A DNA stretch of 64,000 nucleotides from contig SUXD01000001.1 in NCBI GenBank assembly GCA_015061145.1, forward strand, positions 62,001 through 126,000, written 5' to 3'. This DNA comes from Bacteroidales bacterium (GTDB lineage Bacteria; Bacteroidota; Bacteroidia; Bacteroidales; Paludibacteraceae). The position numbers were made by a program, and so were the translations under genes. How positions within the stretch are numbered: the stretch's first letter is position 1; each line of letters opens with the position of its first letter. Of the stretch, positions 1 through 64,000 are shown piece by piece. The notes beneath the pieces were generated by a model, which was not told where the DNA came from, made no database searches, and saw nothing but the letters and a program-made list of their open reading frames with translations.

Positions 1-1100
1 CACATGGCGCGTCGCTCATTCTGACGGATGTGTATGGAATCGATTTGTACGGGGCAAGTCTCATTGCATCTGCCGCACATAAGGCAGTTTCGCAACTGTT
101 CTTGCGAGAGCGGCACATGGTGCCGTATGTTGCGGTTCAAGTATGTTGGCTGTATGTCGCGCACTTCGGTGGCGCGTGCCAACTGGCAGTTGTTCACGCA
201 AACGCCGCAGCGCGAGCAAGAGAAAATCTCGGCTTGCGAGAATCCGTCGGTGTTTTTCCGCGAAGGTTTTACTCCGGCGTTACGCATAAAGATAAGCACG
301 GGCTCCGATAGTATGTGCATGTAGCGTGAGAATGGCACGCCGATAAAGAAAATGCCGAGTGTGCATGAGTATATCCACCAGAACGGACCGACGCATTTCA
401 ACAGGTTCTCTTGCGCAATGAATTGCGCAAAGATGTTTCCTAGTGTGCCGGTGAGGAACGATCCCGTGCCGTATGCGCCAGAGGTGATACTTTCAGCTAT
501 CAGTCGGGCAGGAAAGATGCACCATAGCGCTCCCATGGTGATTTTGTCGCCTAATCGTAGTTTGGTGGTGCGTTTCATGCCGAATGTCTTCGAACGAAAA
601 CGCTTGGTGTAGGCTAGGCAGCATCCCGAAAGGATGATGAGCAGCAATAAATCCATCATGAAATCGAAGAATCCTTTTTTGATGCTGAAGTCGATGATGG
701 TTTTGGGCAGTGAATGGCTGCCTTCTGTCTCAAAATATTTAAGAAAGATAGGATAGTGGGGAAGTTCCATGCCTGTGCCGAAGCCTCCGCGTACCATTTT
801 CGCCTCAATGTTGCCGAAAATGATAAGCAAAAACCAACCGAAGGCAAGACTTGTGTGCATGTACCCAAGCAGAAAATTCTGCTTGAAAATACGCAAGTGC
901 AACAAGCATTCTCTTACACATTCTTTCAGCGATGCCCAAATGTTTTGCGGTAGAAACCCTTTCAGTATTTTCCATTGCGAGTCTTCAATTTCGGTAGTCC
1001 ATCTGATGGTTTTGTAGAGCATCACACAGATGAAAAACAGCAGTCCGACATTGAATGGTATAGTGAATAGTGGAAATATGTCAAGAAAATATTTGTACAT
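1..1100 (-). CDS. Membrane-bound iron-sulfur oxidoreductase, HdrE/QmoC/FadF-like (3' end outside window)
   Basis: Read from an ATG at 1098-1100 the frame stays open to the window edge, so at least 366 codons are present and the C-terminus is missing. The N-terminal two thirds hold several hydrophobic segments (around residues 8-28, 80-95, 150-165, 195-215 and 235-255) like a NarI/HdrE cytochrome-type membrane domain. The last visible part has two CxxCxxCxxxC clusters (SCSRCGVCVNNC and NCLMCGRCNETCP), expected to bind two [4Fe-4S] clusters. It is the last visible gene of an Hdr-like operon and begins 10 bases after the preceding ferredoxin-like gene. By analogy with QmoC or FadF it would pass electrons between the soluble Hdr-like subunits and the quinone pool. 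The order membrane domain then ferredoxin fits FadF-type proteins, which may carry a CCG domain beyond the edge. The electron donor is unknown. Confidence 0.75.
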   Translation of the reverse strand, partial: MYKYFLDIFPLFTIPFNVGLLFFICVMLYKTIRWTTEIEDSQWKILKGFLPQNIWASLKECVRECLLHLRIFKQNFLLGYMHTSLAFGWFLLIIFGNIEAKMVRGGFGTGMELPHYPIFLKYFETEGSHSLPKTIIDFSIKKGFFDFMMDLLLLIILSGCCLAYTKRFRSKTFGMKRTTKLRLGDKITMGALWCIFPARLIAESITSGAYGTGSFLTGTLGNIFAQFIAQENLLKCVGPFWWIYSCTLGIFFIGVPFSRYMHILSEPVLIFMRNAGVKPSRKNTDGFSQAEIFSCSRCGVCVNNCQLARATEVRDIQPTYLNRNIRHHVPLSQEQLRNCLMCGRCNETCPVQIDSIHIRQNERRAM

Positions 1101-1110
1101 GATGTTTCTT

Positions 1111-1449
1111 TCAGTTCAGCGGATTCTTGTCAAAATATTGTTTTATGGCGACGATGACGCCACGGGTGTTTACATTGCGCGGACACAGCAGCGTACATTT
1201 GCCGCACAGCATGCATTTGTCAATCTCGTTTTTCACTTCGTTCAGTTGTCCGCGCAGCACCAGCAGGTTGATGCGTCGGAGCGAGAATTTGGTGAAGCTT
1301 CCAGCCGAGCAGGTGGCCGAGCAGGTTCCGCAAGACATGCAGCTGTCAAAAGTCGGTTCTTCCGCCGACAGATAGTTGCTCAGTTCTTTTGAAACCTCGT
1401 CCATGTTGATGGACTTGTCTTTGTTTATCGAAAAGCCGAAATTGTTCAT
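1111..1449 (-). CDS. HdrC-like ferredoxin subunit, two [4Fe-4S] motifs
   Basis: A 112-residue soluble protein with two cysteine motifs, CMSCGTCSATCSAG and CMLCGKCTLLCPRN, as in the HdrC subunit of heterodisulfide reductase and related electron-transfer modules. The start at 1449 is preferred over longer in-frame extensions because it lies just after the stop of the upstream HdrA-like gene at 1457 and removes a non-homologous tail. It probably wires the flavoprotein to the membrane subunit that follows 10 bases later. There is no evidence here for methanogen-type heterodisulfide as substrate; the Hdr label describes fold and gene context only. Confidence 0.8.
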   Translation of the reverse strand: MNNFGFSINKDKSINMDEVSKELSNYLSAEEPTFDSCMSCGTCSATCSAGSFTKFSLRRINLLVLRGQLNEVKNEIDKCMLCGKCTLLCPRNVNTRGVIVAIKQYFDKNPLN

Positions 1450-1456
1450 GTTTTGA

Positions 1457-2485
1457 TCACGATTTTTTTGATGATAGATTTCGGTGAATCTCCAGCGCGG
1501 CAGAGCAGGCATCGGTCAGTGTCTCGCTGATGCTTTTTGCCGATGTGCAGGCGCCAGCTACATATATGCCGTTTACGTTGGTGCGATTTTCGTCGAAATG
1601 ACAGTCGCGTACTTTGATGAAACCGTCTTCGTTGCGTTCAATGCCCAGTCGTTCGAGCAGCGGCAGAGTCGTTTTTCTCGGTTCGAATCCAACCATTAGC
1701 ACCAGCAGGTCCACGGTCATCTTCATAGGGCGACCGACGAGGGTGTCGTCCACTTTCAGATAAATGCGTCGGTCTTGTGTCTCCGAAGCCTCCGACAGTC
1801 GTCCGCGTACAAAACGGACGCGGTGTTGCTGCTGCGCTTCGAGATATAATTGCTCAAATCCTCGTCCGAACATTCTGAGGTCCATGTAGAAGTTGAACAC
1901 TTCCACGCCGGGAATCAGTTCTTTCAACTCTATAGCCTGTTTTACACCTGTTACACAACATATTCTGGAGCAATGCAAGTTGCCGCATTTGGCGTCGCGA
2001 GAGCCTACGCAGTGCACTATTCCGATGCGCTCTGGTGTTTTTCCTTCGGCGGTGAGCACTTTGCCGTTCTTGAACATTCTTTCAAGTTCGGCAGAGGTAA
2101 TGACATTGTTGTAGATGCCGTATCCGTATTCTTCTTTCTTGTATGCGTCGAAGAGATGGTAACCAGTGCAGAATAGCACGGCGTCGGTGGTGATAGGTGT
2201 TTCGTCGGACAGAATAGCAAGGAACGTTCCGTTGGGGTTGCGGCGCAAATCCACTACCGTGCGTTTCAGTCTGATTTCAATCAGCGGATGTTTCACGCCT
2301 TGTAGCAAGTGCGCTATCACTTCTTCGGACGAACGCTTGTTCGGGAAAAGTCTGTCCCATTTTCTGACATGTCCGCCTAAGGTGTCTTTTCGTTCTACAA
2401 TGACAACGGAATGACCTAACGCAGCCAATTCGTGAGCAGCTTCCATACCGGCTATTCCGCCTCCTATTATCAGTATTTTTTTCAT
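1457..2485 (-). CDS. HdrA/QmoA-like FAD-dependent oxidoreductase
   Basis: The 342-residue protein starts MKKILIIGGGIAGMEAA, a dinucleotide-binding Rossmann motif (GxGxxG) for FAD. The middle contains HCVGSRDAKCGNLHCSRICC, the cysteine-rich signature of the HdrA flavin domain. A C-terminal NGIYVAGAC segment is the second FAD contact usual for this superfamily. It lacks the N- and C-terminal ferredoxin domains of full-length methanogen HdrA, so it resembles short QmoA-type proteins. The start at 2485, 14 bases after the HdrB-like stop, is chosen because the glycine-rich motif then sits at the N-terminus. In the operon it is the likely flavin hub of an Hdr/Qmo-like complex. Whether it bifurcates electrons cannot be told from sequence. 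Confidence 0.8.
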   Translation of the reverse strand: MKKILIIGGGIAGMEAAHELAALGHSVVIVERKDTLGGHVRKWDRLFPNKRSSEEVIAHLLQGVKHPLIEIRLKRTVVDLRRNPNGTFLAILSDETPITTDAVLFCTGYHLFDAYKKEEYGYGIYNNVITSAELERMFKNGKVLTAEGKTPERIGIVHCVGSRDAKCGNLHCSRICCVTGVKQAIELKELIPGVEVFNFYMDLRMFGRGFEQLYLEAQQQHRVRFVRGRLSEASETQDRRIYLKVDDTLVGRPMKMTVDLLVLMVGFEPRKTTLPLLERLGIERNEDGFIKVRDCHFDENRTNVNGIYVAGACTSAKSISETLTDACSAALEIHRNLSSKKS

Positions 2486-2499
2486 AAATTGTAGTGTTC

Positions 2500-3567
2500 T
2501 TATATTTTCATTACATTGGGGCAAACCGGTTTGCCTATGTTTTTATTGTCGACGCCGAGAAATTTTTTGGCGGGGTCGTATGCTATACCCATTTTGTCAA
2601 GCAAAGGCTCAACAGACACTTGGTGCATTTGCAGCCCCAAATCCCAAGGGTCAAATCCAAGTACGAGCCCGGCTAATTCTTCGTAGGTGAGTACAGGTAT
2701 TCCATATCCGTTTTCGCCGTATGTCTTGCCTTCCATTTCAGATATCACATATTGCCATCTGTCGAGGAAGTAAGGGCAGCCAGGACAGTTGGTCAGTATA
2801 AAGTCGGGTTTGTATGGTTCCATCGATTCGAATTTCCGTTTGGTGCAAGCTACTGAATATCCTCTGTTGGCCTGAATGAAATATTGTCTGAAACCGAATC
2901 CGCAGCAGGCTCTTCGTTCCGGATAGTCCACCACTTTTCCGCCCCAGCTTTCTATCATGCCGGCAAGTACATAAGGATGTTCGGCGCCGCCGACACCTTT
3001 GCTCGGGAACATTTTTGCATAATGGCATCCGATATGTTCCACACCTCTTAGCGGTTCGCCGGTTTTGGCATTGACAAGCCTGTATTTAGCTTGAGCGTTT
3101 ATCTCATTGCGGAATTTGAAAATGAGGTCGCTGGTGTGCGCTACATTTTCGGGTACATCAAACTCTCTTTTGGAGGCTTTGTACAATATGTCGCGCGTGC
3201 GCTCGAGTTCTTCGGGGAAATGTTTCCATGTTTCCAGCACTTCGCTGTAAACGCCGAACGAGGTGATGCAGGAGGATGTCAGGTTTTTGTATCCGTTTTC
3301 TGTCATCAAGGCAAATTGGCGTGCAACGATGGCTTGTGTAGTGGCAAAAGGCACCACATCGCTGTGGTATCCGATGCCCGAACAGCTGGTGTGGTGTTCG
3401 TTTTCGTAGATGTCTTTGTGCAGTGTGTCGCGTATGATTTTCCAGAAGGTGACTTCGGATGCGGGGAAGAAGTTCTGGCGGATGCAGCTGCGAACGTAGA
3501 AATAATGGTCGTTGGCGATTTCTTTCTGATAATCAGCCCAAATGCGTTGTTTTCCTTCTATTTTCAT
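2500..3567 (-). CDS. HdrB-like cysteine-rich (CCG) subunit
   Basis: A 355-residue protein with a clear C-terminal CCG domain: HIGCHYAKM, then ACCGFGFRQYF, then NCPGCPYFL, the cysteine spacing that binds the non-cubane [4Fe-4S] cluster in HdrB. The N-terminal repeat of the domain is degenerate: CSGIG replaces CCG and SSCITS lacks the last cysteine, so probably only one catalytic cluster is formed. It overlaps the upstream ferredoxin-like gene by four bases (ATGA), implying translational coupling. HdrB-type subunits carry the thiol/disulfide or acceptor site, so this is the likely catalytic subunit; its substrate is not predictable. Confidence 0.8.
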   Translation of the reverse strand: MKIEGKQRIWADYQKEIANDHYFYVRSCIRQNFFPASEVTFWKIIRDTLHKDIYENEHHTSCSGIGYHSDVVPFATTQAIVARQFALMTENGYKNLTSSCITSFGVYSEVLETWKHFPEELERTRDILYKASKREFDVPENVAHTSDLIFKFRNEINAQAKYRLVNAKTGEPLRGVEHIGCHYAKMFPSKGVGGAEHPYVLAGMIESWGGKVVDYPERRACCGFGFRQYFIQANRGYSVACTKRKFESMEPYKPDFILTNCPGCPYFLDRWQYVISEMEGKTYGENGYGIPVLTYEELAGLVLGFDPWDLGLQMHQVSVEPLLDKMGIAYDPAKKFLGVDNKNIGKPVCPNVMKI

Positions 3568-4271
3568 AATGTGTGTTCTTTCTTCGTTTGGGTGAATATC
3601 TCATTAAAATATTCACACTCAGTAGTCTCATCGAATTGCAGTCCCATCTCAGCTGCTTTTTGCGCCGAGAATTTCTCGATGTTTTCAAAAAGTTCTGTTC
3701 CGCCTGAGAGATCGAAAATTTTCTTTATTTCGTCAAGTGTTTCTTGAGGAATGTCGCGTAAGGGGCCGGTTCCGGTGCCTTTGTAATTTGCTCCAACGCG
3801 TTTCATTACCTCCTGTCGGTTTTCGTATATCCATTCCCATACCGGACCGGCTTCGGGGTGCCGTTCGGGTTTCACGGTGTCGATGTACACGCAGTAGCCT
3901 GTACGTACGATGTTGTCTCCAATAGCACGTTTCAGTGCCAACTGTTGCCGTCCTTTTTCTGATTCTACAAAAAGTCCAGTCTCTTGCGACAGTTTGCGCA
4001 GCGCCATGATGAGCAAACCGACGGTGTTGCCACGAGGACATCTGGTAGCGCACGAAAGACATTCGCCGCAATACCATATTTTGTCGCTTTTCAGCAGTTC
4101 CTCCAGCTGATTTTCGTCTTGGCATTGCACGGTTTCAATGATTTCGAGCGGGTCGTATTTATAAAAAGAGGCGGCAGGGCATATTGCAGAGCAAGTGCCG
4201 CAATTGATGCACGCTTTCAACGATTCGTGGTAGCGCACATCTTTTTTGAGCATGTCATATAGTTTCCCCAT
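3564..4271 (-). CDS. HdrC-like 4Fe-4S protein, first gene of the Hdr-like operon
   Basis: A 235-residue protein with two ferredoxin motifs near the N-terminus, ACINCGTCSAICPAAS and WYCGECLSCATRCPRG, followed by an alpha-helical region of about 150 residues without further cysteine clusters. The reading frame extends to 4310, but a promoter element (complement of 4292-4299) lies inside that extension, so the start MGKLYDML at 4271 is chosen. It heads the minus-strand operon and overlaps the HdrB-like gene by four bases. The operon therefore encodes two different HdrC-like electron-transfer proteins, HdrB, a short HdrA and a membrane subunit. Confidence 0.8.
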   Translation of the reverse strand: MGKLYDMLKKDVRYHESLKACINCGTCSAICPAASFYKYDPLEIIETVQCQDENQLEELLKSDKIWYCGECLSCATRCPRGNTVGLLIMALRKLSQETGLFVESEKGRQQLALKRAIGDNIVRTGYCVYIDTVKPERHPEAGPVWEWIYENRQEVMKRVGANYKGTGTGPLRDIPQETLDEIKKIFDLSGGTELFENIEKFSAQKAAEMGLQFDETTECEYFNEIFTQTKKEHTL

Positions 4272-4291
4272 CTTGCGTTTTTTGGATTTTT

Positions 4292-4299
4292 CAAAGATA
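4292..4299 (-). promoter_or_regulatory. Promoter -7 element of the Hdr-like operon
   Basis: On the minus strand the sequence reads TATCTTTG, an exact match to the Bacteroidota -7 consensus TAnnTTTG. It lies 20 bases upstream of the chosen start of the first operon gene. No good TTG at -33 is visible. Confidence 0.6.
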
Positions 4300-4649
4300 C
4301 AAAATTTCATTGAAAATCATTCTACTCGCAGCGAAGTTTTTAAGAAATTTTGGGAAGATGAGAAAAATGCGAGGAGGAGGCCTCTTTCTTGAAAAATTAA
4401 TGTGAATAATGTTTTTTTATTATTTTTTTAAAATTTTATTTATCTGATATTCAGATTTTTATAAAAAAAATCATTATTTTTTTATTTTTAGATTAAACTT
4501 TTTGCACTTTGTTTCGTCATACAAATGAATCAAAGGAAAGGACATGTTATTTTCGTGTGTTTTCAAGCATTCCTCTTTCGGAGATTCTTTTTTTCATAAG
4601 CAAATGATTTTTGGTTTTTTAGAATTCGTAATTCATTGAAAACACATGT
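4300..4649. other. AT-rich intergenic region with no recognisable gene
   Basis: About 350 bases between the Hdr-like operon and the trp operon terminator, dominated by T- and A-runs, especially 4400-4500. No open frame with coding character is seen on either strand. A short inverted repeat ATCTGA-TAT-TCAGAT sits at 4442-4456 and could be a protein-binding site or chance in AT-rich DNA. Confidence 0.5.
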
Positions 4650-4680
4650 GCTCCGTCCCAATCGGGACGGAGCTTTTTTA
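4650..4680. terminator. Rho-independent terminator after trpA
   Basis: A perfect 10-bp stem, 4650-4659 paired with 4664-4673, with a four-base loop. On the plus strand it is followed by T6; on the minus strand, the direction of trp transcription, it is preceded by A-rich sequence and followed by a weaker T-rich stretch. It probably ends the trp operon, although the better U-tract faces the plus strand. Confidence 0.75.
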
Positions 4681-4702
4681 TGATAGCCTTCTTTGAAACA
4701 GT

Positions 4703-5479
4703 TTATTCCCCTAAAGCTGCGAACAGGCGTTCTGCCGCTTGGGCAGCATTCCCGTTTTCTTCGTCGAGCAATTGTACGAATTTTGAACCTATGATTGCTC
4801 CGTTGGCGTTGGCGCATGCGCTTTCAAAAGTTTGTTTGTTGCTGATGCCGAAGCCTATCATTGTAGGGTTTTTCAGGTGCATGGCATGTACTTTGTTAAA
4901 GTACCGCTGTTTTTGCTCGTCGAACGATTTTTGAGCACCGGTGGTGGCGGCTGACGATACCATGTAGATGAATCCGTTCGTATTTTCGTCAATCAGGCGT
5001 ATCCGCTCTTCGCTCGTTTCGGGGGTGATGAGCATAATGATGCGTAGGTCATATTTCTCGGCAATAGGTTTGAATTCATTCTGATAATCGGCAAATGGCA
5101 GGTCGGGGATGATGACGCCGTCGATGCCTATTGCCTGGCATTTTTTACAGAAATTCTCGAATCCGTATTGAATGATAGGGTTCAGGTATCCCATCATGAC
5201 GAGCGGGATGTTCACGCTTTCGCGTATGTTTTCGAGCTGGGCGAAGAGTTTTTTGAGACTCATGCCGTTTTTAAGGGCTTTGGTGGTAGCCGATTGTATG
5301 ATGGGACCATCTGCCATGGGGTCGCTGAATGGAATGCCGATTTCTATCATGCCCACTCCTTTCTTCTCGAGGGTTTTGATAATTTCTGCGGTGTTTCCCA
5401 ATACGGGTGCTCCGGCACAGAAGTACAGACTGAGCAGTTTTTGCGGATTTTTACTGAAAAGTTGGTTGATTCTATTCAT
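4703..5479 (-). CDS. trpA: Tryptophan synthase alpha chain
   Basis: Cleaves indole-3-glycerol phosphate to indole and glyceraldehyde 3-phosphate; indole is channelled to TrpB. The 258-residue protein has the usual TIM-barrel length and the signature [17 protein letters not shown], giving catalytic acids Glu46 and Asp57. The C-terminal GFGISN segment is the usual phosphate-binding turn. It is the last gene of the trp operon and its start overlaps the end of trpF by 8 bases, so the two are translationally coupled. A terminator hairpin follows 23 bases after the stop. Confidence 0.97.
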
Positions 5480-6116
5480 GATTTCTGATTTTTAGTATAA
5501 ATGATTTTAATTTTTCAATGTCTTTTACTGCAGGTGCGGTCTCGAATTTTGAGTTGATGTCCACTCCTGCGAATCTTGGATGCAGCATGACGGTTTTAAT
5601 TTGTTCGGCGTTTTCAGGACCGATGCCGCCGCTTAGCAAGAAAGGTGTCTCTCCTGTATATTCATCGATGAGTTTCCAGTCGAAAGCTTTGCCGTTTCCG
5701 CCTCTTTGCTGTCCTTTGGTGTCGAAAAGGAAAAAATCACAATGATTTTCATAATTTTCGGTTTGTTTCAGGTCGTCGCTTGCGGCTATCCCGAATGCTT
5801 TGATAAGTGAAACGCTGTTGCCGTTTTGTCTCAATGCCGTTCTTAACTTTTCGCAAAAGACAGGCGATTCGTCGCCGTGCAGTTGAATGCCGTGCAAGTG
5901 GTATTCTTTTTGCTTGTGAACGATTTCTTCAATTGTGGCGTTCACAAATACACCGATTTTCTTCTTCCGTTGGGGCATGTACGACGGCATTTGCGCAACA
6001 TGGCGCTTTGATTCGGGATAAAAGATGAATCCCATCCAATCGAAATCCAGCGAATCAGCATTGCGGATATTTTCGCTGTTGCGCATGCCGCATACTTTTA
6101 TGATGAATTGGTTCAT
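5472..6116 (-). CDS. trpF: Phosphoribosylanthranilate isomerase
   Basis: Catalyses the Amadori rearrangement of N-(5'-phosphoribosyl)anthranilate to CdRP in tryptophan synthesis. The 214-residue protein has the N-terminal KVCGMRN motif with catalytic Cys9, the GIQLHGDE segment, and [11 protein letters not shown] and GVDINSKFE near the C-terminus with the catalytic Asp. It lies between trpC (6-base gap) and trpA (8-base overlap). Confidence 0.96.
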
Positions 6117-6122
6117 TTTTTT

Positions 6123-6923
6123 TCAGTTTTCAATTTGTTGTATAAACCTTTGTAACGCTTTGCCGGGATTGTCTTCTTTCATAAAGTTTTCTCCGATAAG
6201 GAATCCTTTGTAGCCGACTTTGCGGAGCGATTTCACCATGTCGGGCGAACTGATGCCGCTTTCGCTGACAAGTGTAAATTCTTTCGGCAGTTTGTCAATA
6301 ATGTCGAATGACTTTTTCACATCCGTGTGGAACGAACCAAGATTGCGGTTGTTCACGCCCAGCATGTCTGTTTCTGGCGACAGGTAGTCCAATTCTTTTT
6401 CGTCGTGAATTTCCAGTAGCACTTCCAATCCCAGCAGATGCGCCTGATGCAGCAAATGGCGACAAGTGTCTTTTGTAAGACATGCGGCGATGAGCAGCAC
6501 GGCATTTGCACCTGCTTTGCGCGCTTCCCACAGCTGATATTCGTCAATAATGAAATCTTTGCGAAGTATGGGTATGTGAATGTCGTCGCGCACTTTCTCG
6601 ATGAATCCAAGGTTGCCGCCGAAATAGTCGCGGTCGGTGAGTATGGAAATGGCAGAAGCGCCATTTTTGGCGTAGGCAGGTGCAATTTCTTCGACGCTTG
6701 AATTTTCGTGAATCCAGCCTTTTGACGGCGATTTTCGCTTGAATTCGCTGATGATGCCAGAATGGCTTTTCTCCAAACTTTCTTTCATTGAAAATTTTGG
6801 CATTCTTTCTTTGCTTATAATGTCATCCACAATTTTTTGCAAGGCATTGAGTGGCATCTGCGCCTTGCTGATTTCCACTTCCTGCCGTTTTGTGCGGATG
6901 ATGCGGTCTAAAATGTCTTCCAT
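6123..6923 (-). CDS. trpC: Indole-3-glycerol phosphate synthase
   Basis: Closes the indole ring of CdRP to give indole-3-glycerol phosphate. The protein is 266 residues when started at MEDILDRII (6923), just after the trpD stop; the longer frame to 7010 overlaps trpD and has no family homology. Visible family motifs are EFKRKSPSKGWI with the active-site Lys, ILRKDFIIDEYQ, LLEIHDEKEL, GVNNRNL and LVSESGIS. Separate trpC and trpF genes here contrast with the fused TrpCF of enterobacteria. Confidence 0.96.
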   Translation of the reverse strand: MEDILDRIIRTKRQEVEISKAQMPLNALQKIVDDIISKERMPKFSMKESLEKSHSGIISEFKRKSPSKGWIHENSSVEEIAPAYAKNGASAISILTDRDYFGGNLGFIEKVRDDIHIPILRKDFIIDEYQLWEARKAGANAVLLIAACLTKDTCRHLLHQAHLLGLEVLLEIHDEKELDYLSPETDMLGVNNRNLGSFHTDVKKSFDIIDKLPKEFTLVSESGISSPDMVKSLRKVGYKGFLIGENFMKEDNPGKALQRFIQQIEN

Positions 6924-6928
6924 AGCGT

Positions 6929-7933
6929 TTATTTGTTGAGGTCGATGTATCTTTGCAGCACTTGTGCGGCTTTCCCGCTTTTCAACGATTCGTCGGCAAT
7001 GGCGATGCAATCTTCAATCTCTTTTTCGGGCTCCATTACCTGTATGGCGAAGGCGGCGTTGGCTATGACGGCGTTGTTTTGCGCTTCGGTTCCTTTGCCA
7101 GTCAGCACATTGTCAAATATCCTTTTGGCGTCTTCTGCAGTTTCTCCGCCGAAAAGTTCGCTTTGCGCGGCTGTTTTCATGCCGATTTCCTTGGGTGTAT
7201 AAATGCGTTCGCTGTGGTTGGTGATGACCTTAAAGTCGGAAGTGAGTGAAATTTCGTCGTATCCGTCGGTGCTGGTTACAATGCCGAATTGTATTCCCAT
7301 TCGTTGGTAAACCTGCTGATAGAGCCTCATTTGCGCCAGATTGGCTACTCCGAGCAGTTGGTGATTTGGGCGGCAAGGATTGACTAACGGTCCGAGCAGG
7401 TTGAAACACGAGGCGGTGCCCAAGGCGCCGATTTGTTTGCGTGCAGGTGCCGCCGATTTCATGCCGTTGGCAAAGAGCGGAGCATGCAGGTAGACGAATC
7501 CGCATGTCTCCAAGCAATGTTTCAAGTGGGAGTTGTCGTTGTTGAACTTGATGCCATGCGCTTCCAATACATTGCTTGCCCCCGAAACGCTCGATGCGGC
7601 ATAATTGCCGTGTTTGGTGACTTTGTATCCTGCTCCTGCAACAACGAAACATGCAGCTGTTGATATGTTGAAAGTGTTTTTCCCGTCGCCGCCGGTGCCC
7701 ACAATGTCTATCGTGTCGTATGGCGTAAAGTCGATGGCTTTTCCGGTGGCCAGCAATCCGTCTCGTAATCCCAGTATTTCATCAACTGATACGCCGCGCA
7801 TCTGTATTCCCGTCAGAATGGCTGAAATCTGTTCGTCGCTGTATTTGCTTTCAGTTATCTCTATCAGCAGTTCTTTGGCTTCCGCTCTGCTGAATTTCTC
7901 TTGAGATGTTATTTTTCTTAAAATGTTTTCCAT
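6929..7933 (-). CDS. trpD: Anthranilate phosphoribosyltransferase
   Basis: Transfers the phosphoribosyl group of PRPP to anthranilate. The 334-residue protein is of normal length and has the PRPP-binding glycine motif GTGGDGKNTFNIST, followed by KHGNYAASS and the NLLGPLVNP segment conserved in the family. It is free-standing, not fused to TrpG. It sits 50 bases after trpG and 5 bases before trpC. Confidence 0.97.
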   Translation of the reverse strand: MENILRKITSQEKFSRAEAKELLIEITESKYSDEQISAILTGIQMRGVSVDEILGLRDGLLATGKAIDFTPYDTIDIVGTGGDGKNTFNISTAACFVVAGAGYKVTKHGNYAASSVSGASNVLEAHGIKFNNDNSHLKHCLETCGFVYLHAPLFANGMKSAAPARKQIGALGTASCFNLLGPLVNPCRPNHQLLGVANLAQMRLYQQVYQRMGIQFGIVTSTDGYDEISLTSDFKVITNHSERIYTPKEIGMKTAAQSELFGGETAEDAKRIFDNVLTGKGTEAQNNAVIANAAFAIQVMEPEKEIEDCIAIADESLKSGKAAQVLQRYIDLNK

Positions 7934-7983
7934 GTTCTTCGGTTTTTAAATTGAATGAGTTTAAACGGTTGGAAATTAAACAA

Positions 7984-8556
7984 TTAAAAATTTTCTTTTC
8001 CCACCCAGTTTGTAATTATATTCTTCCCTTCGGGTGTCAATACCGATTCAGGGTGAAACTGTACGCCCCTTATGTCGTATTGCTTGTGTCGCAACGCCAT
8101 TACTTGTCCTTCTTCGCTGATGGCGGTAATTTCAAGGCATTCGGGAATGGAATCCGCTTCTACGACCCATGAGTGGTAGCGTCCGACGGCTATTTCGGAC
8201 GGAATACCCTTGAAAAGGTAATCTTCTTTGATGATTTGAATGGTCGACTGCACACCGTGAAACACTTTGTCGAGGTTTACGAGTTTTCCGCCGAAAAACT
8301 CTCCGATAGCCTGTTCGCCGAGACAGATGCCGAGAATCGGCTTCTTGCCGGCGTATTCGGCGATTACCTGCATGAGCAGTCCTGCTTCTGACGGGATGCC
8401 AGGACCTGGACTTAGCATGATTTTGTCGAAAGGACGGAGATCTTCGAGTTTAAACTTGTCGTTTCGGTAAACTGTGATTTCCGCTCCCGATTCTTTTAAG
8501 AGATGATGTAAGTTATAAGTGAAACTGTCGTAGTTGTCTATTAGTGCTATTTTCAT
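7984..8556 (-). CDS. trpG: Anthranilate synthase glutamine amidotransferase component
   Basis: Supplies ammonia from glutamine to TrpE. The 190-residue class I amidotransferase has the nucleophile Cys78 in GICLGEQ and the His168/Glu170 pair in QFHPES. The residue after CLG is Glu rather than the common His; that position is not part of the catalytic triad, so activity is expected. It could also serve p-aminobenzoate synthase, as in some bacteria, but its place directly after trpE supports the tryptophan role. Confidence 0.95.
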   Translation of the reverse strand: MKIALIDNYDSFTYNLHHLLKESGAEITVYRNDKFKLEDLRPFDKIMLSPGPGIPSEAGLLMQVIAEYAGKKPILGICLGEQAIGEFFGGKLVNLDKVFHGVQSTIQIIKEDYLFKGIPSEIAVGRYHSWVVEADSIPECLEITAISEEGQVMALRHKQYDIRGVQFHPESVLTPEGKNIITNWVGKENF

Positions 8557-8573
8557 AATTGTCGATTTTTGCG

Positions 8574-9998
8574 TTACATATTTTCTGCTGTCATGATAGC
8601 TTTTCGGAGTGCGCCTAATTTGTTGTTCACTTCCTGCAATTCATATTCTTCGTCACTTTTGGCCACAATGCCGCCACCGGCTTGAAACCACAATTCGTTG
8701 TTGCGCGAAACAAAGGTTCGTATAGTGATGGCTTGGTTCAGCGATTTGTCGAACCCGATGAATCCGATGCATCCGCCGTAAGCGCCTCTGTTGTGCGGCT
8801 CGTATTCGCTGATGAGTTCCATGGCTCTTACTTTAGGCGCGCCACTCAGCGTGCCGGCAGGAAAGGTGTCGATGAAACTTTTGATGGGATCTGCGTCTTT
8901 GTTCAACGTTCCGCTCACTCTGCTGACCAGGTGTATCACATGGCTGTAGTACTGCAGTTCTTTGTAAAATTCCACCGTTACATGATGGCAGTTTCTGCTG
9001 AGGTCGTTGCGCGCTAGGTCCACGAGCATCACATGTTCTTCGTTCTCCTTGGGGTCGTTGCGCAGATATTCCGCATTGCGGGCGTCTTGCTCAGAGTTCC
9101 CTGTGCGTTTGGTGGTGCCGGCAATTGGGTCGATGTATGCTTTGTATTCGGGGTGGTCGTTGTCGCCGATGTTCTCTATGCGGCAGTGTGTTTCGGGTGA
9201 ACTGCCGAAGATGCGGAATCCGCCGAAATCAAAATAGAAAAGATAGGGCGACGGGTTGATGCTTCGCAGCACTCTGTAGAGTTTGAAATCGTCGCCTTCG
9301 AAGCGTTGTACGAAACGGCGGCTCAATACGATTTGAAACACGTCGCCTCTTTTGCAGTGCGCAATGCCTTTTCTGATGTTCTCTTTGTGCTGTTCGTCGC
9401 TCAACGGGCTGCTTACTTCTCCTATGGGATGAAAGTCGTATGTCGTCAGCTGAGGTTGGCGGATGATGCGCTCTATTTCTTCAAGTCTGCTTTCTTCGTT
9501 TTCCGACAACAGTTCGTTGATGACGAGTGAGTTTCTGAAATGGTCGAAGACAATGACAAATTTATATAGGATATAAATCATGTCGGGGGCGTCGTTTTTG
9601 CTCATCGTTTCGTCTTTTACATTGATATTTTCGAAATATCTTACCGCATTGAACGAAGTGTAGCCGAAAAGTCCGCATGAGCGTGCGTTTTCGCCATCGA
9701 CGGAGAACGACTGCAGAAATGAATTGATGAGATGTTCCGAACGGTGTTGCTCGTCGATGAGGAGTTCCGTGCTGCTGCCGTCGGGGAATACGCATTTACC
9801 TATACCGTGGGATATCGACACATGCCCGATGGGCTGAATGCCAATGAAAGAACGTCCGTTCTCGCCTCCGTGATAATCGGAACTTTCCATCAGAGCGCTT
9901 TGTGGGTACAGGTCGCGTAGGTGCAGATAGGTGCTGACGGGCGTACACAGGTCTGCCAGCATTTTTTTTGATTTTACATGGTATTTGAATCGTGTCAT
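8574..9998 (-). CDS. trpE: Anthranilate synthase component I
   Basis: Makes anthranilate from chorismate. The 474-residue protein contains the chorismate-binding core with IFGSSPETH, DPIAGTTKRT, AGTLSGAPKVRAMELI and RGAYGGCIGFIG. Near residue 40 it has ALMESSD, resembling the LLESS motif in which Trp binds for feedback inhibition, so the enzyme is likely inhibited by tryptophan. It is the second gene of the operon, 12 bases after trpB, and is followed by trpG after 17 bases. Confidence 0.97.
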   Translation of the reverse strand: MTRFKYHVKSKKMLADLCTPVSTYLHLRDLYPQSALMESSDYHGGENGRSFIGIQPIGHVSISHGIGKCVFPDGSSTELLIDEQHRSEHLINSFLQSFSVDGENARSCGLFGYTSFNAVRYFENINVKDETMSKNDAPDMIYILYKFVIVFDHFRNSLVINELLSENEESRLEEIERIIRQPQLTTYDFHPIGEVSSPLSDEQHKENIRKGIAHCKRGDVFQIVLSRRFVQRFEGDDFKLYRVLRSINPSPYLFYFDFGGFRIFGSSPETHCRIENIGDNDHPEYKAYIDPIAGTTKRTGNSEQDARNAEYLRNDPKENEEHVMLVDLARNDLSRNCHHVTVEFYKELQYYSHVIHLVSRVSGTLNKDADPIKSFIDTFPAGTLSGAPKVRAMELISEYEPHNRGAYGGCIGFIGFDKSLNQAITIRTFVSRNNELWFQAGGGIVAKSDEEYELQEVNNKLGALRKAIMTAENM

Positions 9999-10010
9999 GA
10001 TTTTTGGTTT

Positions 10011-11204
10011 TTATTTGTTAGTGTTTTTGTTGTAAGCAAGGTATGTTTCCAAATCCTTGTCGCCTCTTCCGCTGACAGTAAGAACAACGACATCCGTTGG
10101 CTCAAATTTCACTTTCTTCAAGGCGCCTAGCGCATGTGCCGATTCGATAGCGGGTATGATGCCTTCTAGACGTGTCAGTTCAAATGCTGCTTCCATAGCT
10201 TCATCATCGTTGATTGCGAGCACGGTTGCGCGGTGTTCTTTGGCCAGGTTGGCGTGAATCGGCCCGATGCCGGGATAGTCCAGTCCTGCTGAAATGCTGT
10301 ATGGTTCCACTATTTGCCCGTCTTCATTCTGCATCACCAGCGTTTTGCTTCCGTGCAGAATGCCTAGCGTTCCGCATTGAATGGTGGCTGCTGTATAACC
10401 AGAATCGACACCTTTCCCGCCGGCTTCGGCCAATACAATTTTTACATTTTCATTGTCAATGTAGTGATAGATTGTGCCAGCTGCATTACTTCCGCCTCCT
10501 ACGCAGGCAATGAGGTAATCTGGGTTTTCGCGGCCCTCCTGTTCTTTCAGCTGCCATTTGATTTCTTCGCTGATGACGCTCTGAAGACGTGCCACCATGT
10601 CGGGATAGGGATGAGGTCCTACGGTAGAACCGATGACATAGAACGTGTCGGAAGGGTGGCAGCACCAGTCTCTGATGGCTTCGTTAGTGGCGTCTTTAAG
10701 CGTCATGTTGCCGCTCGTTACGGGAAACACTTCGGCTCCAAGCATTTTCATACGCTCTACATTGCTGTGCTGGCGTTTTACGTCAGTGGCGCCCATATAC
10801 ACGCGGCAGGGGAGGTTCATCAATGCGCAGACTGTGGCGGTTGCCACTCCGTGCTGACCAGCTCCGGTCTCGGCGATGATACGTTTTTTTTCAAGTAGCT
10901 TGGCAAGTATCACTTGACCGAGGGCATTGTTTATTTTATGCGCTCCGGTGTGATTCAAGTCTTCTCTTTTCAAGTATATCTTGCATCCGTATTTTTCGCT
11001 CAATCGTTTGGCGAGATAGAGCGAAGAAGGGCGGCCGGCATAGTCGCGCAGCAACTTTCTGAATTCTTGCTGAAAAGTGTCGCTCTCGATTACTCTCAGG
11101 TAGTTTCTCTTTAAATCCTCTACGGTTTTGTACAGAATTTCGGGGATGTATGCACCGCCAAATTCTCCATAGAATCCGTTTTGATCTACATGAAATGATT
11201 TCAT
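10011..11204 (-). CDS. trpB: Tryptophan synthase beta chain
   Basis: PLP enzyme that condenses indole with serine to tryptophan. The 397-residue protein has KREDLNHTGAHKINNALGQ with Lys90 as the PLP Schiff-base residue, the phosphate-binding CVGGGSNAAG loop and the C-terminal VVLTVSGRGDKD. It is of the TrpB1 type that pairs with TrpA. It is the first structural gene and is separated from the promoter by a leader peptide and a terminator hairpin, so the whole operon is under attenuation. The order trpBEGDCFA puts trpB far from trpA. Confidence 0.97.
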   Translation of the reverse strand: MKSFHVDQNGFYGEFGGAYIPEILYKTVEDLKRNYLRVIESDTFQQEFRKLLRDYAGRPSSLYLAKRLSEKYGCKIYLKREDLNHTGAHKINNALGQVILAKLLEKKRIIAETGAGQHGVATATVCALMNLPCRVYMGATDVKRQHSNVERMKMLGAEVFPVTSGNMTLKDATNEAIRDWCCHPSDTFYVIGSTVGPHPYPDMVARLQSVISEEIKWQLKEQEGRENPDYLIACVGGGSNAAGTIYHYIDNENVKIVLAEAGGKGVDSGYTAATIQCGTLGILHGSKTLVMQNEDGQIVEPYSISAGLDYPGIGPIHANLAKEHRATVLAINDDEAMEAAFELTRLEGIIPAIESAHALGALKKVKFEPTDVVVLTVSGRGDKDLETYLAYNKNTNK

Positions 11205-11239
11205 TTTTTTAGAAGTTAGTTTGTTTAGAAAAAAGCATT

Positions 11240-11272
11240 AAAAAAAGACCCGTCGTTGTTGTTCGACGGGTC
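11240..11272 (-). terminator. Attenuator terminator hairpin in the trp leader
   Basis: On the minus strand a 9-bp stem (11264-11272 with 11247-11255, loop of 8) is followed by seven U residues at 11240-11246. It lies between the leader peptide stop and the trpB start, where a terminator makes sense only as an attenuator. The 5' arm plus loop can instead pair with leader sequence around 11326-11336 (GUUGU and ACG with ACAAC and CGU), a candidate antiterminator. Confidence 0.85.
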
Positions 11273-11300
11273 TCCTTTATTGATATTATTATTTATTTTT

Positions 11301-11387
11301 TTATTCAGTGATAAGGACAGGCTGGCGTCTCACAACATTTTGTTCTGAGTTCTGCCACCACCAATATGTAAGATTCAACATGTTCAT
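11301..11387 (-). CDS. trpL: trp operon leader peptide with three consecutive Trp codons
   Basis: A 28-codon frame starting ATG at 11385-11387 (an internal ATG at 11379-11381 is an alternative) encodes MNMLNLTYWWWQNSEQ and a short tail, ending in TAA. Three UGG codons in a row at 11355-11363 are far above expectation for a random short frame. AAGGA lies 4 bases upstream of the first ATG, a better ribosome site than most genes here have. Promoter upstream and a terminator hairpin downstream make this a control peptide: ribosome stalling at UGG when charged tRNA-Trp is scarce would favour the antiterminator. It is too short to be found by ordinary gene callers. Confidence 0.88.
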   Translation of the reverse strand: MNMLNLTYWWWQNSEQNVVRRQPVLITE

Positions 11388-11406
11388 TGTCCTTGTTTTG
11401 ATGTTG

Positions 11407-11438
11407 CAAATGTAGTGTGTTGTTTTTTAATTGCAAAA
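11407..11438 (-). promoter_or_regulatory. Promoter of the trp operon
   Basis: On the minus strand TTTTG (11434-11438) and TACATTTG (11407-11414) are separated by exactly 19 bases, matching the Bacteroidota consensus TTTG-N19-TAnnTTTG. Transcription would start near 11400, about 13 bases before the leader peptide ATG. Confidence 0.85.
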
Positions 11439-11559
11439 TAAAAATGCATTTTTTTTACAAAAATTCGCTTTTTTTTATTTTTCCCTCTGTTAAAATCATC
11501 AGTCAGACCATTCTTTGGACAGGAATCATTGGACTGTGAGAAGCTGTTTAGATTTAAAA

Positions 11560-11591
11560 TTTGCTAGTTTGTTAATTTGTTCTTAATTTTG
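11560..11591 (+). promoter_or_regulatory. Probable radA promoter
   Basis: TTTG at 11560-11563 and TAATTTTG at 11584-11591 are 20 bases apart. The -7 element ends only 6 bases before the radA ATG at 11598, so the transcript would be leaderless or nearly so. Confidence 0.45.
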
Positions 11592-11597
11592 TTGATT

Positions 11598-12956
11598 ATG
11601 GCAAAACAGAAGACGGTATTTTTTTGTAAAAATTGCGGAGCGGATTACCCAAAGTGGTTTGGCAGATGTCCTTCGTGCGGCGAGTGGAACACATGTACCG
11701 AGGAGGTGGTGTCTGCTGTCAAGCGCACGTCAGGAGTGCCTTCGTCCAAACAGACGCCGGAACGCATACAAGATGTGGTGGCGGCCGAGGAACATCGTAT
11801 CGACACCAGGAATCAGGAGTTGAACCGTGTGCTTGGCGGTGGTTTGGTGCCAGGTTCGTTGGTGCTTGTTGGAGGCGATCCGGGAATAGGCAAATCTACG
11901 CTTATTCTGCAAATGGCGTTACGTATGGAGGGGTTGCGCGTGTTGTATGTGAGTGGCGAGGAGAGTGTGCAACAGATTAAGTTGCGTGCCAATCGTTTGC
12001 AACGCACCAATGATGAGTGCTATACCGTGAGTGAGACCTCTCTTGAACGTATATTTGCCCACATGGAGGAGGTGCAGCCGCAGGTGGTGGTGATTGACTC
12101 AATCCAAACTATCGCTTCCGAACAAGTTGAAAATACGGCGGGAAGCATCACGCAGATTCGTGAGTGTGCTACTTCGCTGCTCAAATATGCTAAGGAGACG
12201 CAAACGCCGATGTTTCTTATCGGACATATCAACAAGGATGGAAATATAGCCGGTCCGAAAGTGCTGGAACATATTGTGGATACGGTTTTGCAGTTCGAAG
12301 GCGACCAGCATTATATGTATCGTATATTGCGCAGTTTGAAAAACCGTTTTGGGAATACCGCAGAACTCGCTATTTTCGAAATGCGTCAGGACGGATTGCG
12401 CGAAGTGAGCAATCCTTCCGAATTGTTGCTTACGCAGAATCACGAAGGACTGAGCGGCATTGCTGTTTCTGCAACCATAGAAGGGATGCGTCCGTTCTTG
12501 ATTGAGGTGCAGTCGCTGGTGAGCAGCGCGGTGTATGGAACGCCGCAGCGCTCAAGTACTGGCTTCGACGGCCGCCGACTGAACATGTTGCTTGCTGTGC
12601 TCGAAAAACGCATTGGCTTTCGCTTGGCGCAGAAGGATGTGTTTCTGAATATTGCAGGCGGTATCCGAGTGAATGACCCGGCTATTGATTTGGCTGTAAT
12701 AGCGGCGGTCTGCTCTTCTAATCTTGATGCCCCTATAGCACCGGGCGTTTGTATGGCCGGTGAGGTGGGATTATCGGGTGAAATACGTCCTGTTACGCGC
12801 ATTGAACAGCGTATAGCCGAAGCAGAGAAGCTTGGATTTGAGAAAATTATTATTCCCAGTTTCCGAGCCGGCAGTTTCGATGCAAGCAAATTCAAAATTG
12901 AGATTCTCCCGGCAAAAAAAGTGGAGGATGTCATAAAGGTGTTATTTAAAGGATAA
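11598..12956 (+). CDS. radA: DNA repair protein RadA
   Basis: RecA-related ATPase that promotes branch migration in recombinational repair. The 452-residue protein has the N-terminal C4 zinc finger (CKNC near residue 10 and CPSC near residue 24), a Walker A motif GGDPGIGKST, the RadA-specific KNRFG motif (LKNRFGNTAE), and a C-terminal Lon-like domain with GGIRVNDPAIDLA. The start MAKQKTVFF is chosen because it puts the zinc finger at the usual place. It is followed 25 bases later by a HAD phosphatase gene and then ribF, a plausible operon. Confidence 0.97.
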   Translation: MAKQKTVFFCKNCGADYPKWFGRCPSCGEWNTCTEEVVSAVKRTSGVPSSKQTPERIQDVVAAEEHRIDTRNQELNRVLGGGLVPGSLVLVGGDPGIGKSTLILQMALRMEGLRVLYVSGEESVQQIKLRANRLQRTNDECYTVSETSLERIFAHMEEVQPQVVVIDSIQTIASEQVENTAGSITQIRECATSLLKYAKETQTPMFLIGHINKDGNIAGPKVLEHIVDTVLQFEGDQHYMYRILRSLKNRFGNTAELAIFEMRQDGLREVSNPSELLLTQNHEGLSGIAVSATIEGMRPFLIEVQSLVSSAVYGTPQRSSTGFDGRRLNMLLAVLEKRIGFRLAQKDVFLNIAGGIRVNDPAIDLAVIAAVCSSNLDAPIAPGVCMAGEVGLSGEIRPVTRIEQRIAEAEKLGFEKIIIPSFRAGSFDASKFKIEILPAKKVEDVIKVLFKG

Positions 12957-12981
12957 AAGGGCTGCAATATTTGTAAAGCAA

Positions 12982-13614
12982 ATGGAAAAAGGCATAAAAA
13001 ACATCATATTCGATTTGGGTGGCGTACTGATAGATCTTGATATCGACCGTTGTTTGCGGGAGTTCAAGGCATTGGGGGTGAGCAATGTGGAAGAACTCGT
13101 GAATTCTACCCATACTGCGGGAGTGTTCTCTGCTTTGGAGCATGGCAAGGTGTCGCCCGCCGAGTTTAGGGACGAAATCAGGCGGTTGGCAGGAAACCCA
13201 GAATTGACTGACGCTCAGATAGACAATGCATGGCTGTCAATTCTTCTTGAAATACCTCAGAAAAAACTTGACTTGCTGCTTCGGTTGAACCGGAAATATC
13301 GCGTGTTTCTTTTGAGCAATACAAATGAAATACATTTCGATTGGATTCGCCGCACGCAGTTCGAAAAGGATGGACATCGCTTGAGCGACTATTTCGAGCA
13401 GTGTTTCCTTTCGCACAAGATGGGACTGGCAAAGCCCGAAGATGAAATATTTGAAGAGGTGATAAACGAGGCGCAGATTTTTGCTCGCGAAACTTTGTAT
13501 ATTGATGACTCGGAGAAAAACCTGAACGCTTCGTTAAACTGGTGTTTCAATACTTATTGCGCCGCACCAGGTGAAGACCTCGCGCCATTGTTTGAAAATT
13601 TAGTGAATGAGTAA
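12982..13614 (+). CDS. HAD-superfamily hydrolase (subfamily IA)
   Basis: A 210-residue phosphatase-like protein with all HAD motifs: IIFDLGGVLIDLD (the usual second Asp of DxD is Gly in this YihX-like group), FLLSNTNEIH (motif II), K in GLAKPEDEIF (motif III) and LYIDDSEKNL (motif IV). The alpha-helical cap after motif I is of type C1. It resembles YihX-like sugar-phosphate phosphatases, but the substrate cannot be assigned. It lies between radA and ribF; a role on FMN-related phosphates is possible but only from position. Confidence 0.85.
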   Translation: MEKGIKNIIFDLGGVLIDLDIDRCLREFKALGVSNVEELVNSTHTAGVFSALEHGKVSPAEFRDEIRRLAGNPELTDAQIDNAWLSILLEIPQKKLDLLLRLNRKYRVFLLSNTNEIHFDWIRRTQFEKDGHRLSDYFEQCFLSHKMGLAKPEDEIFEEVINEAQIFARETLYIDDSEKNLNASLNWCFNTYCAAPGEDLAPLFENLVNE

Positions 13615-13629
13615 AAGACAAAACTTGTT

Positions 13630-14556
13630 ATGACTATAATTAATAATGTAGAAGCGTTTCGCTGCGAGCCAAATGTGGCGACAATGGGTTTTTTCGATGG
13701 TGTGCATCTCGGACATGCCTATCTTGTTCGCAAAATGATTGAAAAGGCGCATCAGGAAAACAAAAAGAGCGTTGTTGTCACTTTTGACCAGCATCCGCGT
13801 ATTGTGTTGCAGCAAGATTTTCAACCGAAATTGTTGACGAGTTTCGAGGAACGGATTAGTTTGCTGGCGCGTTTGGGGTGCGACTATGTTGTCGTGCTGC
13901 CATTCACAAAACGATTGGCGCAATTTTCAGCAAAAGATTTCTTGCGAGATGTGCTTCGGGACAAGATTAACACGCAAGTGCTGGTGGTTGGGCACGACCA
14001 CCGTTTTGGCCGTTATCGCGAAGATTCGTTTGCTAAATATTCGGAAGAAGCGGAACAGTTGGGCATGTCTGTCGTGCGCACTGACGCTTTGCAGGCAAGC
14101 GGTATGACGGTTTCTTCTTCTGCCATACGGCATGAATTGGAGCGCGGAAACGTAGAAAAAGCCAACGCGATGCTTGGACATTCGTTTTTAATAGACGGTA
14201 CGGTGGTCGATGGGCAGAAAATAGGTCGCAAAATGAACTTTCCTACCGCTAATGTCGCGCTCAAAGAACCTTTAAAAATATTGCCGGCTAATGGCGTTTA
14301 TTCTGCGAAAATTCATGTCAAGGGCAAAGATTACGACGGAATGCTGAACGTCGGCATTCGTCCGACAGTGGACGGCAGAGCCGATGATACAACGGTGGAA
14401 TGCCATATTTTTGACTTTGATGACAATGTGTATGGGGAGGAAATAAATGTTTACCCATTGAATTTTGTACGCGAGGAGCGGAAGTTCGAGTCGATAGATG
14501 CCCTTGCGGCGCAATTGCAAAAAGACAAAGAGCATGTTTTGCGTTTGCTCTCATGA
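13630..14556 (+). CDS. ribF: Bifunctional riboflavin kinase/FAD synthetase
   Basis: Converts riboflavin to FMN and FMN to FAD. The 308-residue protein has the nucleotidyltransferase domain with TMGFFDGVHLGHAYLV and VVVTFDQHPR, then VSSSAIR, and a C-terminal flavokinase domain with GRKMNFPTANV, PANGVYSAKI and MLNVGIRPTV. Length and domain order are normal. The gene starts 15 bases after the HAD hydrolase stop and ends 13 bases before the peptidase gene. Confidence 0.97.
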   Translation: MTIINNVEAFRCEPNVATMGFFDGVHLGHAYLVRKMIEKAHQENKKSVVVTFDQHPRIVLQQDFQPKLLTSFEERISLLARLGCDYVVVLPFTKRLAQFSAKDFLRDVLRDKINTQVLVVGHDHRFGRYREDSFAKYSEEAEQLGMSVVRTDALQASGMTVSSSAIRHELERGNVEKANAMLGHSFLIDGTVVDGQKIGRKMNFPTANVALKEPLKILPANGVYSAKIHVKGKDYDGMLNVGIRPTVDGRADDTTVECHIFDFDDNVYGEEINVYPLNFVREERKFESIDALAAQLQKDKEHVLRLLS

Positions 14557-14569
14557 CATTTGTTGCGAT

Positions 14570-16675
14570 ATGAAAAGAATAATTCTTTCTATAATAATTG
14601 TTTTTATGATTTCCTCTTGCTCAAAAAAAGAACAGCAGGCGGCTCAGCTGAGCATGTCTGAGGATGTTGATAGTCTTGTCATTCCTGACTTTGACTCGTT
14701 GCCTGATTTTTCTTGTGTGAATGTGGAGAATGTGCTTCCGCTGATGCAAAAGTTAATGCAATTGCATCAAGATGAAGTGGAGAAAATTGCGGATAACAAA
14801 CAACTGCCGTCATTCGAAAATACAGTAGAGGCGCTAGAGTTCAGCGGTATGCCGCTTGATCGTATGGCGTGTATTTTCAATACGCTCTATTATGCCGAGA
14901 CTTCAGCAAAATTGGATAGCGTGGCCGAAGTCTTGCTTCCGAAACTGAAAGAGCATGAAACAGGCTTGTTGCTCAACAAGAAGCTTTTCGCACGGATAGA
15001 AAAGTTGTACCAAGCTGGCCCGGAATCGTACACAGAAGAACAATACAGGGCATTGGAGGTGTATTATAAGAAATTTTTGCGCAGCGGCGCAGCGCTTGAC
15101 GATGAACAAAAGAAAAAGCTTTCTGATATTGAAAAGCAAATCAGTTTTCTCGAAGTTCAGTTCTCTAAAAATATTCTGTCAGAAACCAACGATTATAAAC
15201 TGGTGGTTGAAGATAAAGCTGATTTGGCTGGAATTCCGCAGAATGTGCTTGATTTGGCTGCCGCCGATGCCAAAATGGCTGGGTTGGACGGTAAATGGGC
15301 GTTTACGTTGCAAAAGTCAAGCTTCGTTCCGTTTATGCAGTATGCGAAAAACAGAGAACTTCGTCGCAAATTGTATGAGGCGTACTATAGCAGAGGGGGT
15401 GCCAATGAACCGATAGTGAACGCTATACTGAATTTGCGTACCGAAAAGGCTCATCTCCTTGGCTTTGACAGTTATGCAGATTTTGTGTTGGATGGCAATA
15501 TGGCGGCCAATACGGCTAATGTTTACGGTTTGCTCGACGAATTGTGGCGCTATGCCCGCAAAAAAGCGCTATCCGAAGCAAAGGATCTGCAGAAACTGAT
15601 TGACGAAGAAGGCGGTGGTTTCACATTGCAGGCATGGGACTGGTGGTACTATGCCGAAAAGATAAGACAGCGAAAATATAATCTCAACGAAGAGGCTTTG
15701 CGTTCGTATTTGTCGCTCGACAATGTGCGTGATGGCGCATTTATGCTGGCTAAGAAGCTTTGGGGCGTGAATATAACCGAAATGTCAGGAGTGAAAACGT
15801 ATAACGAGGATGTGGTTGTCTATAGGGTGACAGACAAGGACGGTTCTGAACTTGGCGTGCTATATACAGACTATTTCCCGCGTGAAGGGAAGCGAGCTGG
15901 AGCTTGGATGGATGAACTGACGCGTCAATACAAGTTAAATGGCGAGAATCATCGCCCCGTGGTTATCAATGTGGCTAATTTCACGCGTCCTACAGCAGAT
16001 GTGCCATCTTTGCTGAATCTCGATGAGGCTGAAACGTTGTTTCATGAGTTCGGGCATGCAATGAACAGCATTTTCTCGCAATGCACCTATCCGTCTGTGT
16101 CGGGGGTGAGTACTCCATCTGATTTTGTTGAGATGCCTTCTCAGTTGCTCGAAAATTGGGTGACTGAACCGCAAATGCTGAAACTTTACGCCAAGCATTA
16201 CAAGACAGGCGAAACGATTCCGGATTCGCTGATAGCGCAAGTACAGAAAAGCAAGCGTTTCAATCGTGGCTTTGAGATGACGGAGCTGTTGGCTGCAGCC
16301 TACTTGGATCTGAATGTGCATAGTATTACTGAGGTGCATGAGGAGCAGCGCAGCATCCGAGATTTAGAGAACCATTACCTGAAAATGTTATGTATGCCAG
16401 AAATGATTTCGCCTCGTTATGGTTTGTTGCATTTCAATCATAGCTTCTCTTTTGGCTACGAAGCTGCGTATTATAGTTATGTCTGGTCACGTGTGTTGTC
16501 TTCTTCCGTGTTTTCAAAGTTTAAAAGGAGCGGTTCTATATTCGACAACCAGACTGCTGAGGCTTATAGAACCGAAATCCTTGAAAAGGGCAATTCCGCT
16601 GACCCTATGGCGCTGTATGTCAATTTTATGGGAACTGCCCCGTCGGTTAATATGTTAATAGAAGAAATAAGATAA
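14570..16675 (+). CDS. M3-family zinc metallopeptidase lipoprotein (peptidyl-dipeptidase Dcp-like)
   Basis: A 701-residue oligopeptidase. The start MKRIILSIIIVFMISSCSKK gives a lipoprotein signal peptide with lipobox ISSC, so the enzyme is exported and lipid-anchored, in the periplasm or facing outward. The zinc site HEFGH is at about residues 492-496 and the downstream conserved Glu lies in the SDFVEMPSQ segment. Family M3 members trim short peptides; Dcp-type enzymes remove C-terminal dipeptides. The longer frame to 14498 overlaps ribF and is rejected. Peptide scavenging is the likely role. Confidence 0.9.
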   Translation: MKRIILSIIIVFMISSCSKKEQQAAQLSMSEDVDSLVIPDFDSLPDFSCVNVENVLPLMQKLMQLHQDEVEKIADNKQLPSFENTVEALEFSGMPLDRMACIFNTLYYAETSAKLDSVAEVLLPKLKEHETGLLLNKKLFARIEKLYQAGPESYTEEQYRALEVYYKKFLRSGAALDDEQKKKLSDIEKQISFLEVQFSKNILSETNDYKLVVEDKADLAGIPQNVLDLAAADAKMAGLDGKWAFTLQKSSFVPFMQYAKNRELRRKLYEAYYSRGGANEPIVNAILNLRTEKAHLLGFDSYADFVLDGNMAANTANVYGLLDELWRYARKKALSEAKDLQKLIDEEGGGFTLQAWDWWYYAEKIRQRKYNLNEEALRSYLSLDNVRDGAFMLAKKLWGVNITEMSGVKTYNEDVVVYRVTDKDGSELGVLYTDYFPREGKRAGAWMDELTRQYKLNGENHRPVVINVANFTRPTADVPSLLNLDEAETLFHEFGHAMNSIFSQCTYPSVSGVSTPSDFVEMPSQLLENWVTEPQMLKLYAKHYKTGETIPDSLIAQVQKSKRFNRGFEMTELLAAAYLDLNVHSITEVHEEQRSIRDLENHYLKMLCMPEMISPRYGLLHFNHSFSFGYEAAYYSYVWSRVLSSSVFSKFKRSGSIFDNQTAEAYRTEILEKGNSADPMALYVNFMGTAPSVNMLIEEIR

Positions 16676-16738
16676 AAATAAATGTTAATTTTAACTTTTA
16701 TTAGAATATAGAATGTAAATTTTAACATTTAAGAAATG

Positions 16739-16746
16739 TACCTTTG
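16739..16746 (+). promoter_or_regulatory. Promoter -7 element of the glycogen genes
   Basis: TACCTTTG matches TAnnTTTG exactly, 34 bases upstream of the glycogen synthase start, in an AT-rich gap with repeated ATTTTAAC-like sequences (16685-16730). Confidence 0.6.
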
Positions 16747-16780
16747 CAAATTATAAATGAAGCGTAATGCTTTGTGATGA

Positions 16781-18442
16781 ATGAAGGAAATGGAAGAAAA
16801 ACTCATAAAACCAGATTATATTTTCGAAGCTAGTTGGGAAGTTTGCAACAAAGTCGGAGGTATTTATACCGTCTTGTCTTCGCGTGCAAAGGTGCTGAAT
16901 GCTGAATTCAAGGGCGGTCTTTTTTTTATAGGCCCAAATTTGTGGAGCGAAGAATCGTGTCCGTATTTTTCGAAAACCACATCGGTGCTGAAAGATTGGC
17001 GCCGAGCTTTGAAGCAAGACCTGGGCATCAGCGTTGAGGTAGGAACTTGGGCCACGCATGGTCATCCTTGCGCCATCCTCGTGGATTACAAACCGCTGTT
17101 CGAAAAGAAAAACGAAATTTATGCGAACTTTTGGGAATGGTATGGCGTTGATTCGCTTCATGCATACGGCGACTACGATGATAGTTCACTTTTCGGTTAT
17201 GCGGCAGGAATGGTGATAGACCATTTTTACAGATTCCATAAACTGGAAAAGAAGAATGTGGTGGCCCATTTCAACGAATGGCAGACTGGTTTCGGAGAAT
17301 TGTATCTGAAACATTATAATCCGGCAGTGGCCACCATTTTCACTACACACGCTACGGCGGTAGGACGCTCCATTGCCGAACACGAAAAACCGTTGTACTC
17401 TCACTTGAAAGGATTCAACGGAAAACAGATGGCGGAAGAACTGAATCTGCAGTCGAAATTTTCAGTGGAATATGCTGCAGCGCAAAATGCCGACTGCTTT
17501 ACTACCGTAAGCGACATTACGGCACAAGAGTGTGAGCAGCTGCTGGAGCGAAAAGTGGATCAAGTGTTGCCTAATGGTTTCGACAATAATTTCATTCCGC
17601 AAACTATGCATTATCGTCTGATGCGTCGCGAAGCGCGTCAGAAATTGGCTGATGTGGCAGAAATCATACTGAAAAGGGAGATAGATGTGGATAACACCAT
17701 ATTTGTAGCCACCAGCGGAAGATACGAATATAAAAACAAAGGCATAAACGCATTCATTGACACAATGAAGGTGCTGAACGAGAGAACAGACCTTCCGAAG
17801 AAAGTGATCGCATTCATACTGGTGCCCGCATATACTATGGGGCCGCGTCAGGACGTGTTGCAGAAATTGCAAGATCCTTATCAGAAAATTCAGATAGAAG
17901 ACTCGCTTACAACCCATATCTTGTATTATCCCGATCAAGATCCGGTGCTCAACCACTTAAAGAGCATTCCGCATTTGAACGAAAGCGACCAACAGGTGAA
18001 CTTCATTTTTGTGCCTTCGTATCTCGATGGGCGTGACAAAATTTTCAATCTGAATTATTACAATCTGTTGGTGGGATTTGATCTCACAATATTCCCTTCA
18101 TATTACGAACCTTGGGGATATACGCCGCTCGAAAGTGCAGCGTTCTCTATCCCGACGGTGACAACTGACTTGTCAGGGTTCGGTTTGTGGGTGAAAGAAT
18201 CATCCGAACAGCTTGGCATCGAGAATGGCGTAGTGGTCGCTCATCGTACCGACGGAAACTATTGGGATGTGGTGCACGAGATGGAAGAAGAAGTACATAA
18301 GTTCTGTCTTCTGACGCCGGCAAAACTGAAAACAGTTCGCAAACGAGCCAACAATTTCTCGCAAAAAGCGTTGTGGACAAATTTCATCGAGTATTATAAA
18401 AAGGCTTATCATATAGCATTATCAAAAAAAATAAATAAATAA
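16781..18442 (+). CDS. Glycogen synthase, GT3 family
   Basis: Extends alpha-1,4-glucan chains from a nucleotide-sugar donor. The 553-residue protein begins with a GT3-type motif, [16 protein letters not shown], and has the paired catalytic glutamates in [15 protein letters not shown] around residues 443-451. This is the animal/fungal-type (GYS) fold found in Bacteroidota, not the GT5 GlgA of enterobacteria. A second in-frame ATG three codons downstream could also be the start. It is followed after 14 bases by alpha-glucan phosphorylase, so storage and breakdown are encoded together. Confidence 0.93.
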
Positions 18443-18456
18443 CTAAAATTATCGTT

Positions 18457-21015
18457 ATGAGAATCAATGCATCCTCGGCAAATCAGCCTGTTTGGCGCGA
18501 AGTCAACATCGGGTCTGTGGTTCCTGCCGGACTTACAAAACTGTTAGAACTGTCCAAAAATCTTTGGTGGGTTTGGAATGAAGAAGCGCAAGACTTGTTC
18601 CGTGCAATTGACAATGACAAGTTTGTCGCTTGCGGCGAAAATCCTATTCTTTTCTTGCAAAAGATTTCTTTCAACAAATTGGAAGAAGTGGAAAAAGACG
18701 CGAATTTCCTTGCTCAGCTAGAGAAAGTTTATGCGGACTTTAAGAAGTATATGGATGAGAAACCAAGCGCAAACAAACCGACTGTGGCATATTTCAGCAT
18801 GGAGTATGGTTTGACTGACATCCTTAAAATTTATTCAGGAGGTCTGGGCGTGTTGGCTGGCGACTATTTGAAAGAGGCCAGCGACAGCAATGTGGACATG
18901 GTAGCAATCGGTTTCCTCTACAGCTACGGATATTTTACACAAGCTTTGTCGATGGATGGCGACCAGATTGCCGTATATGACAAACAGCAGTTCCATTCGC
19001 TTCCTATCGAGCAGGTTTTCGACAAAGAAGGTAACGCAATGCAGGTGGAAGTGCCTTATCCCGACCGCATTGTCTATGCAAACCTTTGGAGAGTGAATGT
19101 GGGACGTGTGAGCCTGTATCTGCTTGATACTGAAAACGAGAAAAACAGCGAAGCTGACCGCTTTATCACACATCAATTGTATGGCGGCGACTGGGAAAAC
19201 CGTATCAAACAGGAAATCATGTTGGGTATCGGCGGTATCCTTGCGTTGAACAAATTGGGCATCAAGAAAGAAGTATATCACTGCAACGAAGGTCATGCGG
19301 CATTCATCAACATTCAGCGTATGTGCGATTTGATGGCTTCTACCAATCTGACATTCAATCAGGCGAAAGAAGTGATTCGTGCTTCTTCTTTGTATACTAC
19401 CCATACGCCTGTTCCTGCCGGACACGATAGCTTCGACGAAGGTTTGTTCTATAAATATATGAACAAATATCCTGAGCAGATGAAGATTTCGTGGGACGAC
19501 TTGATGGACATGGGCCGCTACAACCCAGGAAACAAAGAAGAGAAATTCTCAATGAGCGTATTTGCTTGCAACATGTCGCAGGAAGTGAACGGTGTGAGCT
19601 GGTTGCACGGAAGAGTTTCGCAATACATGTTCGAAGGAATATGGAAAGGATTGTTCCCTGAGGAATCTCATGTAGGATATGTTACCAACGGTGTACACAT
19701 GCCAACTTGGGCTACGCTCGAATGGAAGAAACTTTATAATAAGTCATTCAACGAAAAATTCATGTCCGACCAGTCGAACGAAAAGATTTGGGAAGATATC
19801 TACAAAGTTCCAGATGAAGAAATCTGGGCGATTAAATCTCAGCTGAAGAAAAAATTGATCGAGTATATTCGTATCAACTTTAAAGAAAACTGGCTGAAGA
19901 ATCAAGGTAATCCTGCACAAGTGGTTTCGATCCTTGAAAAGATTAACCCGAACGCCCTTACTATCGGTTTCGGACGTCGTTTTGCCACTTACAAGCGTGC
20001 ACACTTGTTGTTCACCGATTTGGCTCGTTTGGAGAAAATCGTGAACAATACAGAGCGTCCTATTCAATTCATCTTCACCGGTAAGGCTCACCCTGCCGAT
20101 GGTGGTGGTAAAGGCTTGATCAAACGTATCATCGAAATCTCTCGTATGCCGCAGTTTGTAGGAAAAGTCCTTTTCTTGGAAAACTATGACATGAAATTGG
20201 CAAAACGCTTGATTTCAGGCGTGGACATCTGGTTGAATACGCCGACTCGTCCGCTTGAAGCCTCTGGTACATCAGGCGAAAAAGCTTTGATGAACGGTAC
20301 GCTGAACTTCTCAGTGCTCGACGGATGGTGGTACGAAGGTTATCGCAAAGAGGCCGGATGGGCTCTGACAGAAAAACGCACATACGCAGATCAAGGTTAT
20401 CAGGATCAATTGGATGCGGCTACAATTTACAGTATGCTCGAAAACGAAATCATTCCGTTGTATTATGCAAAGAACACCAAAGGCTTCTCACCAGAGTGGG
20501 TTCAGTACATCAAGAATTCGTTTGCGCAGATTACTCCGCACTACACTACAAAACGAATGCTTGACGACTATATCGACCGTTTCTACAGCAAACTGAGCAT
20601 ACGTTCTAAATCTTTGAACGCTAACAACTATGCGAAAGCTATAGAAATAGCGAATTGGAAAGAGAAATTTGTTGAAAACTGGGATAAAGTTGAAGTGCTT
20701 TCTGTTGAGCAAGACTTCCCGAAAAACGATAAGATTGGCGAAGACTACAAGGTAAATATAGTAGTTGACACCAAAGGTATCGACGCTAATTCTGTTCAAA
20801 TGGAAATTGTCATAACTTCTGTTGACGAAAATGGCAAGACAGTGCTTCGCGACACAAAACCCTTCGAACTGGTGAAGACAGAAGGTTCTGTGCTTACATT
20901 CTCGGCATCTTATTGCTCGAAAGCAGCTGGACAATACAAGTATTCTTATCGTATGTTGCCGAAGAATGCAGATCTTCCTCATCGTCAGGATTTCTGCTAT
21001 GTTCGCTGGATTTAA
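18457..21015 (+). CDS. glgP: Alpha-glucan (glycogen) phosphorylase
   Basis: PLP-dependent enzyme that releases glucose 1-phosphate from glycogen or maltodextrins. The 852-residue protein begins with a DUF3417-type N-terminal segment ([16 protein letters not shown]), then the GT35 catalytic domain with [16 protein letters not shown] and [13 protein letters not shown], where Lys609 is the expected PLP-binding residue. The C-terminal 130 residues form an extra beta-rich domain. It is of the short AgpA/T. maritima-type class, not the E. coli GlgP type. Cotranscribed with glycogen synthase and followed by a strong terminator. Confidence 0.95.
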
Positions 21016-21040
21016 TAGAAAAAGGAATATTTACAAAGAA

Positions 21041-21073
21041 AACGAGGATTCGCAAGAGTCCTCGTTTTTTTTG
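21041..21073 (+). terminator. Terminator after glgP
   Basis: An 8-bp stem, 21041-21048 with 21059-21066, is followed by a run of eight T. It lies 25 bases after the glgP stop. The 210 bases between it and hsdM contain no gene; a near-consensus TATCTTTA at 21137-21144 is the only promoter-like element noted. Confidence 0.85.
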
Positions 21074-21284
21074 TGTGAATAGAGGTATAAGTGCTGTGTA
21101 AAGGTGATTAATATGTGATTTTTTGTAAAAAACAATTATCTTTACAAGAATATTATTTTGTGAAATTTTGAACAAAAGGTAAATTTTGTATGATTTATGA
21201 TGTTACTTTGTGATGTTTGATGCAATTTGCAAGAAACATTTGAAGAAATATAGCATCATTGCCATTTGATTATAAGTAGATATT

Positions 21285-22760
21285 ATGCTTACATTATCAC
21301 AACTAGAACAATACCTTTCAAAAGCCGCTTGGATTCTCAAAGGTCCGGTAGATGCGGCAGATTTTAAGGTGTATATATTTCCATTGCTTTTCTTCAAGCG
21401 AATTTCGGACGTCTATGACGAGGAATACAACGAAGCCCTTTCGGAAAGCGATGGTGACCATGAATATGCATCAGGTGCCGAAATGCACCGCTTCATCATT
21501 CCCCAAGGTTGCCATTGGAACGATGTTCGGACCACAACCTCCAATGTGGGCAGTGCCATCAAAGGGGCATTCTCACAAATCGAGCAAGCCAATCCACAAT
21601 ATTTGGCCAATATTTTCGGCGATGCGGCTTGGACCAACAAAGATAAATTGTCCGATGAACTTCTTTGCCGCTTGATAGAGCATTATTCACAATACAATCT
21701 CTCCAATTCCAATGTGGAGCCGGATGTATTAGGTCGGGCATACGAATACCTGATCAAGGTGTTCGCCGACCAAAGCAACAAGAAAGCCGGAGAATTTTAC
21801 ACCCCGCGTTCTGTGGTTCGACTGATGGGCTTGATTGTCAATCCGCAACAAGGCGAAACCATCTACGACCCCGCTTGTGGCACTGCAGGAATGTTGCTCG
21901 AATGTGTGGAACAAGTAAAGCAAAGTGGCGGTGACTTCCGCACGCTGAAACTTTACGGACAAGAGAAAAACTTAACCACCTCCACCATTGCCCGCATGAA
22001 TATGTTCCTGCACGGCATCGAGGATTTTCATATCGAACGTGGCGACACCTTGCGCGAACCCAAATTCTTCAAGTACGACCATCTGCAACAGTTCAGCATT
22101 GTCATTGCAAATCCTCCGTTCTCATTGAGCAACTGGGGCGCGGACATTTGGGCTGACGACATATACGGACGTAATATTGCCGGTACGCCGCCTAAGGGCA
22201 ACGGCGACATGGCCTGGGTGCAGCACATGGTGAAATCGATGGACGAAAAGACTGGGCGCGTGGCGGTGGTGCTTCCTCACGGTGCATTGTTTCGCAAGAA
22301 CGCCGAAGCCAAGATTCGTTCCGTATTGTTGGAAAAGGATTTGCTGGAAGCCGTCATCGGATTGGGGGAGAATATTTTCTATGGGGCCACACTTTCCGCC
22401 TGTATTCTGATTTTCAGGGCAAATAAAGAGCAATCCCAAAAAGGCAAATTCCTTTTCATCGATGCCGCCGACCAAGTGAAGAAAGGTCGTGCCCAAAACA
22501 CTTTGGAACCAGAGCATATCGATACCATATATAAATGGTATTCCGATTTCGAGGACGTAAAAAATCACGCCAAGGTGGTTGGGATTGACGAGATCAAAGC
22601 CAATGGCTACAACCTTAACATACCACTTTATGTGGAGAAAGAGATGACCGACAACTTGCCGACTTTGGAGGAGGCTAAAGCCCAACTGAAAGTTGCCGTT
22701 GAAGAAGCACGAGAAGCCGAGGAGCGTTTTATTCATCTGCTAAACGAATTTGCGAAATGA
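21285..22760 (+). CDS. hsdM: Type I restriction-modification methyltransferase subunit M1 (NPPF, predicted m6A)
   Basis: A 491-residue HsdM. It has the helical N-terminal domain (to about residue 160), the SAM-binding motif I DPACGTAGM at residues 195-203 and catalytic motif IV NPPF at 276-279, so it should be active on adenine. It is clearly paralogous to the next gene (shared FPLLF.KR..DVYDEEY, DGD.EYA, GDA.WTNK, LYGQE.NL and NMFLHG/NMLLHG segments). Its stop overlaps the start of that gene by four bases (ATGA). It heads the defence operon; regulation is not evident. Confidence 0.95.
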   Translation: MLTLSQLEQYLSKAAWILKGPVDAADFKVYIFPLLFFKRISDVYDEEYNEALSESDGDHEYASGAEMHRFIIPQGCHWNDVRTTTSNVGSAIKGAFSQIEQANPQYLANIFGDAAWTNKDKLSDELLCRLIEHYSQYNLSNSNVEPDVLGRAYEYLIKVFADQSNKKAGEFYTPRSVVRLMGLIVNPQQGETIYDPACGTAGMLLECVEQVKQSGGDFRTLKLYGQEKNLTTSTIARMNMFLHGIEDFHIERGDTLREPKFFKYDHLQQFSIVIANPPFSLSNWGADIWADDIYGRNIAGTPPKGNGDMAWVQHMVKSMDEKTGRVAVVLPHGALFRKNAEAKIRSVLLEKDLLEAVIGLGENIFYGATLSACILIFRANKEQSQKGKFLFIDAADQVKKGRAQNTLEPEHIDTIYKWYSDFEDVKNHAKVVGIDEIKANGYNLNIPLYVEKEMTDNLPTLEEAKAQLKVAVEEAREAEERFIHLLNEFAK

Positions 22761-24217
22761 CACTGAAAGAATTGGAATCCTACCTTTGGGGCGCGGCCAC
22801 CTACCTTCGCGGGTTCATTGATGCCGGCGACTACAAGCAATACATCTTCCCGTTGCTGTTTTACAAACGCATTTGTGATGTCTATGACGAGGAATATGAA
22901 GATGCCTTGGCCGAGAGCGACGGCGACCTCGAATATGCCGCTTTCGATGAAAATCACCGTTTCAAGGTGCCAGCCGAGGCTCACTGGAACCAAGTGCGAC
23001 AGGTGACCGTGAATGTTGGACAAGCCATCAGCAAGGCGCTGAATGAAATTCAGAAGGTTAACGCACAGCAGTTGCAGGGCATCTTCGGCGATGCCGACTG
23101 GACCAACAAGGAACGACTTTCGGATGCGATGCTTTGCCAGCTGATTGAGCATTTTTCAAGCAAAAACTTGAATATCAAGAATGTGCCAAATGACGAGTTA
23201 GGCAACGCCTACGAGTTCCTCATCAAGAAATTTGCCGACGACAGCGGTCATACGGCTGCCGAGTTCTATACCAACCGCACCGTGGTGCGACTTATGACCT
23301 TGATTGCCGACCCGCACGAAGGCGACAGCGTATATGACCCCACCTGCGGTAGCGGCGGTCTGCTGCTCAACTGCGCCATGATGCTCAAAGAACAAGGCAA
23401 GGAATACCGCACTTTGCGTCTTTACGGACAGGAAATCAATTTGATAACCTCCGGTATTGCCCGAATGAACATGCTATTGCACGGCTTTGAGGAGTTCAAC
23501 ATTGTGCGCGGCAGCACCTTGAGCAACCCTATCTTTATGGAATACGATGAGTTGCAGCGCTTCGACATTGTGCTGGCCAATCCGCCTTACTCCATCAAAA
23601 GCTGGGACCAAGCGGCTTTTACCGACGACCCTTACGGCCGCAACATCTGGGGCACACCACCGCAAGGCTGCGCCGACTACGCTTTCCAGCAGCACATCAT
23701 GAAGAGCCTGAAAACCGACACGGGGCGTTGCGTGGTGCTCTGGCCTCATGGCATTCTGTTCCGCGATGCCGAACGTGAGATGCGACGCAAGATGATTGAA
23801 AGCGACTGCGTGGATTGCGTTATCGGACTGGGGCCCAACCTGTTCTACAACTCACCGATGGAGGCTTGCCTGCTGATTTGTCGTATGCAGAAACCCGCCA
23901 ACCGTCGAGGCAAGATTCTCTTTATCAACGCCGTTGACGAGGTAAAACGCGACAAAACCATCAGTATGCTCGAAGAGAAGCATATTGACAAGATTTTCAA
24001 GGCATACAAAGAATACAAGGACATCCCTGGTTTTGCCAAGGTGGTGAGCATCGAACAGATTCTGGAGAACGGTGCCACGCTCAACATATCGCAATATGTT
24101 TCAAGATTGGAGGTAAAAGATGATGCGCCGAAACAATCTTTCGGGGAGTTGATGACTGAATGGAAGAAGAATCGCATAGAATTATATGAAGGAATTAATG
24201 GATTATTAGAAGATTAG
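22757..24217 (+). CDS. hsdM: Type I restriction-modification methyltransferase subunit M2 (NPPY, predicted m4C)
   Basis: A 486-residue second HsdM, full length, with motif I DPTCGSGGL at residues 194-202 and motif IV NPPY at 275-278. In type I systems with two M genes, the NPPY subunit has been shown to make N4-methylcytosine while the NPPF partner makes N6-methyladenine (Morgan and colleagues, Nucleic Acids Research 2016). The same arrangement here predicts an M1M2S enzyme methylating C on one strand and A on the other. It is more GC-rich than M1. The rhuM gene follows after two bases. Confidence 0.95.
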   Translation: MTLKELESYLWGAATYLRGFIDAGDYKQYIFPLLFYKRICDVYDEEYEDALAESDGDLEYAAFDENHRFKVPAEAHWNQVRQVTVNVGQAISKALNEIQKVNAQQLQGIFGDADWTNKERLSDAMLCQLIEHFSSKNLNIKNVPNDELGNAYEFLIKKFADDSGHTAAEFYTNRTVVRLMTLIADPHEGDSVYDPTCGSGGLLLNCAMMLKEQGKEYRTLRLYGQEINLITSGIARMNMLLHGFEEFNIVRGSTLSNPIFMEYDELQRFDIVLANPPYSIKSWDQAAFTDDPYGRNIWGTPPQGCADYAFQQHIMKSLKTDTGRCVVLWPHGILFRDAEREMRRKMIESDCVDCVIGLGPNLFYNSPMEACLLICRMQKPANRRGKILFINAVDEVKRDKTISMLEEKHIDKIFKAYKEYKDIPGFAKVVSIEQILENGATLNISQYVSRLEVKDDAPKQSFGELMTEWKKNRIELYEGINGLLED

Positions 24218-24219
24218 AC

Positions 24220-25236
24220 ATGGAACAACATATAGAAAACACCGGCGACATCATCATCTATCAGACCGAAGACGGTTTGACGAAGATCAATGTGAAATTG
24301 AACAATGAAACTGTATGGCTGAATCAGCAACAGTTGGTCATGCTTTACCAATCCAGCAAATCGAATATTAGCGAGCATATCAAGCATATTTTTGCAGAAG
24401 GGGAATTGGATGAAAAATCAGTTGTTCGGAAATTCCGAACAACTGCCGATGATGGCAAAAACTACGAGGTCACCTATTATAATCTCGACATGATTATATC
24501 GCTTGGCTACCGCATTAAATCGGCTATTGCCACCCGTTTTCGTATCTGGGCCACGCAACGGTTGAAGGAGTATATGATAAAAGGTTTTACGATGGACGAC
24601 GAACGGCTGAAAGGCAACGGCGGCGGCAATTATTGGAAGGAACTGCTCGACCGCATTCGCGACATCCGTTCCTCGGAAAAGGTGTTGTACCGCCAAGTGC
24701 TCGACCTCTACGCCACCAGTGTGGATTATGATCCCAAGAGTGATGAATCCATCCATTTTTTCAAAGTAGTTCAGAACAAACTGCACTTTGCCGCCCACGG
24801 ACATACCGCAGCGGAAGTCATCTACGAGCGTGCCGATGCCGACAAGCCTTTTATGGGACTGACCACATTCTCGGGAGAACTGCCTGCTTTGAAAGACATT
24901 GGCATTGCCAAAAACTATTTGAACGAAAACGAGTTGAAGATTTTGAACAATCTCGTTTCGGGTTACTTCGACATAGCTGAAATCAATGCGCTTGAACACA
25001 AGCCCATGTACATGAGCGACTATATCCACCAATTGGATTTGGTGCTCACCTCAGGCAACAGACCTCTACTTGAGGGACCTGGTTCTGTAAGTCATGCACA
25101 AGCCTTGGAGAAAGCTGCCACCGAATACCGCAAATACCAGAGCAACACCCTCTCGCCCGTGGAAGAAGCTTATTTAGAAACTGTAAAAGAAACAGCTAAG
25201 CTGGTGAAGAAGAACACAAAAGGAAAGAAGCAATGA
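24220..25236 (+). CDS. rhuM: RhuM family protein
   Basis: A 338-residue protein of the virulence-RhuM family (named from Salmonella), recognised by GDIIIYQTEDG, VWLNQQQL, LGYRIKSAIATRFRIWATQRL and GLTTFSGELP. The N-terminus is winged-helix-like; no catalytic residues are established for the family. Members are common inside type I restriction operons and next to prophage genes, but their function is unknown. Here it is tightly embedded: two bases after hsdM2 and overlapping hsdS by four bases, so it is expressed with the methyltransferase. Confidence 0.88.
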   Translation: MEQHIENTGDIIIYQTEDGLTKINVKLNNETVWLNQQQLVMLYQSSKSNISEHIKHIFAEGELDEKSVVRKFRTTADDGKNYEVTYYNLDMIISLGYRIKSAIATRFRIWATQRLKEYMIKGFTMDDERLKGNGGGNYWKELLDRIRDIRSSEKVLYRQVLDLYATSVDYDPKSDESIHFFKVVQNKLHFAAHGHTAAEVIYERADADKPFMGLTTFSGELPALKDIGIAKNYLNENELKILNNLVSGYFDIAEINALEHKPMYMSDYIHQLDLVLTSGNRPLLEGPGSVSHAQALEKAATEYRKYQSNTLSPVEEAYLETVKETAKLVKKNTKGKKQ

Positions 25237-26405
25237 ACGAACTAAACATAGATAAAACCCACTGGAAAAAATACAGGTTTGACGAGGTTTGCCGGCAGGT
25301 GAACGAGGCCACCAAGGACCCGCAAACCGAAGGTCTGGACCACGTGATTGGACTTGAACACATTGAGCCGAACAACCTGCACATTACCCAATGGGACACC
25401 TTGGAGAAAGAAACCACCTTTACCCGTAAGTTCCGGAAAGGGCAAGTGCTGTTTGGCCGCCGCCGTGCCTACCAGCGCAAGGTGGCGTATGCCGAATTTG
25501 ACGGCATTTGTTCCGGTGACATCTTGGTTTTTGAGGCCATTGAAGATGTGCTTTTGCCTGAGTTGCTGCCCTTCTTGATACAAAGCGAGGGCTTTTTCCA
25601 AAAAGCGTTGGCCACCTCTGCGGGCTCACTCTCTCCGCGCACCAAGTTCAAGGAATTGGCCGATTACGAATTCCTCCTCCCGCCCAAGGCCGAGCAGAAG
25701 CGCCTTGCCGAGCTGCTCTGGGCCGCCGACGAGGTGGTGGAGAAGGAGAAGAGGGAGAGGGAAAAGGTGGAGGAATACAAGAACATGCTTATCACATCAA
25801 CAATCTTAAACGGACCTAAAAGCATAGTCCTAAATGTATTAGGAAAAGTCATTCGAGGTGTAAGCTATAAGCCAGAACAAGTTATTACGAAAAACGACCC
25901 AAACGCATTTATGTTGCTGCGTTCCAATAACATATCTCCAAATTTTAAAACTAATTACACTGAGGTCTATTATATTGACAACAGCGTTCTAAAAAGCGAA
26001 CAAGAATTATGTTTAGGAGATATTATTATTTGTATGTCCAATGGAAGCAAAGAATTGGTTGGAAAAGCATCAGAAATCACAGAAATGCCAAGTGTAAAAT
26101 CATCAGTTGGCTCATTTTGCGCCATTTATAGACCACATCCTGATTCACAATTTGTAAAGTATCTATTTCAAAGTTCAGAATACAGGAAACAGATTGCTTT
26201 ATTGCTTTCAGGGAGCAACATCAACAATCTAAAGCCATCCGACATCGAAAGCATTTCATTTAACATCAAAGAAAGTTTTTGTTCGGAAGACATTTGTTTT
26301 CTTAAAACAACAGATGAAAATATTTCGTGTTTAACTAAACAAATCGAATTATCACAAGAGATAAAGCAGGAATTAATTGATAAAATTTTTAATTTATGTA
26401 TTTAA
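25233..26405 (+). CDS. hsdS: Type I restriction-modification specificity subunit
   Basis: A 390-residue HsdS that sets the DNA recognition site. Target-recognition domain 1 spans about residues 1-150, a charged helical conserved region about 150-190 (PPKAEQKRLAELL, then many E/K), domain 2 about 190-355, and a C-terminal helix about 355-390. Up to about position 25790 the DNA is GC-rich like hsdM2; from there to the end it is strongly AT-rich, so domain 2 with its C-terminal helix seems to come from another source. Start overlaps rhuM by four bases; the end overlaps the AAA-TOPRIM gene by ten. Confidence 0.93.
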   Translation: MNELNIDKTHWKKYRFDEVCRQVNEATKDPQTEGLDHVIGLEHIEPNNLHITQWDTLEKETTFTRKFRKGQVLFGRRRAYQRKVAYAEFDGICSGDILVFEAIEDVLLPELLPFLIQSEGFFQKALATSAGSLSPRTKFKELADYEFLLPPKAEQKRLAELLWAADEVVEKEKREREKVEEYKNMLITSTILNGPKSIVLNVLGKVIRGVSYKPEQVITKNDPNAFMLLRSNNISPNFKTNYTEVYYIDNSVLKSEQELCLGDIIICMSNGSKELVGKASEITEMPSVKSSVGSFCAIYRPHPDSQFVKYLFQSSEYRKQIALLLSGSNINNLKPSDIESISFNIKESFCSEDICFLKTTDENISCLTKQIELSQEIKQELIDKIFNLCI

Positions 26406-28333
26406 AAAGCATTCATATAGAAAACTACGGTCCTATAGAAAGATTAGAGTATTCATGCAAATTTGACGAAAACGGGAATCCCCTACCATTAGTATTAATT
26501 GGTCGTAACGGATGTGGAAAAACATTAGTGTTATCAAATATTATCCACAGCCTGATTGAAATGAAGCGAAAACATTATAATATTTTAATGGAAGTTTCTG
26601 AGAACAATTATTATCGGGTCGGCAGCAAGTCTTATATTAAAGAAGGAACACAATATGCATATATAAATCTTGAATACGCTAATGATAAGTCTTATACTGA
26701 TTTGATAACAAACAATTATTCTTTTTTTAAAGATACTATTTATAAAAGTGATGTTCACCAGCATGTAAACATTGACGATGGCAAGTTGAAAGACTCTGGT
26801 TTTTATAATAAAACAGACGAAACCAGTAAAGAAGAGATTGATAATCACATATATTTATATTTCCCTGTTGATCGTTATTATACTCCTCAATGGTTCAATA
26901 AAAACAATGAATCGCTTCATATTATTCTTTCCGACAACTATATAGGAACAAGTAAGGATAATATGATTTGCCAAGATTTGCTTTCTGACACCGAATCATG
27001 GATGTTGGATGTTATTATGGATAAGCTATTATACGAGGAGGTTAATACAAATCAGATAAATGGCAGCAGACTTCCTTATGGTCTAACAGCTCGTGTTGGA
27101 TACGAGGGAAAAAATACCACAATTCAAGATAATATAAATAAAGTATTAACAAGACTTTTTAAGAGCAAATATCAATCTGCTAGAATAGGTATTTCAAAAA
27201 GACAAAATAACTATAGAAAGATTGCAATATATGGGACTGATTATGATGGGAAAGAACAAGAAATTGTTGCTTCTTTTAATAATTTGTCTTCTGGAGAAAT
27301 AATGATATTATCAATTGCTTGTAAAATACTAAAAGAATACGACAGGATTTGTAACGATCCTATTGCTAAGTTAGACAACATCTCGGGCATTGTTCTCATA
27401 GATGAAATAGATAGTCATCTACATTCCGACTTTGCAAAGAATATTGCACCGCAGTTAGTTCAGCTATTCCCTAAAATTCAATTTGTCATTTCTAGCCATT
27501 CACCGTTTTTCTTACTTGGAATGAATGACCTTTTCCAAGACAAATGTCAATTTCTTTCATTACCAAATGGCATCCTTATGGAGAATGTCGAACACTTTGA
27601 AGAAATAAGAGATTGTTACAACTTAATAGACGATGGGTATAACAAATTGGAAGAGAGTCTGTCTTTATACAAAGATCGTATTAAAAGTTTAACCAAACCC
27701 CTAATAATAACGGAAGGGAAAACCGATTGGAAACATATTAAAAACGCATTAGTAAGATTCCAAGAACAAGGTGAATTTACTGATCTTGATGTTGAATTCT
27801 ATGAATACACATTTGATATGGGAGACCGTTTGCCCAATATCATTTCCAATATTAAAGTTGTTCCAAATAATCACAAAATCATTGCTGTTTTTGATACAGA
27901 CAAAAAAATCGTCAAAGAAGGTGTTCCATATGAGAAAATGGGCAATAATGTTTATCAATGTGCCATACCCGATCCTCATAATTATGGTTGTGGAATATCT
28001 ATTGAAATGATGTATCCTGAAGATGATATTAAAAAACTTGATAACAATAATCGACGTTTGTTTCTAACAAATGAATTCTCAACAAGAAGTGGAGCTTTAT
28101 TATCAAACCGCTCCATTATTTGCAGAAACAAAACATTAACTGATGCGGAAAAGAATAATCGTGTTAAAATTGTTGACTTTGGTGTGATTGATGTTGAAAC
28201 AGATGAGAACATAGCTCTATCAAAAGAGGATTTTGCGACAAATGTTTTAAATAGAGTTCCTCCATTTGACAATGTAAATATTGATGGTTTCCGTTCTTTA
28301 TTTGAAACCATCAGACAAATACTAAACGATTAA
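26396..28333 (+). CDS. AAA ATPase with TOPRIM nuclease domain (OLD-like), inside the restriction operon
   Basis: A 645-residue ABC/SMC-type ATPase: Walker A GRNGCGKT at residues 36-43, signature LSSGE at 297-301, Walker B GIVLIDEID at 331-339 and SSHSP in the H-loop near 367. A C-terminal TOPRIM fold follows: LIITEGKTD with Glu440, then AVFDTDKK with Asp500 and Asp502. This is the layout of OLD-family nucleases, including the GajA part of Gabija, but no UvrD-like GajB partner is present. The gene is much more AT-rich than its neighbours hsdM2 and hsdR, overlaps hsdS by ten bases and lies four bases before hsdR. It probably adds a second anti-phage activity or guards the restriction system; that role is inferred from position. 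Confidence 0.85.
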   Translation: MYLKSIHIENYGPIERLEYSCKFDENGNPLPLVLIGRNGCGKTLVLSNIIHSLIEMKRKHYNILMEVSENNYYRVGSKSYIKEGTQYAYINLEYANDKSYTDLITNNYSFFKDTIYKSDVHQHVNIDDGKLKDSGFYNKTDETSKEEIDNHIYLYFPVDRYYTPQWFNKNNESLHIILSDNYIGTSKDNMICQDLLSDTESWMLDVIMDKLLYEEVNTNQINGSRLPYGLTARVGYEGKNTTIQDNINKVLTRLFKSKYQSARIGISKRQNNYRKIAIYGTDYDGKEQEIVASFNNLSSGEIMILSIACKILKEYDRICNDPIAKLDNISGIVLIDEIDSHLHSDFAKNIAPQLVQLFPKIQFVISSHSPFFLLGMNDLFQDKCQFLSLPNGILMENVEHFEEIRDCYNLIDDGYNKLEESLSLYKDRIKSLTKPLIITEGKTDWKHIKNALVRFQEQGEFTDLDVEFYEYTFDMGDRLPNIISNIKVVPNNHKIIAVFDTDKKIVKEGVPYEKMGNNVYQCAIPDPHNYGCGISIEMMYPEDDIKKLDNNNRRLFLTNEFSTRSGALLSNRSIICRNKTLTDAEKNNRVKIVDFGVIDVETDENIALSKEDFATNVLNRVPPFDNVNIDGFRSLFETIRQILND

Positions 28334-28337
28334 CAGT

Positions 28338-31298
28338 ATGTCCTTCAACGAAATAAACGCAGTCGAGAACTTCGTCATCCGTACGATGACGGGAGTGAAC
28401 TTGAATGAGACCAGTATGGCGCACGAAGCGCAGGCGCCTTACGGGGCGCAGTGGGAGTACCTGCCCGCCACGGAGCTGCCGCGCGAGGTTACCGAGGTGA
28501 TGGTGGAAACGGAGGTGAAAAAGGCCCTCGTCCGCCTCAACCCCGAGATTGCCGCACAGCCCGAACGTGCCGACGAGGTCATCTTCAAACTGCGCTCCAT
28601 CCTGCTGTCGGTCCACAGCACCGGCCTCGTGCGCGCCAACGAGGAGTTCGCCGAATGGCTCAAGGGCAACAAGACAATGCCCTTCGGCAAGAACTACGCC
28701 CACGTGCCCGTCCGCCTCATCGATTTCGAGCATATCGCAAACAACAAGTTCCAGTTGGTCAACCAGTTCAGCATCCGCAACCGCGAGACCAAACGCCCCG
28801 ACATCGTGCTGTTTGTCAACGGCTTCCCTTTGGTGGTGGGCGAGACCAAAACGCCCGTGCGGCCTTCTGTTTCTTGGCTCGATGCCGCCTCCGACATCCA
28901 CGACGGCTACGAGAACAGCGTGCCCGAACTCTTTGTGCCCAATGTGTTCAGCTTCGCCACCGAAGGACGCGAACTGTTCTACGGTGCTGTGCGCACACCT
29001 CTGGAGTTCTGGTCGGCCTGGCGGCTCAACGAAGGCTGCGAGGATTCGGAAATGCCCGGCTTGGAGAACGTCTCCGCCGAAATGCGGCAGCTGCTGTCGC
29101 CCAAGACCTTGCTCGACATCCTCTACAACTTCACCACCTACACCACCAACAAGAGCCGTCAGCGCATCAAGGTGGTGTGCCGCTACCAGCAATACGAAGG
29201 CGCCAACAAAATTGTGGAGCGCGTGCTGGAAAACAAGATCAAGCGCGGCCTGATATGGCACTTCCAAGGCTCCGGCAAGTCGCTGCTGATGCTCTTTGCC
29301 GCACAGAAGATGCGCCGTATGCCCGAGCTGAAAAGCCCCACGGTGATGATTGTGGTGGATCGCATCGACTTGGACTCGCAGACGCAGAACGTCTTCAAGG
29401 AGGCACCCAACGTGATGCCCACCGAGGACATCGACACGCTGAACAAGTTCTTGGAGAACGACGCCCGCTATATCATCATCACCACCATCTTCAAGTTCAA
29501 GGACGCCAAGCCCAACATCAACCGTCGCGACAACATCATCGTGATGGTGGATGAGGCGCACCGTACGCAGGAGGGCGACCTCGGTCAGCGTATGCGTGCC
29601 GCCCTGCCCAACGCCTTCTTCTTTGGCCTCACGGGAACACCCATCAACAAGTTGGAGCACAACACCTTCTGGACTTTCGGTGCGTTGGAGGACCAAGGCG
29701 GTTACATGAGCCGTTACTCGTTTGAAGACGCCTTGCGTGACAACACCATCCTGCCCTTGCACTTCGAGCCGCGCCTGTTGGACATCCACATCGACCGCGA
29801 TGCCGTGGACGAGGAGTTTGAACGCCTCTCCAACGAGTTGGACGAGGATGCCAAAATCACCCTCAGCAGCAAGGCCGCCAAGATGCTCGAGTTCCTGAAA
29901 TCGCCCGAGCGCATCCAGATTGTCTGCAAAGATATTGCCGAGCATTACCGCGACAAGGTGGAGCCACAAGGCTTCAAAGCGATGATTGTCACACCCGACC
30001 GCGAGGCCTGCCATCTCTACAAGATGGAGCTGAACAACTACTTCCCCGATTCCGCCTCGGCGGTGGTCATCTCCACTTCGGGCAAAGGCGAGGACGAGCT
30101 GAAACGGCTCTACAGCCTCACCAAAGATGAGCAGGAGAAGGTGATTGAGAAATTCAACAAGCCCGATTCAGAGCTCAAATTCCTGATTGTCACCGCCAAA
30201 TTGCTCACTGGTTTCGACTCGCCAATCTTGCAGACCATGTATTTGGACAAATCACTGAAAGACCACACTTTGCTGCAAGCCATCTGCCGCACTAACCGCA
30301 AGTTCCCCAACAAGACTTTCGGGCGCATAGTAGATTACTTCGGCGTGTTCGACGATGCCGCCAAGGCATTGGAATTTGACGAAGATGTGATGAAGAAAGT
30401 CATCACCAACCTCAATGATTTAATCAACGAGCTGCCGCAAGCCATGGCTGACGCCCTGTCACACTTCGAAGGCGTTGACCGCACCGTTGACGGCTTCGAC
30501 GGTTTGCAGTCCGCACAAGATGCCATAAACACTAACGAAAAACGCGATGCTTTTGCCAAAGATTATCGTCGTCTATCCAATATATGGGAATCACTTTCGC
30601 CAGACCCCGCTTTGGAGCCTTATCGAACTGATTACAAATGGCTGTCCAATGTGTATCAGTCAGTCAAGCCCTCCGGTCCCGACGCCTTGGGCAAGCTGAT
30701 TTGGCTCTCGTTGGGCGCACAGACCAAGAAAATCATGTACGAAAACATTCACGTATCGGGCATTCACACCGATATGGAAGAGGTGATTTTGGATGAGACT
30801 ATGGTTTCGGCGTTGATGGGCAACAAGGATATGAAAGCCGCCAAGAAAATGGAGCGAGAACTCATCAAGCGCTTCAAGAAGCACGCCGACAAGCCCAAGT
30901 TCATCGAGCTGAGCAAACGTCTCGAAGCCCTGCGCGACAAAGCCGAACAAGGCCTGATTTCGAGCATCGAGTTCATCAAGGAACTTTGCCAGATTGCCCG
31001 CGAAACCTTGCAGGCCGAAAAGCAGGAAGCCGAAGTGGAAGTCCGCAAGACTGGCAAGGAAGCTCTGACGGAACTATTTTTGGAACTGCGCACCGAAGAC
31101 ACGCCGGCCGTCGTGGGTCGTATCGTCGCCGACATCGACAGCATCGTGAAAGTGGTGCGTTTCCCCGGCTGGCAGACCACCAACGCTGGCGAGCGCGAAG
31201 TGCAGAAAGCCTTGCGCAAGACCCTGCTGAAGTACAAGCTACACAAGGAGGAAGCATTGTTCCAGAAGGCGTATGAGTATATTAGGGAGTATTATTGA
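28338..31298 (+). CDS. hsdR: Type I restriction-modification endonuclease/translocase subunit
   Basis: A 986-residue HsdR that translocates and cuts unmodified DNA. The N-terminal PD-(D/E)xK nuclease has RPDIVLFVNG with Asp155 and GETK with Glu169 and Lys171. The SF2 motor has Walker A FQGSGKS (310-315), DEAH (405-408), GLTGTP, and TGFDSP and CRTNRK further on. The C-terminal part is helical and probably contacts the methyltransferase. All motifs are intact. GC content is among the highest in the window. A terminator follows at 31336. Confidence 0.96.
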   Translation: MSFNEINAVENFVIRTMTGVNLNETSMAHEAQAPYGAQWEYLPATELPREVTEVMVETEVKKALVRLNPEIAAQPERADEVIFKLRSILLSVHSTGLVRANEEFAEWLKGNKTMPFGKNYAHVPVRLIDFEHIANNKFQLVNQFSIRNRETKRPDIVLFVNGFPLVVGETKTPVRPSVSWLDAASDIHDGYENSVPELFVPNVFSFATEGRELFYGAVRTPLEFWSAWRLNEGCEDSEMPGLENVSAEMRQLLSPKTLLDILYNFTTYTTNKSRQRIKVVCRYQQYEGANKIVERVLENKIKRGLIWHFQGSGKSLLMLFAAQKMRRMPELKSPTVMIVVDRIDLDSQTQNVFKEAPNVMPTEDIDTLNKFLENDARYIIITTIFKFKDAKPNINRRDNIIVMVDEAHRTQEGDLGQRMRAALPNAFFFGLTGTPINKLEHNTFWTFGALEDQGGYMSRYSFEDALRDNTILPLHFEPRLLDIHIDRDAVDEEFERLSNELDEDAKITLSSKAAKMLEFLKSPERIQIVCKDIAEHYRDKVEPQGFKAMIVTPDREACHLYKMELNNYFPDSASAVVISTSGKGEDELKRLYSLTKDEQEKVIEKFNKPDSELKFLIVTAKLLTGFDSPILQTMYLDKSLKDHTLLQAICRTNRKFPNKTFGRIVDYFGVFDDAAKALEFDEDVMKKVITNLNDLINELPQAMADALSHFEGVDRTVDGFDGLQSAQDAINTNEKRDAFAKDYRRLSNIWESLSPDPALEPYRTDYKWLSNVYQSVKPSGPDALGKLIWLSLGAQTKKIMYENIHVSGIHTDMEEVILDETMVSALMGNKDMKAAKKMERELIKRFKKHADKPKFIELSKRLEALRDKAEQGLISSIEFIKELCQIARETLQAEKQEAEVEVRKTGKEALTELFLELRTEDTPAVVGRIVADIDSIVKVVRFPGWQTTNAGEREVQKALRKTLLKYKLHKEEALFQKAYEYIREYY

Positions 31299-31335
31299 TA
31301 GTATGTCAAATCTTGGCATATTTTGAATGAATAAC

Positions 31336-31366
31336 AAAAGCGAGGCTGATAGTCAACCTCGCTTTT
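31336..31366. terminator. Bidirectional terminator between hsdR and tRNA-Asn
   Basis: A perfect 10-bp stem, 31336-31345 with 31357-31366, with A4 and T4 flanks inside the stem. It ends hsdR transcription on the plus strand and lies immediately after the CCA end of the convergent tRNA-Asn gene; its last base is the A of that CCA. Confidence 0.8.
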
Positions 31367-31442
31367 GGCGCTTCAAGATGGGCTTGAACCAACGACCCCA
31401 TGATTAACAGTCATGTGCTCTAACCAACTGAGCTATTGAAGC
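31366..31442 (-). tRNA. tRNA-Asn (anticodon GUU)
   Basis: The cloverleaf folds with acceptor stem GCTTCAA/TTGAAGC, D arm, anticodon stem CATGA/TCATG with loop CTGTTAA (anticodon GTT) and T loop TTCAAGC. Discriminator G is followed by an encoded CCA, unlike the other three tRNA genes in the window. The T stem has one U-U mismatch (GTTGG against CCATC), which could be natural. Confidence 0.93.
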
Positions 31443-31456
31443 AGTGTTTGTGAGTG

Positions 31457-31488
31457 CAAAGGTAATTCACATTTGCGGATATGCAAAA
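31457..31488 (-). promoter_or_regulatory. Promoter of tRNA-Asn
   Basis: On the minus strand TTTTG (31484-31488) and TACCTTTG (31457-31464) are exactly 19 bases apart, a perfect match to the Bacteroidota consensus, 14 bases before the tRNA. Confidence 0.85.
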
Positions 31489-31559
31489 TTTACTGCGATT
31501 TTTTTTCATAAATCTGCGAAAAACGCATAAAAAATATTTCAAATACGCAAAAATAGACT

Positions 31560-31567
31560 TATCTTTG
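31560..31567 (+). promoter_or_regulatory. Promoter -7 element of tRNA-Leu
   Basis: TATCTTTG lies 25 bases before the tRNA-Leu 5' end; TTTC at 31537-31540 is at the -33 distance (19-base spacer). Confidence 0.7.
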
Positions 31568-31592
31568 CCGTGCATTAGCGAAAAACTGGTGC

Positions 31593-31677
31593 GCCGCAAT
31601 GTTGGAATGGTAGACAAGAAGGACTTAAAATCCTTTGGGCAGTAATGCTCGTGTGGGTTCAAGTCCCACTTGCGGTA
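31593..31677 (+). tRNA. tRNA-Leu (anticodon UAA)
   Basis: Acceptor GCCGCAA/TTGCGGT, anticodon stem AAGGA/TCCTT with loop CTTAAAA (anticodon TAA), a long class II variable arm and T stem GTGGG/CCCAC with loop TTCAAGT. Discriminator A; CCA is not encoded. Confidence 0.95.
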
Positions 31678-31680
31678 CAA

Positions 31681-31715
31681 AAAGTCTGTAAGAATTTTCT
31701 TGCAGGCTTTTTTGT
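31681..31715 (+). terminator. Terminator after tRNA-Leu
   Basis: A stem of about 13 bp (31681-31693 with 31698-31710, two G-U pairs) runs into a T-rich stretch, directly after the tRNA. The thioesterase gene 29 bases further on may be partly expressed by read-through. Confidence 0.75.
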
Positions 31716-31743
31716 TTTTATCTTTGCGAAAAATAAATGACTA

Positions 31744-32142
31744 ATGATTCATCAGGAATACATTTACGAACTGCCGATGAAAGTTCGCGATTACGAATGC
31801 GACTTTCAAGGGATAGTGAATAATTCGGTCTATCAGAATTATCTGGAGCATACGCGGCACGAATTCATCATGACCCGCAATGTGAATATAATGGAGTTGC
31901 ACAATCGCGGCATTGATGTGGTGGTGGCGCGCATCGATATAGCGTACAAGTCACCTTTGCATGGCGGCGATGAGTTCCTCAGCAAGCTGTATATCAGCAA
32001 AGAAGGATTGCGCTATGTGTTTTTCCAGGATATTTACCGCAAGGCCGATAATGCTCTGTGCATCAAGGCGCGGGTAGATTGTGTGGCGTTGGTGAACGGA
32101 AAGCTGAAAAACTGCGACGAGTTGGATAAGACTTTTTTCTGA
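31744..32142 (+). CDS. Hotdog-fold acyl-CoA thioesterase (YbgC/FadM-like)
   Basis: A 132-residue single hotdog domain of the 4HBT family. The N-terminal VRDYECDFQGIVNNSVYQNYLE carries the family Asp in the position equivalent to the catalytic Asp of 4-hydroxybenzoyl-CoA thioesterase, and the central helix HTRHEFIM follows. The substrate is not known; YbgC-like proteins hydrolyse acyl-CoA or acyl-ACP and are linked to envelope lipid metabolism. Next genes are a DUF59 protein and lpxH, each after about 22 bases, so a three-gene operon is likely. Confidence 0.85.
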   Translation: MIHQEYIYELPMKVRDYECDFQGIVNNSVYQNYLEHTRHEFIMTRNVNIMELHNRGIDVVVARIDIAYKSPLHGGDEFLSKLYISKEGLRYVFFQDIYRKADNALCIKARVDCVALVNGKLKNCDELDKTFF

Positions 32143-32164
32143 TGATTTTTTTAAATGTACTGAA

Positions 32165-32497
32165 ATGCCCGAACAGAAGACAACAAACGAATTCCTTGGA
32201 CTGGAGGAAAAGATAGTGGAGGCCCTGAAAACGGTTTTCGACCCCGAAATTCCTGTGAATGTTTATGACCTTGGCATGATATATAAAGTGGATGTGGACG
32301 ATGATCAGCATGTGAACATAGACATGACTCTTACCGCGCCGGGATGTCCTGCCGCCGACTTTCTGGTGAGCGATGTGCAAATGAAGGTGGAAGGCGTCGA
32401 AGGGGTGAAATCATGTAATGTGTCGCTTGTTTTCGAACCTGCATGGGAACAGAGCATGATGAGTGAAGAAGCGAAACTGGAACTGGGATTGATGTAG
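32165..32497 (+). CDS. DUF59/MIP18-family protein (iron-sulfur cluster assembly, SufT-like)
   Basis: A 110-residue protein with the DUF59 hallmarks DPEIPVNVYDLGMIY, LTAPGCPAADF (the conserved Cys) and FEPAW. Bacterial members help mature iron-sulfur proteins and often lie in suf operons. Here no other suf gene is nearby; it stands between a thioesterase gene and lpxH. PaaD-type ring-hydroxylase factors belong to the same family but no paa genes are present. Confidence 0.85.
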   Translation: MPEQKTTNEFLGLEEKIVEALKTVFDPEIPVNVYDLGMIYKVDVDDDQHVNIDMTLTAPGCPAADFLVSDVQMKVEGVEGVKSCNVSLVFEPAWEQSMMSEEAKLELGLM

Positions 32498-32519
32498 CGA
32501 AAGAAAGGAGAGTGCAGAT

Positions 32520-33260
32520 ATGCAAAAGAAAGTGTATTTCATAGCTGATGCCCATCTTGGGGCTACCTGCGTGCCGAATTCCAAAGAGAAAGAACGCCGC
32601 TTGGTGGCATGGCTCGACTCTGTGAAGGAATCGGCATCGGCCATTTATATGCTTGGCGACATGTTTGATTTCTGGTTTGAATACGAATATGTGGTGCCGA
32701 GCGGATTTACCCGTTTTTTGGGCAAACTATCAGAGCTGGCTGATGCAGGAGTGGAATTGCATTTTTTTACGGGTAATCACGATATCTGGACTTTCGGATA
32801 TTTGGAGAAAGAGGTGGGCATGAAGGTGCATCGAAAAGAGGAAATCGTCGAAATCATGGGACGGAAATTCTTCTTGGCGCATGGCGACGGACTTGGCGAT
32901 CCGAGTCTCAGATTTAAATTTCTTCGCGCTTTTTTTCATAATTATGTTTGTCAGCGGCTTTTTGCTATGCTTCATCCCTATATAGCTATGTCAGTCGGGC
33001 TGCTTTGGTCGGGCAAGAGCCGCAAGATGAAAGAAAACCGCTTTTCTCGATATTTGGGCGAAGAAAAGGAACACCTGGTGCAATTTGTGAAGAAATACGA
33101 CGGACCGGCTGTCGATTATTTCATTTTCGGCCATCGGCACATCTTGTTAGACGAAACTTTCGGCGGACGACGCATGCTTGTTCTCGGCGATTGGATTTCG
33201 CTTTGCTCGTATGCCGAATTTGATGGCGAAACGCTAGCTTTGAAGCAGGCGACAGAGTAA
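32520..33260 (+). CDS. lpxH: UDP-2,3-diacylglucosamine diphosphatase
   Basis: Hydrolyses UDP-2,3-diacylglucosamine to lipid X in lipid A synthesis at the inner membrane surface. The 246-residue calcineurin-type phosphoesterase has the metal-binding motifs ADAHLG, GDMFDFW, GNHD, AHGDGLGD and FGHRH in order. The aromatic-rich FWFEYEY after motif II fits LpxH. Other lipid A genes (lpxD, lpxC-fabZ, lpxA) lie 4.7 kb downstream. Confidence 0.9.
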   Translation: MQKKVYFIADAHLGATCVPNSKEKERRLVAWLDSVKESASAIYMLGDMFDFWFEYEYVVPSGFTRFLGKLSELADAGVELHFFTGNHDIWTFGYLEKEVGMKVHRKEEIVEIMGRKFFLAHGDGLGDPSLRFKFLRAFFHNYVCQRLFAMLHPYIAMSVGLLWSGKSRKMKENRFSRYLGEEKEHLVQFVKKYDGPAVDYFIFGHRHILLDETFGGRRMLVLGDWISLCSYAEFDGETLALKQATE

Positions 33261-33330
33261 CCGTCACTTCTGTATTCTGTTTGAGATGAGTAATTTTTTG
33301 TTCAAAGTTCTTTGGGTAAGAAAAATGTTG

Positions 33331-33338
33331 TATTTTTG
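33331..33338 (+). promoter_or_regulatory. Promoter -7 element of the 33432 gene
   Basis: TATTTTTG matches TAnnTTTG, 93 bases upstream of the start codon, leaving a 5' leader of about 85 bases in which nothing else was recognised. Confidence 0.5.
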
Positions 33339-33431
33339 CAATGGAGTATAGTTGTTTTTCAAAAGAAATAACTACATTTCGTTGAAATTATATGTCGAAT
33401 TCTAAACATTACCCCTAAAAAAATATTTGAT

Positions 33432-34217
33432 ATGAAAAAAAAATTACTTTTTGCAACTGCAATTTTGTGCAGTGTCAGTTTGGCTTTTGCTGATGCCGTA
33501 AGCATTGGCGGTGTGTATTTGGTGTATGATGAAGATGTTGATGATTTGACATCCCGCATCAATGAGGTGGACGGTATGACTGCCTCAGGAGCTATCTCTT
33601 TCAATGCAAGTACGAAGACATTGACATTGGAGGATGCTACAATTGAGTGCAACAGTGATAAAAGTGTCATTCTGTTCTATCCCAACAGTACACTGAATAT
33701 AGTGTTGGTAGGCGAGAATAGCTTTAATCAGACAAACAGCGGTTATGTATCTTGTGTCCGTTCTGCGCAGAGCAGCGTGCTCAATATCTCAGGCAGCGGC
33801 AGCCTGACTATTACATCGGTACAATGGTATCCTATTGCCACTGATGCGTCATGCTCTATCGTAATAGATAATACCACAGTGGATTTGCATTCGACTGGCT
33901 ATGGTGATTACGGCATTAACAATAACTCTCAGACCTTTGGTGATGTGGAAATCATTAAATCGACAGTGAGGGCAGGCTCAATTAGCCGTGTCCATTCTGT
34001 TACGCTGACTGATTGTAGAATAGCGTCTCCTGACGATGCTGAAGTTACAGAATCTGGCATCAGCAGAGCGAATGTATTTATTGTTCCAGTATATCCTACA
34101 GGAATAAATGAAGTGCAGGATAACAAGAAACAAGGCATGAAGGTTCTTCGCGACGATGCAGTATATATCCTTCGTGATGGCAAAGAATACAATGTGAAGG
34201 GAGAACGCGTGCGATAA
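33432..34217 (+). CDS. Secreted protein with conserved Bacteroidales C-terminal tail, function unknown
   Basis: A 261-residue protein. Residues 1-20 are a signal peptide (MKKKLLFATAILCSVSLAFA). The middle is rich in S, T, N and alternating hydrophobics, with repeated patterns such as LNISGSGSLTI and VEIIKSTVRAG, as in right-handed beta-helix or carbohydrate-binding-like folds. The last 35 residues start GINEVQ and include KVLRDDAVYILRDGKEY, a tail shared with the protein at 46937-48286. The tail may direct surface sorting. It is flanked by its own promoter and terminator, so it is monocistronic. No enzyme motif was recognised. Confidence 0.75.
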   Translation: MKKKLLFATAILCSVSLAFADAVSIGGVYLVYDEDVDDLTSRINEVDGMTASGAISFNASTKTLTLEDATIECNSDKSVILFYPNSTLNIVLVGENSFNQTNSGYVSCVRSAQSSVLNISGSGSLTITSVQWYPIATDASCSIVIDNTTVDLHSTGYGDYGINNNSQTFGDVEIIKSTVRAGSISRVHSVTLTDCRIASPDDAEVTESGISRANVFIVPVYPTGINEVQDNKKQGMKVLRDDAVYILRDGKEYNVKGERVR

Positions 34218-34247
34218 TCGCGGTTGAAACGATGTTACATACACGAA

Positions 34248-34286
34248 GAAAGAGTGTCGCTTGCGGCGCTCTTTCGTTATTTTTCT
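34248..34286 (+). terminator. Terminator after the 33432 gene
   Basis: A long stem of about 12 bp (34248-34260 with 34263-34275, two G-U pairs) is followed by GTTATTTTTC. Confidence 0.75.
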
Positions 34287-34355
34287 AGTATTCATTGTTG
34301 AAATATATACACATTGAATTATTCCCACATTTCCGTGTTTTGTGCAAAAAAAGTG

Positions 34356-34363
34356 TATCTTTG
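34356..34363 (+). promoter_or_regulatory. Promoter -7 element of the Ig-like lipoprotein gene
   Basis: TATCTTTG, exact consensus, 28 bases upstream of the start codon. Confidence 0.6.
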
Positions 34364-34391
34364 CATGGAATAAATAAAAAAAAATAAATCT

Positions 34392-36059
34392 ATGCGAATG
34401 ACTAGAATTTTTACAGCAGGAATCCTGCTTGCGCTATGCGGACTGCTCTTTTGGCAATGCAAAGATGACAATGAAAAGAAATCTGGGTTCATTGTAGAAA
34501 GTATGGCGTTCTCCGAAGAAGAAATCACGCTGAGGGAAGGCGAATTTGATGACCTTTACGACTATCTGATTGTGGAGCCGGAGGGTATTGTTGATACTTT
34601 GACCATCGATTTTGAGTCGTCAAACAAAGAAGTAGCTTCCGTAACTGGTTCGGGCATGGTGCTGGCCAGCAGCGATGGCAGATGTACTGTTACGGCTTCG
34701 GCCTACGGCAAAACTGCCGAAATAGATGTACGGGTGACGCCATTGCCAATAACAGATTTTGACGTGCCCAGCGGAACTTTGCAAGCTGCGGTGAATGTGC
34801 CTATGGCGCTAGACATCACTGTGACGCCAGCCCAAGCGAGCCCTAAACGCTTGAACGTGTCGGTGCAGCCCGAAAGTGCCAGCTTGAAATTTGAAAACAA
34901 GACATGGAAATTTACGGCATCAGAAGCAGGTGTCTACACTGTTTCCGTAGAGAATGATGAGATTGTGAAAACAATAACGGTTGAAGCAAAAGTGAAGCCA
35001 GTGGAGTCGGTCGCTCTCAACAAGGCGTCTGTCGCTATTCCCATTAATGGTACAGTAGTGCTTACGGCCACGATTTTGCCCGAAGACGCAACCTATAAGA
35101 CGGTGACATGGTCGTCTGGCGACAATTCGATTGTTACGGTAGATGAAAATGGTGTATGCCGAGGTCTGAAAATAGGTAAAACTGTCGTTACAGCCACTGC
35201 AGAAGGCGGATATAAGGCCACTTGCAGTGTGCGTGTGCTTGAACAAGATCCGAGTACGCTTCCTCTCTTTTCTGTTGAAGCAGACAAGTGGGTATTGTTC
35301 GCCCCTGGCAATTTGCAATATACGACTACGGGAACACATAGTTGTGCCGATGGCACGACCAAAACGGGGACATGGCGTTTTGCACAGCATCAGTATGATT
35401 ATATTGGCGCAGGAAACAGCAATATTTCATCTACCTATACAGGATGGGTTGATCTTTTTGGTTGGGGTGTTACGGGTTATGGCGCACATCCATATACGAC
35501 ATCTACATCAGCTACTTATGGAAACACTGCGGATAAATATTCAGATTGGGGTACATATAACGCCATACAGAACGGGACTGATATTGATGAGCCGGGCGCA
35601 TGGCGAGTTCCTACACACAGTGATTTCCACTATATCCTAAATGTGCGTGCTAATCATGCCAATCTTAAGGGTGTGGCGAAGGTCAATGGTGTGAATGGAT
35701 TGGTGTTGTTGCCCGACAATTGGTCGTTTCCTGCAGAGGTGTCGTTTACTCCAGGTGTGGCGAGCCAGGATGGAGCGGCTTACTATTCTACTGTAAATAA
35801 TTATTCCGAAGCCCAATGGAAGCAATTGGAGGATTATGGAGCGGTTTTCCTTCCTGCTGCAGGTTACAGGATGGAAACAAGTCTTTATAAACAGAATGAA
35901 GATGGTCGTTATTGGACTATAGGCTCGTATAATTATTATGGAACTACCAGAATTGTTCGCCTTTTCTTTTCTAGCAATGCTGTAGAATGTATGCGAAATT
36001 ATGATGGAACTTCACTTCGTTATATGGGTTATTCCGTTCGTCTGGTGCAAGATTTTTGA
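34392..36059 (+). CDS. Surface lipoprotein with BIG2 Ig-like domains and a C-type-lectin-like C-terminal domain
   Basis: A 555-residue protein. The N-terminus has a lipoprotein signal with lipobox around LLFWQC (Cys about residue 22) followed by charged DDNEKK. Two or three Ig-like domains follow; the clearest, about residues 200-285, is BIG2-type (VESVALNKASVAIPINGT to ATCSVRV). From about residue 290 a domain typical of Bacteroidetes/Fibrobacter surface proteins begins (WVLFAPGNLQYT, WVDLFGWGVTGYG, AWRVPTHSDF, GAVFLPAAGYR, GYSVRLV), related to the C-type lectin/sulfatase-modifying fold. It probably binds a ligand outside the cell. MRMTR gives two possible start ATGs. No enzymatic role is proposed. 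Confidence 0.8.
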   Translation: MRMTRIFTAGILLALCGLLFWQCKDDNEKKSGFIVESMAFSEEEITLREGEFDDLYDYLIVEPEGIVDTLTIDFESSNKEVASVTGSGMVLASSDGRCTVTASAYGKTAEIDVRVTPLPITDFDVPSGTLQAAVNVPMALDITVTPAQASPKRLNVSVQPESASLKFENKTWKFTASEAGVYTVSVENDEIVKTITVEAKVKPVESVALNKASVAIPINGTVVLTATILPEDATYKTVTWSSGDNSIVTVDENGVCRGLKIGKTVVTATAEGGYKATCSVRVLEQDPSTLPLFSVEADKWVLFAPGNLQYTTTGTHSCADGTTKTGTWRFAQHQYDYIGAGNSNISSTYTGWVDLFGWGVTGYGAHPYTTSTSATYGNTADKYSDWGTYNAIQNGTDIDEPGAWRVPTHSDFHYILNVRANHANLKGVAKVNGVNGLVLLPDNWSFPAEVSFTPGVASQDGAAYYSTVNNYSEAQWKQLEDYGAVFLPAAGYRMETSLYKQNEDGRYWTIGSYNYYGTTRIVRLFFSSNAVECMRNYDGTSLRYMGYSVRLVQDF

Positions 36060-36076
36060 AATAGAAAAGATGAATA

Positions 36077-36108
36077 AAAAGCCGCCTGCAGCAATGCAGA
36101 CGGCTTTT
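36077..36108. terminator. Bidirectional terminator between convergent genes
   Basis: Stem 36077-36084 with 36101-36108, continued by CTGC/GCAG after a C-A mismatch, with A and T flanks. It serves the lipoprotein gene on the plus strand and the CYTH gene on the minus strand, whose stop is at 36110. Confidence 0.85.
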
Positions 36109-36109
36109 C

Positions 36110-36577
36110 TTATTTCCATTCGTTGTATGGGTGCAGACTCAGGTATGAATTGTAGTAGCGTTTGTCGCCGCTCACCTCTTTGCCAATCCATTTGGGCAGA
36201 ACGACGGTTTCGTCCTCCGATTGCAACTCCACTTCGGCCATCACTAGCCCCTCGTTTTCGCCTTCAAATACATCCACTTCCCATAAATGTCCTTCGTAGG
36301 GTATTTTGTAGCGTGTTTTGGCTATAATGGGCCTTTTGCACAGTTCCAGCAGTTTCAGCGCATCGTCGATAGGGATTTCGTATTCAAATTCCATTTTTGA
36401 AATGTTCTGTGTGCGTCCCTTCACGCAAAAGTATCCGTGACTGTTGGTGATGCGCACCCTTACCGTGCGATCGGGATTGTCGTTGAGGTAGCCTTGCTTG
36501 ATGTGAAAGACCTTTGTTGCATCCTCTTTAGGGAAGTCGCTTTTTAGCAGGAATTTTCGTTCTATTTCTATGTTCAT
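36110..36577 (-). CDS. CYTH domain protein (triphosphate tunnel metalloenzyme)
   Basis: A 155-residue protein starting MNIEIERKFLL, the ExExK signature of CYTH proteins, followed by the alternating Glu/Arg/Lys pattern of the tunnel (VRVRITNSHGYFCVKGR, EFEYEIP, AKTRYKIP, VDVFEGENEGLVMAEVEL). Bacterial stand-alone CYTH proteins are often inorganic triphosphatases; adenylate cyclase activity occurs in some. The start at 36577 is chosen because it places ExExK at residues 4-8. It diverges from the HD-domain gene. Confidence 0.88.
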   Translation of the reverse strand: MNIEIERKFLLKSDFPKEDATKVFHIKQGYLNDNPDRTVRVRITNSHGYFCVKGRTQNISKMEFEYEIPIDDALKLLELCKRPIIAKTRYKIPYEGHLWEVDVFEGENEGLVMAEVELQSEDETVVLPKWIGKEVSGDKRYYNSYLSLHPYNEWK

Positions 36578-36633
36578 CTTCAGTTTGAAAGATAAGTGCA
36601 AGAAACGCTTTGGGTGGCGTGTCTTTTTTTTGT

Positions 36634-36641
36634 TATTTTTG
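36634..36641 (+). promoter_or_regulatory. Promoter -7 element of the HD-domain gene
   Basis: TATTTTTG with TTTG about 20 bases upstream (36610-36613). It ends 14 bases before the first usable ATG (36656), so the 5' leader is very short. Confidence 0.6.
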
Positions 36642-36661
36642 TGCTTTCAAATATAATGGAT

Positions 36662-37897
36662 ATGTCAATACAAAACAAGCGTAAAATAATAAACGATCCG
36701 GTTTTTGGATTTATTCATATTCCGTCAGGATTGCTTTACGACCTGATTCAGCATCCGTATTTTCAGCGACTTAACCGAATAAAGCAGTTGGGACTTTCTT
36801 ATTTGGTCTATCCTGGCGCGCAGCATACGCGGTTGCAGCATTCCATTGGCGCGATGTACCTCACGGTGGAAGCGGTCAAGCATTTGCAGTTTCAGGGCAA
36901 CGAAATAACCGATGCTGAAGCCGAGGGCGTGTATGCGGCGGTGCTGCTCCACGACATTGGTCATGCTCCTTTCTCGCATATCATGGAGCATGCTTTTGCC
37001 GAAGGAATGTCGCACGAGGAGATTACTATGCTGATGATGCGCAAAATCAATGCGGAAATGGACGGAAAACTAGATTTGGCATTGAAAATTTTTGAGAACA
37101 AATATCCCAAACGTTTCTTGCATACGCTTGTTTCGGGACAATTGGATATGGACCGCATGGACTATCTGCGGCGCGACAGTTTCTATACTGGCGTAAGCGA
37201 GGGAACAATTGGTTCGGCACGCATTATAAAGATGCTGGATGTGGCGGATGACAAAATCGTGCTCGAAGCCAAAGGCATTTATTCCATAGAACAGTTTTTG
37301 ATCGCCCGCCGCTTGATGTATTGGCAGGTGTATTTTCACAAAACTTCGGTGGCTGCAGAACGTATGCTGATAAATATTGTGCGCCGCGCCAAGGAGTTAG
37401 CGGGGCAAGGAGTGGAACTTTTCGCTTCGCCGGCTTTGCGCTATTTTCTCTACAACAAAGTGACGAAACATGATTTTCTGACAAAAGAGGAGACCTTGGC
37501 CAATTACGCTTTGCTCGACGACTCCGATTTGCTTTGCGCCATTAAGGTGTGGATGTCGCACGACGACAAGGTGCTGTCTATGTTATGCGACATGTTCACC
37601 AATCGGAAGCTGTTTAAAATAAAAGAGTCGGATGTGCCGTTTGACGACGATGTGGTAAGCGAACAGATTGCACGCTATATGAATCGGCTCGGCATTTCGG
37701 AACACGAAGCCGCCTATTTCACCTATCGCGGTTCTTTTGCTTCCGACACTTACACCAAGGGCGAAGACAATATCAACATACTTTATCGCGATGGCTCGAC
37801 GAAAGACATTTCGGAGGCGTCGGATATGCTGAATATATCGGTACTTTCGAAGCAGGTGCGCAAGCATTATTTTTGTTATATGAAAGACGAGGAATAA
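36662..37897 (+). CDS. HD superfamily phosphohydrolase (dGTPase-like)
   Basis: A protein of about 411 residues with the metal-binding HD motifs QHTRLQHSIG, LLHDIGHAPFSH and GQLDMDRMDYLRRDS in dGTPase-like order. Such proteins hydrolyse nucleotides or phosphomonoesters; the substrate is not known. The start MSIQNKRKI is chosen since a family-like segment (NDPVFGFIHIP) follows at once; MDM at 36656 is equally possible. The frame upstream to 36596 contains the promoter and is not used. A terminator hairpin that merges with the lpxD promoter ends the gene. Confidence 0.88.
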   Translation: MSIQNKRKIINDPVFGFIHIPSGLLYDLIQHPYFQRLNRIKQLGLSYLVYPGAQHTRLQHSIGAMYLTVEAVKHLQFQGNEITDAEAEGVYAAVLLHDIGHAPFSHIMEHAFAEGMSHEEITMLMMRKINAEMDGKLDLALKIFENKYPKRFLHTLVSGQLDMDRMDYLRRDSFYTGVSEGTIGSARIIKMLDVADDKIVLEAKGIYSIEQFLIARRLMYWQVYFHKTSVAAERMLINIVRRAKELAGQGVELFASPALRYFLYNKVTKHDFLTKEETLANYALLDDSDLLCAIKVWMSHDDKVLSMLCDMFTNRKLFKIKESDVPFDDDVVSEQIARYMNRLGISEHEAAYFTYRGSFASDTYTKGEDNINILYRDGSTKDISEASDMLNISVLSKQVRKHYFCYMKDEE

Positions 37898-37902
37898 AAA
37901 AA

Positions 37903-37936
37903 ACAAAAGTTGCAGGCAAAAACTTGCAACTTTTGT
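37903..37936 (+). terminator. Terminator hairpin overlapping the lpxD promoter region
   Basis: A perfect 12-bp stem, 37903-37914 with 37925-37936, loop of 10. It ends exactly one base before the lpxD -7 element, so termination of the HD gene and initiation of lpxD share the same few bases. Confidence 0.65.
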
Positions 37937-37944
37937 TATCTTTG
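37937..37944 (+). promoter_or_regulatory. Promoter -7 element of the lpxD operon
   Basis: TATCTTTG, exact consensus, 17 bases upstream of the lpxD ATG. No TTG is present at the -33 distance, which falls in the loop of the preceding hairpin. Confidence 0.65.
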
Positions 37945-37961
37945 TAGGAAAATAAAGAAGT

Positions 37962-39020
37962 ATGGAATTTTCTGCCAAACAGATAGCCGAATATCTCGGT
38001 GGAGAGATAGTGGGCGACGCAAATGTGACAGTCTGTACATTTGCAAAAATCGAAGAAGGCGTGCCAGGTGCATTGTCTTTCCTTTCAAATCCCAAATATG
38101 TGCATTACATTTACGAAACGAAATCGTCTATTGTGCTGGTGAACAAAGACTTTGTTCCCGAACAGCCGATTAGTGCGACGCTCGTCAAGGTTGATAACGC
38201 CTACGAAAGCCTTGCTAAGCTGCTGACGCTTTACGATTCGATGAAACCGAAAAGAAAAGGCATTGACCCCTTGGCTTATGTGGCTCCGACTGCCAAGATT
38301 GGCAAGGATGTGTATCTGGCTCCTTTCTCGGCCGTGGGCGATAATGCTGAAGTGGGCGATGGCACTGAACTGCATCCGCATGCCACTGTAGGTCCACGCG
38401 CCAAAGTGGGTAAAAACTGCATCATGTACACCAATGCAAATGTGTATCACGACTGTCGTGTGGGTGACAACTGCATTCTGCATTCGGGCAGTGTAGTAGG
38501 AGCCGATGGCTTTGGCTTTGCTCCGCGTCCCGACGGAAGTTATGAGAAAATTCCGCAGATAGGCATCGCCGTGTTAGAGGATGATGTGGAAATAGGCGCC
38601 AATACCTGTGTCGATCGCGCTACAATGGGGGCCACTGTCGTACATAAGGGCGTTAAACTCGATAATCTGATTCAGATAGCTCATAATGTTGAGGTGGGCG
38701 AAAACACCGTGATGGCATCGCAGGTTGGAGTGGCGGGCTCGACAAAAATCGGTCGCCAGTGTGTGATAGGCGGTCAGGCGGGCTTCGCTGGACATATCCA
38801 TGTGGCCGACGGTGCGCAGATTGGCGCTCAGGCCGGCATTATATCTTCGCTCAGCGAAAAAGATGTGGAAACGCCGATTATCGGTTCGCCTACTATGCCT
38901 GCAAAGCAGTTTATGCGCAGTTCGGCAGTGTTCCGTAAACTGCCCGATATGTTGAGGACAATCAATGAACTGCAGCGCGAAGTTGAACAATTGAAAAAAC
39001 AATTGAATAAAAATGAGTAA
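37962..39020 (+). CDS. lpxD: UDP-3-O-acylglucosamine N-acyltransferase
   Basis: Adds the N-linked hydroxyacyl chain to UDP-3-O-acylglucosamine in lipid A synthesis. The 352-residue protein has the N-terminal uridine-binding domain ([18 protein letters not shown]) and a left-handed beta-helix of hexapeptide repeats from about residue 100, with the catalytic His in [14 protein letters not shown]. The C-terminal coiled segment [13 protein letters not shown] is the usual LpxD helix. Its end overlaps lpxC-fabZ by 8 bases. Confidence 0.96.
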
Positions 39021-40395
39021 ACAGAAAACTTTAAAAGAGGCCTTTTCGCTCGAAGGTAAAGGACTTCATACGGGTTTGAATGTGAAAATCACTTTTAAAC
39101 CTGCACCAGAGAATCATGGTTATAAGATTCAACGTATTGATTTGCCAGAAAAACCTATAATTGAGGCGTTGGCAGAAAATGTGCAAGGAAGCAACCGCGG
39201 CACTGTGCTTTGCAAAAATGATGTGAAAGTGAGCACCGTGGAACATGGTTTGGCGGCATTGTTCGCTTCGGAGATTGACAACTGTCTGATAGAGGTGAAT
39301 GCTCCTGAATTCCCGATTCTCGACGGCAGCGCAAAATATTACATCGAGCAGATTCAGAAAGTGGGTGTTGTTGACCAGGCTTTGGATAAAAACTACTTTG
39401 TTGTACAAAAAAGAATTGAATACACCAACGAAAACGGAACTTCTATCGTGTTGCTGCCCGATGATGATTTCACAGCGCTTGCGCTCGTGAATTTCGATTC
39501 GCCAGTATTGTCCAATCAGTTCGCTTCGCTGGACAGATTGAGCGATTTCGCTGCAGAAATTGCTTCGTGCCGTACCTTCGTTTTCGTGCGCGAAGTAGCG
39601 CAGCTCTTGCAGGCCGGTTTGATTAAGGGCGGCGATTTGGACAACGCCATCGTGATTTATGACCAGGAAATGTCGCAGTCTGACTTCGACAATTTGGCAA
39701 AGTCGTTGAATATTGAACAGAAAGACGCCAAGAAAATAGGATATATCAACAATGAACCGTTGCGCTTTGTGAATGAACCTGCACGCCACAAACTGCTGGA
39801 TGTGCTTGGCGACCTTTCGTTGATTGGACATCCTATTAAAGGAAAGGTGATTGCCACTCGTCCAGGACATTTTGCCAACACCGAATTGGCGAAAAAAATC
39901 CGCAAACAAATTCGCATGCAGGACATGCAAGTGCCTGCCTACGATCCGTGCAAGGAACCGATATACGACGTCAACAGAATTCGTCAGTTCTTGCCGCATC
40001 GTTATCCTTTCTTACTGATTGACAAGATTATAGAGATTACTGACCGCATGGTGGTTGGTGTGAAGAATGTGACGGTGAACGAGCCGTTCTTCCAAGGCCA
40101 TTTCCCCGAAGAGCCGGTTATGCCGGGTGTGCTGCTGGTAGAGGCTATGGCGCAGACAGGCGGTATCATTGTATTGCACAGCATTGAAGAACCGGAACGC
40201 TATTCAACCTATTTCCTTTCAATCAACAATGTGAAATTCCGCAGAAAAGTGGTGCCGGGCGATACGGTCATTTTCCGTTTGGAACTGCAATCCGAGATTC
40301 GTCGAGGCATCGCCAGTCTGAAGGGTTATGCATTTGTAGGTGACAAGATTGCAGCCGAGGCGGAACTGTTGGCGCAAATAGTGAAAAACAAATAA
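39013..40395 (+). CDS. lpxC-fabZ: Bifunctional UDP-3-O-acyl-GlcNAc deacetylase/3-hydroxyacyl-ACP dehydratase
   Basis: A 460-residue fusion typical of Bacteroidota. Residues 1 to about 305 are LpxC, the committed lipid A step, with zinc ligands in [10 protein letters not shown] and [15 protein letters not shown]. Residues about 315-460 are FabZ with [12 protein letters not shown] and the catalytic His and Glu in [22 protein letters not shown]. The fusion links lipid A synthesis to fatty acid elongation, which compete for hydroxyacyl-ACP. The start overlaps lpxD; lpxA follows after 10 bases. Confidence 0.97.
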
Positions 40396-40405
40396 AAAGA
40401 AAAAT

Positions 40406-41191
40406 ATGAATACAATCAGTCCAATGGCTTATGTTCATCCTGATGCAAAATTGGGTGAAGGTGTGATTATCGATCCGTTTGTTTCTGTTGCGGGAAATGT
40501 GGAAATCGGTGATGGAACGCATGTGCATTCTCATGCTACCATTATGGATGGCGCCCGAATAGGAAAAAACTGTAATATTTATCCGAATGCTGTCATTTCG
40601 TGCATACCGCAAGATTTGAAATTTGTAGGCGAAGAAACCACAGCTGTCATAGGCGACAACACTTCAGTAAGAGAGTGTGCCACAGTAAACAGAGGCACCA
40701 AGTCGCGCGGAACAACAATTGTCGGCAGCGACTGTTTGTTGATGGCTTATTCGCACATTGCGCATGATTGCGTGTTGAACAATCACATCATCATTGGCAA
40801 TGCTACACAGATTGCGGGCGAAGTGGAAGTGGACGACTGGGCTATCATCAGTGGCGGAACACTGATTCATCAGTTCACCAAAATTGGTGCGCATGTGATG
40901 ATTCAAGGCGGTTCGAAGATAAACAAGGACATTCCGCCGTATGTGACGGCAGGACGCGATCCTATTGCCTATTGCGGCATCAATTCAGTGGGATTGAAAC
41001 GCCGCGGATATTCCAACGAGGAGATTCGTGACATTCAGGATATATACCGTTATCTTTATCTGTCAGGAATGAATGTGTCTTCGGCTGTTGACCGCATTAT
41101 GGAAGAGGTGAAGGAGTCGAAATTTCGCGATCAGATAGTGTCGTTTGTGAAAGGGTCGCAACGCGGCATATTGAAAGGATATACCGATTGA
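40406..41191 (+). CDS. lpxA: UDP-N-acetylglucosamine acyltransferase
   Basis: First acyl transfer of lipid A synthesis. The 261-residue hexapeptide-repeat protein has the catalytic His in AYSHIAHDCVLNNH and the C-terminal helical segment with GLKRRGYSNEEI, both diagnostic of LpxA. It completes the lpxD-lpxC/fabZ-lpxA cluster. recO follows after 74 bases. Confidence 0.97.
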   Translation: MNTISPMAYVHPDAKLGEGVIIDPFVSVAGNVEIGDGTHVHSHATIMDGARIGKNCNIYPNAVISCIPQDLKFVGEETTAVIGDNTSVRECATVNRGTKSRGTTIVGSDCLLMAYSHIAHDCVLNNHIIIGNATQIAGEVEVDDWAIISGGTLIHQFTKIGAHVMIQGGSKINKDIPPYVTAGRDPIAYCGINSVGLKRRGYSNEEIRDIQDIYRYLYLSGMNVSSAVDRIMEEVKESKFRDQIVSFVKGSQRGILKGYTD

Positions 41192-41265
41192 CAAGAAAAA
41201 ATGACAAATAAAGAGTGGGGCAGGTTCGCAAGGGCTTGCCTCGCTTGTTAGATGACGGCAGAGGA

Positions 41266-41991
41266 ATGTTTGTACAGACAAAGGCGATAGTGCTGGGTGT
41301 TTCAAAATACTCCGACAGCGCACGTATGGTGAGCACTTATACAGAGAAGTTCGGCAGAGTGGATTTCTCTGTGAAGATTTCTCGCACACGCAAGTCATCA
41401 TTTTCAGCCGCTTATTTTCAGCCGCTCACATTACTGGAGGTTGATTTCGATTACCGTCAGACGCGTGAAGTGCATTACATGAGAGAATGCAAGATAGTGC
41501 AACCCTATTGTAATATGCCTTATGATGCGGTGAAGAACAGCCTGTCGTATTTCTTGGCGGAAGTGATGCAGAAAACCCTGCGTACGCAAGAACAGAACAT
41601 ACCGCTTTTTTCGTATTTGGAGGAGTCTCTGTGTTTCTTGGATGCAACTGGCGAGCGTTGCGCTAATTTTCATCTGTTGTTCATGTTGGGTTTGTGCGGC
41701 TATCTGGGTTTTGCGCCCAACACCGAAGGCTATTCTGAAGGGTGTTTCTTCGATATGCAGGCAGGATGCTTTACGTCTCAGGCAGGACTTCATCAGGATA
41801 TGTTTTCCGAGGACGACTCGAAACTTTTGAATGATTTGCTGCGTATAGGCTTTTTTGAAATGCATTTGCTCAAGATGACAGCCGCTCAACGAAATGCCAT
41901 GCTTAGAAATTTGTTGCGCTATTATCAGATTCATTTACAGGGAATAGGAGAGTTCAAAACTTTGTCGGTTCTCGAAATGCTATTCAGATAA
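41266..41991 (+). CDS. recO: DNA repair protein RecO
   Basis: RecFOR-pathway mediator that anneals single strands and loads RecA. The 241-residue protein begins MFVQTKAIVLGVSKYSDSARMVSTYTEKFGR, the N-terminal OB fold of RecO, followed by a helical domain. Cysteines in the middle (for example GYSEGCFFDMQAGCF) may bind zinc as in Deinococcus RecO. The longer frame to 41215 lacks family similarity upstream of MFVQ and is not used. It probably belongs to the lpx transcript. Confidence 0.92.
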   Translation: MFVQTKAIVLGVSKYSDSARMVSTYTEKFGRVDFSVKISRTRKSSFSAAYFQPLTLLEVDFDYRQTREVHYMRECKIVQPYCNMPYDAVKNSLSYFLAEVMQKTLRTQEQNIPLFSYLEESLCFLDATGERCANFHLLFMLGLCGYLGFAPNTEGYSEGCFFDMQAGCFTSQAGLHQDMFSEDDSKLLNDLLRIGFFEMHLLKMTAAQRNAMLRNLLRYYQIHLQGIGEFKTLSVLEMLFR

Positions 41992-42015
41992 TTTGTGCAG
42001 TATGCGGAAAAACAT

Positions 42016-42023
42016 TACTTTTG
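42016..42023 (+). promoter_or_regulatory. Promoter -7 element of tRNA-Arg(CCU)
   Basis: TACTTTTG, exact consensus, 10 bases before the tRNA; a TTTG lies about 20 bases upstream. Confidence 0.7.
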
Positions 42024-42033
42024 CATTCCGAAT

Positions 42034-42105
42034 GGTCCTGTAGTTCAATGGATAGAACGGAAGTTTCCTAAACTTTAAATCCGAGTTCGATTCTCGGCGG
42101 GACTA
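42034..42105 (+). tRNA. tRNA-Arg (anticodon CCU)
   Basis: Acceptor GGTCCTG/CGGGACT (two G-U pairs), anticodon loop TTCCTAA (anticodon CCT), T stem CCGAG/CTCGG with loop TTCGATT, discriminator A. CCA is not encoded. Confidence 0.93.
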
Positions 42106-42112
42106 CAAACAA

Positions 42113-42136
42113 GAAAGGGGGCTGCAGCCCCCTTTC
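42113..42136. terminator. Bidirectional terminator, perfect 24-base palindrome
   Basis: The 24 bases are fully self-complementary with five G and five C at the core. It lies between tRNA-Arg on the plus strand and the 42160 gene on the minus strand and can end both. Confidence 0.75.
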
Positions 42137-42159
42137 ATTGTATATGCCTGTGTTTGAAA

Positions 42160-43344
42160 TTATAACTCAAACGGAAAAACGAGTGATACCGTCAGGTATT
42201 TGAATGGCTCGTTATACTCGTAGTCGAAGTATTTGACGCTATCGTTTCCAAATATGTTTTTCTTGTAGTCTTTCTTGAAATCTCTGAACATATCCCATTC
42301 GTAATTCACGCGAACGCCGATATGCTTGTGCTGTATGCCTAATCCTACTCCCCATGGAATGCTTAATGCGCGGAATATGGCGTTTTTGTCACCTGCAAAA
42401 TGAAAGTCGGATTCAAAGTCGTTATCCATATTTCCTTTTGAGCGCTCCATGTCCATAAAGCAGAAGTCGAATCGTGGACCGGAAAATGCGTACACCGACC
42501 ATTCTTTAGGCAGACTCACGTAAAACACGGGGCGGATAGCGACATTGTAGTCCAGTTTAGAGCGCCTTGTCTTGTCGTAGTAGTCGCTTGATGGAGATTT
42601 GCTGCTTGGCTCGTCGTATTTGCCTATGCTATAGTTAAGCCCGAAGTTCATGTCCAATCCTATAGGCCCCCAAATTCTTACGATACCGCCGAAGTCAAAC
42701 CCTCCGCCGTTTAGGGTTGTTGTCGCTTCAGAACCGTTTCTGAATGGTGCTGTTATCCTTATAAGCATGTTGCGTCCTGTTTCTGCTGTTGGGTCAAATG
42801 CTGTTGTTCGTTGATAATTCAACGCAATATACATCTGTCCCTTGCATCTCAAAAAATCACTCACGCGATTTTCCTTCGAACGGAGTGTGTAGGTTTTGTA
42901 AGGACTGTAGGGGTTGTTTTTCTGACTTTTTGGTGCAGCGGTTTCTTCGTGTTGTACCACTTTGGGCGCTGGCGTGCTTTGCTTTGTTTGCGCTGGAGTG
43001 GTTGAGGTTGCAGGGGTGGACTGCTCTTTTGCGGGTTGCACTTTTGCGGGTTCGTTTTTCGGTGCGGCGTTTTGTGGCGTGGTTGTCGCGGAAGTTGTCA
43101 CTTCTTTCAGACAGGCAGCGGCCACATAGCCTACGCCGTTGTTGTATTTGATGATAGCCCAATCGCCGTTCACCACATACACTTCTACTTGTTGGCTGGG
43201 AGCGAGCGAACCGATTACTTTTGCGTCGGTCACTGCGTTCTCATACACGCTTACGGGAACGGGTAGGATGACGGTGTACAATTTTTCGGCGTAAGCCATA
43301 GTACCCATCAGATATAGCAGGATAAAAAGAATATAGCGTTTCAT
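42160..43344 (-). CDS. Outer-membrane protein with SH3-like domain and C-terminal beta-barrel, function unknown
   Basis: A 394-residue protein with a signal peptide (residues 1-19), an SH3b-like domain (about 22-80: VPVSVYENAVTDAKVIGSL, GDWAIIKYNNGVGYVA), a Pro/Thr/Ala/Lys-rich linker (about 85-145) and a C-terminal half of alternating hydrophobic strands ending in VSLVFPFEL, as in an outer-membrane beta-barrel. SH3b domains often bind peptidoglycan, so the protein may link the outer membrane to the wall. It follows the PDZ protein gene after 23 bases in a two-gene operon. Confidence 0.75.
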   Translation of the reverse strand: MKRYILFILLYLMGTMAYAEKLYTVILPVPVSVYENAVTDAKVIGSLAPSQQVEVYVVNGDWAIIKYNNGVGYVAAACLKEVTTSATTTPQNAAPKNEPAKVQPAKEQSTPATSTTPAQTKQSTPAPKVVQHEETAAPKSQKNNPYSPYKTYTLRSKENRVSDFLRCKGQMYIALNYQRTTAFDPTAETGRNMLIRITAPFRNGSEATTTLNGGGFDFGGIVRIWGPIGLDMNFGLNYSIGKYDEPSSKSPSSDYYDKTRRSKLDYNVAIRPVFYVSLPKEWSVYAFSGPRFDFCFMDMERSKGNMDNDFESDFHFAGDKNAIFRALSIPWGVGLGIQHKHIGVRVNYEWDMFRDFKKDYKKNIFGNDSVKYFDYEYNEPFKYLTVSLVFPFEL

Positions 43345-43367
43345 AATTCTGAGTATTTAAAGGTTTC

Positions 43368-44711
43368 TTATTTATAGCCGAAATAACTGTAGGTATAGCA
43401 CTGTAGCGCATATTGGTTGGTTCGGCGGCAGTTTTTGAATTTCAAAGTCAGTGTACTTCCGTTGCGCTCCACTGTGATGGTGCCCGACCATGTGGCTTTG
43501 TATTCGCCGCCGGAAAAAGGTTTGCGCCGTGTACTGTTGATGGAGATGATGCGGTCGCCTTTTCTCAGTCCGCTTGATTGCACTACATTCGAATTGCTGT
43601 CGAGTCCAACCACTTTGTTGTCGGCGTTCACAATGATGCCGAAGTTGACAAGCGGCAGGTTTTTCCAAAAGAAGCGGCTGCATTCGGTCGAACTGGTGTG
43701 TTTAAGGCTGTAACTGCCGTAGAGCGGATGCTCAATCCACGAAACAGCGTTGCTGTATAGCTTGTCAACATCCAAATCGCTGTTGGTGTTGTAACTGTAT
43801 TTCATCTGATAAATCATCGGTATGGTGCGTTCGCCCATGCGCGAAGCTTCCAAAACTGACACTTCCAGATAGACATTGGTGGTGGAAGTTTTATGGGTGT
43901 AGCCACCGCTTTTCACGGTTTGATACTTGTTTGTGGAGAAATTGCCGAGGTATTTGCCGTACAGGCCGTACATGGCATACGAGTTGGTCCCTGTCTGCAC
44001 ATGTTCCACGGTTTCGGGCACATAGGTGTATTCCACGCTTTTGTCCGCATCCTTGCTGATGGTGATTAGCAAGTCGGGATTCTGGGGGTCGCGCGTAAGT
44101 CCCATGGCGTTGTATTTCCTGCCGATTTTTTCAAGCAATTCCTTGTCGGTGAGCACATCGTCGCTCAATATCAGGAAGTCGTAGGTGCGGAAAGTGCGCC
44201 AAGGTGCATTCTCGTCCATGCGAATTTTGATATTTTCAGGCACTTTGGTGGTTTCAGTTGTCCATTTGGCATATAACGGGTGAAAACCGTATGCTTGCAT
44301 CCAGATGGGGATGTCGCATTCGGTATGCACTTCGAATCGTCCTTTTGCGGGATGGTTGAGCAGTAATGTGTGCGAACGCGGCTCGGCCATCAGCGAGTTA
44401 AATTTTGCGGAATTCATGCCTTTTGCGTCGATGCCGTCGATGCGTTCGACACGTGACCCGAAATATGCCGTTTCGTCCGTGGCCTTGAATGTGGTGCTTT
44501 TATTCTCTCCAGCGTTGTCGTCCACCAGATTGTTAATGTATTTCACCACATCAATGCTTCCGCCTATAACACCTCCCCATGTGATGATTGGGTACTCGGC
44601 GTCATACCAGCCTATGCGCTCGACGTTGATGAGCGCGTTTTGGGCGGATGTTTTTGCAGGGAAGAGCAATGATGTTGCGCCCAAAATCATAAAAAATAGA
44701 AATTTTTTCAT
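43368..44711 (-). CDS. Secreted protein with C-terminal PDZ domain, DUF4136-like, function unknown
   Basis: A 447-residue protein starting MKKFLFFMILGATSLLFPAKTSAQ, a clear signal peptide; the extension to 44750 is discarded. A middle segment (NPDLLITISKDADKSVEYTY and the following YG-rich stretch) resembles DUF4136-type domains of Bacteroidota. Near the C-terminus SGLRKGDRIISINS and the following strands form a PDZ-like peptide-binding module. An earlier segment SRVERIDGIDAKGM may be a second, diverged PDZ. No protease triad is visible. Upstream gene of the operon with the SH3/beta-barrel protein; both are envelope proteins of unknown role. Confidence 0.7.
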   Translation of the reverse strand: MKKFLFFMILGATSLLFPAKTSAQNALINVERIGWYDAEYPIITWGGVIGGSIDVVKYINNLVDDNAGENKSTTFKATDETAYFGSRVERIDGIDAKGMNSAKFNSLMAEPRSHTLLLNHPAKGRFEVHTECDIPIWMQAYGFHPLYAKWTTETTKVPENIKIRMDENAPWRTFRTYDFLILSDDVLTDKELLEKIGRKYNAMGLTRDPQNPDLLITISKDADKSVEYTYVPETVEHVQTGTNSYAMYGLYGKYLGNFSTNKYQTVKSGGYTHKTSTTNVYLEVSVLEASRMGERTIPMIYQMKYSYNTNSDLDVDKLYSNAVSWIEHPLYGSYSLKHTSSTECSRFFWKNLPLVNFGIIVNADNKVVGLDSNSNVVQSSGLRKGDRIISINSTRRKPFSGGEYKATWSGTITVERNGSTLTLKFKNCRRTNQYALQCYTYSYFGYK

Positions 44712-44865
44712 AAACAACAGATTTTTGGTGAATTGAATAAAAAATGTCATAAATATATGTTAAAACAAATGTAAATTAAAAAATGTTACTTACCAAATGT
44801 TTTTTCATTTTTTTCCCTTTTCTGTTAATTAAAAAACGAAAAGGCGTAATGTCATGATTTTTTGT

Positions 44866-44873
44866 TAATTTTG
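44866..44873 (+). promoter_or_regulatory. Promoter -7 element of the porT-like gene
   Basis: TAATTTTG matches TAnnTTTG, 65 bases upstream of the chosen start. Confidence 0.45.
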
Positions 44874-44938
44874 CGACTTGAAAAAAAAGATGCGTAAAAT
44901 AAAAACGCTATTTTCTCGTTTTGTCTATAAATTTACAG

Positions 44939-45646
44939 ATGATGCCAAAAAATATTATAATAGCAGTTGTGATGCTGGCGGCTTCGCTGAATATATCGGC
45001 GCAGAACAAAGTTGTGCAGAACCAGCTGCAGTCCGACAACAAAACGATTCATTTCGGTTTCACGCTTGGTATGGATTTCATGAACTTGGGTGTCCGCCAA
45101 TCGAACGCCGTAGCGCCCGACGGCAATGTGTATTCAATGAGCGTGAACAAGTACAATCCCGGTTTTACGGTGGGTGTGATTTCAGATTTGCGCCTGTGCG
45201 AATATCTGAATCTGCGCTTTGTTCCGATTATCCATTTTGGCGATATATCTACAACTTTCATAGACCAAAAGCAGAATGAGGTCAAGACTTATTCGTTGAA
45301 GTCAACAGTGGTCGATTTCCCTGTGTATCTCAAGTATCGCGCCAAGCGTATAAACAATTATCGCCCGTATGTGCTGCTCGGCGGCGGTTTGCAGTATCAG
45401 GTGGGACGCCAGAAAGGCGAAGCGCTGCTGCTCAAACCAGTTGATGTGAGCATTGAGTTTGGCGTAGGATGCGATTTCTATTTGCCGTACTTTAAGTTTG
45501 CGCCTGAACTGAAATTCTGTCTCGGCATGCTTGATGTGCTCGAAAAAGACAGACATGATTTGCTGATTGAATCAGACCGTAAATATACTGACGCCTTGCT
45601 TCGTCTCACAAGCCGTGTTCTGGTGCTTACATTTAACTTTGAGTAA
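44939..45646 (+). CDS. PorT-like outer-membrane protein (type IX secretion)
   Basis: A protein of about 235 residues. The start MMPKNIIIAVVMLAASLNISAQ gives a signal peptide; frames beginning further upstream use TTG codons and are not needed. The mature part is all-beta with strands typical of an 8-stranded barrel (FGFTLGMDFMNLGV, YNPGFTVGVISDL, YVLLGGGLQYQVG, VSIEFGVGCDF). It resembles PorT, needed for type IX secretion in Porphyromonas gingivalis and related species, although the barrel family is broad. The DUF4105 gene follows after 3 bases. A PorE-like gene lies 6.6 kb downstream. Confidence 0.7.
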   Translation: MMPKNIIIAVVMLAASLNISAQNKVVQNQLQSDNKTIHFGFTLGMDFMNLGVRQSNAVAPDGNVYSMSVNKYNPGFTVGVISDLRLCEYLNLRFVPIIHFGDISTTFIDQKQNEVKTYSLKSTVVDFPVYLKYRAKRINNYRPYVLLGGGLQYQVGRQKGEALLLKPVDVSIEFGVGCDFYLPYFKFAPELKFCLGMLDVLEKDRHDLLIESDRKYTDALLRLTSRVLVLTFNFE

Positions 45647-45649
45647 AGG

Positions 45650-46768
45650 ATGAAGAAAAAGAGTTTTGCATTCTTTTTTCTGCTCTTCGTACTGGCACAG
45701 CAAATGATGGCCAAGTCATGTTATCTGCTTACTTGTGCGCCAGGCGAAAAAGTTTATGAAATTTACGGCCATTCTGCACTGCTTGTAGTTGACGATGAAA
45801 ATATAGGAAGGGTATATAACTACGGCATTTTCTCGTTTTCCGAAGAAAATTTCATGCTGAAATTTGTGCTCGGACAGACAAACTATCTGCTTGATGACGA
45901 TGATTTCTATGCTTTCTTGTCGGGCAGAAAAACGGATGTTTCGCTGCTGAAGCTCGATTTGACTGATATTGAGCAAAATCGCTTGGATTCGCTCTTGCAG
46001 GAAAATATGCGTATAGAAAACCGCCGTTATCTATACAACTATTTCAACGACAACTGCGCCACGCGTATACGCGACTTGATTGAAAAAAGCGCACATGTGT
46101 CATATAATGAAATTCCTGCCGCCACCTATCGTACTTGTGTGCGTGACTGTGTGGGCGACAACTGGCAGATGTTCGGCATCAACTTGCTGCTTGGCGCGCC
46201 GGCCGATACGCTTATTTCGGTGCGCGAACAAATGTTTTTGCCATTGGTGATGGAGGAGGCGTTCGCGTCGGCAACGGTGATGCGCGACAGCATGACTGCT
46301 CCTTTGGCCTCAACACCGGCAGCGCTTATCCCTGGCAGGCAAGCTAATCATGAGGCGCAGAAATCGTTGTTCTCACCGACACTTTTTTTTGCCTTGTTGC
46401 TGATGGCGGTGGCATGGTGCACTTTGCGTGAGTGGCGCAAAAAACGATGGAACCGTGCTGTAGATGCGTTGTTGCTGTTGTCGTGCGGATTGGCAGGTGT
46501 CATCGTTTGTTTCGTGTCGTTTTTCTCCATTCACCCTACGGTTTACCCCAATTATGTGGCGCTGCTGATGCATCCTTTGCAACTGGTGGCGCTCGCATTG
46601 CTGTTTTTTTCTCCAAAGAGCTATGTGTATTATGCCTGCCTGAATCTGTTGTCGCTTGCGGTAATGATGGCGATTGGCCTTTGCGGTGTGCAGCATTTCG
46701 ATGCTGGCGTGTATTTGCTTGCCGCTGCTTTCTTTATGCGTGCTCCGCTGATGGTGCTCCGCTTTTGA
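45650..46768 (+). CDS. DUF4105 family membrane/periplasmic protein
   Basis: A 372-residue protein. A signal peptide (about residues 1-21) is followed by the DUF4105 domain with EKVYEIYGHSALLVVDD, GRVYNYGIFSF, RRYLYNYFNDNCATRIRDL; the conserved His and the NDNCATR segment resemble a cysteine-peptidase-like (NlpC/Lnb) active site. The C-terminal 130 residues contain four probable membrane helices. The family is common in Bacteroidota and its function is not established. It is cotranscribed with the porT-like gene. Confidence 0.82.
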   Translation: MKKKSFAFFFLLFVLAQQMMAKSCYLLTCAPGEKVYEIYGHSALLVVDDENIGRVYNYGIFSFSEENFMLKFVLGQTNYLLDDDDFYAFLSGRKTDVSLLKLDLTDIEQNRLDSLLQENMRIENRRYLYNYFNDNCATRIRDLIEKSAHVSYNEIPAATYRTCVRDCVGDNWQMFGINLLLGAPADTLISVREQMFLPLVMEEAFASATVMRDSMTAPLASTPAALIPGRQANHEAQKSLFSPTLFFALLLMAVAWCTLREWRKKRWNRAVDALLLLSCGLAGVIVCFVSFFSIHPTVYPNYVALLMHPLQLVALALLFFSPKSYVYYACLNLLSLAVMMAIGLCGVQHFDAGVYLLAAAFFMRAPLMVLRF

Positions 46769-46858
46769 TATTGAGGCTTGAACTCATATATTGCCGATAA
46801 AATATTTTTTTTGCGGAGAAGATTTTGATTTCTTGCCAAAAACATTTAAATTTACAAA

Positions 46859-46881
46859 CACTTAACGCTGATTGTTAAGTG
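46859..46881. repeat. Inverted repeat upstream of a secreted-protein gene
   Basis: A perfect 8-bp inverted repeat, CACTTAAC and GTTAAGTG, with a 7-base spacer, 56 bases before the start codon. It is followed by A-rich not T-rich sequence, so it is not a plus-strand terminator; it could be an operator or mRNA leader hairpin. Confidence 0.45.
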
Positions 46882-46936
46882 CGAAAAAAGACCAAAACAA
46901 CAATTTAATGTATAACAATTTAAAATCATTTGCGTT

Positions 46937-48286
46937 ATGAAGAAATTATTTACTTTTTTGGCTGCCGTACTTTTCGTCGGCAGTATGACGGCTACGGTAA
47001 ACACTGGAGCCAAAGCTCTCTCCTCTTTTATTCATGGCGAGTACGTTGCTAAGACTGCTGAACTGCAGGCAGTCAGTGATTCCACCACATGGGATTTTTC
47101 CATGATTGCAGCCAATACGGAAAATGCCTTCTATAGCAGCAACGGCATCAAGCTGACGGCAGAATCAACGCCGAATAAGGATGAAGAAGTTGTCTATGCT
47201 AATTATTCAGCCGATTATATGACTTTTGGCGAAGGCTTTGATGCTACTACCATGGCATTCAAAGGAGAGTTTCCTATCTGCAAGAATCAGTACTGCCAGG
47301 CTGGTACGCTTCATTTCAAGGCAGAAGTTCCCGGAACTATCGTAGTCAAGTTCTCCGATACCGGTTCGTCCGCAAGTGCAAGTGCAGTAAAACGCTATCT
47401 CGTTGTAAATGATGAGCAGACCGAATATTGGACCTCTCGTCCCAACAATGGCGAGGATTCGTACGAGGCTAAACTCAATGTGATTTCGGATGCTATTGAA
47501 GTTCCTGCCGGAGATGTTACCATTACCGGTTCGTCTGCCATCATTATTTATTTCGTCACCTTCGTTCCTGCAAAAGCAGAAGGTCCGAAGAATCTCGGAG
47601 AGAAAACCATCGCCGAGTTCCTCGATCTCAAGAATACCGTAGATACATGCGTGCTGACCGGTGTCGTTACTTCGATTACCAGCACCACTTACGGCAACCT
47701 CTATCTTGCTGAAGAGACCGACACCCTTTATGTATATGGCGTCCTTACTCCGGCTGGTGAGGCTAAGAAATTTGAGAACCTCGGCGTAGAAGTAAACGAT
47801 ACCCTGACCATTAAGGCTATTTATAGTGAGTATCAAGGTAATCCGCAGGTTAAAAATGCTGTCTTCGTTGATGTCAAGAAATATGTTGAGCCGGCAACCA
47901 CCTACTCGCTGGACATTACTCCTGCCGAGCATGCAGACTACACGGTCACGGTCGGTGGCGAGATAGTTGGCGACGAGGTTGAACTCGAGGAAGGTGATGA
48001 AGTTGTCATCACGGCGACACCCGAACAGGGCTACGAGTATGCCAAGACTCCCGAGGGTTGGGTGAAACTGCTTGACGGCACCGGCATCACAGCTACCTTC
48101 ACGGTTTCTGGCGCCGATCTCACGATCAATATCCCGGAACCGAAGGTGAAATCAGCTGGCATTGAAGATTTGCAAAGCGACAAAGCAGCGGGCAGCAAGG
48201 CACAGAAAGTGCTCATTGACGGTGTGATGTACATTATCCTGCCCGACGGCAGTGTAATCAGCGGAAGCGGTGCAAGAGTGAAATAA
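46937..48286 (+). CDS. Secreted multidomain protein with OB-like domain and conserved C-terminal tail, function unknown
   Basis: A 449-residue protein. Signal peptide about residues 1-20. Residues about 45-215 form a beta-sandwich-like domain (TTWDFSMIAAN to IIIYFVTFVPA) as seen in carbohydrate-associated proteins. Residues about 222-320 (KTIAEFLDLKNTVDTCVLTG, NLYLAEETDTLYVYGVL, NDTLTIKAIYSEYQGNPQ) match the OB-like domain common in secreted Bacteroidales proteins. A short beta domain follows, then a tail from GIEDLQS with QKVLIDGVMYIILPDG, similar to the tail of the 33432 protein. No catalytic motif is seen. Confidence 0.75.
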   Translation: MKKLFTFLAAVLFVGSMTATVNTGAKALSSFIHGEYVAKTAELQAVSDSTTWDFSMIAANTENAFYSSNGIKLTAESTPNKDEEVVYANYSADYMTFGEGFDATTMAFKGEFPICKNQYCQAGTLHFKAEVPGTIVVKFSDTGSSASASAVKRYLVVNDEQTEYWTSRPNNGEDSYEAKLNVISDAIEVPAGDVTITGSSAIIIYFVTFVPAKAEGPKNLGEKTIAEFLDLKNTVDTCVLTGVVTSITSTTYGNLYLAEETDTLYVYGVLTPAGEAKKFENLGVEVNDTLTIKAIYSEYQGNPQVKNAVFVDVKKYVEPATTYSLDITPAEHADYTVTVGGEIVGDEVELEEGDEVVITATPEQGYEYAKTPEGWVKLLDGTGITATFTVSGADLTINIPEPKVKSAGIEDLQSDKAAGSKAQKVLIDGVMYIILPDGSVISGSGARVK

Positions 48287-48350
48287 AACGCGCTGTCATC
48301 ATAGATGGCAAAAAGGTCATCTTGCATAAGTAAAAAAAACTGCATATAGA

Positions 48351-48395
48351 AAAAAGGTTTGCGTTGTCCGTTACTGGAGGCGCAGACCTTTTTTG
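48351..48395 (+). terminator. Terminator after the secreted multidomain protein gene
   Basis: An 8-bp GC-containing stem (48356-48363 with 48381-48388) extended by A5/T5, followed by more T residues. Confidence 0.75.
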
Positions 48396-48642
48396 TTTCA
48401 AGTGAATGGCAGGCTTATTTCCCAAAGACCACAAAGAAAAGGTGTCCCAAAACAAGCTTTAAGAAACTGAAAATCCTTGCAATTGTTCTGAAAAATGAAT
48501 CAATAAAATTTCAAACAGTTTCTTGGTAGCCTAATGTCAATGTCAAAATTATTGGAATTAAAATAATTGAAAAATTGGATAATTGAATGCTCGTCCGTTC
48601 CTAATTCTCCACTGTCCATTATCAATTATCAATTTAATTGTC
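48396..48642. other. Intergenic region with repetitive AT-rich sequence, no gene seen
   Basis: About 250 bases without a coding frame. The last 60 bases contain alternating motifs such as ATTATCAATT that recur upstream of guaA. Confidence 0.5.
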
Positions 48643-48650
48643 TATCTTTG
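48643..48650 (+). promoter_or_regulatory. Promoter -7 element of ung
   Basis: TATCTTTG, exact consensus, 16 bases before the ung ATG. The 37 bases ending here (48615-48651) match the guaA promoter region at 32 positions. Confidence 0.65.
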
Positions 48651-48666
48651 TGAAAAATCTTGCGAA

Positions 48667-49329
48667 ATGGATGTAAGGATAGAACCATCGTGGAAAAAAG
48701 TTTTGCAATCGGAGTTCGATGAGCCTTATTTTGTTGAACTGACAGATTTTGTGCGTTCGGAATATGCTTCGCGAAAGATATTCCCGCCCGCCAAACTGAT
48801 TTTCAATGCGTTCGATCAATGCCCGTTCGACAAAGTGAAAGTGGTGATATTGGGGCAAGACCCCTACCATGATGATGGTCAAGCGCACGGGTTGTGCTTC
48901 TCGGTGAACGACGGTGTGCAGTATCCGCCTTCGTTGCAGAATATCTTTAAGGAGATACACGACGATTTGGGCGTTGCCGTGCCGCAGTCGGGCAATTTGG
49001 AGCGCTGGGCGCAGCAAGGTGTGCTGCTGCTCAATGCCACGCTCACCGTGAGGGCGCATCAGGCAGGCTCGCACCAGAACAAGGGTTGGGAACGCTTTAC
49101 CGATGCTGTGATACGGAAGATAGCCGAAGAGCGTCAGCATGTGGTGTTTATGCTGTGGGGTTCGTATGCGCAGCGCAAAGGTGCATTCATCGACACCAGC
49201 CGCCATTTGGTGCTGAAAGCGGTTCACCCGTCGCCGTTGTCGGCCTATCGCGGCTTTTTCGGATGCAAACATTTCTCGCAAGCCAATAATTATTTGATTT
49301 CAAACGGATTAACGCCAATAGAGTGGTGA
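48667..49329 (+). CDS. ung: Uracil-DNA glycosylase
   Basis: Removes uracil from DNA. The 220-residue protein has the catalytic motif ILGQDPYHDD with Asp65, the uracil-binding FSV and LLLNATLTV segments, and the HPSPLSAYRGFFG loop that inserts into the DNA minor groove. The start MDVRIEPSW is chosen because the promoter lies within the longer open frame. Length is normal for family 1. Confidence 0.97.
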   Translation: MDVRIEPSWKKVLQSEFDEPYFVELTDFVRSEYASRKIFPPAKLIFNAFDQCPFDKVKVVILGQDPYHDDGQAHGLCFSVNDGVQYPPSLQNIFKEIHDDLGVAVPQSGNLERWAQQGVLLLNATLTVRAHQAGSHQNKGWERFTDAVIRKIAEERQHVVFMLWGSYAQRKGAFIDTSRHLVLKAVHPSPLSAYRGFFGCKHFSQANNYLISNGLTPIEW

Positions 49330-49330
49330 C

Positions 49331-49376
49331 AATTCATAATTCATAATTCATAATTCATAATTCATAATTCATAATT
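49331..49376. repeat. Short tandem repeat, six copies of a 7-base unit
   Basis: AATTCAT is repeated six times without mismatch from 49331 to 49372, followed by a partial AATT, filling the gap between ung and metA. Copy number may vary by slippage and could change spacing of expression signals ahead of metA. Confidence 0.9.
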
Positions 49377-49381
49377 GACTT

Positions 49382-50299
49382 ATGCCATTAAATATTCCAG
49401 AAAAATTACCAGCTATCGAACTGCTGAAAAAAGAAAATATCTTTGTCATCGACTCGAAACGTGCCAACAAACAGGATATCCGTCCGTTGAAAATCGCGTT
49501 TCTGAATCTGATGCCGATAAAGATAACGGCCGAAACAGATTTTATCCGTCTGCTTTCGAACACGCCGTTGCAGATTGAGATAGAGTTTATCAAAATAAAG
49601 AGCCATACCTCGAAAAATACGCCGGTAGAGCACATGCAGGCGTTTTACATTGACTTCGACCAGATAAAGGAACACAAGTATGATGCGCTGATTATCAATG
49701 GTGCGCCGCTCGATTTTGTGGAATACGAGGATGTGAAATATTGGGATGAGCTTACCGAAATTCTCGATTGGGCAAAAACTAATGTCACCGCCCGCTTCTT
49801 CATCTGCTGGGGGGCGTTTGCAGCGATGTATTATTATTATGGAATTCCAAAATATGTGCTTCCTAAGAAGCGTTTCGGCATATACGAACACAAGGTGAAG
49901 GATGCTAAAAATCCAATATTCCGCGGGTTTGACGATTATTTCTATATGCCTTACAGCCGTCACATCGAAGTGCACAAAGAAGATGTGGAAAAGGTGAAAG
50001 GACTGAAAATTATAGCAGAATCAACCGATGGCGATGTGGGCATTGTGATGGGGCAGCGCGGAAGGGAATTTTTCGTGTTCGGACATCCCGAATATGTGGC
50101 CGACACCTTGGCGAACGAGTATTATCGCGACAAAGAGCAAGGAAAGCCTATTGAGATTCCCGAACATTATTTCGAGAACGACGACCCTCGTAAAAAACCT
50201 GTGGTTCGTTGGCGCTCGCATGCCAATCTGTTGTTTACCAACTGGCTGAACTATTTTGTGTATCAGGCTACTCCTTACGACATCAATTCGATACATTAA
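49382..50299 (+). CDS. metA: Homoserine O-acyltransferase (succinyl/acetyl)
   Basis: Activates homoserine for methionine synthesis. The 305-residue protein matches the MetA family over its length: LKIAFLNLMPIK, TDFIRLLSNTPLQIE, NGAPLDFVEYEDVKYW, and the nucleophile Cys142 in FFICWGAFAAMYYYYGIPKY. The His in FGHPEYV completes the catalytic pair. Whether acetyl- or succinyl-CoA is used cannot be judged safely; many MetA-type enzymes outside enterobacteria use acetyl-CoA. It sits next to a tandem repeat that replaces an ordinary leader. No SAM riboswitch is seen upstream. Confidence 0.95.
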   Translation: MPLNIPEKLPAIELLKKENIFVIDSKRANKQDIRPLKIAFLNLMPIKITAETDFIRLLSNTPLQIEIEFIKIKSHTSKNTPVEHMQAFYIDFDQIKEHKYDALIINGAPLDFVEYEDVKYWDELTEILDWAKTNVTARFFICWGAFAAMYYYYGIPKYVLPKKRFGIYEHKVKDAKNPIFRGFDDYFYMPYSRHIEVHKEDVEKVKGLKIIAESTDGDVGIVMGQRGREFFVFGHPEYVADTLANEYYRDKEQGKPIEIPEHYFENDDPRKKPVVRWRSHANLLFTNWLNYFVYQATPYDINSIH

Positions 50300-50329
50300 A
50301 CTGCTTCAGCGCGGCAAAAAACGTTTTGA

Positions 50330-52147
50330 ATGGAACTTCTCTCTCCAGCCAAAGACATAGCCTGCGGCATCGCGGCTGTCAATCATGGTGCCGATGCAGT
50401 ATATATTGGCGCATCAGATTATGGTGCGCGTCGTTCGGCGGCCAATTCCGTGTCGGACATTGAGCAGTTGGTGAAGTATGCCCATCGGTATCATGCCCGG
50501 ATATATGTCACGCTGAATACCATATTGCGTGATGAGGAGCTAGAGCCTGTTCGAAGGCTGGCTTGGCAACTTTACGACGCAGGCGTCGACGCTTTTATCG
50601 TGCAAGATATGGCGTTGCTCGAAATGGATATGCCTCCAGTGCCGCTTCATGCCAGTACGCAGATGGACAACCGAACGGCGGAAAAGGTGCTGTTTCTCGA
50701 AAAATGCGGCTTCCGTCAGGTGGTGCTGGCGCGCGAAACGCCGTTGGCGACTGTGCGTGAGATTGCCTCGCAGACCAATGCGGCGTTGGAGTATTTTGTG
50801 CATGGCGCGTTGTGTGTGAGTTACAATGGGCAGTGCTATTTGAGTGCCGCCGCATGCGGACGGAGTGCCAACCGTGGCGAATGCGCCCAATATTGCCGTT
50901 TGCCGTACGACTTGATGTCAGCCGACGGAAAAATGTTGAGAAAAGGGAAATACTTGCTTTCGCTCAACGATTTGAATCTCTCCGAACACCTGTTGGAACT
51001 GATGGATGCCGGCATTTCTTCTTTCAAAATAGAAGGACGGCTGAAAGATGAAAACTATGTGAAGAACGTGACGGCCTATTATCGCCAGAAGATGGATGCC
51101 ATATTGGAAGGACATCCACATTATCGCGCTTCTTCGTCAGGAAAAACGACTTTCTTCTTTACTCCCAATCCTCAGAAAACCTTTTCGCGTGGCATGACGA
51201 CGTATTTCCTTTATGGACGGGATAAGAACACGGTTTATTCTATGCACGCTACGCCAAAGTCGCAAGGCGAACTGATAGGCACGGTGAAACAGTCGTTTCC
51301 CGACAGTCTTTCGCTTCAGTTGCGTGAGGGGGTGGCTTGTCATAATGGCGACGGTTGTTATTTTATTGACAAAGAAGGCGAACTTTGCGGATTCAGGGTG
51401 AATCGAGCAGAGGGAGCGCGTTTGTTCCCCAACGAAAAGGTGATGCCCGAGCGAGGTGTAGCGGTTTATCGCAACTATGATGCGGAATTCATGAAAATCC
51501 TTTCGGGCAAAACAGCCGAGCGCAGAGTGGCGGCAGATATTGTTTTTGAAGAGACGGAACAAGGGTTCGCGTTGCGGCTGACCGACGAAGACGGAAATAT
51601 GGTCAGCAAAGTAATGCGCGCCGATAAGGAATTGGCTAAAAATGCAGCGCGTGCCGAAGAAAATTTGCGTGCGCAGCTTGTCAAAATCGGCAATACCTAT
51701 TTCTATCCCCGAAAGGTGGAAATTCGATTGTCCCAAATGTATTTCATTCCGATGTCGATACTGGCAGAGTGCCGCAGGGAGGCGTTCGACCTCCTGGCGA
51801 CGGAACGTGAGCAGGCTTATACGCCGCAACGCGCAACGATGCGGCCTACCTCACATCCTTATGTGACGGACCGCCTGGATTATACGGGCAATGTATGCAA
51901 CAGCAAGGCCGAAGCGTTCTATCGTCGGCATGGTGTCACGCATATCGAATCCGCGTATGAACTGCAGCCACGGGAGCAAGTGCCTGTGATGTTCACCAAA
52001 TATTGCATTAAATACAGCATTGGCCTTTGTCCGAAACATTTCCCCGATGCTGAAAAAGTGAATGAACCGTTGTCGCTGCGCCACGGCAATCTGGTGCTGC
52101 GCTTGCAGTTCGATTGCAAAAACTGCATGATGAAAGTGGTGAAATAA
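50330..52147 (+). CDS. U32-family peptidase (RlhA/YhbU-like)
   Basis: A 605-residue member of family U32. The N-terminal barrel begins MELLSPAKDIACGIAAVNHGADAVYIG and holds the family signature EYFVHGALCVSYNGQCYLS around residues 164-182, with further cysteines in ANRGECAQYCRLPY. The C-terminal half includes a cysteine pair, FDCKNCMMK, that may complete an iron-sulfur site. Bacterial relatives such as RlhA and TrhP act in RNA hydroxylation rather than proteolysis, so an RNA-modifying role is more likely than the peptidase name suggests. Confidence 0.88.
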   Translation: MELLSPAKDIACGIAAVNHGADAVYIGASDYGARRSAANSVSDIEQLVKYAHRYHARIYVTLNTILRDEELEPVRRLAWQLYDAGVDAFIVQDMALLEMDMPPVPLHASTQMDNRTAEKVLFLEKCGFRQVVLARETPLATVREIASQTNAALEYFVHGALCVSYNGQCYLSAAACGRSANRGECAQYCRLPYDLMSADGKMLRKGKYLLSLNDLNLSEHLLELMDAGISSFKIEGRLKDENYVKNVTAYYRQKMDAILEGHPHYRASSSGKTTFFFTPNPQKTFSRGMTTYFLYGRDKNTVYSMHATPKSQGELIGTVKQSFPDSLSLQLREGVACHNGDGCYFIDKEGELCGFRVNRAEGARLFPNEKVMPERGVAVYRNYDAEFMKILSGKTAERRVAADIVFEETEQGFALRLTDEDGNMVSKVMRADKELAKNAARAEENLRAQLVKIGNTYFYPRKVEIRLSQMYFIPMSILAECRREAFDLLATEREQAYTPQRATMRPTSHPYVTDRLDYTGNVCNSKAEAFYRRHGVTHIESAYELQPREQVPVMFTKYCIKYSIGLCPKHFPDAEKVNEPLSLRHGNLVLRLQFDCKNCMMKVVK

Positions 52148-52208
52148 GAGGGAATGCGTCTTTAACTTAGAAATCGGAAATTAGAACTTATAAATCAGAA
52201 TTTTCTTG

Positions 52209-52216
52209 TATCTTTG
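52209..52216 (+). promoter_or_regulatory. Promoter -7 element of the porE-like gene
   Basis: TATCTTTG, exact consensus, 22 bases before the chosen start codon. Confidence 0.65.
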
Positions 52217-52238
52217 TGAGTTAAGTTTTTTGAGAAGA

Positions 52239-54212
52239 ATGAAAACAAGATATATTGCTTTGATTGCTCTGTTGTCGGTGTTTTGCGTTTCGTGCGGCGT
52301 GAAGTCTGCCATCGCTAAAGCCGACAAGAAATATACTGCGGGCGAATACTTCGCGGCAGGAACGGCTTATAAACGTTGCTACAAGCGCGTGCCGTCCAAA
52401 AACAAGCCTTTGCGCGCCGAGGTGTCGATGAAAATGGGCGACTGCTACTGGCGCACCAATAATTCGCGTGCTGAATATGCCTATATGAACGCTATACGCA
52501 ACAAAACCACCGATCCGCTGGCTTTTTTGCGATACGCTGATGCGTTGCGCCGCAACAAGAAATATGCCGATGCCAAGAAGAATTATGTGATTTATAGTCA
52601 GCTTGTTCCGGATGATGTGCGTGGAGCTAATGGCGTAGAGTCGTGCGACAGTCTGCAGTCATGGAACAGCGAACGCCAATACTATAAAGCGAAGAAGTGC
52701 GACGAACTGAACATGAAAAAATCGTCGGAGTTTTGTCCGGCCTTCCCTGCCGACGGCGATGTGGTATACTTTAATTCTACGCGCCCCAACGAGGAGACGG
52801 GCGGCAAGGCAAGTGCTGTCACTGGATTGCGCAATAACGATATTTTTGTGGCAAAAAAGAACATGGCAGGGAAATGGGAGGCGGCCTATGCCGTTGAGGG
52901 TGACTTGAACTCGGCTCACGACGAAGGTGTGATTTCTTTCTCGCCCGATGGCAAGACAATGTATTTCACCAAATGTCCATCGGCTGCCGAAACGGACAAA
53001 ACGGCCGAGATACACATGTCAAAACGCTCCGGAGCCAAATGGAGCGCAGGCGAGCGCGTGAAAGTGCTGTCAGACTCCACGCTGATGGCGGCGCATCCTA
53101 CGCTCTCGCCGGATGAGAAATATCTGTATTTCGTGTCGGATATGGAAGGCGGATTTGGCGGCAAAGACATTTGGCGCGTAGAGGAAATTAACGGCAAATG
53201 GAGTCTGCCCGAAAATCTTGGACCGGAGGTGAATACCGCCGGCGACGAGATGTTTCCCTATATGCGTGACAACGGCGAGCTTTATTTCTCGTCTGACGGA
53301 CATCCCGGTTATGGCGGCTTGGATATCTTTAAGGCTATCGTGGGCGACGACGGCAAATGGAAAGTGCAGAACATGAAGCGCCCTTTCAACTCCAACGGCG
53401 ACGATTTCGGCATTTCGTTTGTTCCGAAAGGCAATACGGGTTTTTTCTCGTCGAACAGGGGCGAGACGAAAGGATACGACAAACTGTGGGCGTTTGAGGA
53501 TGTGAAAATCGTATATGCCGTCAGCGGCGTGGTGACTGATTCTAAAAACGAACCGCTGTCGGATGTCACAATCCGCATAGTGGGCGATGACGGTACTAAT
53601 GCGAAATTCCGCACGCAAAAAAACGGTTCGTTCGAGTATCAGTTAAAAGAGAATGTCCGTTATGTGATGCTGGCATCGTGCCGCGGATACCTGAATAGAA
53701 AAGAGTCTGTTTCGACTGTGGGGCTGGAAGACGGCAAGGAATTTAAGAAAAATATTCAGCTGGCGTCGATAAGCAAACCGGTGCAGGTGAACAATATCTT
53801 CTACGAATTCGGCAAATGGACCCTTACGCCCGATTCGGAAGCGGGATTGAAGGATTTGGCGAAAATCCTGACCGATAACCCGAATATCACAATGGAAATA
53901 AGTGCGCATACCGATATGGTGGGTACCAATGCGGCCAACAAAGAGTTGTCGGAGAAGCGTGCGCAAGAGGTGGTGAAATATCTGTTGAAAGCCGGTATAG
54001 AGCCTGAGCGTGTGACGCCTGTGGGTTATGGCGAGGAACAGCCTGTGGTGGTTGACGCCAATCTGGCGAAGAAATACAATTTCCTCCGTGTGGGCGAAGT
54101 GCTGGACGAGACTTCCGTCTTGAGCCGTCCGCAAGACCAGCAGGAGATTATCAACCAGATAAACCGACGCACAGAATTCCGCGTGCTGAAAACAACTTAT
54201 AATATGTATTAA
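52239..54212 (+). CDS. porE: PorE-like OmpA-family lipoprotein (type IX secretion)
   Basis: A 657-residue protein with the PorE domain order. Start [20 protein letters not shown] gives a lipoprotein signal with Cys at residue 19. Then come TPR-like helices (about 25-140), a WD40/TolB-like beta-propeller (about 160-430: [37 protein letters not shown]), a carboxypeptidase-regulatory-like domain (about 440-510: [18 protein letters not shown]) and an OmpA domain (about 520-640: [33 protein letters not shown]). In P. gingivalis PorE is a peptidoglycan-binding part of the type IX secretion apparatus. Other OmpA-propeller proteins exist, so the symbol is probable, not certain. Confidence 0.8.
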
Positions 54213-54226
54213 AACAGAAGCGAGAA

Positions 54227-54300
54227 GATAGAAACAAGAAACAAGAAACGAGAAGCGAGACTCAGACTCAAATATTCAAATATTCAAATCTTCAAATCAG
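54227..54300. repeat. Degenerate short repeats between the porE-like gene and thyA
   Basis: Two kinds of simple repeats follow each other: GAAACAAGAAACGAGAAGCGAG and then units of about eight bases such as AAATATTC, AAATATTC, AAATCTTC. Confidence 0.7.
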
Positions 54301-54316
54301 TAATTTAAGAATCCTC

Positions 54317-55183
54317 ATGAAACAATACTTAGACCTTTGCAGCACAATACTTGAACATGGCGTGAGAAAAGACGACCGTACGGGTACGGGCACCATTTCG
54401 TATTTTGGCTATCAGATGCGTTTCAACCTTGAAGACGGATTCCCGTTGCTCACAACCAAGAAATTGCATTTGAAGAGTATTATTTACGAACTGCTTTGGT
54501 TTATCAAAGGCGATACGAATATCAAATATCTGGTGGATAACGGGGTGCGTATATGGAACGATTGGCCGTATGCTGCCTATAAGAAATCTGCTGATTATCA
54601 AGGAGAAACGATAGAGGAGTTCGCGGCAAAGATAAAAGAAAGTGACGTGTTTGCCGAAAAATGGGGACAACTTGGTCCTGTGTACGGCAAACAGTGGCGT
54701 AACTTTGGCGGTGTTGACCAGCTGCAGCAGCTCATCGAACAGATAAAGAACAACCCAACCAGCCGTCGTTTGATAATTTCGGCTTGGAATGCAGGTGAAA
54801 TTGATGCGATGGCACTTCCGCCATGCCATTGCTTTATGCAGTTTTATGTGAACGAAGGCAAACTGTCGTGCCAACTTTACCAGCGTAGCGCAGATGTCTT
54901 TTTGGGTGTGCCGTTCAATGTTGCCAGTTATGCGCTGTTCACGATGATGATAGCGCAAGTGACAGGTCTGAAGCCCGGCACTTTTGTGCATACCCTTGGC
55001 GATGCGCATATCTATACCAACCATTTGGAGCAGGTGAATCTGCAGCTCACACGCGAGCCGCGTCATCTGCCTAAGATGAACATCAACCCGAATGTGAAAA
55101 GCATTTTTGATTTTAAATTTGAAGATTTTGAGCTTACCGATTACGATCCTCATCCGCACATCAAAGGCGTTGTGGCAGTGTAA
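54317..55183 (+). CDS. thyA: Thymidylate synthase
   Basis: Makes dTMP from dUMP with methylene-tetrahydrofolate. The 288-residue protein has the nucleophile Cys170 in [25 protein letters not shown] and the N-terminal DDRTGTGT. It is about 24 residues longer than the E. coli enzyme because of an insertion at residues 85-117, a region where other ThyA proteins also carry inserts. folA follows, so the enzyme that uses the folate and the one that regenerates it are adjacent. Confidence 0.98.
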
Positions 55184-55187
55184 TTAA

Positions 55188-55296
55188 TTAACAATTAACA
55201 ATAGACTTTGACTTTGACGCTGACATCAAATCATTTCATACATCAATACATTTATACATCATACATTGTACACCGTACATAATACATAATACATAA
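55188..55296. repeat. Degenerate short repeats between thyA and folA
   Basis: Simple motifs dominate: TTAACAATTAACAAT, then GACTTTGACTTTGACG, then many variants of TACAT/ATACATAAT up to the folA start. No promoter consensus is evident inside. Confidence 0.7.
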
Positions 55297-55299
55297 ATT

Positions 55300-55788
55300 A
55301 TGCTTTCTATCATCGTTGCAATATCAGAAAATTACGCCATAGGCAAAAACAACGACTTGCTTTGCCGCATTTCGGCCGATCTGAAGCGTTTCAAAGCGCT
55401 GACCACGGGACACACCGTCATCATGGGGCGCAACACTTACCTGTCGTTGCCTAATGGTGCATTGCCCAACCGCCGCAACATCGTTGTGAGCCGCACAATG
55501 CATGACGCTGATGACCGCATCGAGATAGCATCATCGCTCGAAGAGGCGATACAGATGTGCAATGACGAGGACGAAGTGTTTGTCATTGGCGGCGCGCAAA
55601 TCTATAAGCGTGCCATCGGCATGGCCGACAGGCTTTACATCACATGGATTCATCATGCGTTTGACGATGCCGATGTGTTCTTCCCAGAAATAGAGATGGA
55701 AGAATGGACTGAAGTGTCAAGAGAACGCCATGCAGCCGATGAGCGTAACGAGTACGACTATTCGTTTGTAGAATATCGGAGAAAATAA
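55300..55788 (+). CDS. folA: Dihydrofolate reductase
   Basis: Reduces dihydrofolate formed by ThyA. The 162-residue protein has SIIVAISENYAIGKNNDLLCRISADLKRFK with the active-site acid in the SADL segment, GHTVIMGRNTYLSLP and the FVIGGAQIYKRAI NADPH-binding turn. Length is normal. It is transcribed in the same direction as thyA. A terminator hairpin lies 62 bases after the stop. Confidence 0.97.
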   Translation: MLSIIVAISENYAIGKNNDLLCRISADLKRFKALTTGHTVIMGRNTYLSLPNGALPNRRNIVVSRTMHDADDRIEIASSLEEAIQMCNDEDEVFVIGGAQIYKRAIGMADRLYITWIHHAFDDADVFFPEIEMEEWTEVSRERHAADERNEYDYSFVEYRRK

Positions 55789-55850
55789 GCTGCGAAAAAA
55801 TCCAAGCATCTGCAGGGAATGAGATTTTCTCTGTAATAATATAACTATTC

Positions 55851-55882
55851 AAGATTGCACATTTAGTGCAATCTTTGTTGTT
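55851..55882 (+). terminator. Terminator after folA
   Basis: A perfect 10-bp stem, 55851-55860 with 55866-55875, five-base loop, followed by TGTTGTTTTT. Confidence 0.8.
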
Positions 55883-55907
55883 TTTGAACATAATCCGTAA
55901 AACCACA

Positions 55908-55924
55908 AAACCTCGTAGAGGTTT
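55908..55924. repeat. Small perfect inverted repeat upstream of the fic gene
   Basis: AAACCTC and GAGGTTT are separated by three bases, with outer CCGT/ACGG bases (55896-55929) that could extend the hairpin. Function unknown. Confidence 0.4.
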
Positions 55925-55983
55925 CACGGTGTGATTGTTATGTGCAGATTTCTCTTTGTTTCCAAATATTCCCAATTATGTTC

Positions 55984-56050
55984 AAAAATTTGCCGTTATC
56001 GGCAAGTTTTTGTATATTTGTGGCATGTTTCATTAAAAACTTGCCGATAG
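55984..56050. promoter_or_regulatory. Three copies of an operator-like element around the fic promoter
   Basis: The element AAAAACTTGCCGATA occurs directly at 56035-56050, inverted at 55995-56011 and as a truncated direct copy (AAAAATTTGCCG) at 55984-55995. Copies one and two form an inverted repeat just upstream of the -7 element; copy three lies between the promoter and the ATG. This layout suits repression by a dimeric DNA-binding protein, most simply the Fic protein's own N-terminal helix-turn-helix. Confidence 0.75.
56013..56020 (+). promoter_or_regulatory. Promoter -7 element of the fic gene
   Basis: TATATTTG matches TAnnTTTG and sits between operator-like copies two and three, 31 bases upstream of the start codon. 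Confidence 0.7.
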
Positions 56051-56051
56051 G

Positions 56052-56933
56052 ATGGATTATATTTCAGTTGTTCAATTTGCCGAGAAGTACGGTATCAGCG
56101 AGCGCACTGCTCGCAATTATTGCGCTTCGGGCAAAATCAGTGGAGCTTTCCTGACAGGAAAGACATGGAACATTCCAGCTGATGCCGCAATGCCACAAAG
56201 GGGGAAACTGCGTGTTTCGCCTTTGCTGGAGCGCTTGCGGCAAGAGTGGGAAGCAAGGATGAAAGGCGGCATTTACCACCGTACGCAGATAGATTTGACA
56301 TACAACTCCAATCATATCGAGGGCAGCCGTTTGAGTGAAGAGCAGACGCGCCGCATTTTTGAAACAAATACGCTTGGTGTGGTGGACGATACTTTGCGCA
56401 TTGACGATATTTTGGAAACAGTCAATCATTTTCGTTGCATTGATTATGTGATTGAACATGCGACCGAAAAACTTACTGAAGCGCATATAAAGCAATTGCA
56501 TGCAATGCTGAAAAACAGTACATCCGATAGCCGTAAGCAGTGGTTTGCCGTCGGAGATTATAAGCGTTTGCCAAACGAGGTGGGTGGAGAAGAAACCATT
56601 CAACCCGAAAAAGTGAAAGAGAGCATGCGTTTATTGCTGTCGTCTTACAATGGTCTGAAGCAGGTTTGTTTTGATGATGTGCTGGATTTTCATGTGAAGT
56701 TCGAACGCATACATCCCTTTCAGGATGGCAATGGTCGTGTGGGGCGTTTGCTGATGTTTTGGCAGTGCCTGCAGTCGGACATAGTTCCGTTCATTATAAC
56801 GGAAGATTTGCGTTTTTACTATTATCGTGGCATTCAGCATTGGGGACATACAGATGGATTCTTGCGTGACACTTGCCTTACAGCGCAAGATAATTACAAG
56901 CGTATGCTTGACTATTTCAAAATTAAGTACTGA
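56052..56933 (+). CDS. Fic-domain protein with N-terminal helix-turn-helix, self-inhibited class
   Basis: A 293-residue protein. Residues about 1-45 form a helix-turn-helix (FAEKYGISERTARNYCASGKISG). The inhibitory helix motif (S/T)xxxE(G/N) is present as SNHIEG at residues 86-91, before the Fic core. The catalytic loop HPFQDGNGRVGR at 221-232 is complete, so the protein should transfer AMP (or another nucleotide moiety) to a protein target once inhibition is relieved. With the motif N-terminal to the core it belongs to the class II arrangement. It is flanked by a terminator upstream and has three operator-like repeats at its promoter. Target unknown; no antitoxin gene is adjacent. Confidence 0.9.
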   Translation: MDYISVVQFAEKYGISERTARNYCASGKISGAFLTGKTWNIPADAAMPQRGKLRVSPLLERLRQEWEARMKGGIYHRTQIDLTYNSNHIEGSRLSEEQTRRIFETNTLGVVDDTLRIDDILETVNHFRCIDYVIEHATEKLTEAHIKQLHAMLKNSTSDSRKQWFAVGDYKRLPNEVGGEETIQPEKVKESMRLLLSSYNGLKQVCFDDVLDFHVKFERIHPFQDGNGRVGRLLMFWQCLQSDIVPFIITEDLRFYYYRGIQHWGHTDGFLRDTCLTAQDNYKRMLDYFKIKY

Positions 56934-57192
56934 ACAAAAAAAATGCGGGTAGAAAGGCGTTCCGTATGAATGCCAGATATTAATTTTGTGAAACACCTAC
57001 GGCGTTTTTGTGTGTGGTTGGTGGTGGTTTTTATTAATATGTAAGTCCTAACGGACTATTATCTCCCTTCTGTCGATAATTTCTAATTTGAAAATTTGAA
57101 GATTTTGTCTGCGTCAGAGTCATAGTCAGTGTCAAAGTCATAGTCCATTGTCAATTATCCATAATCCATTATCAATTGTCAATTAATTTCCC
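56934..57192. other. Intergenic region with degenerate repeats, no gene seen
   Basis: About 260 bases between fic and the guaA promoter. The first part holds no recognised signal. From about 57110 simple repeats appear: variants of GTCAGAGTCATAGTCAGTGTC, then ATTGTCAATTATCCATAATCC-like units, leading into the guaA promoter. Confidence 0.6.
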
Positions 57193-57200
57193 TATCTTTG
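57193..57200 (+). promoter_or_regulatory. Promoter -7 element of guaA
   Basis: TATCTTTG, exact consensus, 91 bases before the guaA start. The 37 bases ending here (57165-57201) closely match the ung promoter region. Confidence 0.6.
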
Positions 57201-57291
57201 TACTTTCATTCCGTCAATGCGACTTTAACGGAGCGAAATTCCTATTTTATTGGAAATTAAATAATTAGATAATTGAATAATTGAACAGTTT

Positions 57292-59085
57292 ATGGAAAAG
57301 ATTGTAGTTCTTGATTTTGGCGGTCAGTATGCCCACTTGATAGCGAACAGGGTGCGCCGTTTGGGTGTGTTCACCGAGATTCACTCGCCCAATGCTCCTG
57401 TAGCGGAGTTGGCAGGCGCAAGCGGAATTATTTACAGCGGCGGTCCGTCAAGTGTGTATGCCGAAGATGCGCCGGAATACAATCCCGAAATCATCAATAT
57501 ACCGGTTCCTAAACTTGGCATTTGTTATGGCCATCAGCTTTTGGCGCAGCAGTTGGGCGGTACGGTCACTCCGGGCAAAGTGAAAGAGTATGGTATTGCC
57601 GACCTGCAGCTGACAGATGCATCGCATCCCTTGCTGAAAGACATCCCGGCTTCTTCGCCCATGTGGATGAGTCATGGCGACGCCGTATCGGCTTTGCCCG
57701 ACGGCTATCGCATTATCGCTTCCACCAAAGACTGTCCGGTGGCAGCGGTGGCATTCGACGAAAGAAAAATTTACGGCATACAGTTCCATCCCGAAGTGAC
57801 ACATAGCAAGTTCGGATTGAAACTGCTCGAAAATTTTGTGAATATCTGCGGTTGCCAGCGTACATGGAATATGAAAAGCTATCTGCCGCAAATTTCGGAG
57901 AAAATCCGTACCGAGGTGGGCGACAGAAAAGTGTTCTTGCTCGTGTCGGGCGGCGTGGACAGTACCGTGGCCTTTGTGTTGCTCAACCGTGTTTTGGGCA
58001 CCGAGCGCGTGTTAGGCCTTCATATCGACAATGGCATGATGCGTATGGACGAGTCGGCCAAAATCATCGACTTCTTGAAAGCAGAAGGCATGCATAATTT
58101 GCGCGTGGTGGATGCTACCAACGATTTTCTCGGACGATTGGAAGGTATCACAGCTCCCGAGGAGAAACGCAAGCGCATTGGCGCAACATTCTTGGTGGTG
58201 AAAGACGAAGAGATGAAAAAACTCAACCTCGACCCGAAAGAATGGATGATAGCGCAAGGAACCATTTATCCTGATACGATAGAAAGCGGCGGAACGAAAA
58301 ATGCCGACCTTATTAAGACGCATCACAACCGTGTGAAAGAAGTGATGGACCTGATGGAGCAAGGCCTTTTGCTCGAACCGCTGGCCGACCTCTATAAAGA
58401 CGAGGTGCGTATGTTGGGTGAAGAGTTGGGGATACCTCACAATCTGGTATGGCGCCATCCGTTCCCCGGTCCCGGACTTGGCGTGCGTCTGCTTTGTACC
58501 GACGGCAAGGGCGAGTTCGCCACGAATGCCGATGTGCCCGGATTGGACGACTATCTGAAAGAAAACAACATTGAAGGCAAAGTGCTGCCCGTGAAAAGTG
58601 TGGGTGTGCAGGGCGATGGGCGTACATACGCACAGCCGTTTCTCATTACCACACCAAATATTTCGTGGAAGCAATGCGAGAAATTCTCGACTGAGATTGT
58701 GAACCGATTCAAAACAATCAACCGTGTGATATGGCAAGTGGGAACCGTTTCTGACGAAATGCCTAAATTGGTGGCACAATATGCTACGAAAGACAAATTC
58801 GACACATTGCGCAAGTTCGATAATATCTGCACCGAATTTTTGCAGGCCAACGATTTGTACGAAAAAATATGGCAGATGCCAGTAGTGCTTACGCCATTGC
58901 GCGTGCAAGACAAGCCTTGCGTGGTGATGCGCCCGGTGAACAGTTCGGAGGCTATGACGGCTAATTTTGCCGAGATAGACCAGACGCTGTTGCAAGGATT
59001 GTGGAAAAACTTCCAGGCCGACGGCGCAGGCTCGCTTTGGTATGATGTCACCCACAAACCTCCAGGAACGATTGAGTGGGAGTAA
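57292..59085 (+). CDS. guaA: GMP synthase (glutamine-hydrolysing)
   Basis: Aminates XMP to GMP. The 597-residue protein has the glutaminase with Cys78 in GICYGHQ and His166/Glu168 in QFHPEV, the ATP-pyrophosphatase P-loop SGGVDS at 219-224, and the C-terminal dimerisation domain ending KPPGTIEWE. It is about 70 residues longer than the 525-residue E. coli enzyme; the extra sequence lies after PGPGLGVRLL (around residues 405-455), an insertion that seems closer to the long eukaryotic-type enzymes. No purine riboswitch was recognised upstream. Confidence 0.96.
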   Translation: MEKIVVLDFGGQYAHLIANRVRRLGVFTEIHSPNAPVAELAGASGIIYSGGPSSVYAEDAPEYNPEIINIPVPKLGICYGHQLLAQQLGGTVTPGKVKEYGIADLQLTDASHPLLKDIPASSPMWMSHGDAVSALPDGYRIIASTKDCPVAAVAFDERKIYGIQFHPEVTHSKFGLKLLENFVNICGCQRTWNMKSYLPQISEKIRTEVGDRKVFLLVSGGVDSTVAFVLLNRVLGTERVLGLHIDNGMMRMDESAKIIDFLKAEGMHNLRVVDATNDFLGRLEGITAPEEKRKRIGATFLVVKDEEMKKLNLDPKEWMIAQGTIYPDTIESGGTKNADLIKTHHNRVKEVMDLMEQGLLLEPLADLYKDEVRMLGEELGIPHNLVWRHPFPGPGLGVRLLCTDGKGEFATNADVPGLDDYLKENNIEGKVLPVKSVGVQGDGRTYAQPFLITTPNISWKQCEKFSTEIVNRFKTINRVIWQVGTVSDEMPKLVAQYATKDKFDTLRKFDNICTEFLQANDLYEKIWQMPVVLTPLRVQDKPCVVMRPVNSSEAMTANFAEIDQTLLQGLWKNFQADGAGSLWYDVTHKPPGTIEWE

Positions 59086-59096
59086 GAAACAGATGT

Positions 59097-59813
59097 ATGT
59101 TGCGTAAAATAGTCTGTATATTTTTTTTGCTGTTCATGACGGTGTCACTTTCGGCACAGAAATGGATGGTAAAAAAGATGAATAGAGACAGTGTTGCTGA
59201 TGTGCAACTGATATATGTGAAACCTTATGTTTATGCTGTCGAAAAATCAGGTTCGCTGTATCAGGACTCGCTGTCGGATGCGGCTGCCGAGAATCTGTAC
59301 AAGCTGATAAGGGACTCCCTTGGGTTGTCGTTTTCATATAGAACGATAATTGCAGATTCGTTGGAGCGTGCCGCACTTTTTGAAGAGGTCTGGAGTTTTT
59401 ACAATCAAGTGCTCTATCAGCGAAATGATGACGATTCAGACGAAATTTATCGTAAAAAGAAAAAAGACGCAGAGCCGAAAGAGGCAATGTCTGTTCGCCA
59501 TTATTTGCCAATGCGAATGGATTCTTTGACAACGCTTTCGGAAGCGCGTTACTCGATGTTCATTTGTGCCAAGGGCTTTGTGTTGGATGCCAAGGAATAT
59601 ACGAAACAGGTTGTGCTTGGTGTCATGGCAAGTTTTGTCTCTTTTGGAGCAGTCTATTATATTCCATATAAGGCAGGAAACGAGGTCACAGTTTTGCTGG
59701 TTGACAATGATACGGGGCAATTGCTTTACCGCAACAGGAATTTTGCCGAGATAAGCCATGTTGATTCAGAACAGGTGTGCCTTCAGTTGAAAAGATTGTT
59801 CAAGAAATTTTAG
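59097..59813 (+). CDS. Secreted protein of unknown function
   Basis: A 238-residue protein starting MLRKIVCIFFLLFMTVSLSAQ, a signal peptide with likely cleavage after SAQ or SLSA. The mature part is charged, with a lysine-rich stretch around residue 120 and one hydrophobic segment near residues 175-195 (VVLGVMASFVSFGAVYYIPY) that could be a membrane helix or buried strand. No family was recognised. It begins 11 bases after guaA, so it is probably cotranscribed, and ends 3 bases from the convergent rRNA methyltransferase gene with no terminator between. Confidence 0.7.
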   Translation: MLRKIVCIFFLLFMTVSLSAQKWMVKKMNRDSVADVQLIYVKPYVYAVEKSGSLYQDSLSDAAAENLYKLIRDSLGLSFSYRTIIADSLERAALFEEVWSFYNQVLYQRNDDDSDEIYRKKKKDAEPKEAMSVRHYLPMRMDSLTTLSEARYSMFICAKGFVLDAKEYTKQVVLGVMASFVSFGAVYYIPYKAGNEVTVLLVDNDTGQLLYRNRNFAEISHVDSEQVCLQLKRLFKKF

Positions 59814-59816
59814 AAT

Positions 59817-60560
59817 CTATCTTCTGAATTCCGAGCAGACGATGGCGGTGGCAATCGCTACATTGAGCGACTCAGAGGTCTCAGTGTTTTTTGAGAAATT
59901 AGGTATCAGCAGGCGCTCGGTGACAAGTTTGCCCACTTCAGTGGAAATGCCGTTTCCTTCGTTGCCCATCACGATAATGCCATGCTTGGGCAGTTGTTTC
60001 ATGTATATGTTTTCGCCGTCGAGAGAAGTGCCGAATATAGGAGTCTCGCTGCTTATTTCAGACAGAAATTTAGGCAAATCGATGTAGTGCACTTTGACGC
60101 GTCCTACAGCTCCCATAGTGGCTTGCACCGTTTTGGGGTTGTAAATGTCGGCGGTGCCCGTCGAGCAGAAAATGTTGCGTATCCCGAACCAATCGGCAAT
60201 TCTCACAATAGTGCCCATATTTCCCGGGTCTTGCACCGAATCGAGAGCCAGCGACAGGCTGCTTTTCACTTCTTTGTAATCAATTTTGAAAGACGGCTGT
60301 TCAAATATGCCGACAACGGGTTGAGGTGTCTTTTGCAAAGAGACAATCTCTATTTCTTTGGGTGTTGCCACGATGGTTTCGTTTGACTCGATATGGTGCT
60401 CGTTCAACCACTTGTCGGTGGCGATGAGCGTGACGCAACGGCAGTGTTTGGCAATGTCGCACACCGATTTAGTGCCTTCTGCGACAAACAGTTTCAGTTC
60501 GTCGCGGAATTTTTTCTGCGAAAGAGATTTTATCAGCTTTATTTTTCCTTTGCTCAACAT
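59817..60560 (-). CDS. SpoU/TrmH-family RNA 2'-O-methyltransferase
   Basis: A 247-residue protein with an N-terminal substrate-binding domain (KIKLIKSLSQKKFRDELKLFVAEG) and a C-terminal SPOUT knot with LDSVQDPGNMGTIVRIADWFG, MGNEGNGIS and SLNVAIATAIV, all three SpoU motifs. It should methylate ribose in rRNA or tRNA using SAM; the site is not predictable. It is divergent from tamL. Confidence 0.93.
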   Translation of the reverse strand: MLSKGKIKLIKSLSQKKFRDELKLFVAEGTKSVCDIAKHCRCVTLIATDKWLNEHHIESNETIVATPKEIEIVSLQKTPQPVVGIFEQPSFKIDYKEVKSSLSLALDSVQDPGNMGTIVRIADWFGIRNIFCSTGTADIYNPKTVQATMGAVGRVKVHYIDLPKFLSEISSETPIFGTSLDGENIYMKQLPKHGIIVMGNEGNGISTEVGKLVTERLLIPNFSKNTETSESLNVAIATAIVCSEFRR

Positions 60561-60564
60561 ATTG

Positions 60565-60572
60565 CAAAGATA
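60565..60572 (-). promoter_or_regulatory. Promoter -7 element of the SpoU-type gene
   Basis: On the minus strand TATCTTTG ends 4 bases before the ATG, so the transcript would start at or next to the initiation codon (leaderless). Confidence 0.5.
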
Positions 60573-60620
60573 TTTGAAAAAATTGAAGATTCGGATAATT
60601 CTTTATTGCAAATTACTTTT

Positions 60621-60628
60621 TATCTTTG
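60621..60628 (+). promoter_or_regulatory. Promoter -7 element of tamL
   Basis: TATCTTTG, exact consensus, 28 bases before the tamL start. Confidence 0.65.
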
Positions 60629-60656
60629 TGTTTTAGTTGTTTCCTGTAAGACATTT

Positions 60657-62951
60657 ATGAGCAGAAAAGTTTTTTATATCGTGACATTGGTGTTGCTGCT
60701 CTCGTCTTGTAGTGCCTATAAGTATGTTCCGGAAGGGGAGTATCTGCTTCGCAATACATCGGTAAAAACAGATATTCCGAAGGAGGATCTTGGCAATGCG
60801 AATCTCAAGCAATATCTGCGCCAGACTCCTAACACCCGAATCTTCGGCGTGTTCCCGATGTCGTTGCATTTGTACAGCCTTTCAGGAAAAGATTCAACGC
60901 GGTGGATAAACCGTTTTCTGCATAAGATAGGTTCTGCGCCGCAGGTCTATTCGGACCGAAAGCGAATACAGTCGGCCAACGAGTTGCAGAAGTTCGCCCA
61001 AAGCAAGGGCTTTGTGGATGCCAGTGTCATTACGGATGTGTCGCTTAAAAAGAGAAAGGCTTATGTTACATATAATCTTTATGGAAAAGCGCCTTATCGG
61101 TTGCGCAATTTTTCTTTCCACTGCCGCGATACGCTGATTCAGAAGATTGTGCGTTCCGATTCCATTCATTCGTTGCTCAGGCCAGGCGCATTGTTCGATT
61201 TGGATGTGCTTGATTCCGAACGTCAGCGCATAGCGTCGTTGCTGCAGCGGAACGGATATTATAATTTTGGGAAAGAGAACATGCATTATGTGGCCGACAG
61301 CACCAAGGGTACAAATCAGGTGGATGTGCGTTTGCTGATTCGTTCCCGTGTTCGTCAGCAGGTTTCCGATTCAGTGTATGTGTCTTCTGAATTTTCGCAA
61401 TACAAGATAGGGCGCGTGTTCTTTTTTGCCTCGTACGATCCCATCAACGGCATGCAGACGGCAGGAATGGACTCGGTGGTGCATGACGGTTATGTAATCT
61501 ATTATACCAAAAAGCTGAAACTTCGTCCGAAAGTGCTTATCGGCAATTGCTATGTCAAACCTGGAGAATTGTATAACGAGCGGCATGTGGAGCGCACCTA
61601 TACGGCTTTCAATGTGCTGCCTGCCATTAATTATGTTGACATCAGATTTGTCGAAAGCAAAACGCAGCCTCATGTGCTCGATTGCCTGATACTGCTGGCT
61701 CCGGGAAAGCCGCAGTCTTATTCGCTCGACATTGAAGGCACCAATTCTAATGGCGACCTTGGGTTTGCCGGCATTCTTGGTTATCAGCATAAGAACATAT
61801 TCAGGGGCTCGGAGACTTTGAAGGCTTCTATAAAGTATGCGCGAGAAACGGAAACGGGGTCGCTTTCCGATCTGCTTAAGCATACCTCAAATGAAGTGGA
61901 GGGGAATATTTCGCTGCGTTTCCCGAAATTTTTGTTCCCATTCATAAAACAAGAGTTCAAGCAAAAGGTGCGCGCAACCACCGAGTTCGGATTCAATTAC
62001 AACTACCAGCGTAGGGCTGAATTTTCACGTACCTATTCTACGGCCAGCGTCAAGTACAATTGGATTTCGCGCAATACGCGCCTGCGTCAGACTGTCGATT
62101 TGTGCGACATCAGTTACATATATCTTCCTTATGTGTCTGATGCTTTTCGCGAACGTTATCTGAATAGCGGTTCCATATTGAAATACAGTTACGAGGACCA
62201 GTTGTTGGTGGGGTGCGGCTATTCGTTTTCGCTTGCCAAACAGCCGATATCAAAACTGAAGGATAATTTCACGTTACGTTTCAGCGCCGAAACGGCAGGT
62301 AACCTCTTTTACGTACTCTCGCCGGTTTTCAGTTTGAGTAAAGTTGATGGTTCGTATACCATCGGGAAAATAAAATATGCCCAGTATATCAGGGGAACGG
62401 TGGATTTCTCTTACGATAAGTTTATCAGCAAGAAGAATAACATCGTGTTCCATATCGGTGCAGGAATGGCTTGTCCTTACGGAAATTCCTCGGTTGTCCC
62501 GTTCGAGAAACGATTCATTAGTGGCGGCGCAAACAGTGTCAGAGGATGGTCTGTACGCACCCTTGGTCCAGGTACTTACTCATACGCCGACGATATCGAC
62601 TATATGAACCAGTCGGGAGATATAAAGCTTGATTTGAACATTGAATATCGGTTCAAAATGTTTTGGCGCATTGAGGGCGCGCTGTTTGCCGATGCAGGAA
62701 ATGTGTGGACGCTGAACGAGTACAATACACAGCCTGGCGGAAAGTTCCATTTTTCGGATTTCTACAAGCAAATGGCGTTGGGCTACGGAGCTGGCCTGCG
62801 TTTCGATTTCACATATTTCTTGGTGCGTTTCGATTTTGGCCTGAAAGCATACGATCCATCCAAGATAGCAGAGGGAAAGGCGTGGCGTTTCGCTAATTTC
62901 AAATGGAAGAATGACAAGGCTTTCCATTTTGCCATCGGTTACCCGTTCTGA
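60657..62951 (+). CDS. tamL: TamA/BamA-family outer-membrane lipoprotein (TamL)
   Basis: A 764-residue protein. The start MSRKVFYIVTLVLLLSSCSAYKYVPEGEYLL gives a lipoprotein signal with lipobox LSSC, which distinguishes TamL of Bacteroidota from TamA. POTRA-like repeats fill about residues 25-380 (KAYVTYNLYGKAPYRLRNF, KVLIGNCYVKPGELYNERHVERTYTAF) and a 16-strand Omp85 barrel the rest, with RFISGGANSVRGWSVRTLGPG as the conserved barrel loop (the VRGW motif) and a C-terminal strand ending FAIGYPF. It probably inserts or exports outer-membrane components. The in-frame extension to 60393 overlaps the divergent methyltransferase gene and contains the promoter, so it is rejected. Confidence 0.9.
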   Translation: MSRKVFYIVTLVLLLSSCSAYKYVPEGEYLLRNTSVKTDIPKEDLGNANLKQYLRQTPNTRIFGVFPMSLHLYSLSGKDSTRWINRFLHKIGSAPQVYSDRKRIQSANELQKFAQSKGFVDASVITDVSLKKRKAYVTYNLYGKAPYRLRNFSFHCRDTLIQKIVRSDSIHSLLRPGALFDLDVLDSERQRIASLLQRNGYYNFGKENMHYVADSTKGTNQVDVRLLIRSRVRQQVSDSVYVSSEFSQYKIGRVFFFASYDPINGMQTAGMDSVVHDGYVIYYTKKLKLRPKVLIGNCYVKPGELYNERHVERTYTAFNVLPAINYVDIRFVESKTQPHVLDCLILLAPGKPQSYSLDIEGTNSNGDLGFAGILGYQHKNIFRGSETLKASIKYARETETGSLSDLLKHTSNEVEGNISLRFPKFLFPFIKQEFKQKVRATTEFGFNYNYQRRAEFSRTYSTASVKYNWISRNTRLRQTVDLCDISYIYLPYVSDAFRERYLNSGSILKYSYEDQLLVGCGYSFSLAKQPISKLKDNFTLRFSAETAGNLFYVLSPVFSLSKVDGSYTIGKIKYAQYIRGTVDFSYDKFISKKNNIVFHIGAGMACPYGNSSVVPFEKRFISGGANSVRGWSVRTLGPGTYSYADDIDYMNQSGDIKLDLNIEYRFKMFWRIEGALFADAGNVWTLNEYNTQPGGKFHFSDFYKQMALGYGAGLRFDFTYFLVRFDFGLKAYDPSKIAEGKAWRFANFKWKNDKAFHFAIGYPF

Positions 62952-63011
62952 TTCGTATTCGGCATGTAAAATTATCGTTGACATTTGCAATAAAATTTAA
63001 ATAGCTTCTTA

Positions 63012-63041
63012 TTGTCAAATAAAAAAAATGTAGTACCTTTG
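63012..63041 (+). promoter_or_regulatory. Promoter of tRNA-Arg(UCU)
   Basis: TTG at 63012-63014 and TACCTTTG at 63034-63041 are 19 bases apart, matching the consensus. The tRNA starts 15 bases downstream. Confidence 0.8.
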
Positions 63042-63056
63042 CACCACGAAACTGAT

Positions 63057-63130
<74 letters not shown>

Positions 63131-63143
63131 CATTTCTTGAAAA

Positions 63144-63172
63144 AAAGACTGTCTTACAGGCAGTCTTTCTTT
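63144..63172 (+). terminator. Terminator after tRNA-Arg(UCU)
   Basis: Perfect 8-bp stem, 63144-63151 with 63161-63168, flanked by A-rich and T-rich sequence. Confidence 0.75.
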
Positions 63173-63214
63173 CATTTACGATAAAAATAAGCACAACTTG
63201 CCAAAAGTACATTT

Positions 63215-64000
63215 ATGCAGAAAATCAGAAACATCGCTATCATTGCCCATGTCGACCATGGAAAGACCACGCTGGTGGACAAAATGATTCTTGCCGGAAA
63301 ATTGATTCGTGAAAACGAAAACACAGGCGATTTAATAATGGACAATAACGATTTGGAGCGTGAGCGTGGCATCACTATTCTTTCCAAAAATGTGTCTATC
63401 AATTATAAGGATGTGAAAATCAATGTGATTGACACTCCGGGGCACGCCGATTTCGGTGGAGAAGTAGAGCGTGTGCTGAATATGGCCGACGGTGTGTTGC
63501 TGCTTGTCGATGCATTTGAAGGCCCGATGCCACAAACGCGATTTGTGCTTCAAAAGGCCATTCAGCTGGGCTTGAAACCGATTGTGGTTATCAACAAGGT
63601 GGATAAGCCGAACTGCCGTCCCGACATTGTACAAGAAGAGGTGTTCGACCTCATGTTCAGTCTGGACGCTACCGAAGAACAGCTTGATTTCCCTACTATC
63701 TATGGCTCTGCAAAGCAAAATTGGATGTCGGACGACTGGAAAGCGCAGACCGACAATATCACTCCGTTGCTCGACGCTATAATAAAATACATTCCAGAAC
63801 CTAAAATATTGGAAGGAACGCCACAAATGCTTATCACTTCGCTCGACTATTCGTCGTATGTGGGACGAATTGCCATCGGTCGTGTGCATCGCGGCGAGTT
63901 GTACGAAGGACAGGATGTGTCGTTGGTGAAACGCGATGGTAAAATCATTAAATCGAAAATCAGAGAATTGCATACATTTGAAGGCCTTGGCCGTCGCAAA
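63215..64000 (+). CDS. typA: Translational GTPase TypA/BipA (3' end outside window)
   Basis: The first 262 residues of a TypA/BipA GTPase that binds the ribosome and acts in stress response and ribosome assembly. Visible motifs are G1 [11 protein letters not shown]2 region RERGITI, G3 DTPGHADF, G4 NKVDK and G5 GSAKQNW, followed by the start of the beta-barrel domain II. The frame is still open at the window end; the full protein is about 600 residues. No TAnnTTTG promoter is seen between the tRNA terminator and the ATG. Confidence 0.96.

Follow-up and report, generated by a model that had tools for sequence, protein, structure and literature searches.

Attenuators of trp operons

The trpL leader of E. 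coli is the textbook ribosome-mediated attenuator, and control of this kind requires a fast-starting ribosome that follows close behind RNA polymerase. In Bacteroidetes, the cis-regulatory motif Bacteroid-trp (RF01692) was described by Weinberg et al. in 2010 (PMC2864571), and its structure has been likened to that of the E. coli trp leader (PMC6414381). A transcriptome paper on a flavobacterium also reports strong clues that amino-acid operons are attenuated through leader peptides (PMC9723704). The novelty for the phylum implied in a preliminary description of the locus studied here is contradicted by these reports. In the openly licensed literature, we found no experimental test of Trp attenuation in Bacteroidetes; such tests may exist in subscription papers. 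Actinobacterial trp attenuators likewise combine leaders harbouring double or triple UGG codons with alternative hairpins before trp operons, but they belong to another phylum and are built on a different pairing core, gGCC-rGCy-GGCC (PMC1262725).

With regard to Bacteroidales, we describe below a leader upstream of trpBEGDCFA which very probably acts as a ribosome-mediated transcription attenuator and represents a divergent member of the Bacteroid-trp kind. The kind is already known in the phylum, and this copy carries two lineage-specific changes. It resembles E. coli trpL in its Trp-codon leader, in the alternative pairings 1:2, 2:3 and 3:4, and in its predicted response to a masked ribosome. 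It differs in that the operon begins with trpB, in having no usable Shine-Dalgarno sequence, and in that its frame runs through segment 2, whereas that of E. coli stops before it (trpL sequence).

The trp operon and its leader region

The analysed stretch of 64,000 nucleotides (the window) comes from the 2.1-Mb draft genome of a gut Bacteroidales bacterium whose nearest named relatives, as judged from TrpB, are Paludibacteraceae metagenome-assembled genomes (MAGs) recovered from the faeces of horses and the rumen of yaks. The operon order is trpB-E-G-D-C-F-A, the genes after trpB spanning 4703 to 9998 on the minus strand, and radA lies upstream in divergent orientation.

10011-11204, minus strand: trpB, first gene of the operon (TIGR00263, 572.7 bits, cut-off 392)
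8574-9998, minus strand: trpE (best family match, TrpE model)
7984-8556, minus strand: trpG (best family match, TrpG/PabA model)
6929-7933, minus strand: trpD (best family match, TrpD model)
about 6123-6923, minus strand: trpC (best family match, TrpC model)
5472-6116, minus strand: trpF (best family match, TrpF model)
4703-5479, minus strand: trpA (best family match, TrpA model)

The elements of the leader, all upstream of trpB, are as follows.

11407-11438, minus strand: Bacteroidota-type promoter, TTTTG (11438-11434), N19 and TACATTTG (11414-11407), exact match
11301-11387, minus strand: leader peptide frame MNMLNLTYWWWQNSEQNVVRRQPVLITE, 28 codons, stop UAA at 11303-11301, recognised from the reading frame and the Trp-run leaders of relatives
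11355-11363, minus strand: UGG UGG UGG, three consecutive Trp codons (codons 9-11)
11341-11349, minus strand: segment 1, CUCAGAACA, partner of segment 2 according to covariation in relatives
11326-11337, minus strand: segment 2, UGUUGUGAGACG, with the conserved core GUYGURAG; its alternative partners are segments 1 and 3
11258-11268, minus strand: segment 3, CGUCGAACAAC, upper part of the ascending arm of the terminator together with the loop, antiterminator partner of segment 2
11240-11272, minus strand: intrinsic terminator with a 9-bp GC-rich core GACCCGUCG/CGACGGGUC (11272-11247), an 8-nt loop and U7 (11246-11240)

The promoter, the 28-codon frame with its three consecutive UGG codons and the 9-bp terminator before trpB, as proposed in the preliminary description, were all recovered. 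The promoter is the sole exact match in the window, with 0.02 expected in shuffled sequences, and a TAnnTTTG-type box is seen 5' of the leader in close relatives too; transcription would be expected to start at about 11401 on the minus strand. The predicted terminator stem extends beyond the 9-bp core by flanking A-U pairs, and its 3' end lies about 35 nt 5' of the trpB start codon. The leader transcript folds at -47.4 kcal/mol compared with -27.8 kcal/mol in shuffles (z -5.7), none of the 200 shuffles being as stable. The triple UGG alone represents weak evidence, since TGGTGGTGG occurs six times in the window, and only a Trp run that is framed, positioned and conserved counts as evidence.

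The AAGGA sequence that the earlier account had taken for a ribosome-binding site was rejected as such: it was not seen before the leader AUG in close relatives, and Bacteroidia ribosomes do not use Shine-Dalgarno sequences (PMC9976891). In other respects, AAGGACA (11388-11394, minus strand), 5' of the leader AUG, is complementary to UGUCCUU (11314-11320, minus strand) in leader codons 23-25. AAGGA may instead belong to an outer helix in the minimum free energy (MFE) fold, a predicted pairing that would hide the leader start when the RNA is free of ribosomes.

Relationship to the Bacteroid-trp family

The RF01692 model aligns to the window end to end, from the AUG to the terminator arm, but with 25.5 bits it does not reach the gathering cut-off of 49 (E 1.2 when 451 bases are compared with all families). 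This score was rejected as stand-alone proof, being at the noise level of the genome, where an unrelated match at a glycosyltransferase-like locus on contig 5 obtains 26.5 bits. The element is assigned to the Bacteroid-trp kind because of its synteny, its Trp frame and its conserved helices, and not because of the Rfam score. Like RF01692, the leader lies before trp genes in a member of the Bacteroidota, its close relatives being named as Paludibacteraceae or Bacteroidales. A short frame places Trp codons ahead of a stem and at its base; the stem that follows the Trp codons (1:2) is formed from a conserved GUCGUAAG-type strand, and a terminator arm is found at the 3' end. In contrast with RF01692, the leader stop of the window is situated beyond segment 2 and not inside it, and segment 3 corresponds to the ascending arm plus loop.

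The RF01692 cut-off is passed at orthologous loci in Bacteroides (up to 107 bits), Parabacteroides and Coprobacter, and the score falls off through the family, with only 11 of 101 family genomes above the cut-off. The model therefore under-covers this Bacteroidales family, and annotation pipelines relying on it would under-report the attenuator. The proteobacterial Trp_leader model of Rfam gave no match to the window leader up to E = 10, and the resemblance to E. coli trpL does not extend to any detectable sequence similarity.

A structured leader with a terminator upstream of a Trp operon could also belong to a riboswitch or a T-box-like RNA that senses tryptophan, the short frame remaining untranslated, all the more so as leader translation is itself a prediction. 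Yet no such family matches at gathering score or appears among the weak Rfam matches, the Trp run lies in frame behind an AUG, and the stop is fixed in segment 2 in most relatives, which makes tryptophan sensing by the RNA itself extremely improbable.

Conservation of the Trp-run leader before trpB

To place the leader in a wider context, trpB orthologues from 101 family genomes and from named genomes were collected, giving 111 loci with some duplicates between the collections; many of these relatives are MAGs. In 107 of the 111 Bacteroidales loci, a mini-frame with a Trp run lies no more than 450 nt from trpB. Mini-frames with two adjacent Trp codons occur in 105 of the 111 stretches of 330 nt preceding trpB, compared with a chance level of 0.025 per 330 nt in the rest of the same loci. 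The four loci devoid of a Trp-run frame within this distance include L023, where the available upstream sequence is just 29 nt long, and L022, where an RF01692 match over the cut-off is found farther upstream; no such frame was detected within 450 nt of trpB in L008 and L058. The Trp codons are kept in relatives, while the other leader residues drift. Judging from this comparative evidence, nearly all trp operons in the sampled Bacteroidales would be under ribosome-mediated attenuation.

The genus g20 (L014, L016, L017 and L018) carries WRWW leaders with a long C-terminal extension, and the GUYGURAG strand is absent from them; these leaders may employ a different antiterminator.

Competing helices

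Of 101 distinct leaders, 97 carry the GUYGURAG strand, or a close variant with at most two mismatches, 3' of the Trp codons, and the core of segment 2 in the window (GUUGUGAG) matches it without mismatch. Concerning the 1:2 helix, the pairing between the UGG region and GCCAGCC put forward in the preliminary description is present in the MFE fold, but the conserved helix is instead CUCAGAACA:UGUUGUGAG, immediately 3' of the UGG codons, which forms a hairpin of -7.7 kcal/mol in the window. Its pairing reads CUUAC..GUAAG in most genera and CUCA..UGAG in the lineage of the window. The proposed 2:3 pairing of GUUGU..ACG with CGU..ACAAC does exist and is longer than claimed, comprising GUUGU/ACAAC, a tandem G.A, GACG/CGUC and a short distal extension. 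This duplex amounts to -15.4 kcal/mol, and comparison with shuffles of segment 2 gives p = 0.02, a significance that is modest on its own.

Across relatives, the strands of segment 1, segment 2 and the terminator change in step: at position 6, the combination is U:A:U in 49 cases, C:G:C in 14 and U:G:C in 19. In 83 of 97 leaders, segment 2 pairs more strongly with the loop and descending arm of the terminator, and in 12, the window among them, with the ascending arm and loop.

Folding in the presence of a masked ribosome

Folding was performed with and without a ribosome on the UGG codons, using a masked footprint of 29 nt and a transcript grown to the terminator loop; the footprint and the start site are assumptions. 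The 2:3 helix of the window formed only when the ribosome was stalled on the Trp codons, with P(2:3) reaching 1.00 for an A site at Trp10 or Trp11 and 0.70 at Trp9, and 0.00 without a ribosome, with a ribosome at codon 20 or at the stop. After the addition of 4 nt of the descending arm, the values for Trp9, Trp10 and Trp11 were 0.03, 0.96 and 0.99, the helix being lost with the A site on Trp9. Under the same masking rule, 97 relatives displayed a median P(2:3) of 0.0001 when free, 0.76 when stalled and 0.00 at the stop, and P(2:3) exceeded 0.5 in 87 of the 97 when stalled and in none at the stop. The E. coli trpL control, with the transcript grown to the loop, behaved alike (0.07 free, 0.73 stalled, 0.07 at the stop). 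In silico, mutually exclusive 1:2, 2:3 and 3:4 helices are thus set by the position of the ribosome, as in this control.

Once the transcript is complete, folding favours the terminator whatever the ribosome state, again as in E. coli; the switch must therefore be kinetic, and equilibrium folding cannot settle it. The same outcome, together with the strength of the terminator in isolation, would suit a terminator that is constitutive or under protein control, whether by Rho or by an antiterminator protein, in which case the Trp-rich peptide would be incidental. We regard this as quite improbable in view of the Trp codons conserved amid drifting residues and of the complementarity of segment 2 to two partners, maintained in step. 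The best explanation remains the ribosome-mediated trp attenuator announced in the preliminary description, with Trp codons, competing helices and terminator conserved before trpB across Bacteroidales. The outcome which that description named as refuting, Trp codons and hairpins not being conserved in relatives, was thus not observed.

Proposed mechanism

In the course of events that we infer, transcription would begin at about 11401 and a ribosome, coupled to the polymerase, would initiate the 28-codon leader. When charged tRNA-Trp is scarce, the ribosome would stall on Trp10 or Trp11 with its footprint over segment 1, leaving segment 2 (GUUGUGAGACG) to pair with segment 3 as it emerges, so that the terminator would form too late and transcription would read through. 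When tryptophan is ample, the ribosome would pass through segment 2 and be released at the UAA; segment 2 would then be occupied or re-paired with segment 1, segment 3 would be free, and the terminator would halt transcription before trpB. The leader frame and terminator would probably in this way switch the trp genes off when tryptophan is plentiful. In a phylum devoid of Shine-Dalgarno initiation, such leaders make the coupling of transcription and translation testable with existing laboratory strains of Bacteroidota.

Lineage-specific changes

The stop codon lies exactly inside segment 2 (GUCGUAAG being read UCG UAA) in 69 of 101 distinct leaders, and no more than 10 nt from the start of segment 2 in 87 of them. 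The window and its close relatives (L003-L006, L034 and L035) have GUUGUGAG as segment 2, read in another frame as Val-Val-Arg, and their stop codon follows the first base of this segment by 27 to 33 nt (+33 in the window versus +4 in most relatives). The stop is displaced likewise in a few other genera (L009, L101 and L108) and probably also in L029, where the script chose a different motif. A ribosome released at such a stop would be located past segment 2 and not on it; according to masked folding, segment 2 can then pair again with segment 1, and termination would thus still be favoured.

The displaced stop raises the question of whether an ancestral attenuation has become degenerate in this lineage, weakened or lost, with the leader now read past segment 2. 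The core pairing of segment 2 is indeed weaker in the window than the median (-7.8 versus -11.4 kcal/mol). However, seven distinct leaders from two genera retain the shifted form with the Trp run, the 1:2 helix and the terminator intact, the 2:3 duplex reaches -15.4 kcal/mol when the flanking GACG is counted, and masked folding still switches; we consider degeneration very improbable. An evenly balanced proposal is that Trp attenuators have been repeatedly re-engineered in the family: in the lineage of the window, the stop would have left segment 2 and the antiterminator partner would have shifted from the loop and descending arm to the ascending arm, and in relatives most of which lack the trp operon, a second type with a different segment 2 would control trpB2. 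Such leaders would constitute a natural series on how the switch depends on the position of the stop and the geometry of the antiterminator, in a phylum without Shine-Dalgarno initiation.

Trp leaders before trpB2

Weak RF01692 matches were repeatedly encountered just 5' of trpB2, which codes for a TrpB-like enzyme (PRK12391). Among 33 trpB2 upstream regions that were read, 20 possess a Trp-run leader with a terminator downstream of it (L116-L124, L129, L131, L132, L134, L142, L143, L146, L147 and L149-L151). These leaders, such as MLRELKNIWWWLLS and MNNFCNTYFWRWLGSVVINDWV, point to a second type of Trp-leader attenuator, predicted from sequence. Segment 2 is of the type GGUGGA or GGUAAACGA, complementary to the terminator loop plus an arm. 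In most of the 20, the terminator has a complementary strand 3' of the Trp codons (for instance, GGUGGA with UCCACC), with a shuffle p of at most 0.05 in 14 of the 20. They match RF01692 only under the cut-off, if at all, and are therefore left uncovered by annotation at that threshold.

The trpB2 of the window genome (L115, G000:C32:67700-70200; trpB2 at 801-2165) is separated from the frame before it by only about 120 nt and has no Trp leader, and none is found before trpB2 in the genomes of genus g4, which carry the operon leader. The congener G029 (81% complete, trpB not detected) carries the trpB2 leader. Overall, 17 of the 20 trpB2 leaders belong to genomes in which trpB was not detected, and 7 of the 13 regions without such a leader belong to genomes with trpB (Fisher p = 0.03, relatedness being ignored). 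These leaders find a parallel in one actinobacterial species with attenuators before both trpB1EDGC and trpB2A (PMC1262725). Finally, G040 has no recognisable leader at trpB (L008) but has one at trpB2 (L129), and regulation may there have passed from one gene to the other.
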